Below, piece after piece: positions 1-54,047 of a stretch of 54,047 nt of DNA. The stretch comes from a virus. Position numbers and translations under genes: made by a program. The first letter of the stretch is position 1; every line of letters starts with the position of its first letter. The DNA lies in IMG/VR virus record IMGVR_UViG_3300035698_015422, positions 1 to 54,047 of that record; one strand, 5' to 3'. The notes under the pieces are model-generated. The model was not told the origin of the DNA and searched no databases. It saw only the letters and a program-made list of their open reading frames with translations.

Positions 1-24
1 ATGGTGCTTTATTAAGGTTATGAT

Positions 25-513
25 TTAATATTGAAGGACGGCCAAGTCAAATTTAATCGTCAATGCAATATCTGCACTTTCCATATTGTCATAAGCTAGT
101 TCTCCAAAGTTAGCTTCTTTGATGAAAGCACCTTTGATGTCCCAAAGCTCGACAACAGCACCAAACGGATCAAGCATCTTAAGTTGAATATCTCGTTTGT
201 AAAAATCAGCATAACCTGCACGCTGAGTGACATGTTCGTGAGCTAATCGAATCCATTCCATAACCTGTTGTGCACCAGATGGTGCAATCGCGTCATGGAG
301 AGACACACTTAGTTCTCCGAATGTGTATTTGCTCGCAAGATAGCGAGTTGCATTAATGTAGTTTATTGTAAACTCTTCTGTGCTAAATGTCGGTCTTGCC
401 GTATCCTTTAATAGGAATGCGTCAATACCTTCAATCGCTAATAACCAACGAAACTTTCGCTTCGGTTCAAAGGTATTAGCAAGCATATCTTGGACTTCAA
501 GGACTTCTGGCAT
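25..513 (-). CDS. gp19: Tail tube protein (gp19-type)
   Basis: The protein should polymerise into the inner tube of the contractile tail through which DNA passes. It is 162 residues, the usual size for T4 gp19-type tube proteins. It has their character: a mixed beta protein opening with a region around FRWLLAIEGIDAF and a late segment DIQLKMLDPFGAVVELWDIKG, both typical of the tube fold. It lies directly downstream of two sheath genes, reproducing the T4 order 18-19. The start is supported by an AGGAG Shine-Dalgarno in the preceding gap. It is complete, with the stop 24 bases from the window edge. The family assignment rests on recognised pattern plus synteny, not on a database search. Confidence 0.85.
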   Translation of the reverse strand: MPEVLEVQDMLANTFEPKRKFRWLLAIEGIDAFLLKDTARPTFSTEEFTINYINATRYLASKYTFGELSVSLHDAIAPSGAQQVMEWIRLAHEHVTQRAGYADFYKRDIQLKMLDPFGAVVELWDIKGAFIKEANFGELAYDNMESADIALTIKFDLAVLQY

Positions 514-534
514 AATAAATTCTCCTTACTTACT

Positions 535-555
535 AACTAAATAGATCATTTAGTT
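535..555. other. AT-rich hairpin between sheath and tube genes
   Basis: Perfect inverted repeat AACTAAAT / ATTTAGTT with a 5-base AGATC loop, in the short gap between the proximal sheath gene and the tube gene. No T-run follows on the minus strand, so it is not a normal intrinsic terminator. It could be an mRNA processing or stabilising element. It overlaps the CTATTTAG motif described separately. Confidence 0.4.
537..544 (-). promoter_or_regulatory. Candidate late-promoter-like motif CTATTTAG
   Basis: Read on the minus strand this is CTATTTAG, 24 bases upstream of the tube start and before an AGGAG ribosome site. Close variants lie before other virion genes in this window. It is not the T4 late promoter TATAAATA in the transcribed orientation, so a promoter role is inference. 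Confidence 0.3.
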
Positions 556-559
556 AATT

Positions 560-3529
560 TTATACTGTAACTCCGTTATTTGTAACAACGAAATCAAGTT
601 GAATGAACTCGGCTGTTCTCGTTGGTTGGATAAAGATTACTCCACGAATTGTGTTGTTATCAATATCGGCTTGTGTGGTTGTGCTTGTATCGATTCTTAC
701 ACGATACCTCTCAACACCCTGTTGCTCCTGTACTCTTTGCAACAATGGGTTGACCCGAGAAGAGAATCTATTAAGAGTATCCTCTCTATTTGGTTCGAAT
801 AGGAAGTTTCTACCAATTCGCTTAACTCTTCTACGAAGTTCAAGAAGAAGTCTACGAACATTTACTCGATCAAGTGCAGACTGAGCTGCAAGCAATGTCT
901 TTTGACCCCAAACTGTAACCCCAGGACCACCAGGGAATGCTAAGATTGGGTTGATGTCTGCCTCATACAGATTATCAATATTGTTTTCATTTAGAGAAAC
1001 AGCTGTCTGAACAACATGACCCATTACTCCACGAGTAAATCCTGCTGGTGCAAACCATGGGAATGATACAGCATCATTTAGAGCAAACGCCCCAATAACA
1101 CCAACAGAAGGTGGTACACGAACATTCGTGCTTGTTGCCTGATCTTGAATGATCAAGTCTGGGAAGTATGCTGCTGCAAAACTTGAGTCTAATGCTCTTG
1201 CTGCAAAACTATTTACAGTGTTTTGTACATTGACATCTTGAAGAGATGATGTAACAACTGTATTGACAGTATCTCTCTCTTCAAGATCCATGATGTATAT
1301 AGCGTCAAACCTATTTTCAACAACGACTATGGCTGCATCTGTGATGACTGAGTGTCTAATGCCAGGAATCGCTAATACATTTACGTCAACCTCTGAGGTG
1401 AGACCCATGATGTCTAGACCAGCTCTAACTGAACGAACAGTAGGACCTTCATCTTGGCCACGAGCTGTGAAGTTCATTTCTTCAACAATCGCCCTATTGC
1501 TTAGGTCCGCCTCATTTCTATTGAATATGTTGACACCATCAAATCCTCCCTGAAGAGGAAGTGTGAACTTAGCCAATGATCGAACACCTAATAGTGAAAG
1601 ATCTGTATCTAAGTTGAATCCACGAGTCTTATTTGTTGGGTTAGCAACAATGTTTCCAGTTCTAACATAAGACCAGTCTGTAATTGTTTTCAAGTCAGCT
1701 TTCCCAGTAGATGATGTAACAACCTGAATGTTTTCAAGACTGAAAATATTGTTATTGAATACGTCAGCATCAAGTTTTCCTAGAGCTGAAGAGAACGCTG
1801 TTCCTTCATTATCTCCGACAGAGAAGTTTTGATGAGATGTCATAAAGTCAGGGAAGTATTTTGAAAAACTTCTTACTGTTTTTTCAGGAGTCAAGCTTTT
1901 GTTGTACTCAACTGTTGATATTTGTTGTTCGAATTGAACGCCCCAATAAAGGTTCTTATTAGCAACCTTTTTAGGAACAACTCCAATAGCCAAGTTCTGC
2001 CTAAATGGCATTGGTGGCTCAACTACTCTTTTAAGAATATCGGAATTTGAAAGAGTTGTAAGTGGACCTGTACCAGAAGTTACAAGGTGGAACTTTCCAC
2101 GAAAACCAGCTGGCATCGCAGTTTCTTCAATGTCTCCATTAAGAACTTCGTTTGTAACTTCTACTCTAATTCTACCAGAAACATTTGGATAGTTTCCTTC
2201 AACAACAATCTTCTGTGAAGCAGTTGCTCTATCAAATTCAAAGAAAGTATTCTGATCACCAATCGCTTTAGCAATGAATCTTTCATCACTTGGATTTAAG
2301 GATAGTCCTCTGTATGATTCCAAGACAGACTTGTTGTCATCGTTATCATTTATATCACGAACGATTAGGTCAAATGTACCAAACTTATCTTGTTCTGATT
2401 GTGACGGAGAAATGTTCTCAATCGACAACTTGAACTTTTGTGCATCTCCAGCACCATCAGAGAATCCAAGAATACGGAACAAGTTCTTTGGTGAACCACC
2501 GAATCTTTGAGATATAACATACGTGCTTTTTGGCTCACTATATCTATCTTCAAAGTTCTCGTAGTTTGGAGCTATTGGAGAACCTAGATTTCTAGCCTGT
2601 GAACCAGTAGTAATGAATGCACATTCTTGAATGCTATTATTTTCAACTGTAACGATATTCGTACCAGTAACTACAGCAAGCGCTGGGCTTATGTCATAGT
2701 GAGTGTACAGAAGGTATCCAGCATCTTGTAACTTGAATGGATCCGCATTAAAGATGTTTCCAAAATAATTTGGAGCAGTTGGATCAAATGATGCTGTCAA
2801 AACATTTGGGTAAGATGCATCGGAGCCCTTGTGTCCATTAAGGAGAAGGGTAAATTCTTGTTTTGATGTTCCGTTTGAAAGTAGTGTTACGGAGCCGGTA
2901 AGGCCACCTTGAAGATGATCTGCTCCTGTTATACCAGCCAATGTGGAAGACGGGGCGTCACTACCAGAAATACTTGATGACATCAACGGAATAACACCAG
3001 AAGCTGCTAGGATGACTCCACGAAGTATCGGATGGGCTCCAGGACCAGATTGAATACTAGCGTCAGAAAACACTGTTGAACCAGCTGACTGACTCATAAA
3101 GCATCCTAAGAAATATGTTCTACCAGGGTCTCCTGAAACTACAGCATTTGAATTGTGGCCAAAGTTACCATTACTTAATGGTTGCTGCTCGCCAACAACA
3201 AATCCTGCTGACTCAACAGTTCCAAGATTGTTTCCAGTTAATGTTCTTCTTTCTCCTTTACCAACGCCTAATACGCGTAAGTAAGTTAGTGCGGTGGCAT
3301 TGGTTAGCCACTCATTACCTGCCATAATACCAAACTTTTCACCATCAGATGGTCCGAATAGTACTTCAAAGTTTTGAAGGTTTCCAACTGTTATAGGAAC
3401 AAATGCTGGTCCACGAGTAGCTGTACCAATGATTCCGGCTGGTGTGCCTGTTGGACCTGTTGTTGTAGGTCCGCTAAGATCGATTTCTGTTAGGCTTACA
3501 CCTGCGCTTTTGAATGTTAATGCTGTCAT
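560..3529 (-). CDS. gp18: Tail sheath protein, copy A (gp18-type)
   Basis: Contractile sheath subunit of 989 residues; T4 gp18 is about 660, so this is an enlarged version. The N-terminus has the sheath signature GIIGTATRGPAFVPITVG near residues 33-50. The C-terminal third has YFPDLIIQD, FPWFAPAGFTRG, ALDRVNVRRLLLELRR and a terminal beta segment ending VVTNNGVTV, which form the conserved sheath core. The middle is probably an inserted surface domain. It is clearly paralogous to the sheath gene just upstream, with conserved ends and a divergent middle. An AGGAG site precedes the ATG. It sits between the other sheath gene and the tube gene, as expected for a tail operon. Confidence 0.9.
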   Translation of the reverse strand: MTALTFKSAGVSLTEIDLSGPTTTGPTGTPAGIIGTATRGPAFVPITVGNLQNFEVLFGPSDGEKFGIMAGNEWLTNATALTYLRVLGVGKGERRTLTGNNLGTVESAGFVVGEQQPLSNGNFGHNSNAVVSGDPGRTYFLGCFMSQSAGSTVFSDASIQSGPGAHPILRGVILAASGVIPLMSSSISGSDAPSSTLAGITGADHLQGGLTGSVTLLSNGTSKQEFTLLLNGHKGSDASYPNVLTASFDPTAPNYFGNIFNADPFKLQDAGYLLYTHYDISPALAVVTGTNIVTVENNSIQECAFITTGSQARNLGSPIAPNYENFEDRYSEPKSTYVISQRFGGSPKNLFRILGFSDGAGDAQKFKLSIENISPSQSEQDKFGTFDLIVRDINDNDDNKSVLESYRGLSLNPSDERFIAKAIGDQNTFFEFDRATASQKIVVEGNYPNVSGRIRVEVTNEVLNGDIEETAMPAGFRGKFHLVTSGTGPLTTLSNSDILKRVVEPPMPFRQNLAIGVVPKKVANKNLYWGVQFEQQISTVEYNKSLTPEKTVRSFSKYFPDFMTSHQNFSVGDNEGTAFSSALGKLDADVFNNNIFSLENIQVVTSSTGKADLKTITDWSYVRTGNIVANPTNKTRGFNLDTDLSLLGVRSLAKFTLPLQGGFDGVNIFNRNEADLSNRAIVEEMNFTARGQDEGPTVRSVRAGLDIMGLTSEVDVNVLAIPGIRHSVITDAAIVVVENRFDAIYIMDLEERDTVNTVVTSSLQDVNVQNTVNSFAARALDSSFAAAYFPDLIIQDQATSTNVRVPPSVGVIGAFALNDAVSFPWFAPAGFTRGVMGHVVQTAVSLNENNIDNLYEADINPILAFPGGPGVTVWGQKTLLAAQSALDRVNVRRLLLELRRRVKRIGRNFLFEPNREDTLNRFSSRVNPLLQRVQEQQGVERYRVRIDTSTTTQADIDNNTIRGVIFIQPTRTAEFIQLDFVVTNNGVTV

Positions 3530-3551
3530 TGGAGTCTCCTAATATTCCTAT

Positions 3552-3560
3552 GATAAATAG
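3552..3560 (-). promoter_or_regulatory. Candidate late-promoter-like motif CTATTTATC
   Basis: Minus-strand CTATTTATC, 23 bases upstream of the start of sheath copy A and before its AGGAG site. Same motif class as in front of the tube, neck and scaffold genes. Function is inferred from position and recurrence only. Confidence 0.35.
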
Positions 3561-3570
3561 ATAGCTTGGG

Positions 3571-3592
3571 AAAAAATACTTTTACTAAGTAT
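3571..3592 (-). terminator. Weak AT-rich terminator-like hairpin at the stop of sheath copy B
   Basis: On the minus strand, ATACTT, a 5-base loop and AAGTAT are followed by a run of T. The stem includes the stop codon of sheath copy B. The stem is only 6 AT-rich pairs, so termination would be partial at best. It could tune the ratio of the two sheath transcripts. Confidence 0.35.
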
Positions 3593-6500
3593 CAAAGCTT
3601 ACACCAGCATTTGTTACTACGAAGTCTACCGCAATAATCTCAACAGTCTTGGTTGGAACGACAACGACACGTCCAATCATTCTGTTCTGCTCCTCATCTT
3701 TTAGTGAGTTATTACGCTCATCCATGATGACATCGAACCTTTCAATACCTGACTGTGCTTGGATTAGACCAAGTTGCGGAACAACTTTGCTTACAAATCT
3801 TCCACGTGTAGTTGTATTGACTTGCTCGAAAACAAGACCTTTTGCGATATTTGAAACGATCCTTTTGATTTCCAAAAGAAGTCTGCGAACATTTACTCGA
3901 TCGAGAGCACTTCTAGCTTGTTGCAAGTTCTTCTGTCCAAAGATTACAAATCCCTCATTAGGAAAGTTTGCAATAGGATTGATTCTTGCTTCATACAAGG
4001 TGTCTCTATCTGGTGTTGACAATCTAACTTCAGTATTTGATACGAATCGCAATGATCCTCTATTGAATCCTGCTGGTGCAAACCATGGGAATCCAACTCT
4101 ATCATTGAATCCTAGGGCAGCTAAAGCAGCAACACTTGAAGGAACCTTTACTCTTCTATTGTTTACATCATCTTGAATAGTAATGTCTGGGAAGTATGTG
4201 GCAACATAGTTGTTGTCAATAGCTCTTGAATCAAATTTCTCTGAAGTTTTACGAACATCAGGACGCTCAGCACTATCTGAAAATAAGCGATTACCTGAAT
4301 CATCGTAGCCAGGAATGTCCATAACGTACATTGCTAACTGATATTTTTTTGTTTCTATTGATACGAAATCTGTAATGAATGAATCTTTGATTCCAGGTAG
4401 CGCCAACAAGTTAATTGATGGGATTCCTGATCCATTTGAAGAGATCGTTAATGGATCGGTCATGATCCTTGCAGCTGTTCTATATGAGAATACTGCATTG
4501 TTTTCCTTACCTTTACCAGCTGGGTTTACTGCCAATCCTGGTGACAAGTAACCTTCTTCAGCTCCACCACCAACATCAGATGAGGAAGCCTTATCATTCA
4601 TTCTTGAAGCATTTGTATCAAGAATGTTTAGACCATCAAATCCGCCATGCATAATGTTGGTAAACTTAGTGTAAATTTGAAATCTATTGAAGTCTACAGA
4701 AGACGTTAGGTTTACCAATGTTCCCAACGTTATTCGTGATGACAATACACCATCAGAAACCTTGTACTCAGTTGAGTCTGGGTTACCATTACGAATATAA
4801 GCAGCTTCTCTCATGTGCTCTTCAACAGTTCCTGTTAGTTCAGTTACGGAACCGTTGCTGAATGCAACACGTGCCAATGTGAACTTGTGACCATTGAATG
4901 AGTCAGAGTTGGATCCAGTAACTAGGACATCTAGTTTGGACAATCCTTGCATTTTGCTATAAGCTGTTGCAAGAGCACTCTTTTCTTTGGTTACATTTGA
5001 GTTGAGAGGAAGTTTATTTCTTTCTAGTTTTGAACCCCAGTAAAGTCGACCATCTGTCTCTTCAGAAACACCAGGATTTCCTGCGAATCCTGTTGATGAA
5101 ATCTCTCCACGAGTAACTTTGAAACGATAAGGAAGCGGTGGAACAATTGAACCACTAAGGCCATCAACACTACCAGATCCATTCAACCTAATGTTGGCTT
5201 GGGCTAGAGCATTATCTGTAAGTGTGTCGTTTGTCTTTAGAGCTTCAATTCCTCTGAATCCAAATGGAAGGGATCTTGGTGGAACAAGTCTGCGATCTAC
5301 AGATTCTTGAACAACAACTCTAATGTAAGATGATCTGTTAGGATATCTTCCCTCATCCACAAGACGACGTTCGTCTTCGGAATCAGCATCAAACATGTAG
5401 TTTACTTTTCTATCTCCAACCTTGGCAGAGATATAGTCATCGCTTCTAGGATCTAATGTGCATCCTGGAAACCTTTCAAGGATTTGAGGATCTTGATCTG
5501 TGTCGTCCCACGCTCGTACTCTTACCTCAAATACACCATAAGGGTTTGCTGGATCTGTGCTTGCACGAAGATTTGCAATAGAAATCTTTACTTTAGTATT
5601 TGGGTATGCGCCGTCATCTAGAGCTTCAAAATGAAACAAGTCATATTCAGCTGCGCCGAATGGTTGAGAAATAAACTTTGTAGTTTTAGATACGGAATAT
5701 CTTGTGTCAAATCTACCAAAAGCATTTCTGAAAAGCATGCTAGTATCACCAGATGTTGATGACGTATTTGTGGAACCTGAAAGAATACCAATTGAGTTTG
5801 CATCAGAGGATACCGTTGCAATCTCATCATCAACAGCATAGTCCAGATATAGAAGATGATTAAGTGTTCCAAATCTGTCTGGGTTCTTATTTAAAATCTT
5901 TCCAATGTAGTTTGAACTTTCTGGATTCATTGACGCTGTGAACACGGTTGTTCCAACATCAGCATTGATGACTATCTTAAAGTTGTTTGAACTATCTAGT
6001 GAGGCAACATCATTGATTGTGGTATAGTCAGAAGGCTCAGCTTCATCACCATCTAGAATCATGACTCTTGAGCCACTTGTGCTAAATAACGCTGCTCTGA
6101 CGATATATGCATCGTCTGATGTAGTCGTAGACGTAAAGCTATCGTTGTCAGTAAATACTGGCATTCCAATAGTTTCATTAGCTTGAATTTCATGTTTAGC
6201 TACAAGGAACTGAACAGCTCCAACATGTCGACCATCAGATGGTACAGATGTTCCTTCAATAACAAAACCGGCACTATTGACTTGTCCAGTCAATCTTGTA
6301 GTTTCAATGTGGTCGGTTGTATCATTTGCGCCTGCGCCCAATACTCGCATAAATGTAGCAGCAGTCTTGTTGTCAAGAAACTTCTGTAATGCGTAAGTTG
6401 CGGGATGATTTGGGTTCAAAGTTCCAAATCTTGTTTCAAAGTCTGGGAATGATCCCAAAGTTACTGGGACGAAAGCTGGACCCCTTTCTGCTGTGCCAAC

Positions 6501-6596
6501 AATACCTGCTGGTGTCCCAACTGGTCCTTCTTGTCGAGCAGTAAGATCAATCTCTCTTCCAACGAATACTGGTGATAAAAATGTTTGCTCAGCCAT
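3585..6596 (-). CDS. gp18: Tail sheath protein, copy B (gp18-type)
   Basis: Second tail sheath subunit of 1003 residues. It has the same landmarks as copy A: GIVGTAERGPAFVPVTLG near residues 33-50, then LLALPGIKDSFITD, YFPDITIQDD, FPWFAPAGFNRG, ALDRVNVRRLLLEIKR and a terminus VVTNAGVSFDT. The two copies diverge in their central surface region. TTAGGAGCAAGCA before the ATG provides a good ribosome site. The stop overlaps a weak hairpin. Two intact sheath genes in tandem suggest either a mixed sheath or separate roles in the virion. Neither copy shows a frameshift or premature stop. Confidence 0.9.
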   Translation of the reverse strand: MAEQTFLSPVFVGREIDLTARQEGPVGTPAGIVGTAERGPAFVPVTLGSFPDFETRFGTLNPNHPATYALQKFLDNKTAATFMRVLGAGANDTTDHIETTRLTGQVNSAGFVIEGTSVPSDGRHVGAVQFLVAKHEIQANETIGMPVFTDNDSFTSTTTSDDAYIVRAALFSTSGSRVMILDGDEAEPSDYTTINDVASLDSSNNFKIVINADVGTTVFTASMNPESSNYIGKILNKNPDRFGTLNHLLYLDYAVDDEIATVSSDANSIGILSGSTNTSSTSGDTSMLFRNAFGRFDTRYSVSKTTKFISQPFGAAEYDLFHFEALDDGAYPNTKVKISIANLRASTDPANPYGVFEVRVRAWDDTDQDPQILERFPGCTLDPRSDDYISAKVGDRKVNYMFDADSEDERRLVDEGRYPNRSSYIRVVVQESVDRRLVPPRSLPFGFRGIEALKTNDTLTDNALAQANIRLNGSGSVDGLSGSIVPPLPYRFKVTRGEISSTGFAGNPGVSEETDGRLYWGSKLERNKLPLNSNVTKEKSALATAYSKMQGLSKLDVLVTGSNSDSFNGHKFTLARVAFSNGSVTELTGTVEEHMREAAYIRNGNPDSTEYKVSDGVLSSRITLGTLVNLTSSVDFNRFQIYTKFTNIMHGGFDGLNILDTNASRMNDKASSSDVGGGAEEGYLSPGLAVNPAGKGKENNAVFSYRTAARIMTDPLTISSNGSGIPSINLLALPGIKDSFITDFVSIETKKYQLAMYVMDIPGYDDSGNRLFSDSAERPDVRKTSEKFDSRAIDNNYVATYFPDITIQDDVNNRRVKVPSSVAALAALGFNDRVGFPWFAPAGFNRGSLRFVSNTEVRLSTPDRDTLYEARINPIANFPNEGFVIFGQKNLQQARSALDRVNVRRLLLEIKRIVSNIAKGLVFEQVNTTTRGRFVSKVVPQLGLIQAQSGIERFDVIMDERNNSLKDEEQNRMIGRVVVVPTKTVEIIAVDFVVTNAGVSFDT

Positions 6597-6633
6597 TGCT
6601 TGCTCCTAACCCAAAAGAGAGGGGTTTTACACT

Positions 6634-6645
6634 AATAATAAGTAG
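6634..6645 (-). promoter_or_regulatory. Candidate late-promoter-like motif CTACTTATTATT
   Basis: Minus-strand CTACTTATTATT, 38 bases upstream of sheath copy B in a 93-base gap. It is a diverged form of the CTATTTAT motif seen before other late genes. Weak evidence by itself. Confidence 0.25.
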
Positions 6646-6689
6646 TTCGCCCACACTCAAAACAACGCCGTTATTAAGACCTAGATAAA

Positions 6690-7892
6690 TCATGGAATTT
6701 CAATATCTAGGAGTCTTCTGGCGCTTATTGTTGTTTCTCCAGCTCTAGCATTTCTTCGTTTTACGCGTACAAATACTTCCTCATCTTCGCCTGAGAAAGG
6801 ATCGGATATAACTTCTCTTTTGAGTATGTCATCTAGCCTTTTTATAGGCATTCCTTCCTTATCTAGGTTCTCTATGTTGTCTAATATAAAATCATCAGGA
6901 TTACCAGAACGTGCATTTGTATCGGGTTTTGTTTCAAACAAACCATCTACTATTCCGAATGATATTTGTGGAGATGAGAGATATCTTCTAAATGGAACCA
7001 TATCTCCTCCATTTTTATTAGCTAGCATATATGCTGGGACCTTGACATTGAACACGTATTTATGAACACGTTCATCATCAGTAAAATCTTCAGAATTATC
7101 TTGAGACTCAATATCGTCTTCAAAATATGCAACAAACCAATAGCCCTTATCTGTTTCTAATCGATAAGTTTTTCCTTGACCATCGTAGTTTGTCATAATC
7201 TTTTCTAATATTTGTAGCATTTGTTCCTGATAAGAAGACCAAATAACCACTTCATAACTAGCCGTAAACCTTATTGGGAATGGGATAGTTATTATTTCAT
7301 ATATTGTATTGTTTAAATCTATACTAAGCCTGTCGTCACCTGATCCATTGTACTTGTCTCTTCTTGAAGCAACAGTATTTGGAAGATTTCCACTTTCAAG
7401 GCTAGGGTTCAAGAAGTTACTAACAGAAGCAACATTGTCTTGATTTTTCAACCCTTTTTTATTTAATAGATTTTTATATTGAGGATCTTTTTTAGAAATT
7501 CTTTTCTTTATAACATAGTCACCAGTATCCTGGCCTATAGCAGATCCCATATTTTCTTTAGCTTGATTTAGAGCTGTTCTTCTAATCGAAATAATAGGTA
7601 AAATTAATGCACCATTCTTATCTCTAATTGGATTTCTTCTCTCTCTCAATGCGAACCTTTCTCCTGTTGCATAAACAACTGGAACTTTTTTATCGTATTT
7701 TTCGGAACTTTCGTCATCTAAAGAAAGAACATATATTTGATTATCTCTATCAAACAAATTAAACATAGCTCCATCAACATCAGCGATTCCTACTGATGGA
7801 ATGTGGAAATCCGTTGGGATATTGCTACCCTCATACCCAGAAGGAATTCGGTGGCCTGATGGCTTATTAGATTGTCCTTTCTGAGTCGACAT
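6690..7892 (-). CDS. gp15: Tail sheath stabiliser / tail completion protein (gp15-type)
   Basis: Probably caps the tail tube and sheath and joins the tail to the neck. It is 400 residues; T4 gp15 is about 270. The segment from about residue 190 holds YEIITIPFPIRFTASYEVVI and, after it, QEQMLQILEKIM. Then comes a beta-rich stretch with an acidic loop (ESQDNSEDFTDDERVHKYVF). This resembles the gp15 core, in which a strand with the look of YELSIFTRYEDDMFQIVEQI precedes a similar beta segment. The N-terminal 150 residues are charged and probably an addition. Order supports the call: gp13-type, gp14-type, this gene, then sheath and tube, as in T4. I did not verify this with a profile search. Confidence 0.65.
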   Translation of the reverse strand: MSTQKGQSNKPSGHRIPSGYEGSNIPTDFHIPSVGIADVDGAMFNLFDRDNQIYVLSLDDESSEKYDKKVPVVYATGERFALRERRNPIRDKNGALILPIISIRRTALNQAKENMGSAIGQDTGDYVIKKRISKKDPQYKNLLNKKGLKNQDNVASVSNFLNPSLESGNLPNTVASRRDKYNGSGDDRLSIDLNNTIYEIITIPFPIRFTASYEVVIWSSYQEQMLQILEKIMTNYDGQGKTYRLETDKGYWFVAYFEDDIESQDNSEDFTDDERVHKYVFNVKVPAYMLANKNGGDMVPFRRYLSSPQISFGIVDGLFETKPDTNARSGNPDDFILDNIENLDKEGMPIKRLDDILKREVISDPFSGEDEEVFVRVKRRNARAGETTISARRLLDIEIP

Positions 7893-7907
7893 AAGTATAA
7901 CTATCTA

Positions 7908-8582
7908 TTATGAGTCGCCTTCTCCATAAAAACCATTTCCAACTTTTCCAGTTGTTCCTCTTTTAGAGACCTCAGCAGGCTCAGATGGTAAAGGAGCATC
8001 CAATACACCCTTCTTAACTAAATCACGAGTATCCCCTGTCGGTCCTTCCTGATTGTTCTCAAAGCCTCTCTGTTGAACAAACGTTTCTTGTATACCTTCA
8101 TCATTTGCAACAGCTTCCGATGTTGGACCCAAAGGCTCAGATGAGAATACGTCCTTTCTTGTTTGAATTCCTACAACCAAAATTCCACTATCATACTCAA
8201 CTTGTCCATAAATCTTTTTGTAATTTTCGACGCTTGTTATTTCAAAAAATTGTGAACCATAAGAAAAGAAGGAACCATCTTTTATCTGTATTTCTTTCTG
8301 AGTAAGATCTCTTGACTGAATGTAAACATTGATCTTTGCCTTATAGTCTTGCCCAAACCTAGAAGTACTAACCTCTGGTGGTTGCCAATCAACTATGCAG
8401 CTAATTTCTATAGGTTTTTCGAAAACCTTTTTCATAGATTCTTCGTAAACAGGATGCACTTTTGTCTTATCAAAAGATATCTCATAATAGTAAATCTTTT
8501 GTCCAACTATGTCTTTAGTGATCTCTTTAGCAGTATCATTAAAGAAGTCCATCTCTCGCGGACCTATGAAAAGTCTAGGCAT
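7908..8582 (-). CDS. gp14: Neck protein (gp14-type)
   Basis: Probable head-completion or neck protein of 224 residues; T4 gp14 is 256. It opens with MPRLFIGPREMDFFNDTAKE, then alternates beta strands with charged turns (KPIEISCIVDWQPP, KINVYIQSRDLTQKE, YGSQFFEITSVE), consistent with a head-tail adaptor barrel. The C-terminal 70 residues are Gly, Pro and charge rich and probably disordered. It sits between a gp13-type and a gp15-type gene, so the identity leans on synteny. The gene ends 16 bases before the next start. Confidence 0.6.
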   Translation of the reverse strand: MPRLFIGPREMDFFNDTAKEITKDIVGQKIYYYEISFDKTKVHPVYEESMKKVFEKPIEISCIVDWQPPEVSTSRFGQDYKAKINVYIQSRDLTQKEIQIKDGSFFSYGSQFFEITSVENYKKIYGQVEYDSGILVVGIQTRKDVFSSEPLGPTSEAVANDEGIQETFVQQRGFENNQEGPTGDTRDLVKKGVLDAPLPSEPAEVSKRGTTGKVGNGFYGEGDS

Positions 8583-8599
8583 ATAACTTAATTATGATA

Positions 8600-8608
8600 G
8601 ATAAATAC
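8600..8608 (-). promoter_or_regulatory. Candidate late-promoter-like motif GTATTTATC
   Basis: Minus-strand GTATTTATC, 18 bases upstream of the gp14-type start. It lies in the loop of an inverted repeat (ATAGAT / ATCTAT). Same motif family as other late-gene upstream sites. Confidence 0.3.
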
Positions 8609-8619
8609 AATCTATTTAA

Positions 8620-9810
8620 TTAGCCAGGAATAATAAACTTTCCTGACGGCATAGGGATCCCACGTAGCTGTCTCATTATATTTTCTGACTTGTTAGCCTG
8701 CTGCTCAACTAAGTTGTAATATAAGAAGTTCTCAAGTTGATCTCTCAATTGAGTAATCAACCTTTCCTTGTCTTCATAACCTCTCGTCAAAAGATCATCA
8801 TAATTCAATTGAACATCAGAGTTTGGAACAGGTATATTTCTTACCTTACCTCTGATGAAACCTAAAGAAATCATACATAAAGCTAGTGTGTAATCTCTCA
8901 CCCACTGTTGACCGACAGCATTTATTGTACTGTAGTCGATATTTCCATACGGAATATTTGAAAGACCAGAAATTCCATTGACCGTATCATCCTGACCAGA
9001 ACCCAAAGCATTAGTATTAAAGTTATATGGATCTCCAGCATAAGCGACTCGAATAAATAGCTTTCTGGGATTGTCCCTGTTCGCAGTTGGGACAGGGTAG
9101 ATTCTAAGCATTTGTCCAACAATACGATAACTGTAATTTGAGCGCCTTACCCTTTCAGAAAGTTGCAACTGTCCCTGTCTAAGAATATCTTCAAAAACAG
9201 GAAGCATGTAGAAAATTGTTTCAGGCGTGAACGATTCAAAATTGAACTCATTATTCAAAAAGTTAATTGCTGATGTCGAATCAAAAAATCTAAAAGCAAT
9301 AGATGGTGAAAAATGAAAAACTTCCGTTACCCTCATTCTGCCAACACTTCCAGATGGAGCCAAATCAAACAATGGCGTTCCATTTCCGTCTTTAAGTTCG
9401 GTCCTAAGATTATAGTCTTGGCGACCCCTTTCAAGTGAGATGGATCCAGATGCCTGATCTTGATATCCACTATATGAGGCCTCCATTGCATATGGTTCGG
9501 CTTGACGAAGTAGAAATTCTAATGTTTCTCTGGGGTATAGGTTTTGTATGTCTGAACCAGTTGGCTGACCTAATACATTTGGAATATTTGATTTAGCATC
9601 AAACTCATTGATGATCGCGCCCCAGGCTAATACGGCCTGCTCAAAGGCTGTCCATATAGTCTTACTTGGAAGCTCTACAGATAAAACATCTCCACCCAAG
9701 GTCCTCTTTACAAACAGGACCATACTATCTGCTTCAGACTGAAATGTTGTGTCTGAATCAAATATTCCAAATGGTGTTGGGTTGAGTACATCTAGAAATG
9801 CCATTACCAT
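8620..9810 (-). CDS. gp13: Neck / head-tail connector protein (gp13-type)
   Basis: Probable head-completion protein that binds the portal after DNA packaging. It is 396 residues; T4 gp13 is 309. Early helices LPSKTIWTAFEQAVLAWG near residues 48-65 match the helical start of gp13-like connectors. The middle contains beta strands (MRVTEVFHFSPSIAFRF, SYRIVGQMLRIYPVP), and the C-terminus has helices with ITQLRDQLENFLYYNLVEQQ. It is first in the neck series gp13-gp14-gp15-gp18-gp18-gp19. The start could be the first ATG or the ATG two codons later; neither has an obvious Shine-Dalgarno. Confidence 0.65.
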   Translation of the reverse strand: MVMAFLDVLNPTPFGIFDSDTTFQSEADSMVLFVKRTLGGDVLSVELPSKTIWTAFEQAVLAWGAIINEFDAKSNIPNVLGQPTGSDIQNLYPRETLEFLLRQAEPYAMEASYSGYQDQASGSISLERGRQDYNLRTELKDGNGTPLFDLAPSGSVGRMRVTEVFHFSPSIAFRFFDSTSAINFLNNEFNFESFTPETIFYMLPVFEDILRQGQLQLSERVRRSNYSYRIVGQMLRIYPVPTANRDNPRKLFIRVAYAGDPYNFNTNALGSGQDDTVNGISGLSNIPYGNIDYSTINAVGQQWVRDYTLALCMISLGFIRGKVRNIPVPNSDVQLNYDDLLTRGYEDKERLITQLRDQLENFLYYNLVEQQANKSENIMRQLRGIPMPSGKFIIPG

Positions 9811-9839
9811 AGTAAATATGGAAAGAACATTTAAAAGTG

Positions 9840-9848
9840 GATAAATAG
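9840..9848 (-). promoter_or_regulatory. Candidate late-promoter-like motif CTATTTATC
   Basis: Minus-strand CTATTTATC, 30 bases before the gp13-type start, just downstream of the portal-like fragment gene. If it is a promoter it would let the neck-tail operon be expressed independently of the accessory island. Confidence 0.35.
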
Positions 9849-9852
9849 CACT

Positions 9853-10515
9853 CTAGACTTTACTCCATAGATCACGCCTAAACCATTTCGCCACTTCTTT
9901 ATAGAATATTTTCGAAGCCTGATCTATATTCAATCCTTCACTAAAGTCTACACTTCCATCAGCTTTGATAGTAATTCCCTCACCAGATTCTGTGGTTATT
10001 ACAATGTTTTTTTCAATATTGTTTGTAATAATTTTGTTCTCAATTCTAGTTGGTGTAGTTCCCGTATCTAAACTCAAGTCCTCGTAAACGGATTCAGAAT
10101 TTAGGTCCAATATAGAATAGTGGATATCAACCATGTTATCGCTACCAAATTTAGCTCGTACTGAAGTCCTGTAATCTATTGGAAAACCATCATCACTCAA
10201 TCTACATTTTATTTTATGAAATTCAGACTCTAATTCAGACAATATGGATGATCTAGAAGACTTATTAGAAATCTCTTTAATCTTCTTATTCAATCCTGTG
10301 ACTATTGTATCTCTAATAGTTTTTGCATCACTTTCCCATTCTTGAGTTGATTTAGAAAGGTACGGCTCTGGAACCCTTATTGCTGAAAATAGCTTTTTTC
10401 GAAAATAAGCGATATCAATTGATTCTGTACCAGAACCATCACAAATTTTGCAGTCAACTTTAGAAGTCAATAGATTGTGACTTCCAGCACCCTTACATTC
10501 TATACATTTTTTCAT
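9853..10515 (-). CDS. Portal-like fragment with an N-terminal CxxCxGxG zinc motif
   Basis: A 220-residue protein. Residues 4-28 hold two CxxCxGxG motifs (CIECKGAG and CKICDGSG), the pattern of the DnaJ zinc finger, so one zinc is probably bound. From about residue 34 it resembles the portal of this same phage: YFRKKLFSAIRVPEPYL matches portal YIQRKLFAALKVPKPYL. Further on, FGSDNMVDIHYSILDLNS lines up in the same order with portal FDGEDLIDFSLSLSNPS. Only the part matching the portal clip/stem and C-terminal region is present. The next gene upstream is a truncated terminase paralogue, 14 bases away. Function is unknown; a regulator or modifier of packaging is one inference, and a decaying duplication is the alternative. 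Confidence 0.6.
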   Translation of the reverse strand: MKKCIECKGAGSHNLLTSKVDCKICDGSGTESIDIAYFRKKLFSAIRVPEPYLSKSTQEWESDAKTIRDTIVTGLNKKIKEISNKSSRSSILSELESEFHKIKCRLSDDGFPIDYRTSVRAKFGSDNMVDIHYSILDLNSESVYEDLSLDTGTTPTRIENKIITNNIEKNIVITTESGEGITIKADGSVDFSEGLNIDQASKIFYKEVAKWFRRDLWSKV

Positions 10516-10529
10516 AACATTATCACTCT

Positions 10530-11273
10530 CTAATTTGGAAACCTAGCTAAAAAATCGGTCCTAATTTGCTCTATGGGCAAATACCTAGTTCTCTCATAAA
10601 ACCAAAAACTCTCACTGTTTGCAAACGGGTGTCGACTGCCATCACTTTTCTTTCTTCCAAGACGACTTACATGATATGGTAAACAAATTCTATGTTTTTC
10701 AACCATTTCTCTAAAGAAAGATTTTTTATTTTTTGAATTAGGTGTAGAACTAACTATAAGCTTACCATTGCCCACTAAACATGGAGAGAGACAAGATATT
10801 GCTTTTGATAAGTTAGACATAAAATCTGCTTCTTCGACAATAATTAAGTCAAATCTTTCCCCGTGGACCAGAGTTTCAGATGAAACAGCTTTTATTTTGC
10901 CACCTCCAACAAACATTATTTCACCAGGCCAACCACCTCTTGATGTAGTTAAAGTGTTTGTGCTATCACAAGAAAGAAAACATTTTTTTATAAACAATTC
11001 TCCATAATCATGACTAGTTGTAACATATAGTACACTTTTTCCTGACTTGGCAATCCAACTTGCATAAAAAGAAAGAAGAGTTGTTACTCCAATCATTCTA
11101 GCTTTTACTACAAAACTTGGTCTTGACTGATTCTCAAAGTCATATATAAGCTTTTTATGATAATCTTCAATTGTTACTTTTACTTTTGATTTCTTACTGC
11201 GAACCATCCCAGACTTAAAGTAGTCAATAAAATATTTCGAGCTTATATCTTGAACAATGCTGTCGAGCCTCAT
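10530..11273 (-). CDS. Terminase large-subunit ATPase-domain paralogue lacking the nuclease
   Basis: A 247-residue protein matching only the N-terminal motor domain of the large terminase encoded in the same window. Walker A-like KARMIGVTT at 57-65 parallels KARQLGLST in the terminase. Walker B is DLIIVEEA at about 142-149 (LLIVDEA in the terminase). The coupling motif SSTPNS at 175-180 parallels LSTPNG. The C-terminal FWFYERTRYLPIEQIRTDF parallels KWFAEQTRQLSRKEIAQEH. It stops exactly where the RNase H nuclease domain would begin. The 94-base gap upstream contains a 6-bp hairpin (GCGTTT / AAACGC) without a T-run. It precedes the portal-like fragment gene. It could be a motor accessory, a competitor of the terminase, or a relic. 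Confidence 0.75.
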   Translation of the reverse strand: MRLDSIVQDISSKYFIDYFKSGMVRSKKSKVKVTIEDYHKKLIYDFENQSRPSFVVKARMIGVTTLLSFYASWIAKSGKSVLYVTTSHDYGELFIKKCFLSCDSTNTLTTSRGGWPGEIMFVGGGKIKAVSSETLVHGERFDLIIVEEADFMSNLSKAISCLSPCLVGNGKLIVSSTPNSKNKKSFFREMVEKHRICLPYHVSRLGRKKSDGSRHPFANSESFWFYERTRYLPIEQIRTDFLARFPN

Positions 11274-11318
11274 AAAGATATAATACCAAATTTGAAAAGA
11301 TACGTTCGTTTGCCCTGC

Positions 11319-11334
11319 GCGTTTCCTAAAACGC
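11319..11334. other. Small hairpin upstream of the terminase paralogue
   Basis: GCGTTT and AAACGC around a CCTA loop, in the gap between the 2H phosphoesterase gene and the terminase-like gene. No T-run follows on the minus strand, so I do not call a terminator. The surrounding gap is otherwise AT-rich with nothing else I can name. Confidence 0.3.
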
Positions 11335-11367
11335 TATAAAAATATAATATAGAAGGCTACAGTATCA

Positions 11368-11919
11368 TTATAAGCTCGACCAGAACACTTCATCATCTTC
11401 ATTTACCATTTTGACACCATCTAATGACAGAGTATCAAATGGAATCTTTTTACTTGGTACTTCTTGAGCCTTATCTCCACCATATAAAGATATGTGAGCC
11501 TTGTAGTCTGGGAAGTCTGAAGGTGGAATTCCATGCTTCTGTATACCATTGTCAATTTTGGAAAAAAGAGAGTTTAATTCTTTACTATCAAGCAAAATTA
11601 CAATGGAATCTCCCAATGCCTCCAACTTTGTTGCTTTGGCAGAAATTGACTTAGACTCTAATGAGTTTACAAATGGCAGTATGTCTTCTAGCTTCCTGTC
11701 TCCCTTCCAATACCTTATTGTACAATGCAACTCTTCTGGTGGGATAACTCGAACATCTGATGGTATATCTAGTGTATTTCTAAATTTTACGATTTGTTTT
11801 ATTGCATCATCTGTTGGGTAGATCGCAATCATAGTAGAGGGCTGATCCGTTTCAATCTTCTCTGTTATAAGATTTTGAATATATTCCCTTAGCAAGGACA
11901 TGCTATAAATATGGTTCAT
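11368..11919 (-). CDS. 2H phosphoesterase (LigT / cyclic phosphodiesterase-like)
   Basis: A 183-residue protein with the two HxT/S motifs of the 2H superfamily: HCT at residues 65-67 (ELHCTIRYW) and HIS at 142-144 (AHISLYGG). Length and spacing fit the two-lobed LigT fold. Family members hydrolyse 2',3'-cyclic or 2'-5' phosphodiester bonds; the phage anti-CBASS protein Acb1 belongs to this superfamily, so cleavage of a defence cyclic nucleotide is possible but inferred. The N-terminus MSLLREYIQNLITEK from the seventh residue resembles the LRE-type leader on several other proteins here. The first ATG is preferred because AAAGGA lies about 10 bases before it. It lies in an accessory island between capsid and neck genes. 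Confidence 0.75.
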   Translation of the reverse strand: MNHIYSMSLLREYIQNLITEKIETDQPSTMIAIYPTDDAIKQIVKFRNTLDIPSDVRVIPPEELHCTIRYWKGDRKLEDILPFVNSLESKSISAKATKLEALGDSIVILLDSKELNSLFSKIDNGIQKHGIPPSDFPDYKAHISLYGGDKAQEVPSKKIPFDTLSLDGVKMVNEDDEVFWSSL

Positions 11920-11982
11920 ACCTAGAGTTTCCTTTCAGATCTCCTTATGGCGCAGATGGCGGCGTTTCATAAGAATGAAAGC

Positions 11983-12012
11983 TTGACAGCGAGCTTGCTA
12001 GCGTGTTACACT
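11983..12012 (+). promoter_or_regulatory. Sigma-70-like promoter on the plus strand
   Basis: A consensus TTGACA is followed after 18 bases by TACACT (4 of 6 matches to TATAAT). The predicted start site falls about 7 bases later, next to a GTG codon. Just upstream is a CTTATG / CATAAG inverted repeat (11944-11949 and 11968-11973) that could bind a regulator. It is the best housekeeping-type promoter I see in the window, and it points opposite to all other genes. Confidence 0.55.
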
Positions 12013-12017
12013 AAATT

Positions 12018-12218
12018 GTGAACAAGCCAATCAAGAGCGTTGGAGACTTAAAGTTTCAACTGGGTATTGAATCAGGTCAGCATCATTCGGATATTTTCCA
12101 CGAATTGAAGATTGGAATTTCTCACGGGAAATTGTTCGCAAAAGACCCGCTTCTTGAATTCTTGTTTGAAGCTGTTCTCCTGAAAATTGAAACGGATAAT
12201 ATTCCAGAGAAAATCTAG
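12018..12218 (+). CDS. Small hypothetical protein, only plus-strand gene candidate
   Basis: A possible 66-residue product starting at GTG, with no in-frame ATG. It has a hydrophobic amphipathic helix near the C-terminus (LLEFLFEAVLLKIE). A sigma-70-like promoter ends 5 bases before the GTG, so the mRNA would be leaderless or nearly so. A bidirectional hairpin terminator lies about 10 bases after the stop, making a compact transcription unit in an otherwise empty 350-base gap. I do not recognise the protein. The unit could instead encode a small RNA of about 240 bases. A minus-strand open frame overlaps but lacks any signals. Confidence 0.4.
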   Translation: MNKPIKSVGDLKFQLGIESGQHHSDIFHELKIGISHGKLFAKDPLLEFLFEAVLLKIETDNIPEKI

Positions 12219-12228
12219 AAATAAAAAA

Positions 12229-12251
12229 AAAGGCTCCCAAAAGGAGCCTTT
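12229..12251. terminator. Strong bidirectional intrinsic terminator after the capsid gene
   Basis: AAAGGCTCC and GGAGCCTTT pair around a CAAAA loop. On the minus strand the hairpin is followed by a long T-run (complement of AAATAAAAAAAAA), an efficient terminator just beyond the major capsid stop. On the plus strand it is followed by TTTTCT and would end the small plus-strand unit. It separates the head operon from the accessory island. Confidence 0.85.
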
Positions 12252-12269
12252 TCTAATCCAAAAGTAATA

Positions 12270-14141
12270 CTAGATTACGTTGAGGTCAAGAACCGTGATG
12301 GTTCCGTAGAAGTCGCTTCTGACCATCTTCTTGCCATAGCGAGTCATTACACCCTTACGTGGTGTAAAATCTTCTGGCGCAAAGATAGTTGGAGTAACGA
12401 TAAGTGGTACGTATGGTGCGTAGACGTATCCAGTCTCAAGGTAGTTTCCGCCCTTGAATCCAACAAGGATCTTATTTCGTGGGAAGTAAGGATCTTTGTA
12501 TAGAGTGAATCGGTTAGCAACCTGTCCAATATTCTCAGCACCAACAGTCATTGGGTTAGAGATCTGTCCGTTTCCATCAATCTTGTATTGAGCCTTGTAC
12601 ATTGCTGTTTGCTCAATGATTGTTGCAACATCAGGACCGATGACACAGAAGTTAGCGGAGCCACGAAGAGTCTTCTTGTGAATCTCATTTGCAACGTCAC
12701 AAATGGTCTCAATAAGAGTTTCGTACCACTCTCTAACCGTACCAGTGAACTGAGGTCCAGTGGAAAGTGTGCTTCGAAGATCTACTGGTAAACCAGTTCT
12801 CTTATTTACAAACCTACCTGGAGCACGTGACCAGTAGTAGTTAGCACCGTTCGCTTCCATAAGAAGGTCATTAAGAACTTCTCTATCGATGTCCAATGCA
12901 ACTTGCTCAGATAGAATCTTTGTAAGCTCAACCTCGGCATCCAAGCTGTGGAATGCGTTAAGGTCTTGAGCAAGCTCAGGGGACCAACGCGCGCGCAACT
13001 TACGAGTTGTAGCAACAACACTGATTTGCTCAATCTTGATATCAATCTCTGGGATTGCAGGGGAGGGCGTAGCAGCGAAGTCTGACTCGAATGATGGGAC
13101 GGTAAGAGTATCACCATCGGTTCCACCAACATCTAGTGAGTCAGAAACAGCAGCACTAATAGTAACAGCACCAGTTGGTACAGCTCCGCCATTAGTTAGG
13201 CGAATGACTGTAGCGATGTGATCACCATTGATGTCAGGCTGGAACAATCCGCTTGAAGGCGTAAAGTTACCACGCATGTTCAATCTACGTAGATTGAGAA
13301 TGCCTTGACCACCCTGATATGCTTCTCCCCATGGAACAGCGTTGTTTGGCGTTCCAAAGGAGCTAATGGCAATTTGGCTAACTTGCTGAAGGTCAGCAGT
13401 TGCCAAGGCACCTGTGATGTTTGCAATCGGTAAGAATGCGAAGCAGTAATCTAGTGCGTTGTCAGAGACATCAGTCTCAAGCTGAGGGTCGAAATGAGCC
13501 CAACGTGCGCTGGAACCAGTCATTTCGCTTAAGCTAGCAACAGTACTACCAGAAACAAACCCACCAACACCATCGAATACACCAATTTTCTGTGTTTCAA
13601 GTGTGCCAATAGATGCAGCAGATGCATGTACCTTGGTGTATCCGTGACCTACTAAGTCATACTGTCCACCCGTTGCAGTTGAACCAGAACGTACTCCAGC
13701 CCCAGTTGGGTTGTTGTATAGTGATTCACCACTCTTGTAAATGGATGCAGTATCGCTTGCAGCACCACCGACATTGTTGCCATAGGTGTAATCTAGGTAG
13801 AATAGCAAACCAGCTGGTAAGCTCATTGGCTGAATCGAGATCAACTCGTTAGCAACAAGACCACCAAACACGCGGCGAACGATTGGGAACGCTACGTTGG
13901 AGAAACCACGAACTTGACCACTGCTGGTTAGTGCGGCTCCACCTGTTGATAGGCTGCTGGACTCACGAAGAATCTCTGCTGCTTGGTTTTCAAGCATTCG
14001 AGCCATATTCTCTTTGTCGTAGCCACCAAGGCCACGCAATAGGCCAGTTTCGTGCCACTTACTGGACAAGCGTTTTGCTTCGTGTCCTAGGTGACGTGAC
14101 CTAATGTCCTCTGTTAATGTATCTAATGAAAATGTAGACAT
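12270..14141 (-). CDS. gp23: Major capsid protein (gp23-type)
   Basis: A 623-residue capsid subunit; T4 gp23 is 521. The N-terminus has the gp23-like block SSKWHETGLLRGLGGYDKEN followed by MARMLENQAAEILRES, then NVAFPIVRRVFGGLVANELI and an LDYTYG segment. These features mark the HK97-fold start in T4-type capsid proteins. The C-terminal half has VVATTRKLRARWSPELAQDL and a late GNYLETGYVYAPYVPLIVTP stretch. The N-terminal part is probably removed by the prohead protease; ILRE-S near residue 58 is one possible cleavage site. AGAGGA precedes the start. It is last in the head operon, after the scaffold, and is followed by a strong terminator. Confidence 0.92.
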   Translation of the reverse strand: MSTFSLDTLTEDIRSRHLGHEAKRLSSKWHETGLLRGLGGYDKENMARMLENQAAEILRESSSLSTGGAALTSSGQVRGFSNVAFPIVRRVFGGLVANELISIQPMSLPAGLLFYLDYTYGNNVGGAASDTASIYKSGESLYNNPTGAGVRSGSTATGGQYDLVGHGYTKVHASAASIGTLETQKIGVFDGVGGFVSGSTVASLSEMTGSSARWAHFDPQLETDVSDNALDYCFAFLPIANITGALATADLQQVSQIAISSFGTPNNAVPWGEAYQGGQGILNLRRLNMRGNFTPSSGLFQPDINGDHIATVIRLTNGGAVPTGAVTISAAVSDSLDVGGTDGDTLTVPSFESDFAATPSPAIPEIDIKIEQISVVATTRKLRARWSPELAQDLNAFHSLDAEVELTKILSEQVALDIDREVLNDLLMEANGANYYWSRAPGRFVNKRTGLPVDLRSTLSTGPQFTGTVREWYETLIETICDVANEIHKKTLRGSANFCVIGPDVATIIEQTAMYKAQYKIDGNGQISNPMTVGAENIGQVANRFTLYKDPYFPRNKILVGFKGGNYLETGYVYAPYVPLIVTPTIFAPEDFTPRKGVMTRYGKKMVRSDFYGTITVLDLNVI

Positions 14142-14181
14142 GATTTTATAATCCTCTTTTTATCCTATTTAGCCTATTCCT

Positions 14182-16086
14182 TTAGTCGTTCATTCCAGCG
14201 AGCTGGCCCCAACGATGAAATTCTTTTGTTTCAGACTCATTCAATGACTTGGAGCCTGACTTGGTGGCAGGTGAAGATCCGGCTAGTAATGCTCTTCCCT
14301 TGCTTTCAGTTAATTTGTTATCACTCTTTTTACCCTGAAGTGCTTCACTTAAGGCTGAGTATAGTTTTTTCACATCCCTTACAGATTTGGCATCATCTAG
14401 AGCTTCGATTATCGTTGCTCTCTGCTTTCCTGATAGTCCCTCTGTTTGTAGGAGGCGATTTGCGTGCACTAACTTAGCATTGAATAAATTGGTTTTACTA
14501 AGTTCTCTTTGTGTCTCAGTTAGTTTTCTTTTTTGCTTTGATAGAGCAGATTTGTACTGCTTCAAAGTTTCTGCAAGACGACGATTCATTCGAACTGCAC
14601 CTTCGTACATTTCTGACTTCTCATCATCATCTTCTTCTTCCGTAAGAGCGTTGCTTCCTGCTGGGTCAAGTGTATTAAGATCTTCTCCATCAACAAATGA
14701 TTCTCCATCAAATTTTCCGCCACCAAAGTCGTCATCACCCTTACCTGGGCCATGTCCACCTTGCTTACTTAAGTCTTCTTCGTTCATAGCTGCTCTTCGC
14801 TTACGAAGGCTCATAAGCTCTCTCTTAAGCATCTCTTCAGAGATTTGAAGCATTTCATCCTGCCTCTCTTCCTCTTCAGGCTCTTCAACAGGAGCTTGTT
14901 GCTTTGGAGCTTGTGCAGATGCCTTTGCTCTTGCTTGTCGAGCTGCTGCGCGTGAACCGCGACCTCGGCCACCGCCTGCTCTGTAAGATGAACCGCCAAG
15001 CAATTCAGAGATCTCTTCTTCAGAAAGCTCACCTTCACCTAGTTCCATCTCTAGTTCAAGATCGTCATCTTCAAGTCCGCCATCCATGTCATCCATGCCG
15101 TCGTCCATTCCCATGTCGTCCATTCCATCGTCCATATCCATGTCATCCATGCCCATGTCATCGCCTTCAAGACCATCGTCCATACCGTCTTCTGGTTCTG
15201 CTTCAACAGAAAGCTCTGAACCTTCTGGGTCTGCTGGGTCTAGTCCTCGAATAACGAGTTTTAGTTCTTCTTCATTAAGTGCGCCGTGCTTTTTTGCCAT
15301 CGTATAAATCTCCCTTACAAGTACATCCATCTTAGTTGCAAATTTGTTTAGCTTATTTTCTTCAGCAAACTCCTGCAATTTTGATAATGACTTTTTTAGT
15401 GTTCTTGCTTCTCTAATGAAAGAAGAACATTCCTTCACAAATGTTTTTTTTGCTTTGTTCGTTAAATCATAGTTCTCAACAACTAACTTGAATTGTTGAG
15501 ACTTCTTATTGATCAAATTGTATTTTCTTTCGATTAGTCGTACCTTAGTTGGGACATATAGTGTATTCGTAGCCTTATAGACTTCTTCTAATTTCCCTTC
15601 AATAATGCGACAGGTATCTTTTGGTACGATATTCCTTTTACTGTCGGCCTGTAGGGCACCATATGTCTTTTCTGCTTCTGTCTTAAGCTGTCGAAGCTTT
15701 TCACAATAAGCCACTTCGCTAATATTCTTTTTATTACTACGAAGCGTTTTTAATCTCTCAGAAAGTCGTAGAGCCTTAACTCCATAAGTCTCAGCATCCA
15801 TGTTTGCCATTTTTGCTAAAGCACTAATAGATTCACGAGTTAGTTCAACTTCGTCAACCTCAGACTCCTCAACCTTTTCTGATTTCTTTTCTTCATCCGA
15901 ATCGTACATGATGTCTTCTTCGTCATCATCGCAATCAGAATCGTTCCCTTCCAAAAGTTCTCTCTCAATCATCTGTTTGACTCTTGGTTGAACTTTCTCT
16001 AAAATTAATTTGGTAGCATTTTGCTCAGCAACCTCTCTCAGTTGCTTTGCGTCGGCTAAGACTTCTTTATAAAGTGATGTAGACAC
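14182..16086 (-). CDS. gp22: Prohead core scaffold protein (gp22-type)
   Basis: A 634-residue, highly charged, mostly helical protein directly upstream of the capsid gene and downstream of core genes, the position of T4 gp22 (about 270 residues). The first 280 residues are charged coiled-coil helices. A hyperacidic Met/Asp/Gly tract follows at about residues 295-350, then an Arg/Ala/Gln-rich linker and a further coiled coil with LRKRRAAM and LKQYKSALSKQKRKL. It ends in ETKEFHRWGQLAGMND. LGE-G, IIE-A and LSE-A strings fit the T4 prohead protease consensus (I/L)-x-E before A/G, consistent with digestion during maturation. Identity rests on position and composition. Confidence 0.75.
   Translation of the reverse strand: MSTSLYKEVLADAKQLREVAEQNATKLILEKVQPRVKQMIERELLEGNDSDCDDDEEDIMYDSDEEKKSEKVEESEVDEVELTRESISALAKMANMDAETYGVKALRLSERLKTLRSNKKNISEVAYCEKLRQLKTEAEKTYGALQADSKRNIVPKDTCRIIEGKLEEVYKATNTLYVPTKVRLIERKYNLINKKSQQFKLVVENYDLTNKAKKTFVKECSSFIREARTLKKSLSKLQEFAEENKLNKFATKMDVLVREIYTMAKKHGALNEEELKLVIRGLDPADPEGSELSVEAEPEDGMDDGLEGDDMGMDDMDMDDGMDDMGMDDGMDDMDGGLEDDDLELEMELGEGELSEEEISELLGGSSYRAGGGRGRGSRAAARQARAKASAQAPKQQAPVEEPEEEERQDEMLQISEEMLKRELMSLRKRRAAMNEEDLSKQGGHGPGKGDDDFGGGKFDGESFVDGEDLNTLDPAGSNALTEEEDDDEKSEMYEGAVRMNRRLAETLKQYKSALSKQKRKLTETQRELSKTNLFNAKLVHANRLLQTEGLSGKQRATIIEALDDAKSVRDVKKLYSALSEALQGKKSDNKLTESKGRALLAGSSPATKSGSKSLNESETKEFHRWGQLAGMND
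15081..15190 (-). repeat. Imperfect tandem repeat coding an Asp/Met/Gly-rich tract
   Basis: Repeated CATGTCATC and CCATTCC type units in the scaffold gene encode runs of MDD, GMDD and DMDMDD. The tract is imperfect, consistent with slippage-driven expansion. It makes one of the most acidic segments of the scaffold. Confidence 0.6.
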
Positions 16087-16111
16087 TAATTGATCCTTCT
16101 TAATTTCTGAA

Positions 16112-16120
16112 AATAAATAG
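16112..16120 (-). promoter_or_regulatory. Candidate late-promoter-like motif CTATTTATT
   Basis: Minus-strand CTATTTATT, 26 bases upstream of the scaffold start, in a 79-base gap. Spacing matches the same motif before sheath, tube and neck genes, and high expression of scaffold and capsid would need such a signal. Confidence 0.35.
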
Positions 16121-16165
16121 TACTGCTATAGCTAAAAATCTCTAAAAGCACTATAAAGACTATTT

Positions 16166-16720
16166 TTATTCAAAATCTTCACTATAAATAGCTTCTAAAT
16201 TTTCTATATCAGATACTTCTCCGTCATATCGATCTAAATTATCTTCTCTTTTCGTCATTAGATCTTTTAATGAATATACGGGTTCTTGACTTTCTTTTGA
16301 GTTTAGGGCTGGAGCTGTTGACCAACCAGGCTTTCCACCCCTCTTAATTCTTTCACCCCAATCAGTGGTTGCTCCACTAGTAGCTGATGATCGAGAACGA
16401 AGACTAATAGGTCCTAACTCTTTCAAATATATTTTAATGTAACTTCTAACTAAGTTGTCAGAAAGTCCTCGTGTAGCGCCATCCACATAAGATGAACGAT
16501 CACGAACCTTGGTAGTGTCAACTTTTGCAGGAGCATTATTGGTCTTAGAGGTAAACTTATCTAGTGTCTTGGAGTTATCAAAAGCTCCATGCTCACCCCA
16601 TTCTGCTGGATCGTCTAACTCATATGGGTCATAAGGCCAACCATCTTGCTGCGGTCTTGGGTTCATTTTCCCATCAATAGTGTCGTAACCATGCCCTTTC
16701 TTGGCATCGTAACCACCCAT
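16166..16720 (-). CDS. Hypothetical head-operon protein, possible core component
   Basis: A product of about 184 residues from the ATG giving MGGYDAKKGHGYDTIDGK. It is Gly/Asp/Pro-rich at the N-terminus (WPYDPYELDDPAEWGEHG) and acidic at the end (DIENLEAIYSEDFE). No domain is recognised. A GTG 27 bases upstream would add VKYSLIEAIA, which includes LIE-A, a match to the T4 prohead protease cleavage consensus; this longer start is possible but has no clear ribosome site. The gene lies between a terminator and the scaffold, suggesting a capsid or core role, which is inference. Confidence 0.7.
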   Translation of the reverse strand: MGGYDAKKGHGYDTIDGKMNPRPQQDGWPYDPYELDDPAEWGEHGAFDNSKTLDKFTSKTNNAPAKVDTTKVRDRSSYVDGATRGLSDNLVRSYIKIYLKELGPISLRSRSSATSGATTDWGERIKRGGKPGWSTAPALNSKESQEPVYSLKDLMTKREDNLDRYDGEVSDIENLEAIYSEDFE

Positions 16721-16760
16721 CGCAATAGCTTCTATGAGGCTATACTTCACAAATATAAGT

Positions 16761-16766
16761 ATTATA
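16761..16766 (-). promoter_or_regulatory. Possible promoter -10 (TATAAT) after a terminator
   Basis: Minus-strand TATAAT immediately downstream of the hairpin terminator and about 40 bases before the ATG of the next gene. No good -35 hexamer is present at normal spacing. A new transcript starting after the terminator would make sense here, but the evidence is slight. Confidence 0.3.
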
Positions 16767-16777
16767 GACACTATCAA

Positions 16778-16809
16778 ATAAAAAAAGCTCAGAACAATGT
16801 TCTGAGCTT
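16778..16809 (-). terminator. Intrinsic terminator within the head operon
   Basis: A perfect 11-bp stem, AAGCTCAGAAC with GTTCTGAGCTT, has a 3-base loop. On the minus strand it is followed by TTTTTTTATTT. It lies 26 bases after the stop of the small proline-rich gene and splits the head operon, so scaffold and capsid may be transcribed separately from portal and protease. Confidence 0.85.
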
Positions 16810-16834
16810 TGCCTTCATTATAAAGGGAATGGTG

Positions 16835-17230
16835 TTATGGGGTCGCTGAAGACTTTCCTGGTATCAAGTCATCGTAATTCTGCTCAGCAATCTTTGGTGA
16901 GGTTTCAATCGGTGATGTTGAACTTCCGAACCCAGATGGTTCAGGCGGAAAGTTTGTTGTTGGAGCTGGAGGCTTGTTAGCCCAGTTTGTATCTCCTGGT
17001 CCAGGTGGTGTTGGATTCGGTACGAAATCTACAATCTGTGGAGCACCTGCATAATCCATACTAAAAGTTCCTAAGATTGGGTTTTCAGAAACAATTCCAT
17101 CCAAAAGAGCATCAATAAATGCTATTGGATCAAAATCAGTTGGTGTTGCAGGAAACTGCTCTGCCAATGATGCTGTATCTGATTTTCCTAATCCTCTTGT
17201 TGTAGGATTCTCTACTGTGTTTGTTGCCAT
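16835..17230 (-). CDS. Hypothetical proline-rich protein
   Basis: A 131-residue, low-complexity, Pro/Thr/Ser/Asn-rich protein (NPTPPGPGDTNWANKPPAPT) without cysteine, probably extended or disordered. The only ordered-looking part is FDPIAFIDALLDGIVSENPI near residues 33-52. It lies in the head operon between a coiled-coil gene and a terminator. A minor head or core protein is likely by position; no family is recognised. Confidence 0.65.
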   Translation of the reverse strand: MATNTVENPTTRGLGKSDTASLAEQFPATPTDFDPIAFIDALLDGIVSENPILGTFSMDYAGAPQIVDFVPNPTPPGPGDTNWANKPPAPTTNFPPEPSGFGSSTSPIETSPKIAEQNYDDLIPGKSSATP

Positions 17231-17267
17231 GTTAATATAATCTCCCAGATTAAAATATGTGATTGGT

Positions 17268-17603
17268 TTACTTTTTGGTTCTAAGCTTTTTCACTATTGA
17301 TCTAAGTTTAGCGTTTTCTTTCTTTACTCGAACCTGCTCTTGAAGTGCAAGTCTCTTCTTTCGAAGACCCTTTGCAAGCCTAATTGCTTTCGCCTCTTGC
17401 ATCTTCATCTCTTGCATCTTTGCACTATCAACCTTTGGGTTAATTTTCAATGCCTTCTCATAATCAACTTGGTGAGCAAGTGTGTCAGCATATTCATCTG
17501 CTTCAACCTCTTCCGCGTCTACTTTTTCTAATTCTTGATCAACTTTAGCAACCTCTTCGTTAATAACCTTGCTAAGTTCTTTCATTCCAATTTCTCTTGC
17601 CAT
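17268..17603 (-). CDS. Small charged coiled-coil protein, probable prohead core component
   Basis: A 111-residue protein that is almost entirely charged helix: ELSKVINEEVAKVDQELEKV, then acidic residues, then a very basic C-terminus (KGLRKKRLALQEQVRVKK, ending KKLRTKK). This resembles the small core proteins gp67 and gp68 of T4 in composition and position near protease and scaffold, but no direct similarity is claimed. The acidic-to-basic polarity fits a protein that bridges the core or binds DNA. Confidence 0.7.
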   Translation of the reverse strand: MAREIGMKELSKVINEEVAKVDQELEKVDAEEVEADEYADTLAHQVDYEKALKINPKVDSAKMQEMKMQEAKAIRLAKGLRKKRLALQEQVRVKKENAKLRSIVKKLRTKK

Positions 17604-17645
17604 AATAATAGAAACTCCTATAACTTTAAATATCTTCCTTAAACG

Positions 17646-18389
17646 TTATTTGCCAATATCACTAAATGCTAATTTAGCCCATGTGCCATTTGCCATATCT
17701 GAACCAAATAATTGGTCAGGTGTCTTTTGTGAAACAACCATGCTTGCGGCATCTGGGGGTGTCATCATCGTTTGATTATGTGACGCCGGTTGATTTAATA
17801 GTGTTGTTCGTGCAGTATCTTCCAATATCGAAGACATATCAATATCTTCAGAAGAATCTCTGTCTTCATTGAATGCTATAGCCGAATTCATTCTTGTTGG
17901 AATTGACTTAAGTGCCTCTCTCAATAGTTCACTATTTTGTGAAGACGCAGCTGAACGTATATTTGAACCACCATCTTCATTAGTACCACTATTGCCACCT
18001 ATCATAGCATTAACAAATTCTAACGTGTCACTTCCGCCTTTCCTTCCCTCTTTCAACATTGAGTTGCCTGATTGTGATGATGAAGAATTCCATGTTCCAC
18101 CAAATTTCTCATAAATAGTTTTAGCCCACTTTCTGCTATCTTTTTTATTTTTTAATTTTGGAGACCTGATTTTCTTTCCACCAACTGACATCTGGAGGCT
18201 TTTTCCTTCTGCCAATAATGTTAGATTTTCTAATAAGTCAGGATCATCAGGAATATTAGAATATTTCGCTTCCGATAAAACTCCTAGTTTTTGTAACTTA
18301 TCCGAAACCTCTAACTGAAATTCCTCATCTTCCTCCAAAAGGTATAAAAATGTTTCTCTTACTAATTCTCTAAAATCTGATGCTTTCAT
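17646..18389 (-). CDS. Hypothetical head protein with an LRE-type N-terminal peptide
   Basis: A 247-residue protein. The first 20 residues, MKASDFRELVRETFLYLLEE, form an amphipathic acidic helix like the leaders on several other proteins here, possibly a capsid-targeting signal. The remainder is Ser/Asn/Gly-rich and probably flexible, with a short basic patch (GGKKIRSPKLKNKKDSRKW) near residues 70-88. No enzyme motif is visible. The stop is one base from the next gene in the head operon. Function unknown; an internal head protein is the likely inference. Confidence 0.65.
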   Translation of the reverse strand: MKASDFRELVRETFLYLLEEDEEFQLEVSDKLQKLGVLSEAKYSNIPDDPDLLENLTLLAEGKSLQMSVGGKKIRSPKLKNKKDSRKWAKTIYEKFGGTWNSSSSQSGNSMLKEGRKGGSDTLEFVNAMIGGNSGTNEDGGSNIRSAASSQNSELLREALKSIPTRMNSAIAFNEDRDSSEDIDMSSILEDTARTTLLNQPASHNQTMMTPPDAASMVVSQKTPDQLFGSDMANGTWAKLAFSDIGK

Positions 18390-18390
18390 T

Positions 18391-18780
18391 TTAAACTCCA
18401 GGTAAGTATTGAGAACCAGTAACGCTCAATGCTCCAGTTAATGGTTGATAAAATCTAACAGGAATACTAGTAAGACCAGCAAATACATCTATAGATGTAG
18501 ACCCTGACGATTCTAGAAAGATGTCCCTAACTCTTGTATCAAAGCGTTGGACTGTTCCAGATGCTACGGTGAAGAAATTGCTTGTAATCTCAACACCATC
18601 TGCTGTAAATCCAACATTCAAATCTGCTGGTCCCTTATTCTGTACAATGAAATATTGAGAAACTGCTGGTAATGCAATCTTTTTTGCTCCATCAACAGCT
18701 AATGATCCTGTAACCCATGGGGTTGCAGATACTTGATATTCTTGTACGGAGTTAAGTCCGGGTGAAGGCCATGATCCCAT
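18391..18780 (-). CDS. Small beta-rich head protein, possibly a decoration protein
   Basis: A 129-residue protein dominated by short beta strands (KKIALPAVSQYFIVQNKG, LNVGFTADGVEI, GSTSIDVFAGL), resembling a compact jelly-roll or Ig-like module. It starts in a TAATG overlap with the end of the protease gene, so the two are translationally coupled. Size, fold and position next to the protease suggest a head decoration or fibre protein. No family match is recognised. Confidence 0.65.
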   Translation of the reverse strand: MGSWPSPGLNSVQEYQVSATPWVTGSLAVDGAKKIALPAVSQYFIVQNKGPADLNVGFTADGVEITSNFFTVASGTVQRFDTRVRDIFLESSGSTSIDVFAGLTSIPVRFYQPLTGALSVTGSQYLPGV

Positions 18781-19397
18781 TATTGATTACCTCCCTTTAG
18801 TTTATCCCATTCAAAAAGATTGTTTACTGCTCTATCAATACGATCTGATTCATTAAAGAATCTTTTCAATTCTTGATCTGATATTTCAATACCTTCCTTC
18901 ATCATGAAAGCACCTGGGGTTGATGGCTCTGAGACGAAATCCCAACAGATTAACTGAAAGTCATCCTGTACAATATTGTAACCATTATGGTCTGTAGCCG
19001 TACTTCCAACTCCACGAGACGAAATCCCAACAGTAACATTGGCCTCAACTAATCTCTTTAGCGTTTCACCATGAGGCGTGGGTAGAATCTCAACCTCTCC
19101 ATAAACAACATCCTTTTCAAAATAGGCTTTAGTTACAATATGAGAAACAGACTTCAACTCAATGATTGAACTATCTGTATGATCTAGTGCTCCCATTGCG
19201 CGTCTCTCACGAATGAGTTTTTGATAATTCCTCAACTCCCTTTCCAAGACTTCTCGTGGATAGATTCTTCCATTTTGATTAAGAGTCCCAGCACGCTGAA
19301 GTACTCCCTTCATGATGAATTTTGACTTACCACCCTCCACCTCTTCTTTAATTACTTCATATTCGAAATTGTTATATTCTCTTAATAGATTCGCCAT
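18780..19397 (-). CDS. gp21: Prohead core protease (gp21-type, peptidase S77-like)
   Basis: A 205-residue serine protease that should process scaffold, core and capsid proteins in the prohead. Conserved family features include GRIYPREVLERE near residues 43-54, catalytic His73 in GALDHTDSS, and the serine motif GISSRGVGS at 124-132 (Ser126 or Ser127). A later segment, DDFQLICWDFVSEPS, includes the likely third catalytic aspartate. Length matches T4 gp21 (about 212). The N-terminus MANLLREYNNFEYEV carries an LRE-type start. It is coupled by TAATG to genes on both sides. Confidence 0.92.
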   Translation of the reverse strand: MANLLREYNNFEYEVIKEEVEGGKSKFIMKGVLQRAGTLNQNGRIYPREVLERELRNYQKLIRERRAMGALDHTDSSIIELKSVSHIVTKAYFEKDVVYGEVEILPTPHGETLKRLVEANVTVGISSRGVGSTATDHNGYNIVQDDFQLICWDFVSEPSTPGAFMMKEGIEISDQELKRFFNESDRIDRAVNNLFEWDKLKGGNQ

Positions 19398-20251
19398 TAG
19401 CTTCTCCCGCTGGTTAGCTCATACTTTAGCTTTGCAATATCTAAAAATCTTTCGATTTTCTCATCGTCAACTAACCCGTCAGCATTTTCTGACAAAATCA
19501 ATTCTTTTGCTTTATCTAACTTGTTCTCTAAATAGACATTCTTACCAGCATTTTTTTGCAAGTAAGAATCAATCTCGTCAAGAGCGTTATCCTTAATGCC
19601 TTTTAGATGAGCAGATACTAAATCCTTATTACTTTCAAAAACATAAGACTTAATAAGGTTTGCTTGATCAGATGTAAGATTGTTCTTATACTTCTCATTC
19701 AACTTTTTTGTCATCAGTTTTTCAACAAGAGGATCTGAGCTTCTGATTGCCTCTTCATCTAATATTGTTACTTTTTTTTCTGAAAGTAACCACTCCTTCA
19801 ATGTCTGCTCAAATTGAGCTACCTTTACAATGTCTTCAACATCATCAGATCTCCACTCATTAAGAAGTGTTTGGATAGTTGCATAAATGCGATACTCTCC
19901 CTCATTTATTCTTTTATCATAGAATTTTCTATCATTTATCTTATGATTAATGCTTCTTATAAGCATTGACTTCTCATGATCAAGTTTATTTTTATCATAC
20001 TTTCTAGAAGCTTGCTTTGCTGCCTCAAGAATAGAATCAGCTACTGACTCAGATTTTACTGTGTGAGCAAATAATGAATGAAAAAGTCGAAATTCCTTAA
20101 ACAACTCTGTATTTTTAGAAAAACATCTTTTGACAATTGAATGAGCCACCTTCTTTTTATCCTCATTCTCTTCCAGTATTGCGTCAGAGATCGTTTGAAC
20201 AAGGAATTCGTAAAGAAGACCAGTATTTCTCTTTTTGTTATGCCTTATCAT
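19397..20251 (-). CDS. Hypothetical helical protein between portal and protease
   Basis: A 284-residue, strongly charged, all-helical protein opening MIRHNKKRNTGLLYEFLVQT, with many Lys, Glu and Asp residues and no transmembrane segment. It occupies the interval where T4 has gp67 and gp68 between portal and protease, but it is larger and shows no motif I can tie to them. It is coupled by TAATG to the portal stop and the protease start, so it is an integral head-operon gene. A prohead core or portal-cofactor role is inferred. Confidence 0.75.
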   Translation of the reverse strand: MIRHNKKRNTGLLYEFLVQTISDAILEENEDKKKVAHSIVKRCFSKNTELFKEFRLFHSLFAHTVKSESVADSILEAAKQASRKYDKNKLDHEKSMLIRSINHKINDRKFYDKRINEGEYRIYATIQTLLNEWRSDDVEDIVKVAQFEQTLKEWLLSEKKVTILDEEAIRSSDPLVEKLMTKKLNEKYKNNLTSDQANLIKSYVFESNKDLVSAHLKGIKDNALDEIDSYLQKNAGKNVYLENKLDKAKELILSENADGLVDDEKIERFLDIAKLKYELTSGRS

Positions 20252-23200
20252 TATTCGTCATCTCCTGTTATTTTGAATTCATCCTCATCTGACTCTATTA
20301 TAAGATTACTAAGAACTTTCTTTGAATCCTTACTTATATTTATGCTTTTTGGAAGCGATTTCAGAGCATCTTGAATATGCATATTCAATCTAGTATGTTT
20401 ATTTTCAACATCTTCCAACTTTGACATCGATCTTTCAACAGAATCAGTCAATTTAAACGGACTTCCCTTGAATACCCTATCTCCATAAACATCCTTGTAG
20501 TGCGGATCATCGTGCTTTAATGGGTCTCCTGGGTTTGGTGTCTTCAGTCCCTTAGGTCCTCGATCCTTCGTTCTACTAGGTCTTCGATTATTATGCTTAT
20601 ATCTAGCCAATTGATTCTGCTTGACCACTGGGACGTATGCGCCAACTTCAGTTTCAGATGTAAATTCAAACGACTCATCATCTTCATCCTCTCCCAATAT
20701 AAAGAATTCACCATCGGATAGAACTTCTCCATCCTTCTCTCCCTCATCTGCAAACAGATCCTCTTCATCCCCACCTTCATCGTCGCCACCGTCTTCGTCA
20801 CCACCTTCATCCCCAAGATCGAAAGCATCCCCTCCATCCTCAAGTCCTCCTCCGAGGTCTCCACCAAAATCATCTCCTCCGAGGTCTCCTCCGAACCCTC
20901 CACCGCCTCCGCCAAAGCCTCCGCCACCTCCACCACCAAATCCACCATCACCATCACCATCGCCTCCAAAGTCTTCAAGTTTAGCTTTTCTCAAAAGCTC
21001 TCTAACCTGATCCTCTTCCAGCTTCTCAATATAGTCATCTGTCATATCAAAAACTTCTTTATAGAAATACCTGTCCGACAATAGGCCTTCTGGACGTGTC
21101 CCAGCTATCTCTAGTTTAGTTCTAATAAGCTCTAGCTTCTGCTGTTGAGCCATAGTCGAAGGATTTGATAAACTCAAACTAAAATCAATTAAGTCTTCCC
21201 CATCAAACCCACTTGATGCTAAGTGAATAGCCGCAATCTTATTAAGTTCAGCAATTACAACTTGTTGAATTTGCTGAATAGATCTTGCAAAACGAATATC
21301 TTCTTGAGCCAAGTTAGCCTTAGAGCCAAGACCTTCGTCAAACCCCAAATATGGCTTAGGAACCTTTAGTGCCGCGAACAACTTTCTCTGGATGTACTCA
21401 ACATCATCAATTGCTGTGGTGTTCGCACCACCTGGCAATGTCTCAATCCTTGTTGTTGTCTGATCTCCACGTACAGGAATAAAGTAATCAATATCTACAC
21501 TCCATGGATTATATCGCTGATCCACTCTTCCTGTTGTACTATCTACAACCTCTTGTGACTTAAGTGTCGTTTTTGCATTCTCAATAATTTGAGGAACATC
21601 ATTCGGTGGAGCATTTGCAACATCAATATAAAACACTCTTCTCTCAGGGCTTCTAATGACACGATATACAAGCATCGCATCCTCAGCCATAACGAGCTGT
21701 CTCCAAATACGTCTTGCAGGCTCCAACACAGAAGAACCATATGGTAAGAATGTATCATTTCCTAAAAGACGAAAATGTGCCACTTGCCAGTTTTCAAGAA
21801 CCTGATTTCCTTCTGTAACCCATCTAAATCTAACTGCAAATGGATTGTTCGGATCAAATCCTTCTTCTCTTTCAATTTCATTTACTGGGATTGGGTGGGC
21901 GTTGATAATTCCGTAACCTGGCGCTACATCCAATAAAAGCATGTGATCACCATACTTGCACAAATTTCGAACCCATGACCTATTCACAAATTCAAAGTTC
22001 AAAGTATCATAAAATAATTCATCCAAAATCTTTTTAATTTTTGGATTCTCTGAATGAATATGTAGTGACCTTCCCTTGTCATCCTTCGCCACCGTCTCAT
22101 CAGCATAAATGTCTACTGCACTCGCAATCTCAGGTGTATTATGGGAAATAGCAGAGTCAGTAGCGAAATTCTTATACCCATCAACAGTTAGATCATAAAG
22201 GTCGATCTCACCATAATATTCAATAGAGACAATTTCCAGACCATCAGTCCACTCTATTTCAGTAAATCCATGATAAGGATCGGATTTGAAACTTTCAAAA
22301 TCATAGTGACGACGAAACATCGCTAGGTCTGACGCCGGACTATCTCCACCACGAAAACCAAAATCTGATAATTGATCCACAAAATTCTTAAAACCAAGTA
22401 AGTTATTTGAACTTTCTTGCATTGCAAGTCTTATAAAATCTTCGTCCGGTATCTTATGACTACACCTATTTTTATATCGAACAGCTTCCATTTCAGATCT
22501 TACAACCTTAGTTGAATCCTTTACATAGTCACCAACAGACAAGTCTTCAACCTTTGCATATATGCCATTTTGCGTCATTAGACGATGATTGGAACTTGCA
22601 ATTATATGCTTTTCGTTATTAAACGTAATTTTCCAAGAATGATCTGTTCTTGTTTTTCTTGCTTGCTTTGCCCAAACTGGTGTTGACAAACCCAACTTAG
22701 GATCCCATGACCATACTAAAAATTCCTTATCGACTCCTTTATCAGCTAATTCCTTAATAGTTTGATAACCATCATTTACTGTATCAATATTCGTATCTCC
22801 ATGAATACAGTATTCCATCTCTGAATTATGTACAAAACAAATTCCTGAACTATTTTCATCACATACAGCAAAATTGTGATAATTCGGAACAGTCAGATCG
22901 TACACTGGAACTTTTATACCCAATTCATGTATAGCAACTACTTTATGATTTTCATAATTTTCTATAAAACTATCAAAACTTTCATATCCTGCCCATTTTA
23001 CCCTATTTAGTACTTTAAATTTACTAGTATTGAGTTTCTTACTAAGGGATCCCAATGTCATTCCACACTCATAAGCATTATATACAGATTGTGCTGTTAG
23101 GCTTTTATCTGCGTTGGCATTGTCAGAACCTTTTTGATCTGTTCTTCCTGCATTAAATTTTCCTGGTTTAACAGTCTTGTTGTAGTCAATAAGTCGATCA

Positions 23201-24087
23201 ACACAATCTCCCCACTTAGGGTGGCTCAACCTCTTTTTAGTTGACTCATCTAGATTTTCTCTAAGATCTCCACCATCAGACCATCTAGAGAGCATAACTT
23301 TAGACATATATTCTCTAGCTTTCGGATCATCAAATCTTTTGTTGTTTATTTTTGCATGTAACGACAAATGATCTTTTTCCGTCATCACAGAAAGATTGTC
23401 TAAAGCATTATCTTCAGCTATAAAGTTTTCATGATGAACATGAAGTCCTGTTGATTTATTTAAAGTCAATCCAGTTTTTAATTCTGCGACCAAAATATGC
23501 TCTGGTTTCCATCCACGACTGAATGAATAGATGTATCTGTAAGGATTTTTTTGTGTTTTATTAAATTTTTTCCTATAAAATGGCATTACAGCCATACCAG
23601 CTGATAGCTCGTCAGCTCTACAATAAGAACCATCTCTCAACATGATTGGGTGATTTTTGGTACATTTTAACTTTAAGCCTTTGTCAAATTCAACCTCAAT
23701 AATCTCTTCCACCTTAGTCATCCATGCATTTGATATAGGGGAACATACAGTAGAGTCCGTATTCCGATCATATGAAAACACATAAATTTTCTCTCCCCTA
23801 CTATGACGAGCAGCCATTTCCTCGATCGTCATCCACCCTTGTGGTGTGTTCGTTGGAACCTTTGTATCACCACTCAAACAAAAATCCGCATAACGTGAGA
23901 GTCTATCGTACTGACCATAAGCGTTTAGGCTATTGCCATAGACGGTTGCGGTTGATTTTCGAAATACATCTAGGGCAGATGACTTGATATTTCCGGTGTG
24001 AACACCTTTGATTTTTCGTTTTACTACGGGACCAGCTCTAAAGAGTCTGGTAAGTTTTGAGAATAGATTCTGTCGTTTTGTTGCCAT
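20251..24087 (-). CDS. gp20: Portal protein (gp20-type) interrupted by two inteins
   Basis: The 1278-residue precursor should splice to a portal of about 702 residues that forms the dodecameric DNA channel; T4 gp20 is 524. Exteins are residues 1-69 (ending RYADF), 422-426 (SEMEY) and 651-1278 (starting TPEIASAVDIYADE). Joined, they read ADFSEMEYTPEIASAVDIYADE, an uninterrupted portal helix. Portal landmarks include VRFRWVTEGNQVLENWQVAH, FLPYGSSVLEPARRIW and YIQRKLFAALKVPKPYL. After the core comes a Gly-rich then acidic tail and a basic end. ATAGGAGCACAAACA precedes the ATG; the stop overlaps the next start as TAATG. Without splicing the portal would be non-functional. Confidence 0.93.
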   Translation of the reverse strand: MATKRQNLFSKLTRLFRAGPVVKRKIKGVHTGNIKSSALDVFRKSTATVYGNSLNAYGQYDRLSRYADFCLSGDTKVPTNTPQGWMTIEEMAARHSRGEKIYVFSYDRNTDSTVCSPISNAWMTKVEEIIEVEFDKGLKLKCTKNHPIMLRDGSYCRADELSAGMAVMPFYRKKFNKTQKNPYRYIYSFSRGWKPEHILVAELKTGLTLNKSTGLHVHHENFIAEDNALDNLSVMTEKDHLSLHAKINNKRFDDPKAREYMSKVMLSRWSDGGDLRENLDESTKKRLSHPKWGDCVDRLIDYNKTVKPGKFNAGRTDQKGSDNANADKSLTAQSVYNAYECGMTLGSLSKKLNTSKFKVLNRVKWAGYESFDSFIENYENHKVVAIHELGIKVPVYDLTVPNYHNFAVCDENSSGICFVHNSEMEYCIHGDTNIDTVNDGYQTIKELADKGVDKEFLVWSWDPKLGLSTPVWAKQARKTRTDHSWKITFNNEKHIIASSNHRLMTQNGIYAKVEDLSVGDYVKDSTKVVRSEMEAVRYKNRCSHKIPDEDFIRLAMQESSNNLLGFKNFVDQLSDFGFRGGDSPASDLAMFRRHYDFESFKSDPYHGFTEIEWTDGLEIVSIEYYGEIDLYDLTVDGYKNFATDSAISHNTPEIASAVDIYADETVAKDDKGRSLHIHSENPKIKKILDELFYDTLNFEFVNRSWVRNLCKYGDHMLLLDVAPGYGIINAHPIPVNEIEREEGFDPNNPFAVRFRWVTEGNQVLENWQVAHFRLLGNDTFLPYGSSVLEPARRIWRQLVMAEDAMLVYRVIRSPERRVFYIDVANAPPNDVPQIIENAKTTLKSQEVVDSTTGRVDQRYNPWSVDIDYFIPVRGDQTTTRIETLPGGANTTAIDDVEYIQRKLFAALKVPKPYLGFDEGLGSKANLAQEDIRFARSIQQIQQVVIAELNKIAAIHLASSGFDGEDLIDFSLSLSNPSTMAQQQKLELIRTKLEIAGTRPEGLLSDRYFYKEVFDMTDDYIEKLEEDQVRELLRKAKLEDFGGDGDGDGGFGGGGGGGFGGGGGGFGGDLGGDDFGGDLGGGLEDGGDAFDLGDEGGDEDGGDDEGGDEEDLFADEGEKDGEVLSDGEFFILGEDEDDESFEFTSETEVGAYVPVVKQNQLARYKHNNRRPSRTKDRGPKGLKTPNPGDPLKHDDPHYKDVYGDRVFKGSPFKLTDSVERSMSKLEDVENKHTRLNMHIQDALKSLPKSINISKDSKKVLSNLIIESDEDEFKITGDDE
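20757..20979 (-). repeat. Gly-rich and Asp/Glu-rich low-complexity tail of the portal
   Basis: A simple-sequence tract codes for GGFGGGGGGG, FGGDLGGDDFGGD and GGDEDGGDDEGGDEE. It makes a flexible, strongly acidic extension after the portal core. The antisense strand shows a long Pro/Ser open frame as a by-product, which is not a gene. Confidence 0.7.
22138..22809 (-). other. Intein 2 of the portal: mini-intein without endonuclease
   Basis: Residues 427-650 of the precursor (224 residues). Block A is CIHGDTNID at the N-terminus. A block B-like stretch is ASSNHRLMT. Block F is DLYDLTVDGYKNFATDS and block G is ISHN, with Thr as the +1 residue. These are the Hint-domain elements needed for protein splicing. 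No LAGLIDADG, HNH or GIY-YIG motif is seen in the central part, so this is a mini-intein or one that has lost its homing endonuclease. It begins only five codons after the end of intein 1. Confidence 0.9.
22825..23880 (-). mobile_element. Intein 1 of the portal with HNH homing endonuclease
   Basis: Residues 70-421 of the precursor (352 residues). Block A is CLSGDTKV and block B is TKNHPIML. Block F is VYDLTVPNYHNFAV and block G is GICFVHN, followed by Ser as the +1 residue. The centre carries an HNH-type endonuclease around residues 216-244 (LHVHHENF ... NALDNLSV ... KDHLSLHAK). A helix-turn-helix-like DNA-binding region follows near 344-372 (TLGSLSKKLNTSKFKVLNRV). A complete splicing domain plus nuclease means it may still home into intein-free portal genes. 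Confidence 0.9.
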
Positions 24088-24136
24088 TGTTTGTGCTCCT
24101 ATATTATGTGATAGTTGCTTTCTGAAAGTATATTAT

Positions 24137-24145
24137 TATTTTATA
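24137..24145 (-). promoter_or_regulatory. T4-late-like motif TATAAAATA upstream of portal
   Basis: Minus-strand TATAAAATA, 50 bases before the portal ATG, in a 72-base gap. It differs from T4 late TATAAATA by one extra A. It could start the portal-protease transcript, but a single AT-rich match is weak evidence. Confidence 0.3.
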
Positions 24146-24159
24146 GAATGTTGAACATA

Positions 24160-24561
24160 TTAGGAAATAAGATACTTTTCGACATATTTTGGTTTTAAAG
24201 ACAGTCCGACTTCACAATATCGACCATCATGGCCAGTGTCTTCCATCGTAAAATATTTGCTTAGATTTATTTTAGAACAAATATTCCAAACAGATTTTGC
24301 TATAGCTTTAGGGGTCATTGATTTTCCCCTACCTGTGTTTGTATCGATTCTTATTCGACAATAACCATAATCTCTATGATTCTTCTCTGGTGTTGGCTTT
24401 ATGTATTGAGTACTACAAACAAGATTTTTCTTCATTAATGAGTCTTTTAGTTGAAGAATTAGGCTTGTAATATTCCTATTATGGTCCACACTCTCTAGTA
24501 ATGAGCCCAAATACATCTCTCGAATCAGTTCTCTTAACCGACTCTCTTGAAGACAAATCAT
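24160..24561 (-). CDS. Hypothetical protein with LRE-type N-terminal peptide
   Basis: A 133-residue basic protein. Residues 7-24 (SRLRELIREMYLGSLLES) form an amphipathic helix of the kind seen at the start of several other proteins here. The rest appears to be a compact alpha/beta domain (YGYCRIRIDTNTGRGKS, YCEVGLSLKPKYVEKYL) with four cysteines but no CxxC pair. It lies between the terminase block and the portal. No family is recognised. If the leader is a capsid-targeting signal, the protein would be packaged with the DNA. Confidence 0.6.
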   Translation of the reverse strand: MICLQESRLRELIREMYLGSLLESVDHNRNITSLILQLKDSLMKKNLVCSTQYIKPTPEKNHRDYGYCRIRIDTNTGRGKSMTPKAIAKSVWNICSKINLSKYFTMEDTGHDGRYCEVGLSLKPKYVEKYLIS

Positions 24562-24584
24562 ACTGATAAGTATTTAGCTAAACG

Positions 24585-25013
24585 CTATTCCTCTTTAGCC
24601 ATTATATTTCCAATACTTATGGGCTTTGCTGCGATCGCCATATAGGCTAGATGAATCAGTCTTGCTTGAATGATTTTTTCAGAATCCTCGATGCTTATAG
24701 AAGATTTCTTCCAAGCATCTAGTGAGTGCTTACTTGTCTTAATCCAGGTTTCTAATTTTAAAAACTCAGAGGTTGATAAGCTATGGGCAAAGACCTTTAT
24801 GGACTTTAGTGAAATATCATTAGATTCGGTGTACATTTCATATGCAAGTCTTTCCCACTGACTTATTTTTACGATATTGAAACCTTTCCACCCCTTGTTC
24901 TTATAATAGGACAGCTTTTCATCAAGAAGTCTCCAGGCTCTTTTCTTAAATAAAAAGTCCATAAAGTCTTCAACTGCTACGGTAAAGAGTTTATATTCGT
25001 ACATATCCTTCAT
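24585..25013 (-). CDS. Hypothetical helical protein coupled to the terminase
   Basis: About 142 residues from the ATG that overlaps the terminase stop as ATGA (MKDMYEYKLFTVAVEDFMDF). An earlier in-frame ATG six codons upstream would overlap the terminase by 22 bases and is less likely. The protein is helical, Trp- and Lys-rich (ISQWERLAYEMYT, LKLETWIKTSKHSLDAWKKS), without a recognised motif. Tight coupling suggests a role with the terminase. A small terminase subunit is one possibility, given that no other candidate is seen, but nothing in the sequence proves it. Confidence 0.65.
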   Translation of the reverse strand: MKDMYEYKLFTVAVEDFMDFLFKKRAWRLLDEKLSYYKNKGWKGFNIVKISQWERLAYEMYTESNDISLKSIKVFAHSLSTSEFLKLETWIKTSKHSLDAWKKSSISIEDSEKIIQARLIHLAYMAIAAKPISIGNIMAKEE

Positions 25014-26650
25014 GAAATAAGCCAAGCCCAATGTTTAGATAGAGCTTGAGCAGGCTGTTTTTTCTTTACGCTAAAGCTATTTGAGCCTGCTCCAGCGATT
25101 GGCATAAATATGCTGTAATCTTCCTGCTTTGTAGGAGATATTATTTCATCTAATTTTACAGAATCCTGGGTTATAGCGGATATAAGGGATTTTCCATCTT
25201 CTTCTGAAAATGTACTAGAATCAACGGTGTCTAATAGCCAAGAACCAATAGCTAATGTTATAACTAAGTCATCGTTGTTACCCTTCTGTGCTGCTACCTT
25301 ATTGCTAGCAAGCCAAACAAATGTTCTAAGCTCAGCATAAGTTCTTTCGGAATAGATGTTGATAGAAACGTTTCTTAGCAACTCCTCCATTTTTGTAAGC
25401 ATGACATTTCTTTTTTGTCCTGATGTAAAGATTCCCAAATCACCAGATGGTTTTATTAGATCATCAGCTTTTGACAGCATAGAGCCCCAAATATCTAATG
25501 TTTTTTGCTTGTTGTTGTAAATTCTTGGATACTTTAGATCACACAGCTTTTGAATTGTCGCGTATCCAACACTATTATTTTCTGGACATACGAGCGCCCT
25601 ATTGTACCTCAATCCTACCTCGTTTATCATTTCTGCAAATCTATCAGGTGGTAATCTACCCTTATATTCTGCAACCTGATCCCCTGTTTCACTATCGATA
25701 ATAATGAAAGCAGAATAGTCTTTGCCATCTCCTCTGGCTGTATCGGCTGATAAGATGTATTTTTTTTGTGGTTTTGGATCCGCCCAAATCCACAACATTC
25801 GATCTTGCCCAAGCCTTCTTATGGGTGGCTTGACTATCTTTCTTATTTTTTCTAATACTTCTACGTCAAGATATGTGTCACCAGAAGCAATGAAGTCACA
25901 TTCGTGCTCTTGTGCAATTTCTTTTCGACTAAGCTGTCTGGTCTGCTCTGCAAACCACTTATCATCATGTTCTGGGTGTACTGTCCACGGAAGGCATATG
26001 TCATTAAACTCATTGTCATTTAGACGAGCTTTTGTATATATTTCGTGAAACTTATTTCCTGTACCATTTGGTGTTGATAGTAAAATTGCGCGACCACCCA
26101 TAGAAAGTGTCGGATAAAGACCCTTCCAAAGATCGTCAAAGTCCTTTACGAAAGCAGCCTCATCAACGATTAGGAGAGACAATGCTTCTGAACGACCAGC
26201 ATCTGGTGAGGTTGGAACTGCCTTAAGAGTAGAGTCTCCACTTCTAGAACTAGTCTCAATAGATTGGACGGTCTCTGAACTAATATCGCACAAAATCAAC
26301 CATTCTGGAAGGTTCTTAATTATAAATTTACATTTCTTAATAAAGTTTTTAGCAGTTCTAAGATTTGTAGCAATAACAAGGATGTTACTGTTTGGACAAA
26401 AAAGAATCATCCAAACTGCGTATGCAGCAGTAACAGTTGATAGTCCTAGCTGCCTTGCCTTTAGAACAATATTGAACTTATGATCCAAGAATTGCTTTAC
26501 TGCATCATCTTGAAACGGATAAGTTTCAAATGGTATGTTCCCCCTAGTCGGGTGTTGAATTCTACAATAGTTGTTGAAGAAATAAGAGGGGTCAGAGCCA
26601 CACTTCAAAACCTCTTGCGTATGGCGAGATATTATTGATTTAGTCGCCAT
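25010..26650 (-). CDS. gp17: Terminase large subunit (gp17-type)
   Basis: Packaging motor and headful nuclease of 546 residues; T4 gp17 is 610. The ATPase domain has Walker A-like KARQLGLST at 64-72, Walker B LLIVDEA at 159-165 with the catalytic Glu, and coupling motif LSTPNGTGN at 191-199. The RNase H-like nuclease has Asp303 (LSADTARGDGKDYSAF), Glu357 (CPENNS) and Asp460/461 (NNDDLVITLAIGSW). All expected catalytic residues are present. It translocates DNA through the portal encoded downstream. A shorter paralogue without nuclease lies about 14 kb away. Confidence 0.95.
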   Translation of the reverse strand: MATKSIISRHTQEVLKCGSDPSYFFNNYCRIQHPTRGNIPFETYPFQDDAVKQFLDHKFNIVLKARQLGLSTVTAAYAVWMILFCPNSNILVIATNLRTAKNFIKKCKFIIKNLPEWLILCDISSETVQSIETSSRSGDSTLKAVPTSPDAGRSEALSLLIVDEAAFVKDFDDLWKGLYPTLSMGGRAILLSTPNGTGNKFHEIYTKARLNDNEFNDICLPWTVHPEHDDKWFAEQTRQLSRKEIAQEHECDFIASGDTYLDVEVLEKIRKIVKPPIRRLGQDRMLWIWADPKPQKKYILSADTARGDGKDYSAFIIIDSETGDQVAEYKGRLPPDRFAEMINEVGLRYNRALVCPENNSVGYATIQKLCDLKYPRIYNNKQKTLDIWGSMLSKADDLIKPSGDLGIFTSGQKRNVMLTKMEELLRNVSINIYSERTYAELRTFVWLASNKVAAQKGNNDDLVITLAIGSWLLDTVDSSTFSEEDGKSLISAITQDSVKLDEIISPTKQEDYSIFMPIAGAGSNSFSVKKKQPAQALSKHWAWLIS

Positions 26651-26665
26651 TACTAGCTCACCCCT

Positions 26666-27052
26666 CTACTCTATTGTTAGAATAATCTTTCTCTTATAGT
26701 AAGCATCTTTTCTCCCAGAATACTGTCCCAAATTTAAGAGTTCCCAATCCTCTTCGTCACCAACTTGCTCAACCTTTAAAGTTCTACCAGCAGCTGCCTT
26801 AAAGTCATCTTTTACACGCTTTATTACAGCATCCAGATAAGAACCAGAATCAGAGTTCCTTTGTCTCATCTCCCTTTCTCTCTCGTGAGCCTGACCAAAG
26901 TTGATAAGGCAAGTATAAGATATAACCATTGTTTCATGGTTTAATAGTGAAATTTTGACAGAAGATGTTGGTCCAAACTTATTGTTTGTTGAAGATCTTC
27001 CCCAAGTTGTATCGATAACAGCACCTAGTGCTCTATATTCTTCTAAATTCAT
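26666..27052 (-). CDS. Hypothetical protein upstream of the terminase
   Basis: A 128-residue alpha/beta protein: an N-terminal beta portion (SVKISLLNHETMVISYTCLI), a very charged helix (QAHEREREMRQRNSDSGSYL) and a C-terminal beta segment ending YYKRKIILTIE. No enzyme motif is visible. It lies 15 bases before the terminase start and is probably co-transcribed, so a structural or packaging role is plausible. I do not recognise a family. Confidence 0.65.
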   Translation of the reverse strand: MNLEEYRALGAVIDTTWGRSSTNNKFGPTSSVKISLLNHETMVISYTCLINFGQAHEREREMRQRNSDSGSYLDAVIKRVKDDFKAAAGRTLKVEQVGDEEDWELLNLGQYSGRKDAYYKRKIILTIE

Positions 27053-27073
27053 AAGGTTCCCGCTTTATAATAA

Positions 27074-27328
27074 CTATGAAGCCACCTTAGAAAGGTCTGG
27101 TCTCCACCCTTTTTCCCACTTTTCACGATTTGGCTCTGCATACTTTGTTACACACTCAAAACATGCCTCATACTTTCTGTGACTATTGGAATCTATTACG
27201 TTTTTCATTTGATTGGAACAAACTAAACAAAATAGAGGTATAGGACTTCTGAAATTTTCAGGCTTAATAACAAAAAATCCAGCGGCTTGGCGCTGGATTT
27301 TTCCATTTGGTATCTTTTCCCAGTTCAT
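27074..27328 (-). CDS. Small zinc-ribbon protein with an internal terminator hairpin
   Basis: An 84-residue protein with CLVC near residues 34-37 and CFEC near 58-61, separated by a basic loop, a typical one-zinc ribbon. It ends EPNREKWEKGWRPDLSKVAS; the KWEKGWRP string is common in small phage zinc-ribbon proteins I have seen. The gene's codons 9-18 coincide with a perfect intrinsic terminator hairpin. A later ATG would remove the first CxxC, so the upstream start seems right even though the hairpin would be translated. Possible transcriptional or DNA-binding role, not proven. Confidence 0.6.
   Translation of the reverse strand: MNWEKIPNGKIQRQAAGFFVIKPENFRSPIPLFCLVCSNQMKNVIDSNSHRKYEACFECVTKYAEPNREKWEKGWRPDLSKVAS
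27273..27302. terminator. Intrinsic terminator hairpin lying inside a coding start
   Basis: A perfect 12-bp stem, AAAAATCCAGCG with CGCTGGATTTTT, has a 6-base loop and T-runs on both strands, so it could act in either direction. On the minus strand it would stop transcripts arriving from the nuclease fusion and its small neighbour. It overlaps codons 9-18 of the zinc-ribbon gene, suggesting attenuation. Confidence 0.8.
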
Positions 27329-27341
27329 ACTGGGATCTTAT

Positions 27342-27614
27342 CTAATCTTTGTCAGAAATAAAACTCTGTTTCTCTGTAACTCCATGCTCAATTGAAACCT
27401 TAAGGTCTTGAAGGTCGGTCATAGCTGCTCTAAGATTACCTCTAATTCTTCTAGACTTTTGAGGATAGTCTTCTTTTACCTTATCCAGCTCCCTATAGAG
27501 ACTCATAAGCTGGTCAACATAGTTGGAAATAAAAGCTGTTTTTTTCTTCTTGCCTCCAAATATCCAGTCGAATATCCCTTCATTGTATAGCTCTTTGATG
27601 CTGTTATTATCCAT
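27342..27614 (-). CDS. Small hypothetical helical protein
   Basis: A 90-residue protein: MDNNSIKELYNEGIFDWIFGG, a lysine patch KKKK, then charged helices (YVDQLMSLYRELDKVKEDYP and NLRAAMTDLQDLKVSIEHG) that look like a coiled coil. No motif is recognised. It lies 8 bases after the Mre11-Rad50 fusion gene and before the embedded terminator, so it is likely the last full gene of that transcript. Confidence 0.6.
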   Translation of the reverse strand: MDNNSIKELYNEGIFDWIFGGKKKKTAFISNYVDQLMSLYRELDKVKEDYPQKSRRIRGNLRAAMTDLQDLKVSIEHGVTEKQSFISDKD

Positions 27615-27622
27615 ATCTATAA

Positions 27623-30600
27623 CTATTCAAGGTAGATATAAGAATCCTTGCCTTTCTTCTGAATGTCCAACAAGTAATCAGCCATATCCTTAACAGACTC
27701 CTTATGACTAATGATATAGATTGACTTAAACCATTTCTTTAGAGACTCGATCATCCTTATTACGTCATCGGTTAGCCCTTCATCAATTTGGTTGAATGGC
27801 TCATCAAGAATGAGAATGTTTGGCTTAGGTAAGTTTGAGGCATTTAGCAAACCAACTCGTATAGCCATTGAGGCTACACATTGCTCCATTCCACTACCTA
27901 ACTCAATAGGCCTCCTTGAGTCACCATAGTCAATATATATCTCTAACTTATCAGACTCTTCTTCGACCTCAAGCTCGATCTCAAACGTAAACACTCCTCG
28001 TAAAACTTCCTTTATTTCATTATTTACACGAGGAAGATCTTTTCGAATAATGTGATTAGGTATTCCCTTTTTTCCGAATGCAATTGATAATTGCTCATGT
28101 ATCTGGAATGTTTCATTGATTTCTCCAAACTTTCCCCACTCTTCTTTATGGTTGGCAACTTCAGAATCAATTTGTCCAATCCTCATCGCATAAGACATTT
28201 TTTTAGAATCAAGATCAATTATTTCTTTCTTGATGGTAGTCACCTTTGTTCTTAGTGAAGAAATCTCATTTCCAACCTCTTCATCTGTGACGTTTTCTCT
28301 TAAGTATTTTAGCCTCTCTTTCTCAATAGAAAGTTTCTTTTCAGCTATCTCTAACCTATTTTCTATTTTTTCTAGGTTTATTGCTGACAGTTTCTTTATG
28401 CATGAGATTTCACGACCGTCTAAGTCTTCATACTCTTTTACCTTGTTTTTATAATCATCATCAACAATTAGCATCTCACATCTTTGAAGATCCTTTTCAA
28501 TAGATGATATAAGTTCTTTTTGTGGCTTTATGTTATGACTCTCTTCATGGGCATCTTTGATGTAGTGACATTTTGGAAATTGATCTCCACATGGAACAAC
28601 ATTCAACTTTGATACAGTCTTCTCTTTTCCTTCAAGAAACCTAATCTCAGACTTTAGCTTCTCCTTAAGTTCTCCCATCTTTTTTTCTAAGACGATTTTC
28701 TTTTCTAACTTCTTTTTTATCTTATCAATTGGGATAGAACTCTTCTCTTCGATAAGTGACTCAAGTTCTTTTGTTATTTTTTTCTTAGAAACTTTTGTAT
28801 CTAATATGTCACTGTTGGCTTTGTCTATAGACTCCTCAATAGTCTTGATAATCTCTTCTTGTTCCAATACCTCTTCTTTGCTGATTACTTCTTTACTATC
28901 TCCCTTTCCAGAAAGCTCCTTTATCTTCTCTTGCAAGGAATCTCTCAATATGTCTAAAAGCTTATCCTCTTCACAAATCTTGATTGATAGACTTTCCTTC
29001 TCTTTCTCCAGCTTTTCAATAGAGGTCTCCCAATCAATAGGTGTTAGCGATTTCAAAACAGCCTTTGAGTCCTTTAGGTCGGACTTGGCTTGATTATGAA
29101 GCTCCTGTAGTGGTTGCAAATCCCTAAATCTTGATAGGTGACTCTTTCTATCTGTTGACTTTTCAGATATAAAGGACTCCATTTTTCTCTGTGGAGCAAG
29201 AGCGGTCAACTTAAAGTCATCTATTGTACCAACTAGACTTCTAATAATCTTATCAGTTTCAGTTCCTTTGATGTCATGTAAAGACCTGATCTCATTCCAA
29301 TCAGAATCCATTTCGTAAAACCAAACATCACTTTTTGCGCCTGGTCTCCCATCTGACTTTTCTACTCTAGAGGTAACTCTATGTATAAGATAGTTCGTTC
29401 CAGAGATTGAAAAGTAAAACTTGCAAAAACATTGAACTTTTCTAAAGTTTACTATTCCATGGTTATGATTTTGATTAATGTCCCGATCTGGCTTTCCGAA
29501 TAGGGCATATGTAATAGCTGCAACAATTGTTGATTTACCATGCCTATTCGGACCAAAAATGCCAACAATGCCATCTAAGTTAGAAAAGTTAACTAAATTA
29601 TCTTCTCCATACTGCATCAGGTTTGAAAATTCAATCTTGTGAGGAGACCAAACAGTTCCCTTCATAGCAGCGCCATCACTACTTAATGACTTCGTATATT
29701 TTTTTACAATATCCGACACCTTATCCCACTGTTCATCAGAAAATGTGTCCTTCCCTAGAAAGTCAACCAACAATTTGACTACACTTGATGCATCTCTTAA
29801 GTTTCTTCTAAATTCATCAGTAATCTCACTCTTTACGGATCCAGTCTTCTTTTTCTCGAATTTGTAAACGATTGTTTCAGAAAGCTTTTCTTTTCTCAAT
29901 TCATTATTTATTGAAACTACATCCTTCTGGGATAGTTGGTATTCGTTATAAATTCTAAACCTTGACTTATCTGGGTATTCACGTGATTCTTCGATTGTTG
30001 ACTTTAGATCACCTTTCCAATGGATTGTCACAAATGGGCAGATGTTCTTAAGTTCATGATGAACAACTGTAAAGTCATCTTTTGACTTAATGTCCCAGAC
30101 AAGAAAACCATGTCGGTCTATTGATTCACCAAAATCTTGCTGGATTGTAGAGCCAGGGTAAGCAACTCTCTTTTCTGTGTCTAAGAATTGTTGTCGATGA
30201 ATGTCTCCAAGCATTGAAAAGTCGAACCTATCAAAGAACTTTAGATCCACTTCACCATCTAATTCGTGTCCAATATCTGTTATGGCTCCTTGAACAGAGC
30301 CATGAAACAAAGCAATATTTATCAAGTCCTCTGTTGGACCTACATCCTTCCACCCCTCTTCATCAAAGGGTGAAAATACGCATAAATTGTAGTCGTCACC
30401 TATTGGATAATTTCCAGAATCTTTATACAAGAATATGTTCTTATTATTGATAGCTGTCAGAATAGGAGAAATTGCATCTTGACGCTTCTCATTCTTGAGA
30501 TTTCCATCATGATTTCCTAAAATTACATGAACCTTACAAACCTTTGACATCTCTTTAAACCACCAAACAAGAACGTCAATGATTTCTGGTGTTATCCTTT

Positions 30601-30751
30601 GAGTTTTTTCATGAACAATATCTCCAGATATAACAATGTGATCCAAGTTTAGGCTTGGTGCCATATCAAAAAACTCTTTAAAAATCTTCTTGTATTCACT
30701 GTGTCTTACAAGTGGGCGAAAATGAACGTCTCCGAAGTGGGCAAATCTCAT
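27623..30751 (-). CDS. Fused Mre11/SbcD-Rad50/SbcC recombination nuclease (gp47-gp46 fusion)
   Basis: A single 1042-residue polypeptide. Residues 1 to about 360 are an Mre11-type metallophosphoesterase: GDVH at 7-10, SGDIVHE at 42-48, GNHD at 79-82, FHGS at 149-152, LGDIH at 181-185. Residues about 368-1042 are a Rad50 ATPase: Walker A GPNRHGKST at 400-408, Q-loop-like APQRKME near 519-525, signature LGSGMEQ at 951-957, Walker B ILILDEP at 979-985 and H-loop His1016. Long coiled coils lie between about 550 and 870, with C721 and C728 at the turn in place of a CxxC hook. In T4 these functions are separate genes 47 and 46. Role: end resection in recombination-dependent replication. Confidence 0.93.
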   Translation of the reverse strand: MRFAHFGDVHFRPLVRHSEYKKIFKEFFDMAPSLNLDHIVISGDIVHEKTQRITPEIIDVLVWWFKEMSKVCKVHVILGNHDGNLKNEKRQDAISPILTAINNKNIFLYKDSGNYPIGDDYNLCVFSPFDEEGWKDVGPTEDLINIALFHGSVQGAITDIGHELDGEVDLKFFDRFDFSMLGDIHRQQFLDTEKRVAYPGSTIQQDFGESIDRHGFLVWDIKSKDDFTVVHHELKNICPFVTIHWKGDLKSTIEESREYPDKSRFRIYNEYQLSQKDVVSINNELRKEKLSETIVYKFEKKKTGSVKSEITDEFRRNLRDASSVVKLLVDFLGKDTFSDEQWDKVSDIVKKYTKSLSSDGAAMKGTVWSPHKIEFSNLMQYGEDNLVNFSNLDGIVGIFGPNRHGKSTIVAAITYALFGKPDRDINQNHNHGIVNFRKVQCFCKFYFSISGTNYLIHRVTSRVEKSDGRPGAKSDVWFYEMDSDWNEIRSLHDIKGTETDKIIRSLVGTIDDFKLTALAPQRKMESFISEKSTDRKSHLSRFRDLQPLQELHNQAKSDLKDSKAVLKSLTPIDWETSIEKLEKEKESLSIKICEEDKLLDILRDSLQEKIKELSGKGDSKEVISKEEVLEQEEIIKTIEESIDKANSDILDTKVSKKKITKELESLIEEKSSIPIDKIKKKLEKKIVLEKKMGELKEKLKSEIRFLEGKEKTVSKLNVVPCGDQFPKCHYIKDAHEESHNIKPQKELISSIEKDLQRCEMLIVDDDYKNKVKEYEDLDGREISCIKKLSAINLEKIENRLEIAEKKLSIEKERLKYLRENVTDEEVGNEISSLRTKVTTIKKEIIDLDSKKMSYAMRIGQIDSEVANHKEEWGKFGEINETFQIHEQLSIAFGKKGIPNHIIRKDLPRVNNEIKEVLRGVFTFEIELEVEEESDKLEIYIDYGDSRRPIELGSGMEQCVASMAIRVGLLNASNLPKPNILILDEPFNQIDEGLTDDVIRMIESLKKWFKSIYIISHKESVKDMADYLLDIQKKGKDSYIYLE

Positions 30752-30761
30752 ATGCTTTTCC

Positions 30762-31754
30762 TTATATCGTAAATGTGCTACTGATTGAGCTAATCTTATG
30801 AGTTAGGAGAGTATCCCTACTCCAAGGCTTTGCACGTTGCCTTCTTATGAAAAACTCGTCTCTTGTCATCTCTCCAACATCTTTGTGTGATCCATAGTCT
30901 AGAACCCTAATTTTATTTCCAGCTTTCAATATTGAATCAATAATTTTAGGCATTTTCTTATATGCCATATCTGGATCAACTGCTAACAAAATAGGTGTTT
31001 TATTTTTCACAATCTGGGCGAAGAGAAAAGAGTCACGACTCAGGTCAGAACCAAGTAATGGAATTGAGTTATCATTACATTTTATCAGATCCATAGGACC
31101 TTCTGTCACTGTTAATTCTTTACTCCAATCAATATTAATTTCATTGAAAACAATCTTCTTCTTATTCATTTCAGTATCCCAGTATGAATACCTTACATTT
31201 GGAAGCCAAGACCTACCAACAATATAATTTATTTTTCCACTATTATCAAATGATGGAAAAAGTAACCTATGTTTCCAAGTTTTCTCCTCGGATACTCCAA
31301 CCTTAAAATACCAAAGCTCCCTCTCTGTAAACCCTCTTTCTTTAGCGTATCTATGGGCTTGTTCAACAATTGTCCCACACTTATGAGTGGCAAGCATTTT
31401 GAAGTCCCTAGGGAGGCTCACAGTCTTTTTTATAGGGGTTCCATCGTCCTCAACTGTGAGTGTAGCGATGTCAGCAAATCGCTTTATATATTCAATGAGG
31501 TGGTCTCTAGTAGAATACTTTTTTAGAACATGAACAAGTCGGCCCCTATATCCACAAAACCAACAATGAAATATGTCTGATTTAAGAATATTAATGGCAA
31601 GCTTTCTTTTTCTTAGTGGAATTCCTAATTTCCGATGGTCTTCGATACACTTAGGGCACTTGGTTTGGACGTTTCCCTTTGTGAAAACATCAACTTGACC
31701 AAATACCCTAGTTAGAAACTCTATTTTGTCAGCCCCAGCGTGGACTTCGCCCAT
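30762..31754 (-). CDS. DNA primase with zinc ribbon and TOPRIM domain
   Basis: A 330-residue primase (T4 gp61 is about 342). The N-terminal zinc ribbon uses C33/C36 (TKCPKC) and C64/C67 (FHCWFCGYRG). The catalytic TOPRIM domain has EGPMD at 218-222 and the acidic DPD at 260-262. The basic C-terminus (FFIRRQRAKPWSRDTLL) probably contacts partner or DNA. There is no helicase domain, so it would pair with a separate helicase encoded elsewhere. It sits just upstream of the recombination nuclease fusion, forming a replication and recombination cluster. Confidence 0.88.
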   Translation of the reverse strand: MGEVHAGADKIEFLTRVFGQVDVFTKGNVQTKCPKCIEDHRKLGIPLRKRKLAINILKSDIFHCWFCGYRGRLVHVLKKYSTRDHLIEYIKRFADIATLTVEDDGTPIKKTVSLPRDFKMLATHKCGTIVEQAHRYAKERGFTERELWYFKVGVSEEKTWKHRLLFPSFDNSGKINYIVGRSWLPNVRYSYWDTEMNKKKIVFNEINIDWSKELTVTEGPMDLIKCNDNSIPLLGSDLSRDSFLFAQIVKNKTPILLAVDPDMAYKKMPKIIDSILKAGNKIRVLDYGSHKDVGEMTRDEFFIRRQRAKPWSRDTLLTHKISSISSTFTI

Positions 31755-31755
31755 G

Positions 31756-32169
31756 CTAGTATTGTAACGAAAACGAGTCGGTATTTACAGAAAATTCATC
31801 ACCATCTTCTTCAGCAGCGATTCTTTGATTAATTGCAGAGAATTCTTCGCGTGAGAGGTCAGAACCATCTAAGTTTTTTACAAGCATTGTATAAAAAGTC
31901 TCTTCGCCAGACATCTCATCCGTCATAAACGTATCTCCACCATCCCAATTCATTCTTGAGTCCTCAGAGGATCTTGGTTCAATCATAAATTTTTCAGCAA
32001 ATGAACGTATTTCATCGACATCAGATTCCTGATACGAAACCATCCACCCCTTTTTTGTAGAAGATCCATCAGGATTATCTTCCTCATAACCCATAGTTTC
32101 ATAGGCTATCCCCATCAAATATGTTGTTTTTTCAAGATCGAAAATTTCCCTAAGTGTTTTAATCTTCAT
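31756..32169 (-). CDS. Hypothetical acidic protein
   Basis: A 137-residue, strongly acidic protein (EEDGDEF, DSRMNWDGGDTFMTDE) starting MKIKTLREIFDLEKT, another LRE-type N-terminus. No catalytic motif is visible. It overlaps the preceding metalloprotease-like gene by 11 bases and stops one base before the primase start codon region, so all three are probably co-translated. Acidity could suggest DNA mimicry, but that is only an impression. Function unknown. Confidence 0.65.
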   Translation of the reverse strand: MKIKTLREIFDLEKTTYLMGIAYETMGYEEDNPDGSSTKKGWMVSYQESDVDEIRSFAEKFMIEPRSSEDSRMNWDGGDTFMTDEMSGEETFYTMLVKNLDGSDLSREEFSAINQRIAAEEDGDEFSVNTDSFSLQY

Positions 32170-32758
32170 AAATTAGGTCCATCTCTTTCTTATAAGGAGA
32201 GTCTTTCATTAATAGCTTTCTTATATGTCGCTTAAATGGCCACATGAAATAGTACTTTCCAGTAGTAAAGCTCTTTTCAATCTTGTCTAAATCCACTCCC
32301 AATTCTCTACTTCTTCGGTAACCTCTTAGTTCTGAAATCATTCTAAATGGAGAAGGGAGTGGTGCAAGAAATGCTAAACATAAAATCCACCAAATATTAA
32401 ATATTGCCAAAATCGAAAGTACCGAAAAAACCTGGGGTATGAAGTAAAGAAAGTAAAACATTAAAGAGTTGAGTTTCTTACTTCCATTCGGAAATATATC
32501 GAAAAATGTAGCCTGATCAATCAAGTGAACAGCTTCATGCTGCAAAACATTAGGGATCCTTTGTTTTTCTATTGACACATCTGGCATCCACAAATCTGGA
32601 TAGGTAGCCGTAAACAAAGTCATGTAATTCATAAAGAATGCAACCTTGCCAACAAACCTGTGAAGCTTACTATGCTTCTTGTATTCGACAGAGAACTCAG
32701 GAAGACGATGCGTAAGCCATTCTTCTACTTTTTTCCAATGATAGAATTGTAAGCTCAT
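32159..32758 (-). CDS. Membrane-associated HExxH metallopeptidase-like protein
   Basis: A 199-residue protein from the ATG placed 4 bases after the resolvase stop (TAGAGTTATG). A longer in-frame start would run 124 bases into the resolvase gene and is rejected. It has VLQHEAVHLIDQ with His74, Glu75 and His78, the zinc-binding HExxH. A strong hydrophobic segment follows at about 99-133 (probably one or two membrane helices), then SELRGYRRSRELG, where Glu143 could be the third ligand as in gluzincins. The N-terminus and C-terminus are basic. Substrate and location in infection are unknown. No homologous family is named with confidence. Confidence 0.6.
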   Translation of the reverse strand: MSLQFYHWKKVEEWLTHRLPEFSVEYKKHSKLHRFVGKVAFFMNYMTLFTATYPDLWMPDVSIEKQRIPNVLQHEAVHLIDQATFFDIFPNGSKKLNSLMFYFLYFIPQVFSVLSILAIFNIWWILCLAFLAPLPSPFRMISELRGYRRSRELGVDLDKIEKSFTTGKYYFMWPFKRHIRKLLMKDSPYKKEMDLIYED

Positions 32759-32762
32759 AACT

Positions 32763-33365
32763 CTAATTAGATACCTTTTTCTTCTTTGTACCCTTTGCAG
32801 CTTTCTTTTTTCTTTTTGACTTAATCTCAGTCGGCTCTCTGTAGTTAAATCCGCCATAAGCAACCACGTATGAATCAATCTCATCATAACAATAGTCTTT
32901 GATTCTACCAGTTCTTTTAAGTGGCCATTCTTTATTCAAAAATGGCTCCCTAGAAGAAATTTGCCTAAATGCTTGCTCTTTATGAGATAGTCCACCAGAC
33001 TTCTTTTTAGAAACAATTTTCAAACCACAAAGACTTCTTGCAGATGTTGGATTTAAATATATTGGATCTAAGCTTAAGTTCTGATGAACAAAATAAGAGC
33101 AAATTCCATTAAATCTAAGCAAAAGACCAATTGTTGATGCGCTTGACTGTCCTCGCGTAAATTTGGACAATGGCTCTTCAATAAAAACTTTTGTAATTTT
33201 TTTATCTTTAAAGCTATCGATGAACTCTTTCATTCGATCGATCTTTGCCCACAGACCATCTTTTATTTTACGTAACTCAATATGGCCTATTTCTATCAAC
33301 TCACCATCTAAATCAAGAATCGTATATCCAGTAATGGAAGTGCTTATGTCTAGTCCTAATATCAT
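32763..33365 (-). CDS. RuvC-like Holliday junction resolvase
   Basis: A 200-residue RNase H-fold nuclease. Asp6 lies in MILGLDISTSITGY, Glu63/Glu64 in KVFIEEPLSKF, and Asp161/Asp164 in CYDEIDSYVVAY; these are the acidic residues expected at a RuvC active site. The C-terminus is very basic (SKRKKKAAKGTKKKKVSN), suited to DNA binding. It would resolve branched DNA before packaging, the role that T4 gives to gp49 of a different fold. It is followed at once by the HExxH gene. The family call is firm; substrate specificity is inferred. Confidence 0.85.
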   Translation of the reverse strand: MILGLDISTSITGYTILDLDGELIEIGHIELRKIKDGLWAKIDRMKEFIDSFKDKKITKVFIEEPLSKFTRGQSSASTIGLLLRFNGICSYFVHQNLSLDPIYLNPTSARSLCGLKIVSKKKSGGLSHKEQAFRQISSREPFLNKEWPLKRTGRIKDYCYDEIDSYVVAYGGFNYREPTEIKSKRKKKAAKGTKKKKVSN

Positions 33366-33403
33366 AAATCATTATATGATTCATTTTAGGAATATAAAGA
33401 AAA

Positions 33404-34198
33404 CTATTCTTCGTCGAAATTTTCGTACCAACCAGGAGAACCATGACCTTCTTTGAAAAAGAAATATCCTGCATCAGCTACATATTCCTTAACTCTTGAC
33501 TGGATATAATCTACTTGACTACGTTTAAAAAAGTTTTTCATCTGCTCTAAAAATAGCTTATGCCTAGATGTAAGGGTTTTAGTTATCCTATTTCTGCCAG
33601 CTTCTACCTCATAAGACTGGTCTGCAATCGTATCTTTATATACGCTACAGTCAGCAGAGGTCTTTTTCCTTAAAGATCTTTCATTATCAAAAGGCTCTTT
33701 CTCTATTCTCATATCCTTATTTAGTTCAGAAAATTCATCATAGGAGTCAATAGATACGCTATCCCTATTCGGCATAATAGGTGATTCATTCTCTAGCAAT
33801 ATTTTGAATAAGATTTTTCCGAAACCTTCTTTTGAAGAAATTCTTCGTATTTCATTTGCTCGATTACAACCGCCTACAAGTCCAAGAACTCGACCATTGT
33901 TCACAGAAGCATATCCAAGAATTCCTTTTGGGTCATTAAATACATCTTGAACGTTTGAAAAGGCATAATAGTCCTTAAACTTATCAAACTTATCAGTTTT
34001 GAACTTAATGCTCTTAAAGTCACTTTGAGCATCAGAGACTTCTTCTTTCATCTTAGAAGCATAGTATCTAGGGTCGTACAAAATGTAGTCACTACTATGA
34101 CGACCTGAGTCTACAAACAATGCAAGCCCGTCAATAGAGTCAACATCCTTAGATTCAGACTCTATCATTAATGATTCTTTTAGGCTAAATGTTTCCAT
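33404..34198 (-). CDS. GNAT-acetyltransferase-like protein
   Basis: A 264-residue protein. A stretch GRVLGLVGGCNR ... EGFGKILFKILLENESPIMPNRDSVS at about residues 102-148 resembles the beta4-alpha3 region and motif A of a GNAT-like fold found in phage virion proteins, in which MxxRxSVS follows the helix. The canonical acetyl-CoA binding loop (RGxGxG) is not evident, so enzymatic activity is uncertain. The C-terminus has Phe-rich segments (YFFFKEGHGSPGWYENF). Weak GGAA precedes the ATG. It belongs to a cluster of small proteins before the replication genes. Confidence 0.55.
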   Translation of the reverse strand: METFSLKESLMIESESKDVDSIDGLALFVDSGRHSSDYILYDPRYYASKMKEEVSDAQSDFKSIKFKTDKFDKFKDYYAFSNVQDVFNDPKGILGYASVNNGRVLGLVGGCNRANEIRRISSKEGFGKILFKILLENESPIMPNRDSVSIDSYDEFSELNKDMRIEKEPFDNERSLRKKTSADCSVYKDTIADQSYEVEAGRNRITKTLTSRHKLFLEQMKNFFKRSQVDYIQSRVKEYVADAGYFFFKEGHGSPGWYENFDEE

Positions 34199-34201
34199 AT
34201 T

Positions 34202-34618
34202 TTATTCCAGAATCTCTATTCCATAACTTTCTTTAAGGAAGTCTATCGCATCTTCATCTTCTATGATCAACCTGATATCTGGAGTTGTCTTTTTTATATA
34301 TAGAAATTCTTCTATGCAATCTTGTACTAATTCTTCAAAAATAAAGTCTGGAGCGTTTTCTGTTGTTGCTATGGCGAAATTGAAGTTTTTATCACTTCTC
34401 TTTGTCCAAGCTCCACCATTTACTTTTCCAACACTAGAGACGCCGAAGTAAGAAAGTTCCATAGACTCAAATACGTTTCCACTACTTTTTCTTATCTCTT
34501 CACACTCTGTCTCAATCTGTTGTGGGTTGTGGGTCAATAGGCCGTGAGAATACAGGGGGTGTGTCCTGTTGAAGTCTTCGCTCAAAAAGCACTTTATGTA
34601 TTCTCTAATATTTGACAT
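34202..34618 (-). CDS. Hypothetical protein with LRE-type N-terminal peptide
   Basis: A 138-residue protein. It starts MSNIREYIKCFLSEDF, matching the leader pattern seen on other unrelated genes here. The body includes ELSYFGVSSVGKVNGGAWT and NFNFAIATTENAPDFIFEEL, a small alpha/beta domain with an acidic end (IIEDEDAIDFLKESYGIEIL). No family is recognised. It is 3 bases from the GNAT-like gene. If the leader is a capsid-targeting peptide, this would be an internal head protein delivered with the genome. Confidence 0.6.
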   Translation of the reverse strand: MSNIREYIKCFLSEDFNRTHPLYSHGLLTHNPQQIETECEEIRKSSGNVFESMELSYFGVSSVGKVNGGAWTKRSDKNFNFAIATTENAPDFIFEELVQDCIEEFLYIKKTTPDIRLIIEDEDAIDFLKESYGIEILE

Positions 34619-34628
34619 CTTGATTATA

Positions 34629-34637
34629 ATAAATATC
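34629..34637 (-). promoter_or_regulatory. Candidate late-promoter-like motif GATATTTAT
   Basis: Minus-strand GATATTTAT, 11 bases before the start of the small LRE-leader gene, in the gap after the structural block. It is closer to its start codon than the other copies of this motif, so it is the least secure. Confidence 0.2.
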
Positions 34638-34648
34638 TTACAATATCA

Positions 34649-37015
34649 TCAAAAATCCATCTTTACCCTAAAAAGAATCTTGTCTCCAGATCTCTTTTTG
34701 ATGGGTTGGCCCAAATTAGTCTTCATAACAACATTTAGGTTTTCATCTAAAAAGTCGATATTTGTAATGTAGACAAAATTTGGATCAGTTTCATTTGCGT
34801 CAAATGATGATGATAACTTAAGAAAGTTTGGGTGACTTGAAGAGTTTACTAGAGACGAGGCAGCTTCTGCACTTACTTTCAAAACATGAATTGTGTTTTC
34901 TCCCTGGAAGCTCATCTCGTACTGCTCTTTACCAAAGAATGGTATGTTTGGGGTCTTTATAACAACAACTCCTTCATTATAAAAAATATTTCCAACGCTA
35001 TTCCATTCTGCGTGTGGTGTTAGCGAATCTGCTCGATAGATGTTTCCATATCCATTATCCCTCAATGTAATACTAACCTTTCCACCTGAGCCTGTTATCG
35101 AAGAATCTGTTACCTTAAAGCTTTTTGGATTAATCCGATTTCCATAATAAATGTCGCTAATGTCAAAAAACACCACCTCATTCGAAGAATTGTCTTTTGT
35201 TCGCTGAAATATCGTCAATACTTCACCAGGATCAACACCTGGGTTTTCTGGTGTAGCTCCGACAATAGTGTCAAAGATAGATCCAGACTGAAATATCAAA
35301 CCAGGCCTTAAACTAGATGTTGGAATTAGATTACTTAAATTGATGTGAGAAAGATCTAGGCTTCCTAAATCATTTACAAATTTTCCTAAAGCACTATCTG
35401 TACTTGGCTTTAGTTGATAACCACCAGAAACTAGCAAGTCAAAATTCGGAACAAATAGACCATTATCACAGGGCAATATCGAAATATTCCTCTTTTGAAT
35501 ACTTCCAGTATTGTACATGAATTCATTTGCACTACGCGGATTAACTGTCTCAATTATCTGAGTGCCTGTCAACTGCATCTGTCTTGGGTAGCTGCCTTGT
35601 GAAAAGTCCCTTAAAAAGTTTTCAAGGTTCATATAGTGTCCACCAACACCAAATGACATAGCAACATTAAAGGGATCATCCGTTGTTGAGTCTATTCCAA
35701 AAAATGGTGTTTGAAGAACACCTCCTTGATTATTGTAGACTCTTCTGAAAGGACTTTCTTTTGTGAAAAATGGTGGAAGATAAAATACTAAATTCTCTAA
35801 AGTGTCAGGTCCAGATGAAGCATCTTTCAATATGTTATCATCTAATCTAAATCTATTATAGATTCTGATGTCATGAACTTCTGCGTTTAGTGGATGATTG
35901 AATGAAAATTCGTCTGGTCCATGTTGGTCAAAGCTTGGTGCAAGATTCGCTAGACCATCTCTTGTGGCAGGCTCTGTATTGAAAAACAAGGATTGAGCTG
36001 ATGATCCCGTATTGAATCCTTCGTAAAAATTTCCGATACAAAGAACATCTGGCTCGGCTTGAGGTAGCCCATAAGGAGCAGGAGAGATGGATGATGACGG
36101 AACAACAAACCCAGCTGACTCAAATGAATCAATGATAAATGACCCACTACCCTGATTTATTTCACTTGTTCCCCAACGAATAGCTACATGATGCCAGTGA
36201 TTTCTTTTTAGAGAGTTATCTTGAGATAAGAAAATTAGATCATTAGGGTATGCTCCAGCTAAAGCCTCAGATGGTGGAATATCTGCACTATGGCTTAGCT
36301 GCAACATTATCCTATAAGCATCCGCTTGACCTTTTGAATCTTTAGACGAACCTGTAACTAGTGATACTGCATAGCTAGAAGATAAGTGAATTAAGGTTCC
36401 AGCCTTAAAATCTAATCCTGGGCTATCTGTTGTATATCTTGGATTTATGTAAAATTCAATAGTAAATGCCCCATCTAATGTATAGGGTCTAGAGTCATTA
36501 GATGAAGAATTCGGGTAAAGAATTGCGGAATCAGACGGCAAACCTGATGACGTTAAAAAATTTAAGGTATGATAATTTGTATACCCCCAATGAGCATCAG
36601 GATAAAATGGTCTATAGTACGAAAAAAGAGTGTCTCGAACTAGGTTTTTTTGCAAAGATTTTTTAGAAAAATCTATAGATGGCTCCGTTCTATAGATTTT
36701 TAATTCTTTATTTTTTCTTGCAGATACTGACTGACTATTTACAGATTCCAAATAAGACTCCAGCGAAGGTCTTATCTCAGTACCTTGTGATGAAGCAAAC
36801 TTAATCTGAGTTAATAGTGAGTCAATATTTTTGTCATCGAATGTTGGGCTTTCGGAATTCCCAAGAGAATACAATTCTTTTTCTATATCGGATCTTCTTG
36901 CATACAATTTAATTGCACCTGTAACACCAGAAGAGCTTGATGAAAAGCTCTTAGATGGATTCGTTACAATTGAAAACGATTCTAGATCGTCTGGTGTAAT
37001 CCGATATAAAGTCAT
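34649..37015 (-). CDS. Large tail/baseplate protein with LamG-like domain
   Basis: A 788-residue structural protein. A concanavalin/LamG-like beta sandwich is suggested at about residues 178-385: DGAFTIEFYINPRY, RNHWHHVAIRWG, ARDGLANL and AEVHDIRIYNRFRLDDNIL are typical strand landmarks of that fold. The last 40 residues (FVYITNIDFLDENLNVVM ... ILFRVKMDF) match the C-terminus of the next gene, and the N-terminus MTLYRITPDDL resembles that neighbour's MAVYKELTPNDI. It may sit on the baseplate exterior and bind a surface polysaccharide, an inference from the lectin-like fold. Confidence 0.65.
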   Translation of the reverse strand: MTLYRITPDDLESFSIVTNPSKSFSSSSSGVTGAIKLYARRSDIEKELYSLGNSESPTFDDKNIDSLLTQIKFASSQGTEIRPSLESYLESVNSQSVSARKNKELKIYRTEPSIDFSKKSLQKNLVRDTLFSYYRPFYPDAHWGYTNYHTLNFLTSSGLPSDSAILYPNSSSNDSRPYTLDGAFTIEFYINPRYTTDSPGLDFKAGTLIHLSSSYAVSLVTGSSKDSKGQADAYRIMLQLSHSADIPPSEALAGAYPNDLIFLSQDNSLKRNHWHHVAIRWGTSEINQGSGSFIIDSFESAGFVVPSSSISPAPYGLPQAEPDVLCIGNFYEGFNTGSSAQSLFFNTEPATRDGLANLAPSFDQHGPDEFSFNHPLNAEVHDIRIYNRFRLDDNILKDASSGPDTLENLVFYLPPFFTKESPFRRVYNNQGGVLQTPFFGIDSTTDDPFNVAMSFGVGGHYMNLENFLRDFSQGSYPRQMQLTGTQIIETVNPRSANEFMYNTGSIQKRNISILPCDNGLFVPNFDLLVSGGYQLKPSTDSALGKFVNDLGSLDLSHINLSNLIPTSSLRPGLIFQSGSIFDTIVGATPENPGVDPGEVLTIFQRTKDNSSNEVVFFDISDIYYGNRINPKSFKVTDSSITGSGGKVSITLRDNGYGNIYRADSLTPHAEWNSVGNIFYNEGVVVIKTPNIPFFGKEQYEMSFQGENTIHVLKVSAEAASSLVNSSSHPNFLKLSSSFDANETDPNFVYITNIDFLDENLNVVMKTNLGQPIKKRSGDKILFRVKMDF

Positions 37016-37020
37016 ACTTT

Positions 37021-38262
37021 TTAGTAGTCAAGTCGAATTCTGAATACAACATCCTTTTCGGGGTTCTTCTCTACTGGTCTTGACAACTTTGCTACGGCCA
37101 ACAAGTTATTGCTTGCATCATACAGTCCTACAGATGTTACAAATGTAAATGTCTGTTGAACATCCTCTAATCCTTCGTCGATTACAACTATTCTAGTATC
37201 TGAGTCTATAAAGGTTGTGTTTGACGAATAATTGAATTCATCAGCAGTAGCTCTACAAAATACTAGACTACTATTTATTACTGTCTGATTCTGAAATACG
37301 ATACTTGATAGAGTACCTGAACTGAATCGTGCTCCAGCTAGATGATCAACAATATTGTCAATAGACGCACTTGTCAAGAAGTCTGGGATAAACTTGGCAT
37401 TTGGGTTTCCTCCTGCGACCTGATCCCCAATCAATGTTTGTCCTGCAACTACATTGTTTTGATTTGCAAGAGGAGCAGGAGACATTGCGTCGATTACTCC
37501 ACTTACAAATTCTGATCCAGAAATTATCTTAGCCATATCTAAGACAACGATTCCCTGATCATTAAATAATAGTCCAACCGTCCTATCTGTATTGGACGAA
37601 TCTACGATGTTCGAGACCTTTCCGCCAAATGAGACCTCTTGGTTTGAAGCCGCTCCTGCATCTGTGTAGACAGCACTTCCATAATTACTTGTCTTGTCCA
37701 GATTTCCAGTAACAAAGCTTGACGGACCCACTCCATTATTCGAAGATGTTTGATAAAACTTCATTGCAAAAGTTTCTCTCTTAATTCCGTCTCTTGCAAA
37801 AAGTCTCTTGAAATCAATGAAAAAAGCTTCATTAATTAAGTCGCCCGTTGTTTCCGAACCAAAAGGTGCTGAAAATTGAGAAGTAACACCTCCTAATAGC
37901 AGAAGAGAATGTTGACGATATATGTCAATCTTCTCTCTCATCATTAAGGACGTTGATGGAAACAGTAGCTTTCCAGCTGAATCTTCTCCAGTCTTAATGT
38001 CTTGAACTGTCGAACCACTAAAGTATAACCCTACGGTTAAGTCCATAACAGCATTTGCTGATGCTAAAGTGTGATCTTGATCATAAACTGTTTGAAAGAG
38101 TGATGATGTAACACCTGGACCTACTCCTCCTGTCACAAAGGGCTGATAAGTCTTTCTTGTAGTGGTTCCACTGATATCTTGCTGTACGATATCAATAAGT
38201 TGATTCAAAAAAGATCTTGCTGTTGTGATATCGTTTGGGGTTAATTCTTTATATACGGCCAT
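37021..38262 (-). CDS. Probable tail/baseplate structural protein
   Basis: A 413-residue beta-rich protein opening MAVYKELTPNDITTARSFLN and ending VGLYDASNNLLAVAKLSRP ... VVFRIRLDY. The terminal module is shared with the LamG-like protein downstream, suggesting both plug into the same kind of site. The middle (about 60-360) is Ser/Gly/Asn-rich with short strands. No enzymatic motif. Lying inside a run of giant structural genes, a baseplate or fibre-adaptor function is inferred. It ends 5 bases before the next gene. Confidence 0.65.
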   Translation of the reverse strand: MAVYKELTPNDITTARSFLNQLIDIVQQDISGTTTRKTYQPFVTGGVGPGVTSSLFQTVYDQDHTLASANAVMDLTVGLYFSGSTVQDIKTGEDSAGKLLFPSTSLMMREKIDIYRQHSLLLLGGVTSQFSAPFGSETTGDLINEAFFIDFKRLFARDGIKRETFAMKFYQTSSNNGVGPSSFVTGNLDKTSNYGSAVYTDAGAASNQEVSFGGKVSNIVDSSNTDRTVGLLFNDQGIVVLDMAKIISGSEFVSGVIDAMSPAPLANQNNVVAGQTLIGDQVAGGNPNAKFIPDFLTSASIDNIVDHLAGARFSSGTLSSIVFQNQTVINSSLVFCRATADEFNYSSNTTFIDSDTRIVVIDEGLEDVQQTFTFVTSVGLYDASNNLLAVAKLSRPVEKNPEKDVVFRIRLDY

Positions 38263-38274
38263 TATAGTCCTTTA

Positions 38275-38982
38275 TTAATTGTTCTTGTTAATTTGAACCT
38301 CAAACTCTTTCACAGCCCCTGACTGGACCCCTCTTACCTTAATGAAAGTTCTAATTAAATTTTTGTTACTTGAAGTTCCAAACACAGTAAATTGAGAACT
38401 ACTAATCGATCTAACTTCAAGAGTAAATGTTACACGAGATCCCCCAACAGATGTTTCAATAGAGTCTCTTCGAACCAAATATGTTGCTACCTTGGTTCCA
38501 TCGATAAGGTCAGGAACCTGTCCCTGGAGTTGTAAGAAGTCATTATTTAGGGATATTTCAAACCCCTGGTCTCTTAGCTCTACATCAACACTATCTTCGT
38601 CCTGAATAGTCTGTGTCGTTGTCAGGGTAGCTGTTTTTGTTGTAGTTGCACCTAAAGAGACAATGTTGTCAGTCAATCCCTCACCAGTCAAACTTAGAAT
38701 TGGCAACCTTACAAGATTCGGATTTGACACACTTATATTTCGAAATTTCTGTCCAAAGTTTTGATTTGTAAGAGCCTCAAATACTGGAGTATTCTTTTCA
38801 ATCTTCTCTTTTCCAACAACTCTTCCGAATTTCTGAATTGTTGTATAGTCTACCTCATCATCTCCCAGAGCGAATTTTACGAACGAAAATGATCCGTCAT
38901 TGCGAGATAAGGCTCTACGGCCACCGTCAGTCAAAACTGCGTCTAAAATAATGTTGTTTGTTGTATGATCTAAGAATCCCAT
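38275..38982 (-). CDS. Probable baseplate/tail adaptor protein
   Basis: A 235-residue protein whose N-terminus, NNIILDAVLTDGGRRALSRN followed by a strand FVKFALGDDEVDY, resembles the N-terminus of another protein in this cluster (the 309-residue one). The remainder is beta-rich (RVTFTLEVRSISSSQFTVFG). This N-terminal module recurs in contractile phage structural proteins I recognise only by pattern. It is likely an attachment module for a baseplate or neck component. The exact role is unknown. Confidence 0.65.
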   Translation of the reverse strand: MGFLDHTTNNIILDAVLTDGGRRALSRNDGSFSFVKFALGDDEVDYTTIQKFGRVVGKEKIEKNTPVFEALTNQNFGQKFRNISVSNPNLVRLPILSLTGEGLTDNIVSLGATTTKTATLTTTQTIQDEDSVDVELRDQGFEISLNNDFLQLQGQVPDLIDGTKVATYLVRRDSIETSVGGSRVTFTLEVRSISSSQFTVFGTSSNKNLIRTFIKVRGVQSGAVKEFEVQINKNN

Positions 38983-38990
38983 AATGTTAC

Positions 38991-40904
38991 CTATTTTTTA
39001 ATGTATGCTTTAAAGTTTGAAATTTTATCTAAGCTTGACTTGAAAAGACTCTTTGTCTTAGTTGTTCTAAGATCATTGATGATTATATCAAGCACTTCGC
39101 TTTGCTGAAAGTCCACATTTATAAATTGCATCTTATATACTGTGTTTTTTTGCTTTGTACCAATAAATGGCTCTTCTTTAGAGCCTTCTCTTATTACTGA
39201 TAAATACTCAGGATCAAAATAAATTTTCATCCTTGTGTGATTACTGTCCTTTATCGTATCAACAAATGCATCTGCATTTAAATACATGTTAGGATATGGT
39301 TTTGGAGCACCAGAATTAGAGATTAGCTTTTTTACAATGTTATTTTTAAATCTATCAAATTTGACTTCAAACTGAATTCCGTAGTTTGAGGTCAAACCAT
39401 GAGCATCTACGCTACATACCGTATAGATATAAGAGCTATCTTTTTTGAAACTTTTATCAATCCAAAAGTTTTGAGGACTCTTCAATCTTGTAGTAAGGTT
39501 TATATTTACTCTCTCTAGGCTATCTGTTGGCTCAACAGAGTCATCAAAGTCGAATTCTCTATGCAAGAAGAATGGCTCATTTATATTTGATCGCCTAAAT
39601 ACTTGGAACTTTTTTATGTCTCTTTGTCGATTTACTGGGAAGTTCCACATCACTACAGGAGCCTTTTCTATTGAATCCCATATTATATCCACATCCTGTG
39701 GTGGCGGGGGCGGAACCGTCTCTACACATTCAGCCACTAATCTTGGACTTGCAGCTGAAGATACCATAATTGCAGATACCACCATATCTTCAGAATCATC
39801 TGAAAATGTTTGAAACTCTAACAAATATATTGCTCGAATTTGATAAACGTAAACAGAACCATAAGCAATTTTTATGTCAAATGCTGATGTTGTGTTACTG
39901 TTCTCTATAAATATAGGAGATTTTTTTATAAGAGTTCCGTTTTCAGCTCTCTCAAATTTGTCTATTATGTATCCAATATGTTTTCTTGTTGGTAAAAACG
40001 ATGTGTCTTTTGGTGAAGTTCTCTGATATACGGGGTCTACAACAATATCAAATTCCGACTCCTGTATACTTTCAGGTTTAGACCTGGATATTTCCTCACC
40101 TTGAATTTCTGATGCTTTTACTAATAATGGACCAATCTCATCTGAAAATATACCTAAAGGATCTGTTGCAGAAGTAGTCAAGGAAGTATTTAGGATTTTA
40201 TTATTTATCCTAATTCTTGTCTTTACTCTCTTAAGCTTTTCAAACGTACTATCAATCCTTTCCTTGATCTGATCATTGTCATAAAACTTCGCACCTGACA
40301 AGCCTAGATCTGTTAAGGAGTCAATAATCGCTTGGTTCGGAAGATCCTCTGAAGAGATTTCTCCTGCCAAGTATTTTGCCGCATCCAATAAAGATACCTT
40401 GTTTGTATCTATACTATCTGCAAGAAATTCTAGCTGATCATTTATTGCTCTTGCCGTTTGAATATTTTTTGAATTAAGTCTCTTTGCTAAAGACCCTGAT
40501 GCAAGAAGGTACATTTTCCCATCTAGACCTGTATCTTGAAACTCCATCCCAGTAAATCCAGAATTTGAAAACTCTTCTTCTCTATATATTTTATTTTGAT
40601 TAACTCTTATAAATTCATTTCTTGAAGATAGATTTGCTGAAAATTCAGTTCCAATACTGAAGTCACCAGCCAAAGAGACTTGCGTCCAAGACATCTTTAC
40701 GTATCTTGCGATATCGTTATTCTTGTCAAGAAATCCAGCGTCAAAATTTAGGGAGCCTTTCTTTAATATGTCAGGCGCCACCGAACCCTCTTCATTGACT
40801 CTCTCATCAGGCGTAAAGAACTTGTATACGAATTCAAAGTTAAAATTTCTAACTTCTGGGGTGTCTACTGCTACAACTGGCCTGGATGGGTATGATACCG
40901 TCAT
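38991..40904 (-). CDS. Large structural protein with fibronectin-III-like domains
   Basis: A 637-residue protein. A Pro-rich hinge (ETVPPPPPQDVDIIWDSIEK) near residue 396 leads into FN3-like strands: APVVMWNFPVNRQRDIKKFQ, FQVFRRSN and SSYIYTVCSVDAHGLTSNYG, typical of the tryptophan and tyrosine corner of FN3. The N-terminal half is mixed with helices (KERIDSTFEKLKRVKTRIRI). Start and the previous gene's stop overlap as TAATG, so it is made together with the 1309-residue protein. Baseplate or tail wedge role inferred from context. Confidence 0.65.
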   Translation of the reverse strand: MTVSYPSRPVVAVDTPEVRNFNFEFVYKFFTPDERVNEEGSVAPDILKKGSLNFDAGFLDKNNDIARYVKMSWTQVSLAGDFSIGTEFSANLSSRNEFIRVNQNKIYREEEFSNSGFTGMEFQDTGLDGKMYLLASGSLAKRLNSKNIQTARAINDQLEFLADSIDTNKVSLLDAAKYLAGEISSEDLPNQAIIDSLTDLGLSGAKFYDNDQIKERIDSTFEKLKRVKTRIRINNKILNTSLTTSATDPLGIFSDEIGPLLVKASEIQGEEISRSKPESIQESEFDIVVDPVYQRTSPKDTSFLPTRKHIGYIIDKFERAENGTLIKKSPIFIENSNTTSAFDIKIAYGSVYVYQIRAIYLLEFQTFSDDSEDMVVSAIMVSSAASPRLVAECVETVPPPPPQDVDIIWDSIEKAPVVMWNFPVNRQRDIKKFQVFRRSNINEPFFLHREFDFDDSVEPTDSLERVNINLTTRLKSPQNFWIDKSFKKDSSYIYTVCSVDAHGLTSNYGIQFEVKFDRFKNNIVKKLISNSGAPKPYPNMYLNADAFVDTIKDSNHTRMKIYFDPEYLSVIREGSKEEPFIGTKQKNTVYKMQFINVDFQQSEVLDIIINDLRTTKTKSLFKSSLDKISNFKAYIKK

Positions 40905-43900
40905 TAGATTACACCTCCAACTATAGTAGATATAGTAACAAAAAATTGATCAAACTGAACATCGTTTTTAAGATTTCTTTCTTTAATCTTTGTTGGTGAT
41001 GAAAGAAGATTCCTTTTTTGCAACAAAGCATACATTCTCGCACCTGATACTGTCGACACTGTTTTTTCTAAATCGATCTCAAAAAGATCTGGATCAACTG
41101 GTATATTGATTATTCTTTCGAATATCTTTGGAGACACAATCCTTGCAGCCTGTGACTTTCCGCCTGTCAATAAAGATTTTGGACTATATAACTTAATGAA
41201 ATTTATTAAGTCTTCCGTAATCTCTACAGAAGCTGATCTGCTTACTCCTGGGAATGTCGGTGGAGTAATCTGCTCAGTAAAATTTGTATTAAGCCTAAAT
41301 GTATCGATCTTTTCTAAAAGATCAGAAATCTGTGGGCTTGAAGACTTAAGCTGTTCAATGGTCAAAGCCTGCCCACTTATTCCTTGAACGTATGTTTCGA
41401 TAAGTGTCTTGAATCTATTTTGAGACTCAGAATCAATCATTCCATTAAGTAAGTCATCGTTAACGAGGTATTCAGACTCATCTAGAGAAATTCCAGTTGT
41501 CAACTTTATATAAAGCTCAAGAACGTAACTAGTCAGATGATTAAATACCATTTTAAACTTTTGTTCCTGAGTCAGAAATGAATAATCTGGGTTTAGAAGA
41601 ACGCTTGAAAAATTGTCACCCTTTCCTTTTGACTTTCTTGAAAAGTCTTTCATAAAGTTTACACCAAGTATAGACAACGCATCAGGGTTGAACCCCTTTT
41701 GAACATCCAAACTATTTAGGCTTGATCTAGAAACGAATCTTGACAATTCATAAATGTAAGGAATAGGCTTGAATACTATTTCTTCGAATTCAATACTTTT
41801 TCTATACACATTTATTGAAATAACATCTTTTTCCTTTTCTCCGATAGAGTTGAATGTTTCAGAGTTGACAGATATTTCATTTTCAAAATTTGTCGAAAAA
41901 CCAGAAGGTATTCCAACTGACAATATTTTTAAATTAGAGCTTTTACTTGGTCTGTACTGAGGTAGGTTGAAGACCAAATTCATAATTTTTCTTTCATTTT
42001 CAGAAATAATGCTTCTGTCTAAGAATACAGGACTTCTTTTAGTTTTCTTGCTTCTTCTAAATATCTTTTTTCTTCTTCTAGTTGTTCCCTTATTGCCAGA
42101 CGTTCCTCTAAACAGTCCCGAGCTTCTACCTGGAGTTCTTGTCGTTATCATTGACAGCCCCTCACCAGTATCTAGATCGTCTAGTGCTTTTCTAGCTAAA
42201 ATAAATTGACCCTCATTGATCATCGAAACCTTTTCTTTTCCGTCAACACCTTCTAGTAATTCTTCAAACTTTCTTGCGTTTGGACCATCATCAACTCGAA
42301 AAAAATCAGCCGCATCAGAATATGCAGAGTTTACCCTCTCTGTTGTTCGCTGTAGTCGACTTACTATCTGTCGCGTTAAAGTTGCCTCACCTTCTAACTT
42401 TCTCTTAATGTCAAAAATAGAGGTATAAAAACTATCATCTCCAAACGCAAGCCCTCCAATTCCAGACTCAACAGGTCCAGACTTTCTAACCTTTTTTAGT
42501 CTTCTAATAAAATTCTGTATCTTTATTGGACTACCCAAAAAGAAAAGCTTATCATTGCCAGTTTCGCCTTCAGGACTAATTGAAGGCTCAGATATTCCAT
42601 CGAAATACTTTTCAACGAAAGCAAGATAAGCCTCAAATGCCATAAGTGCAATAGTCGTCCTGTTCAACCGATTGAACCTTGTTCTCTTTCCTTCATCGTC
42701 AAAATATATCTTCTCACCAGCCTGAACATCTAAAGAAGATATAAAATCAACAATTCTATTTAAGATAACAAGCTTTCTTCCAGTTATAAGATGAGTGAAC
42801 AATGTTGATGTTCGAACAGAGCTATTCCCAGTAACACTTGCATTTTGATTATTATCACGAATTTTGTCAACGATAGACTTGGAGATGAAGGCTAAAGCTG
42901 TATAGCCAGCATCCCTATCTGTTGTGTCTACATTCTGAATATCGTCAGCTGAAAATATGTTTGAAACATCAATATTGTCAACTTGTTCATTACCTAGTGC
43001 AGCCAACAAACCTAGTGAGGCCGCCTGTGAGTTTAGTGAATTTGACTTTTTAATTTCAGGCAAATCCTTATATTTTACAATTTCCTTTTCGGACATTTCC
43101 TTAAAGAAATTTGGAACACTTGTGTTTGCAAATTTCGAAGAAGGCTTTCCAATAAATCCAAGGGCTAAGATATACTGGAATAGTAAGTGTTTCACCTCTC
43201 GATCTGTCGTTGCGGCTTTGAGAATAGCGATCTCACCCCAACTCCCAGGATAAACAATTTGATCTACAAAGGTTTGCTGGGCTTGGTTGCTTAAGACCTT
43301 TTCACTACACTCTATAATGTCTTCAACAATTTCTCCAAACAAATGGTGTGGCTTTAATTTTCTTTTTGTTGCACTCAAGTCCAAAAGACTCTCAACAACC
43401 GTCACAGCATCGCTAGAAATCTTTTCAAACCTTTTTTGATATGCTGATAGGGCATCAAGGCTGAATGGCTCTTCGCCTTCTAAAATAGTGTCTACGAACG
43501 CATGTGACCCTGGTATATACAATCTTTGACTCTCGTCTCGAACGTAAACATTCTCAAATGGAAGGATGGTCTGATTCTTCGAATCTTGAAATCGCAAAAG
43601 AGAACATAGTGAGTTACTTCCAATAACAGGGTCCGTTATCTTACTTCCAGGTTGCCCAAAAATAAATTCAAATGGATTACCTGTGTCATCGCCGCCGAAT
43701 GTGTTTAAAATAATATCAGTGACCTTACTATCCCCAAGTCCTCTTGATACTCTAAATTCCTTAGAGAGTATCGCAATCAACATCTTTACTCTGTCATCAG
43801 CTTCACTTGGTAACAAGTCTAAAAATTGACCAAATGGTGTTCCAACTAAAGAAAAGTCTATATTTCTAAGCAACTCTATATTAAATTGAAAACTCCCATC

Positions 43901-44833
43901 AGTAATATCTATTTCTTCATTTATAAATTTTCCGAAATCCCTATCATTGTTTCTTGTTACGTTATTCGCGCCAGGTAGTCCTAATGAAAAATTTAGATTA
44001 CCTATCTGTGGGCTCGGAGTCTTATCTTTTCCGAATAAAGATGGAGAATACTGATCTAAGACCCCTTTAGAGTCAAACAAGAATTGCCCAAATACTTTTG
44101 TACTTGAAAAGTTTAGAAATCCATTTTCTGAAAATCCAAAATCATCAACTAAAAAGTCCTTATATCTTTTTGAGACAACTATTTCATTAGCATAGTTGTT
44201 ATTGACAAGGTAATCATCCTTCTTTATGTCAAAAGATCTTTTTAGATTTTTTATCTTTTCAAAAATAGATGTCATAAAAGAAACAGAGTTTCTTGCACCG
44301 TCTATCTCTCTTAAGTAATCTTTTCCAATAGCTGTAAGAATTTTGTCAGCGTCTTCTGTTTCCTCAAGGCTCTCTATTAGGGTCTTTACGTGCTCAAACC
44401 GCAACTCTCTTGACGCAATAGACATACCTATAAAGTCCCCTGTATCGCTAAGCAAAAACCCTGACTCATCAGCGAAAACAGAGTTGTAGTCTGTAAGACA
44501 AAGAATCTCAGGTCTTTGATTTGAAATCCCCTTAAGCTTTATTGGGTTGAAAGATAATGTTAATGGACTAATAGGAAAGCTGTTTAGTCCAAATGGAGAT
44601 AGGGGAAAAACAGTATTTAGGCTTGGTAAAGTTGACTGTACTTGAGTAAACTTATTTGAGCTTGGTAAAGTTTGAGCCTGAAATATTGGAAACCCATTAT
44701 TTGTTGCTATGCTGGACTTTCCGACAACTATAGGGGGAGTTTCTTCATTTTCAGTATTTGCTTGCGACTGAACCGCCTGCATGTTTAGGTTCCCTACCTT
44801 TATAGGGGACAAGTTTAATTTTAATCCAGTCAT
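40904..44833 (-). CDS. Giant baseplate/tail structural protein
   Basis: At 1309 residues, the longest uninterrupted structural protein in the window. The first 120 residues are low-complexity (Asn, Pro, Ser, Leu), followed by a mostly helical body with charged segments (ESLEETEDADKILTAIGKD, SDLLEKIDTFRL) and a basic patch TRRRKKIFRRSKKTKRS near residue 925. No catalytic motif is evident. It is coupled by TAATG at both ends to neighbours with FN3-like domains, indicating a shared assembly. Baseplate hub or wedge, or tail-tape-like scaffolding, cannot be separated from sequence alone. Confidence 0.65.
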   Translation of the reverse strand: MTGLKLNLSPIKVGNLNMQAVQSQANTENEETPPIVVGKSSIATNNGFPIFQAQTLPSSNKFTQVQSTLPSLNTVFPLSPFGLNSFPISPLTLSFNPIKLKGISNQRPEILCLTDYNSVFADESGFLLSDTGDFIGMSIASRELRFEHVKTLIESLEETEDADKILTAIGKDYLREIDGARNSVSFMTSIFEKIKNLKRSFDIKKDDYLVNNNYANEIVVSKRYKDFLVDDFGFSENGFLNFSSTKVFGQFLFDSKGVLDQYSPSLFGKDKTPSPQIGNLNFSLGLPGANNVTRNNDRDFGKFINEEIDITDGSFQFNIELLRNIDFSLVGTPFGQFLDLLPSEADDRVKMLIAILSKEFRVSRGLGDSKVTDIILNTFGGDDTGNPFEFIFGQPGSKITDPVIGSNSLCSLLRFQDSKNQTILPFENVYVRDESQRLYIPGSHAFVDTILEGEEPFSLDALSAYQKRFEKISSDAVTVVESLLDLSATKRKLKPHHLFGEIVEDIIECSEKVLSNQAQQTFVDQIVYPGSWGEIAILKAATTDREVKHLLFQYILALGFIGKPSSKFANTSVPNFFKEMSEKEIVKYKDLPEIKKSNSLNSQAASLGLLAALGNEQVDNIDVSNIFSADDIQNVDTTDRDAGYTALAFISKSIVDKIRDNNQNASVTGNSSVRTSTLFTHLITGRKLVILNRIVDFISSLDVQAGEKIYFDDEGKRTRFNRLNRTTIALMAFEAYLAFVEKYFDGISEPSISPEGETGNDKLFFLGSPIKIQNFIRRLKKVRKSGPVESGIGGLAFGDDSFYTSIFDIKRKLEGEATLTRQIVSRLQRTTERVNSAYSDAADFFRVDDGPNARKFEELLEGVDGKEKVSMINEGQFILARKALDDLDTGEGLSMITTRTPGRSSGLFRGTSGNKGTTRRRKKIFRRSKKTKRSPVFLDRSIISENERKIMNLVFNLPQYRPSKSSNLKILSVGIPSGFSTNFENEISVNSETFNSIGEKEKDVISINVYRKSIEFEEIVFKPIPYIYELSRFVSRSSLNSLDVQKGFNPDALSILGVNFMKDFSRKSKGKGDNFSSVLLNPDYSFLTQEQKFKMVFNHLTSYVLELYIKLTTGISLDESEYLVNDDLLNGMIDSESQNRFKTLIETYVQGISGQALTIEQLKSSSPQISDLLEKIDTFRLNTNFTEQITPPTFPGVSRSASVEITEDLINFIKLYSPKSLLTGGKSQAARIVSPKIFERIINIPVDPDLFEIDLEKTVSTVSGARMYALLQKRNLLSSPTKIKERNLKNDVQFDQFFVTISTIVGGVI

Positions 44834-47244
44834 TATACAATCACCTCGTCAGAAATTAGCATTGGACCATGTTCATATGTTTTATATACTGGGATTATTT
44901 TATATCGGAATGAACCAGGCTCTTTTGATGTTTCCATATCTAAAAATTGAATAACATTTGATGAAAATTTCGTATGAGCTTTTCCAATAATTTCTTCTGC
45001 TCCGAACCTTTCTGTAATGATTAGGAAGTGGTCAATTAGGTCTTTCGACCCTGAAACGTTCCATCTTAATACAGTAATTCTCTCATTGAATCTAGTAACT
45101 TTTGCATTGTATATTCTTGGTTGAGACATCTCTACTGTTACATCCTGACTTACAAAATTCCCAACATTTCCAAATTCAAAGGCTCCCTTGCTATGATTTG
45201 ACTTTAGTGATTCTGGAGTTACTATATTTCCTTTACTTAATGTAACTGGGTGTAGAAACTTTAAAGGCAAGATCTCTACCTTTATTCCAACACTGTTCTC
45301 TTTTGTTTCTGTTGTGTTTTCAAACAAAGAGTTTGGTGCGCGAAGTAAAGCTGATACGATGTATCGATATGTTCGACCTGACTTCAGTGGGGTAACAGAA
45401 TTTACTTCTCGATTAGCTGCGTCGCTAAATACATCCCCAGAAAAAGTTCCAAAATGCTCGCTTTCTCCTGTTGACAAATCTACTCTTCTTATCGAATGAG
45501 TTATTAAGTTGTCAAAATTTGCTTTTTCATTCTCTAATTCTTTTTGATAAAGAGAGGCAAGACCTTGCTTTTCCAGTAGAGCCTTAAGTATTGTCGAATC
45601 ATTATTGGAAATATTGGAAACTATCTTAAATTGAACATCTAAACCCGAATTTATTGTTCGAACTCTAGGCAAAGACATCGTAGTATCAACAATACCTACG
45701 GAAAATGGAGTGTATTCAATGTAGTCACAACCTGTTGCCAACTCTTCATCTCCATTTTCGAAAAGAAGAATACAACAATACTCATAAACATGACCAGATT
45801 TAACTAGTTTGTCTAAAAAGGTATATGTTGTCTCAGTGTCAGAAACTGGAACAGTTGACTTATTTAAATCTTTAGATGGAACAGTTCTAAATTTTTTCTC
45901 AAAAACTGTCTTATCTCTTGTGAGAACCCTTATTGCAGAGACTCCAGGCGGCAAGCTAAAAACCTCTACTTGAACACCCTGCTGTGCAACTTGAGCGATT
46001 ACTCCTGCATATACAAGTCGATTACTAAGTTTTGTTGAAACTTTTGTCCTAACAGATGGAGCAACAACATTTGTGTAGACGCTTCCAATCTGATCTATTT
46101 CACCAGATGGAATTACTCGATATATTATATCACTAGCATTTCCAACTAAGTCTTCAAACACAATTGTCCCATCACTCCTTTTTAAGTCTAATTTAGAAAC
46201 AAAAACATATTCTGCACCCTCAAGCCTTTTCGTTTTCTTGATCGCCTTTCTATAAATTGATACAGAAACAGCATTGTTGTCTTTTTGACTTATTTCTAAA
46301 AGATTTTTTCCAGGCTTATTCAAACTAACAACATTTACAATTGGTGGAATGGTTGGAGTTTGAATAATTTTTAAATTCTGGGCGTGATCAACTTTTTTAG
46401 AAATCTTTTGTAAAACAATCCCATTTTCTCCAATAAGTTCAAAGTGAACCTGAAACTCTCCCAGTCCATTTAGAAAATTTGGTTGAAACGACATAGTTTT
46501 ACCAATCGTTTCTATTGTGTTAAAGTTTTTCACCACAATAGGAATAACTGTTGAAATTTGCAAACCCTTATCCATTGTATTTGATGGATTAAAACTAGTA
46601 AGAGTCTTATAAGCTATTTGATTGATCGCCTTTAGTGGAGATAAAGCTTTTATTGTCGAGACCCCCTTAAAGCTATTAGTATAAGAAGTGCTAAAATTTG
46701 TGGTTATTTCACCGGGATCTATCTTGTCTTTGATGATTGATGACAAGCTTAGGGACTGAACTGTCTTACTTGTGGGCTGAGCTTTAAATATTGTTTGTTG
46801 AAGAATCGGTTCAGGAGCACTTTGTTGAGATATCGCTTGAATTGGCATCAAATTGAATGTAGTCTTTTTTGTTGGCGCTAGAAGACTTGAATTTGAAATA
46901 CTCGTTGTAAAATCGCTTATTTGTGGCTGAATTGCTAAATTTAAGTTATTATTCTTCGTATCTTTTTTTACGGAACTTATCTGAAGAATGTTTGAAACAA
47001 TAGCTAAAGGCGATGGATTTTGACTTACTGAGTTTAGAGTAAAGATTGATTGTGGTTTTGGAAGATCTTTTGGAGTAATGTAGATTTTAACTGAAAATGC
47101 ATTCTTCTTAAGGGCAGCAGCCGTATCTATGGTGTATGAGAAGTTGTATACAGATAACCCTTTCCCATACCTTGCTAAAGAAGCAAAGTTCACATTATCA
47201 ATAGAGATAATATCAGATGACAATTTTGGCTTAATGAACTTCAT
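44833..47244 (-). CDS. Large fibronectin-III-like structural protein
   Basis: An 803-residue protein. The first 240 residues are low-complexity Ser/Gln/Pro/Ile with few charges. Later parts show several FN3-like repeats: NAVSVSIYRKAIKKTKRLEG, TYTFLDKLVKSGHVYEYC, GRTYRYIVSALLRAPNSL and ERITVLRWNVSGSKDLIDHF. These domains commonly decorate tails and help binding to host surface. It shares a TAATG junction with the 1309-residue gene downstream. Position and domain type support a tail or baseplate component; host binding is inference. Confidence 0.65.
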   Translation of the reverse strand: MKFIKPKLSSDIISIDNVNFASLARYGKGLSVYNFSYTIDTAAALKKNAFSVKIYITPKDLPKPQSIFTLNSVSQNPSPLAIVSNILQISSVKKDTKNNNLNLAIQPQISDFTTSISNSSLLAPTKKTTFNLMPIQAISQQSAPEPILQQTIFKAQPTSKTVQSLSLSSIIKDKIDPGEITTNFSTSYTNSFKGVSTIKALSPLKAINQIAYKTLTSFNPSNTMDKGLQISTVIPIVVKNFNTIETIGKTMSFQPNFLNGLGEFQVHFELIGENGIVLQKISKKVDHAQNLKIIQTPTIPPIVNVVSLNKPGKNLLEISQKDNNAVSVSIYRKAIKKTKRLEGAEYVFVSKLDLKRSDGTIVFEDLVGNASDIIYRVIPSGEIDQIGSVYTNVVAPSVRTKVSTKLSNRLVYAGVIAQVAQQGVQVEVFSLPPGVSAIRVLTRDKTVFEKKFRTVPSKDLNKSTVPVSDTETTYTFLDKLVKSGHVYEYCCILLFENGDEELATGCDYIEYTPFSVGIVDTTMSLPRVRTINSGLDVQFKIVSNISNNDSTILKALLEKQGLASLYQKELENEKANFDNLITHSIRRVDLSTGESEHFGTFSGDVFSDAANREVNSVTPLKSGRTYRYIVSALLRAPNSLFENTTETKENSVGIKVEILPLKFLHPVTLSKGNIVTPESLKSNHSKGAFEFGNVGNFVSQDVTVEMSQPRIYNAKVTRFNERITVLRWNVSGSKDLIDHFLIITERFGAEEIIGKAHTKFSSNVIQFLDMETSKEPGSFRYKIIPVYKTYEHGPMLISDEVIV

Positions 47245-47246
47245 TG

Positions 47247-48176
47247 CTACTCAAACACCATAGTAAATAGATTAACAAACGTATGTCTGCCCATACTATC
47301 TAAATACACCTTTCCAGCGAAGAAAACATGAGCATCTCCACTTTCAAATGGAAATGAGCCAAAATCAATAACATCTAGCTTAGACATGTTATTTGGAGAC
47401 ACTTCAAATAGTTGAGCAAAAATATTGTTTGTTCTTGAGGTTTCTGTAAATTCAACTGTTTGAGACTCTAAACCCTCTAAATCGCCCATCAAATCTTCGA
47501 ATGTAAAGATTCCTAACTGATTTAGTGGACGATACTCACCCATCTGAGAACCCTTAGGGTTATCTAAAGAAGGCGAATTTCTGGGTGGTAGGAATTTGAA
47601 ATTGTCAATATGGGACAGTCTCTTGTCTTGAAATAGGCTATCTACCTTATCTACAGATATTGCCTGAATTTCTGATTCTGATATTGGAAGATCGTCAGTC
47701 ATTGTGAATACTGATTGAGTCTCAGATATTCTAAAATTTGTCTCGTCTGAGAAAAAGTCATTACTTCCAATAATTCTCAACTTATCAAAGTTATTTAAAG
47801 AACCACTCAACAAGTCATTTGATAGAGACGAAAAGACATTACTAGATGTTACAAATTTTCTAGTACCAGCAGATTGAGATCCAGAGATTATTTTTCCACC
47901 AAATACATTCAATCCGCCTTCTGACTCTAGTGGCATTAGCTTTCCTGAGTCATCTGCCTCAAATGTAATCCTGTCTTGTGGAACTGATGCCGCTTCAAAA
48001 AACAGTCTTTCACTGGCATCAGCAGTTCCACTAAGGATATCTCCTTGATAAAAGGTACTTCTGTCGCTAAATGATGCAAACCTTATACGAATATCCCCAC
48101 TAGCTATCTGTCTACGACCTTCGCGTGTAATTATTGTATCTAAGATACGATTTTTGCTATTGAGAATACCTGCCAT
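47247..48176 (-). CDS. Baseplate/tail protein with shared N-terminal adaptor module
   Basis: A 309-residue protein. Its N-terminus, NRILDTIITREGRRQIASGD followed by IRIRFASFSDRSTFY, parallels NNIILDAVLTDGGRRALSRN and FVKFALGDDEVDY in the 235-residue protein of this cluster. The remainder is predicted beta with many Ser and Asp. No enzyme motif. The 122-base gap upstream is the longest in the structural block and holds a possible promoter. It ends 2 bases before the next gene. Likely a structural adaptor. Confidence 0.65.
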   Translation of the reverse strand: MAGILNSKNRILDTIITREGRRQIASGDIRIRFASFSDRSTFYQGDILSGTADASERLFFEAASVPQDRITFEADDSGKLMPLESEGGLNVFGGKIISGSQSAGTRKFVTSSNVFSSLSNDLLSGSLNNFDKLRIIGSNDFFSDETNFRISETQSVFTMTDDLPISESEIQAISVDKVDSLFQDKRLSHIDNFKFLPPRNSPSLDNPKGSQMGEYRPLNQLGIFTFEDLMGDLEGLESQTVEFTETSRTNNIFAQLFEVSPNNMSKLDVIDFGSFPFESGDAHVFFAGKVYLDSMGRHTFVNLFTMVFE

Positions 48177-48244
48177 CCCTAAACCTGTAGAACTAAATAT
48201 CGTCTGAGAAAAACTTTCGAAACATGAAAATACTTCTATATGCC

Positions 48245-48276
48245 ATTATACTGCATAATAGCAATATTGATTACAA
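48245..48276 (-). promoter_or_regulatory. Possible promoter in the longest gap of the structural block
   Basis: Minus-strand TTGTAA and TATAAT are separated by 20 bases, longer than the usual 17. The start site would give a leader of about 60 bases before the 309-residue gene. The rest of the 122-base gap shows no hairpin or repeat I can support. Confidence 0.3.
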
Positions 48277-48298
48277 AGACGAAGTATTGAGAATAGAC

Positions 48299-50926
48299 TT
48301 ACGGTAATACAATTTCTACGTCAGGAAGAGGACCCCTGTTCCTCCCAGCATCTCCCTTGTCTGCATCAAAGTATGGTAACGAAGACGTTGCCTCTGTTGA
48401 TACATTGCTACTAAATGTGCTCTCAGGATCAATTTCTGAAAATTTAACACTTACTGGTGACGTGCTTATTATGGGTGTAACAATATTATTGTTCTCGTCC
48501 ATCGTTGTATAATATTTAGAATATGGCCGTTGCTCCAGCATGTCTCTAAAGTGCCCAAAATGATCATATCTAAATATAGCCCTACTATTCTGTGGTAGCC
48601 CATTTAGAATTCCATATTTCCAGCCTCGAATAGACACTCTTCTCATAAATCTATAACTTGTTGGTGTCGATTCTTCTTGTAAAAATTCGGCAGATCCACT
48701 TGAACCAATACCTATTCCGTATATTGACTTTAGAAGTTTAGACTCACTAGATACTCCATAATCTAAATTGTCAGATAACAACTCTTGCTCTTTAGAGTTC
48801 TGTGTAGGAATTGATCTAAGTATTGCAACAGAAGAAACAATATATCCATTTTCATTTACAACACTATTGAGTGGGGAAACTGTCCTGCTTATATCTTGAT
48901 ACCTTGGTTCAAACGGGTATGAGCGAATCCATTCTGTATTGTAATACTCTGTATCAGGAGAACTCGGATCTGACACATTTCTTGAACCCATAACGAATAC
49001 TCCAACAGTATTGGTTGCAAAAATAGCATTAAAATCTAATATACTAAATCCATCTCTAGACCAAATCTCGTCTGGTCTTGGCATCATGGTATCAAAATAT
49101 CTTTCACTTGACTGAACATTTACGCCTCTCAACAAAGATGAGCTAAATTGAGGCGTAGTTCCAAGAATTGTACTTCCATAGATTCCCCTAGAGGAATCTG
49201 AAAGATTACCAGTTATATACTGATCTAAATAAGAGCCTTCAAAAGAAGATCTTCCCTCAACATCAAATTGATCGACAGCAGGAATGTTTGACTGAATTGA
49301 TTCGTGAATAGCATCTGATGTTAGAAGTTGATTCAACGTATCATGATGCTCTACCCCTTCCCTTATTTGACTTCCATAAAAAACAACATTCATGGTTCCT
49401 GTAATCATGTCTACATCATGGGCACCAGTCAAAACCATATTCTGAGTTGTCGGAAATTCAATAAAGTCCCCATCATGAACTGGTCTAAATTTAGATATGG
49501 AAAATAAAAGCTCATCTCCAGGTAACAAAAGGTATGGAGAATACGCTCCTTGTTCTACATTGTATATCTTTATGGAAGGGGTAAAGCTGTATCGAGGTGG
49601 TGACTTAATCTGATCTACACTTCCTGGTGACACAAAATCTTTTCCAAAATAAGAGCGTCCAGAAGACGATCCATCCATAGATCTTCCAAATGGATTTTTA
49701 GCTATAATAAGAGACTCTCCGAATGTTGGACCAATATCTATTGAAGCTGTTGCAAAACCAAGACTAACAACACCATTTGATACATGTGGAGATAGCTCCA
49801 TCTTAATGGTTCCAGAATATTGACTATTCGTTCCTGAGATAACAACATGAGGGTTTGCAAAAGACAAAAAACCTTGTGGTGTTGTGTGAAAACCTTTTGT
49901 TGAGAATTCTGATGAAAAGTTATCTCCAACTGGGATTATTGTTCCACTCAATATAACTTCTCTATGATTATCTTTTGATTGTTTTTGTATAGCAAAAGTC
50001 AAACATGGACCACCAGCAGAATATCCGTCACCCGTGCCCGCCTCTAAAGTAGTTTTATCATCCATCCAACCAGGACCTGTTGATATCGGAAATTCTACAA
50101 TGACCTTTTCTAACAAGAACGGATGAGAGATTGCTGGTGAAAAAAGGTTTCTATCTTCTGCTTTGTAGCTTGACAGCCTAGTCATGGCTCCTGAAACTTC
50201 ATTCGGGCCAGGATTTAGTGCCCGAATAAGACCGCCTTCGCTTGGCCTAGAACCAATACCAGATTGCCCAGCTCCATTCAATGCACCTGTCAAAATCATA
50301 GTTCCCATATAATTAAAAAGTTTTGACTCTTCATTTCCAGCAAGTGACAAAATGCCTTCGCTTGACCCATCAAGATGACTTGTTTCTAGATCTCGCCTTA
50401 TCCTCTCCCAGGCCATTAGATCAAAATCGTAATAGTATATAGAAGAAGTATTTGGTGATAGTTTGATGCTGCTTGTTATCGGAAAAGAATATCTCAATGC
50501 TGTTTTAGATACTAGTTTGGACTGAAATCCTAAAGTTGTATCTTTTACAGTTGAACCTGTTAGATAAAAATCACTAGTTCTTCCTTGCTCATAGAGCTTT
50601 TTATCTTCAAAAAATGGAGTTTGTGGCTCTTCTCCTCCTGGAAATACAACAAATGGATCAGACACTCCCTTAAGCGTTCTGCCTATGACAGATATGTCAG
50701 TCTCTAAATCAGATGATAGAGCCTCAGAATTAACATTCAGTCGTGTTGGAAGATTAATGAGGGAAGAGTTGCTAAATATAACTGTTTTGGAATCATCAAA
50801 CGATATAGCAAACCCTCCAGTTCTAGAGTCTCCAGTTCTCGCTATTGTAGGATAAGATCCTGTTATTGAATCCCTGATTCTGATGTCCACTCTAGGTGGC
50901 AGGCCTTTAAAAACATTACTTGTCAT
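48299..50926 (-). CDS. Large tail/baseplate structural protein
   Basis: An 875-residue, beta-rich, Ser/Gly-rich protein opening MTSNVFKGLPPRVDIRIRDS. Stretches such as SSIYYYDFDLMAWERIRRDL, EKVIVEFPISTGPGWMDDKT and SGTIKMELSPHVSNGVVSLG suggest beta-sandwich domains of an exposed virion protein. No catalytic motif is evident. It overlaps the 255-residue gene upstream by 4 bases (ATGA), so they are translated together. A fibre or baseplate surface protein is inferred. Confidence 0.65.
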   Translation of the reverse strand: MTSNVFKGLPPRVDIRIRDSITGSYPTIARTGDSRTGGFAISFDDSKTVIFSNSSLINLPTRLNVNSEALSSDLETDISVIGRTLKGVSDPFVVFPGGEEPQTPFFEDKKLYEQGRTSDFYLTGSTVKDTTLGFQSKLVSKTALRYSFPITSSIKLSPNTSSIYYYDFDLMAWERIRRDLETSHLDGSSEGILSLAGNEESKLFNYMGTMILTGALNGAGQSGIGSRPSEGGLIRALNPGPNEVSGAMTRLSSYKAEDRNLFSPAISHPFLLEKVIVEFPISTGPGWMDDKTTLEAGTGDGYSAGGPCLTFAIQKQSKDNHREVILSGTIIPVGDNFSSEFSTKGFHTTPQGFLSFANPHVVISGTNSQYSGTIKMELSPHVSNGVVSLGFATASIDIGPTFGESLIIAKNPFGRSMDGSSSGRSYFGKDFVSPGSVDQIKSPPRYSFTPSIKIYNVEQGAYSPYLLLPGDELLFSISKFRPVHDGDFIEFPTTQNMVLTGAHDVDMITGTMNVVFYGSQIREGVEHHDTLNQLLTSDAIHESIQSNIPAVDQFDVEGRSSFEGSYLDQYITGNLSDSSRGIYGSTILGTTPQFSSSLLRGVNVQSSERYFDTMMPRPDEIWSRDGFSILDFNAIFATNTVGVFVMGSRNVSDPSSPDTEYYNTEWIRSYPFEPRYQDISRTVSPLNSVVNENGYIVSSVAILRSIPTQNSKEQELLSDNLDYGVSSESKLLKSIYGIGIGSSGSAEFLQEESTPTSYRFMRRVSIRGWKYGILNGLPQNSRAIFRYDHFGHFRDMLEQRPYSKYYTTMDENNNIVTPIISTSPVSVKFSEIDPESTFSSNVSTEATSSLPYFDADKGDAGRNRGPLPDVEIVLP

Positions 50927-51690
50927 CTTAGTAGACCCCCAAAGGCGAGTGAGTCAGTCCCTTCCCTGTTAGAGTATATAAAGCCTGAAGTAGAAGACTT
51001 TGTACGATCTCTCAAAAAGTGATCATCTGAACTTCCGGTCATTGCCAATATTACAGAATTTATTTCCGTATTATCTGATGATACTAAAAATTTGTTATAA
51101 ATACTTGAATCATCAAAAGGGTTGACAGTTCTTTCAGAGTCTCCACTAACTCCAGGAAGAAACATATTTACAATGGTATTTGCCGAATCTAAAAAATAAT
51201 CAAAAGAATCATTTTGAATAAGTTCAAAGAAAGAATTTTTTACATCTGACTTCCCAAATCTATCAAGGTTTCCGTCCATAAGTGCGCCTTTGATCGATCT
51301 CTCGTATGGTGGTTGACTCTTAAAAGAAGCTATTCCTCGAATCTCTAATGGCTCAAGAGAACCATCAATAGGCAAAAAGTCTCCAACTAAAATTTCAGAT
51401 CCTCCAAATTGGGTAGGGTCTTGCAAGTAAGTTTCAGATACGATTCTCTCTCGATCACTGAATGACGAACCTTCTTCGAATGGCTTTGATTGATCGAAAC
51501 TTATTTTTTCTAAATAGAAGTCAGGATCTCCTGTTCCCATTTGTGGGAGAATTGAAGCATTTCTTTTTACCTTACTCCTTACAGATACTCCTTGCGATAG
51601 TCTTTCAAACGAAGAAATATCAATACCTCCTGAGACAGGTTGATCCACTACTCTTATTGCTGGTGCTTCTATGTAAGGTTCGATAGACAT
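50923..51690 (-). CDS. Hypothetical tail/baseplate protein
   Basis: A 255-residue protein starting MSIEPYIEAPAIRVVDQPV, rich in Ser, Asp and Gly, with few hydrophobic stretches. No domain is recognised. It lies between two large structural genes and is coupled at its stop to the 875-residue gene by ATGA. It is probably an adaptor or chaperone for those proteins. The C-terminal FIYSNREGTDSLAFGGLL looks like a terminal strand. The role is inferred only from position. Confidence 0.6.
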   Translation of the reverse strand: MSIEPYIEAPAIRVVDQPVSGGIDISSFERLSQGVSVRSKVKRNASILPQMGTGDPDFYLEKISFDQSKPFEEGSSFSDRERIVSETYLQDPTQFGGSEILVGDFLPIDGSLEPLEIRGIASFKSQPPYERSIKGALMDGNLDRFGKSDVKNSFFELIQNDSFDYFLDSANTIVNMFLPGVSGDSERTVNPFDDSSIYNKFLVSSDNTEINSVILAMTGSSDDHFLRDRTKSSTSGFIYSNREGTDSLAFGGLLR

Positions 51691-51691
51691 A

Positions 51692-54047
51692 TTAGTATTT
51701 CTTTACTACTCCTACAATCTGTTGTAATAGTATAGCACCTTTTTGAGTATTTCTTTCTGATGCATTTAGGTATTGGTCAACATTCAGATTTTCATACTTT
51801 GCCCTTTCAAGCATATGACTTTCAATTACGAAGTTTACACCTCTAAATTTCGTCTTTCTTGGTAATAGTGCTTCTATAAATGTTCCAATACTTCGATCAA
51901 ACCATTTGAAAAATTCGAAAAATGACTTGAGATTAATCTTTCCCGTCAGTCTATTGAAATAGATTTCTCTAAGGTTTTCTAGACCAGGGTAGTCAGGGGA
52001 GAATTGAAGTTCAGGATCTCCTAAAATATTGTCTAAAGACTCCAGAGTGGAGAATATGTTTACCATGTCCTGATCTAAGGCATCGACTATACTAAAATCG
52101 ATTGTAAATCTAGTATCGTCTTGAGGCATTTCATTAGCGTCTATTTTGTGAACAGTTCCAAAAGTAGCGTTGTTCTTTTCTGCTATTGAAAAATTTTGAT
52201 ATCCTCGTGCTCGAACCTTATTTGTTGTTGACGCTTCATCAAATTTGGGGGAAATATGCGCAAAATAAAATGTTTCTGGCTTAATCACGTCCTTAGTAGA
52301 CTCAAACCCAGACCCAACTAAGTGAAGGTCATTTTGAGAAAAGTCAAACACCAATATATTTCCGCTTGCATCAGATCCAGTCAAAACCTGATCTGTTCCT
52401 GCGTCGATCCTCAATCTACCAAATGACCCTGATGCATCTGTTACGAAATTGAAGTTAGATAAAGGATCCTCTACACCAATAGACTTAAAGTTTCTAACAT
52501 GCTCTCTCCACTCATTTTTAGATAAGCCTTTTGACCAAAACCTTACTTGGCCGACCTTTCCTTCAAAAGATACTGTCCGTGCAGCTTCAGGAGCTATGTC
52601 CGTATCTGATAAGTACAAGAATCCTGATCCAGAATCAAAAGTGTCTTCTCCAATAACTAATCGAGAACCGAACTGGTTCATAGTCGATGACAATATTTCT
52701 TGAACATCATTTCTTTCATTATTTGAGTGCTCTAAAAAGAATGATGAAGTTGTAAATTCCTCTACAATTCTTCCCCGATCCGCTCTCGCAGCCCTTAGGA
52801 AGAATGAGGAGCTTACATCTGATTTTACAAAACCTGACTCAAGATACTCTGATGGATCATCATTTCTAAAGCGGCCAGCAGAAATACTCCATTGATTTCC
52901 GTCGAATACATTAACTCCAGTAAGCGATAACTGTAAAAGATTTGAATCAGAAGTAAGATCACTAGAGGGACGAGCAAACACCGTAACTTCTTCTGAACCA
53001 GATATCGCAAGCATATTGAAGTACGGGATTTCTCCACCAATAAAATCCGATGTTGTTCCTGTAACAACCAGCCTTGCCAAACTCTGAGTTGTTGCCCCAA
53101 CCCTTCTATTTTTGGGAAACTTATAAATACCCTCAATTGTCCATGAGCCTGATGTAAATAGGCCGTCTCCGACGAGTGGAGAAATTCCATGAAGGCTACC
53201 ATTACTTTGCATTGTCCCACTAGGTTCAGGATACCCCACTTCAATTCTAGACCCAGACAAGAAAGGGCTCTTAATAAGAGATGTAGTTCCTGACATATCA
53301 AGAAATGTTGATACCTCCGTCCTTATCTCTCTTTGATTTGAAAGATTTCTTTTTGTAGGACCGCCGAATTCTCTGATTCTAAAGTTAGAGTCTGGGTCTA
53401 TTCCTATCGCCCTTATGAATGACTTTACGCTATGCAAAGTCCCCTTCGATCTGACTATCTCTTTTAAGTTTACAAGAATTCTTCTCCAAATTAGATTTTG
53501 AACATTTTGCAAAGAAGATGAAGAGCTTCCAAAGTCATTTTGTAAATTTTCTGCGTCTATAAATTGTTCTACAGAAGATCCGTTGAATAAGTTCGGTAAG
53601 GAAAATCCGTAATATTCTGCTATTTTTGGAAGAAGCTGATCTGTTGCAGCATTTCTCCCATCGTAATTGACATGTAAGGTTTTTCCAAAGTTGTCAATCA
53701 TTATTTTCATTTCATCAAAAAACTTTGCCCAAATAAACAATATTGATTGTAATAATTGAGCTTGTCCAGTTTCTCCTGTTCCAGGCAAACTCTCACCAGT
53801 ATACGCATCAACTAAAGTACCATCTACTGTTTCAAAAGCCTCTTCTGCTCGGCCTTCAAGGAAATAGTGTGGAGGAACAAGCTTTGTAATAACATTTGGA
53901 TTTGAAGAATCATATCTTGTTGCAGAAGAAACTAAATCAACATTGTAGTCTATAAGAGGTTGGTAATTTGGAAACAATACAGGATTCAAATTGATATTCT
54001 CTGACAACATTGGATTCGCTATAGAGCTAGTTGATCTCAAAAGTAGA
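51692..54047 (-). CDS. Baseplate/tail protein with LamG-like region, 5' end at window edge
   Basis: At least 782 residues. The frame stays open to the window edge, so the start may lie outside; an internal ATG would begin MLSENINLNPVLFP. Near residues 110-230, QSILFIWAKFFDEMK, KIAEYYGFSLPNLF and LIWRRILVNLKEIVRSKGTL resemble the helical core of phage tail-end baseplate proteins of the gpI type. A LamG-like region follows (SWTIEGIYKFPKNRRVGATT ... GKVGQVRFWSKGLSKNEWRE). It ends with helices (LEARKT-like basic segments, ALLPRKTKFRGVNFVIESHM). Probable baseplate wedge or fibre-attachment protein. Confidence 0.65.
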   Translation of the reverse strand, partial: LLLRSTSSIANPMLSENINLNPVLFPNYQPLIDYNVDLVSSATRYDSSNPNVITKLVPPHYFLEGRAEEAFETVDGTLVDAYTGESLPGTGETGQAQLLQSILFIWAKFFDEMKIMIDNFGKTLHVNYDGRNAATDQLLPKIAEYYGFSLPNLFNGSSVEQFIDAENLQNDFGSSSSSLQNVQNLIWRRILVNLKEIVRSKGTLHSVKSFIRAIGIDPDSNFRIREFGGPTKRNLSNQREIRTEVSTFLDMSGTTSLIKSPFLSGSRIEVGYPEPSGTMQSNGSLHGISPLVGDGLFTSGSWTIEGIYKFPKNRRVGATTQSLARLVVTGTTSDFIGGEIPYFNMLAISGSEEVTVFARPSSDLTSDSNLLQLSLTGVNVFDGNQWSISAGRFRNDDPSEYLESGFVKSDVSSSFFLRAARADRGRIVEEFTTSSFFLEHSNNERNDVQEILSSTMNQFGSRLVIGEDTFDSGSGFLYLSDTDIAPEAARTVSFEGKVGQVRFWSKGLSKNEWREHVRNFKSIGVEDPLSNFNFVTDASGSFGRLRIDAGTDQVLTGSDASGNILVFDFSQNDLHLVGSGFESTKDVIKPETFYFAHISPKFDEASTTNKVRARGYQNFSIAEKNNATFGTVHKIDANEMPQDDTRFTIDFSIVDALDQDMVNIFSTLESLDNILGDPELQFSPDYPGLENLREIYFNRLTGKINLKSFFEFFKWFDRSIGTFIEALLPRKTKFRGVNFVIESHMLERAKYENLNVDQYLNASERNTQKGAILLQQIVGVVKKY

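Follow-up and report, generated by a model that had tools for sequence, protein, structure and literature searches.

A terminase-like and a portal-like ORF between head genes of a T4-like phage, and scattered pieces of head proteins in its lineage

The window, i.e., the whole 54,047-base virus record analyzed here, carries a T4-like head and tail module that includes a gp21-like protease and two sheath genes. Between its major capsid protein (MCP) gene (12270–14141; Gp23, E 1.1e-72) and a downstream gene encoding a neck/head-tail adaptor-like protein (8620–9810; phrog_211, E 1.1e-5) is an interval that holds two ORFs and a gene for a 2H phosphoesterase (Acb1/LigT-like; 11368–11919), all on the minus strand. 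Its upstream limit is a terminator-like hairpin and T-run behind the MCP gene (12223–12251, minus strand), predicted from sequence. The two ORFs are referred to as TLA (a terminase-ATPase-like ORF of 247 aa; 10530–11273) and PLF (an ORF of 220 aa with a zinc motif and a portal-like segment; 9853–10515). They were compared with the true terminase large subunit (TerL; 25010–26650) and the true portal (1278 aa; 20251–24087) of the same phage, likewise on the minus strand. The portal gene contains two intein-like inserts (CLSGDT...VHNS and CIHGDT...SHNT), and long portal ORFs are also present in several relatives. The 2H phosphoesterase has Pfam matches to Acb1 (anti-CBASS; E 3.9e-9) and LigT, and a relative at L010 5851–6384 (51%). 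PADLOC gave no relevant match to known anti-phage defence families. The T4 late-promoter-like sequence TATAAATA was dismissed, as its frequency equals that expected by chance, and TLA, like the neck gene, has no clear Shine-Dalgarno sequence.

TLA matches the phage's own TerL with 30% identity (E 4e-17), and its residues 13–245 match a family HMM built from 22 terminase sequences (E 5e-17, compared with E 1.1 for the best of 200 shuffles). The HMM match stops at position 249 of 544, leaving TLA without the C-terminal RNase H-like nuclease. By sequence and alignment, TLA contains a Walker A-like VVKARMIGVTT (11079–11111), a Walker B-like FDLIIVEEAD (10824–10853), and a C-motif-like STPN (10737–10748; all on the minus strand), and retains most of the ATPase motif residues (K57, R59, G62, T65, E148, and STPN). 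The original prediction of a match to the ATPase half of the terminase, with KARMIGVTT, a Walker B (here IIVEEADF), and STPN among its motifs and an end before the nuclease, is borne out by these results, and it is sound to regard TLA as a diverged paralogue of the phage's own terminase over its ATPase half. An AlphaFold2 model of the 473-aa frame found in sister strains (see below) has a moderately confident core at residues 61–180 (pLDDT mostly 70–87, lower near 101–120), with the ATPase domain of T4 gp17 as its best solved match in Foldseek (E 4.7e-8). As the alignment behind it included terminase sequences, the model lends the fold no independent support.

PLF has the predicted CxxCxGxG zinc motif at its N-terminus (CxxCxGxG...CxxCxGxG; 10426–10506, minus strand), with a Pfam DnaJ_CXXCXGXG match (E 0.008) below the cut-off and only two motifs vs. 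the four repeats of the DnaJ central domain. Next to it is a portal-like segment (10282–10419, minus strand), in which PLF residues 33–78 align with portal residues 894–951 by profile alignment (E 2.3e-6). BLASTP against the own portal gave E 2e-6 over 28 aa, and Portal_T4 gave E 2.3e-4, below the Pfam cut-off. Colinearity of PLF with the portal had been proposed over two blocks, of which the first, of about 50 residues, stands, whereas the second (FGSDNMVDIHYS in one protein and FDGEDLIDFSLS in the other) is at shuffle level, with 53 of 905 reported shuffles scoring as high. PLF probably carries a genuine piece of portal, with about 50 residues aligning and no wing-stem-clip-crown homology at the level of the fold. 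A model of PLF from its single sequence was poor (mean pLDDT 47.7). Intein or extein remnants were considered by eye and rejected; both intein-like inserts lie upstream of the PLF segment (portal residues 894–951). Another stand-alone portal piece, a 126-aa ORF on the opposite strand (L083 305–685, minus strand; portal HMM 246–304, E 1e-7), is present in a more distant relative.

Whether TLA and PLF are separate depends on an A-run at 10534–10536 (minus strand). Five near-identical contigs were compared, with L001, L006, and L009 representing the same contig. The window, L003, and L004 have AAA and read CCAAATTAG, giving two ORFs, whereas L001/L009 and L002, which are near-identical phage from other samples, have AAAA and read CCAAAATTAG, giving a single 473-aa frame. 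In order, this frame consists of a leader, a terminase ATPase-like domain without nuclease, the zinc motif (into which it runs on where the terminase nuclease would begin), the portal helix, and a C-terminus of no assigned kind. The claim that both reading frames are intact therefore holds for the window, L003, and L004, and fails for L001/L009 and L002. As one extra A joins both ORFs in the sister contigs, the locus is one gene with an indel polymorphism and not a neat pair of genes. Either form may be the ancestral one: the fused frame is open throughout, and PLF alone begins with a plausible Met-Lys-Lys-Cys zinc N-terminus. The difference between AAA and AAAA is possibly an assembly error in the A-run.

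Relatives were gathered by scans with the MCP and neck genes, and TLA orthologues were found in the MCP-to-neck interval of L011 (5681–6325, 214 aa) and L091 (3954–4586, 210 aa). The three proteins match each other (E 2e-6 for window–L091, E 2e-12 for L011–L091, and z 15 for window–L011), and open TLA frames of 210–247 aa are thus kept at one site in three phages, the MCPs of the other two being 73–75% identical to the window's. In a terminase tree the three TLAs group together outside all true terminases; their branches are very long (3.5–9 changes per site), which makes the placement unsure. By these sequence comparisons, the terminase-like part is shown to be an old, fast-evolving paralogue. 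Its Walker A, Walker B, and C-motif are not kept across the family: the window copy keeps most of them, whereas the L011 (VISESRSGMTT, SSNLS) and L091 (IYKKRIVGMSV, ISELT) copies have decayed motifs that lost Walker A or C-motif residues. Such decay indicates that catalysis is not what maintains TLA. No portal piece was detectable beside the L011 or L091 TLA. A second ORF in L091 (4599–5231), considered as a match to the TLA end or to PLF, has an xWFR tail similar by eye and was rejected, as its similarity is at shuffle level. Decay of both genes in relatives, which the original prediction had named as evidence against itself, is seen only in part: the indel of the sister strains points to it, whereas three diverged phages all retain the terminase-like gene at one site.

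Database searches with TLA, PLF, the L011 TLA, and an MCP piece of L010 recovered, as close relatives in IMG/VR, only members of the same population or contig, so that the window TLA is found in one population among them, and no close relatives of these ORFs in GTDB genomes. Among GenBank phages, TLA had four weak matches, two of which are annotated as large terminase, and PLF had none. At the site occupied by TLA elsewhere, L010 instead carries, as a copy of 221 aa, the insertion domain of the MCP (E 4.5e-27 by HMM). Many relatives also have a zinc-finger/homing-endonuclease-like ORF of about 470–484 aa after the MCP gene (e.g., L011 2808–4232, L012 12095–13549, L028 2590–4017, L081 2655–4070, and L021 12117–13565), which may drive turnover in the MCP–neck interval.

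Searching whole records with the MCP revealed extra MCP pieces in the 322-kb record that holds L091 (referred to as G001), the 76.7-kb record that holds L010 (G002), and L011, whereas all 27 of the other records matched by the MCP gave a single match. The pieces are short (about 30–80 residues, one about 190) and embedded in unrelated ORFs. Examples include a DGP-repeat protein with MCP 77–132 at its end (G001 234944–235597), two adjacent leader-bearing ORFs, one with MCP 387–431 and the other with MCP 559–586 followed out of order by 390–430, a 285-aa ORF with MCP 361–439, a 150-aa ORF of G002 with MCP 79–121, and a 69-aa ORF of L011. The same portal helix as in PLF has a weak match in a 77-aa ORF (G001 210291–210524, E 0.005). 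Further, each genome's ORFs were compared with themselves, with ORFs of at least 300 aa as donors and smaller ORFs as recipients of pieces. The MCP was the sole donor among 79 large genes in G001 and among 25 in G002, while the controls G005 and G006 had no head-gene donor, only probable tail-fibre and homing-endonuclease-like families. Apparent sheath pieces in G001 were an artefact of stretch ends and were absent from this later self-comparison. The DGP-repeat proteins of G001 were treated as a repeat family of their own; ORFs that bear REDGPA/DGP repeats number in the dozens (L137–L153) and are dispersed throughout that genome.

This wider pattern went beyond the original prediction. Most of the recovered pieces correspond to the segments that are best conserved, and the pattern may therefore be inflated by detection bias. 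In alignment, the recurrent piece at MCP 78–125 falls in the N-terminal quarter of T4 gp23, which contains Gol. At sites where the lineage's own MCP, TerL, or portal differs from the rest of the family, 13 pieces side with the family 37 times and with their own lineage 18 times, which indicates that the pieces are old or from outside. Recent self-duplication was ruled out as their source, since the pieces fit the head proteins of other phages as well or better. Residues shared with T4 gp23 were kept at 60 of 103 sites vs. 59 of 135 for residues conserved only in the family (p 0.036), a post hoc comparison open to detection bias, so that preferential retention of the gp23-shared residues is weak.

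A further common feature is a short N-terminal leader, M[KR]LxxI, shared by several of the ORFs with head-protein pieces. In TLA it reads MRLDSIVQDISSKYFI (11226–11273, minus strand) and resembles the MCP N-terminus FSLDTLTEDIRSRH, being the second best match to it among the N-termini scored. The motif M[KNRE]L[KDENSQ]xI is enriched in this lineage at N-termini (11 of 479 ORFs in G001, 5 of 89 in G002, and 1 of 43 in the window), compared with 1 of 164 and 0 of 319 ORFs in the control genomes and 2 of 1890 internal methionines in G001; two further G001 ORFs have it just inside the first listed start. It is present on the window TLA, the L091 TLA, and several MCP-piece ORFs, with a near variant on the L011 TLA. 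A common leader is thus found on unrelated proteins in this lineage, and by its sequence it looks like a targeting signal. Many leader-bearing ORFs are without a head-protein piece. In the same interval, relatives share two more conserved families of small leader-bearing genes (MRLQEI... and MKLSNI...; L011 6689–6988 and 7006–7377, and the first 1.5 kb of L108), with shuffle z of 21 and 9.8. The N-terminus of the 2H phosphoesterase, MSLLREYIQNLITEKIE, resembles the other common leader class.

As the best explanation, we tentatively suggest that TLA, PLF, and the ORFs with MCP pieces encode lineage-specific, chimeric, non-catalytic mimics of head proteins that act through binding. As relatives have lost catalysis yet retain the domain, binding is the functional role that needs the fewest assumptions. 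Each accessory protein would act through binding instead of catalysis by keeping a contact surface, i.e., the ATPase face of TerL, the portal helix, or core segments of the MCP, and would thereby compete with the real head protein for a partner. This partner would most likely be outside the phage's own assembly line, either a host sensor of head proteins or the head assembly of a rival phage, and the leader may load the mimics into the head in the manner of T4 capsid-targeting sequences. Interference with rival phages, as in the original suggestion that rival genomes are excluded, and a role in the phage's own head are both possible. Against the reading as mimics, the frame is disrupted in three of the five near-identical contigs, as expected under weak selection, the window TLA keeps most ATPase motifs, and many leader ORFs are free of head-protein pieces.

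The main rival, and a serious one if somewhat unlikely in our estimate, is that the ORFs are debris or products of gene birth: partial copies of head genes, made by illegitimate recombination, would accumulate in the MCP–neck interval and other accessory regions, fuse with small leader-bearing ORFs, drift, and vanish with no selected function. The one-base indel that splits or fuses the frame between sister strains, the permuted pieces at G001 7790–8104, the different cargo of the interval in each relative, the homing-endonuclease-like ORFs within it, and the ease with which conserved segments are detected are all consistent with such an origin. It accounts less well for a TLA frame kept open at one site in three diverged phages, a single donor out of 79 large genes, a leader shared among the ORFs, and pieces that are old rather than recent copies. 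If the pieces are not selected, the lineage would be an unusually clear case of ORF birth from one donor, the major capsid gene. If they are selected, as mimicry of head proteins would entail, the lineage would re-use fragments of the most recognisable phage proteins as binding decoys or poisons, and would raise the concrete question of what surfaces hosts or rivals recognise on TerL, portal, and MCP.

Two narrower roles are both improbable. In the first, the proteins would serve the phage's own assembly or reside inside its virion, with the leader as a capsid-targeting sequence and the pieces docking on the prohead core, portal, or motor, so as to regulate assembly or be injected. It has a precedent in T4, in which ten N-terminal residues of IPIII suffice for head loading (PMC9026906), and fits the likeness of the window leader to the MCP N-terminus. 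The gp21-type cleavage logo [IL]xE is in agreement with it in G001, where it occurs within the first 20 residues of 7 of 11 leader ORFs vs. 97 of 468 others (p 0.003), but it is not enriched in the leader ORFs of G002 (1 of 5) and absent from the leader of the window TLA; moreover, leader ORFs also occur at scattered sites distant from head genes, and apart from that of the window, leaders on average have little likeness to the MCP N-terminus. The second, to which we give slightly less credence, is that the ORFs are decoys of immune sensors, with TerL pieces (Avs1–3), portal pieces (Avs4), and Gol-region or core MCP pieces (Lit/CapRel-like) occupying sensors without activating them, some with a head-loading leader.

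Less probable still, and not supported, is the originally proposed second mini packaging module, in which TLA and PLF would form a terminase–portal pair for the phage or a satellite. The adjoining pieces and the motif residues kept in the window TLA are compatible with a motor, but the nuclease domain is absent, and the portal part, with about 50 residues from a single helical region, is too small to make a portal. Walker A or C-motif residues are missing from the orthologues, which also lack a portal-like neighbour; sister strains have one frame, and no small-terminase-like or satellite gene was seen nearby.

Among known systems, the ATPase domain of T4 gp17 (Pfam Terminase_6N, phrog_2) has the same fold class and motif order as TLA, which differs from a T4-type TerL by the lack of a nuclease, about 30% identity, decayed motifs in its orthologues, the location between the MCP and neck genes, and a zinc/portal C-terminus. 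Short terminases of jumbo phages (e.g., Pectobacterium phage CBB A0A1L2CV01 and Agrobacterium phage Atu_ph07 A0A2L0V0U8) are, like TLA, stand-alone and ATPase-sized (235–244 aa). These possibly represent exons, or the halves of a true terminase that is split, whereas the window phage has a full TerL as well. With the T4-type portal gp20 (Pfam Portal_T4, phrog_213), PLF has one helical segment of about 50 residues in common, and no part of the portal fold beyond it was detected in PLF. The internal proteins of T4 (IPI–III and Alt) and the ORFs of this lineage are alike in having a short common N-terminal leader on otherwise unrelated small proteins. The leader of the lineage differs in sequence from the T4 capsid-targeting sequence, and the T4 proteins are not described as pieces of head proteins in the text consulted.

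The open-access literature searched contains no description of such a set of ORFs with head-protein pieces, and no decoy of comparable kind derived from an immunity trigger is described in the literature searched. As their parts are recognisable, the proteins belong with accessory mimics or partial paralogues rather than in a new category. Among immune systems, Avs1–Avs4 are sensors of the large terminase, the portal, or a further phage protein (PMC12931631), Lit acts via Gol, a stretch of 29 residues within the first quarter of gp23, the most conserved part (PMC3014915), and CapRel senses capsid proteins (PMC9712102). The triggers of these systems, i.e., TerL and portal for Avs1–4 and the MCP for Lit/Gol and CapRel, are the same three proteins that supply the pieces in this lineage.
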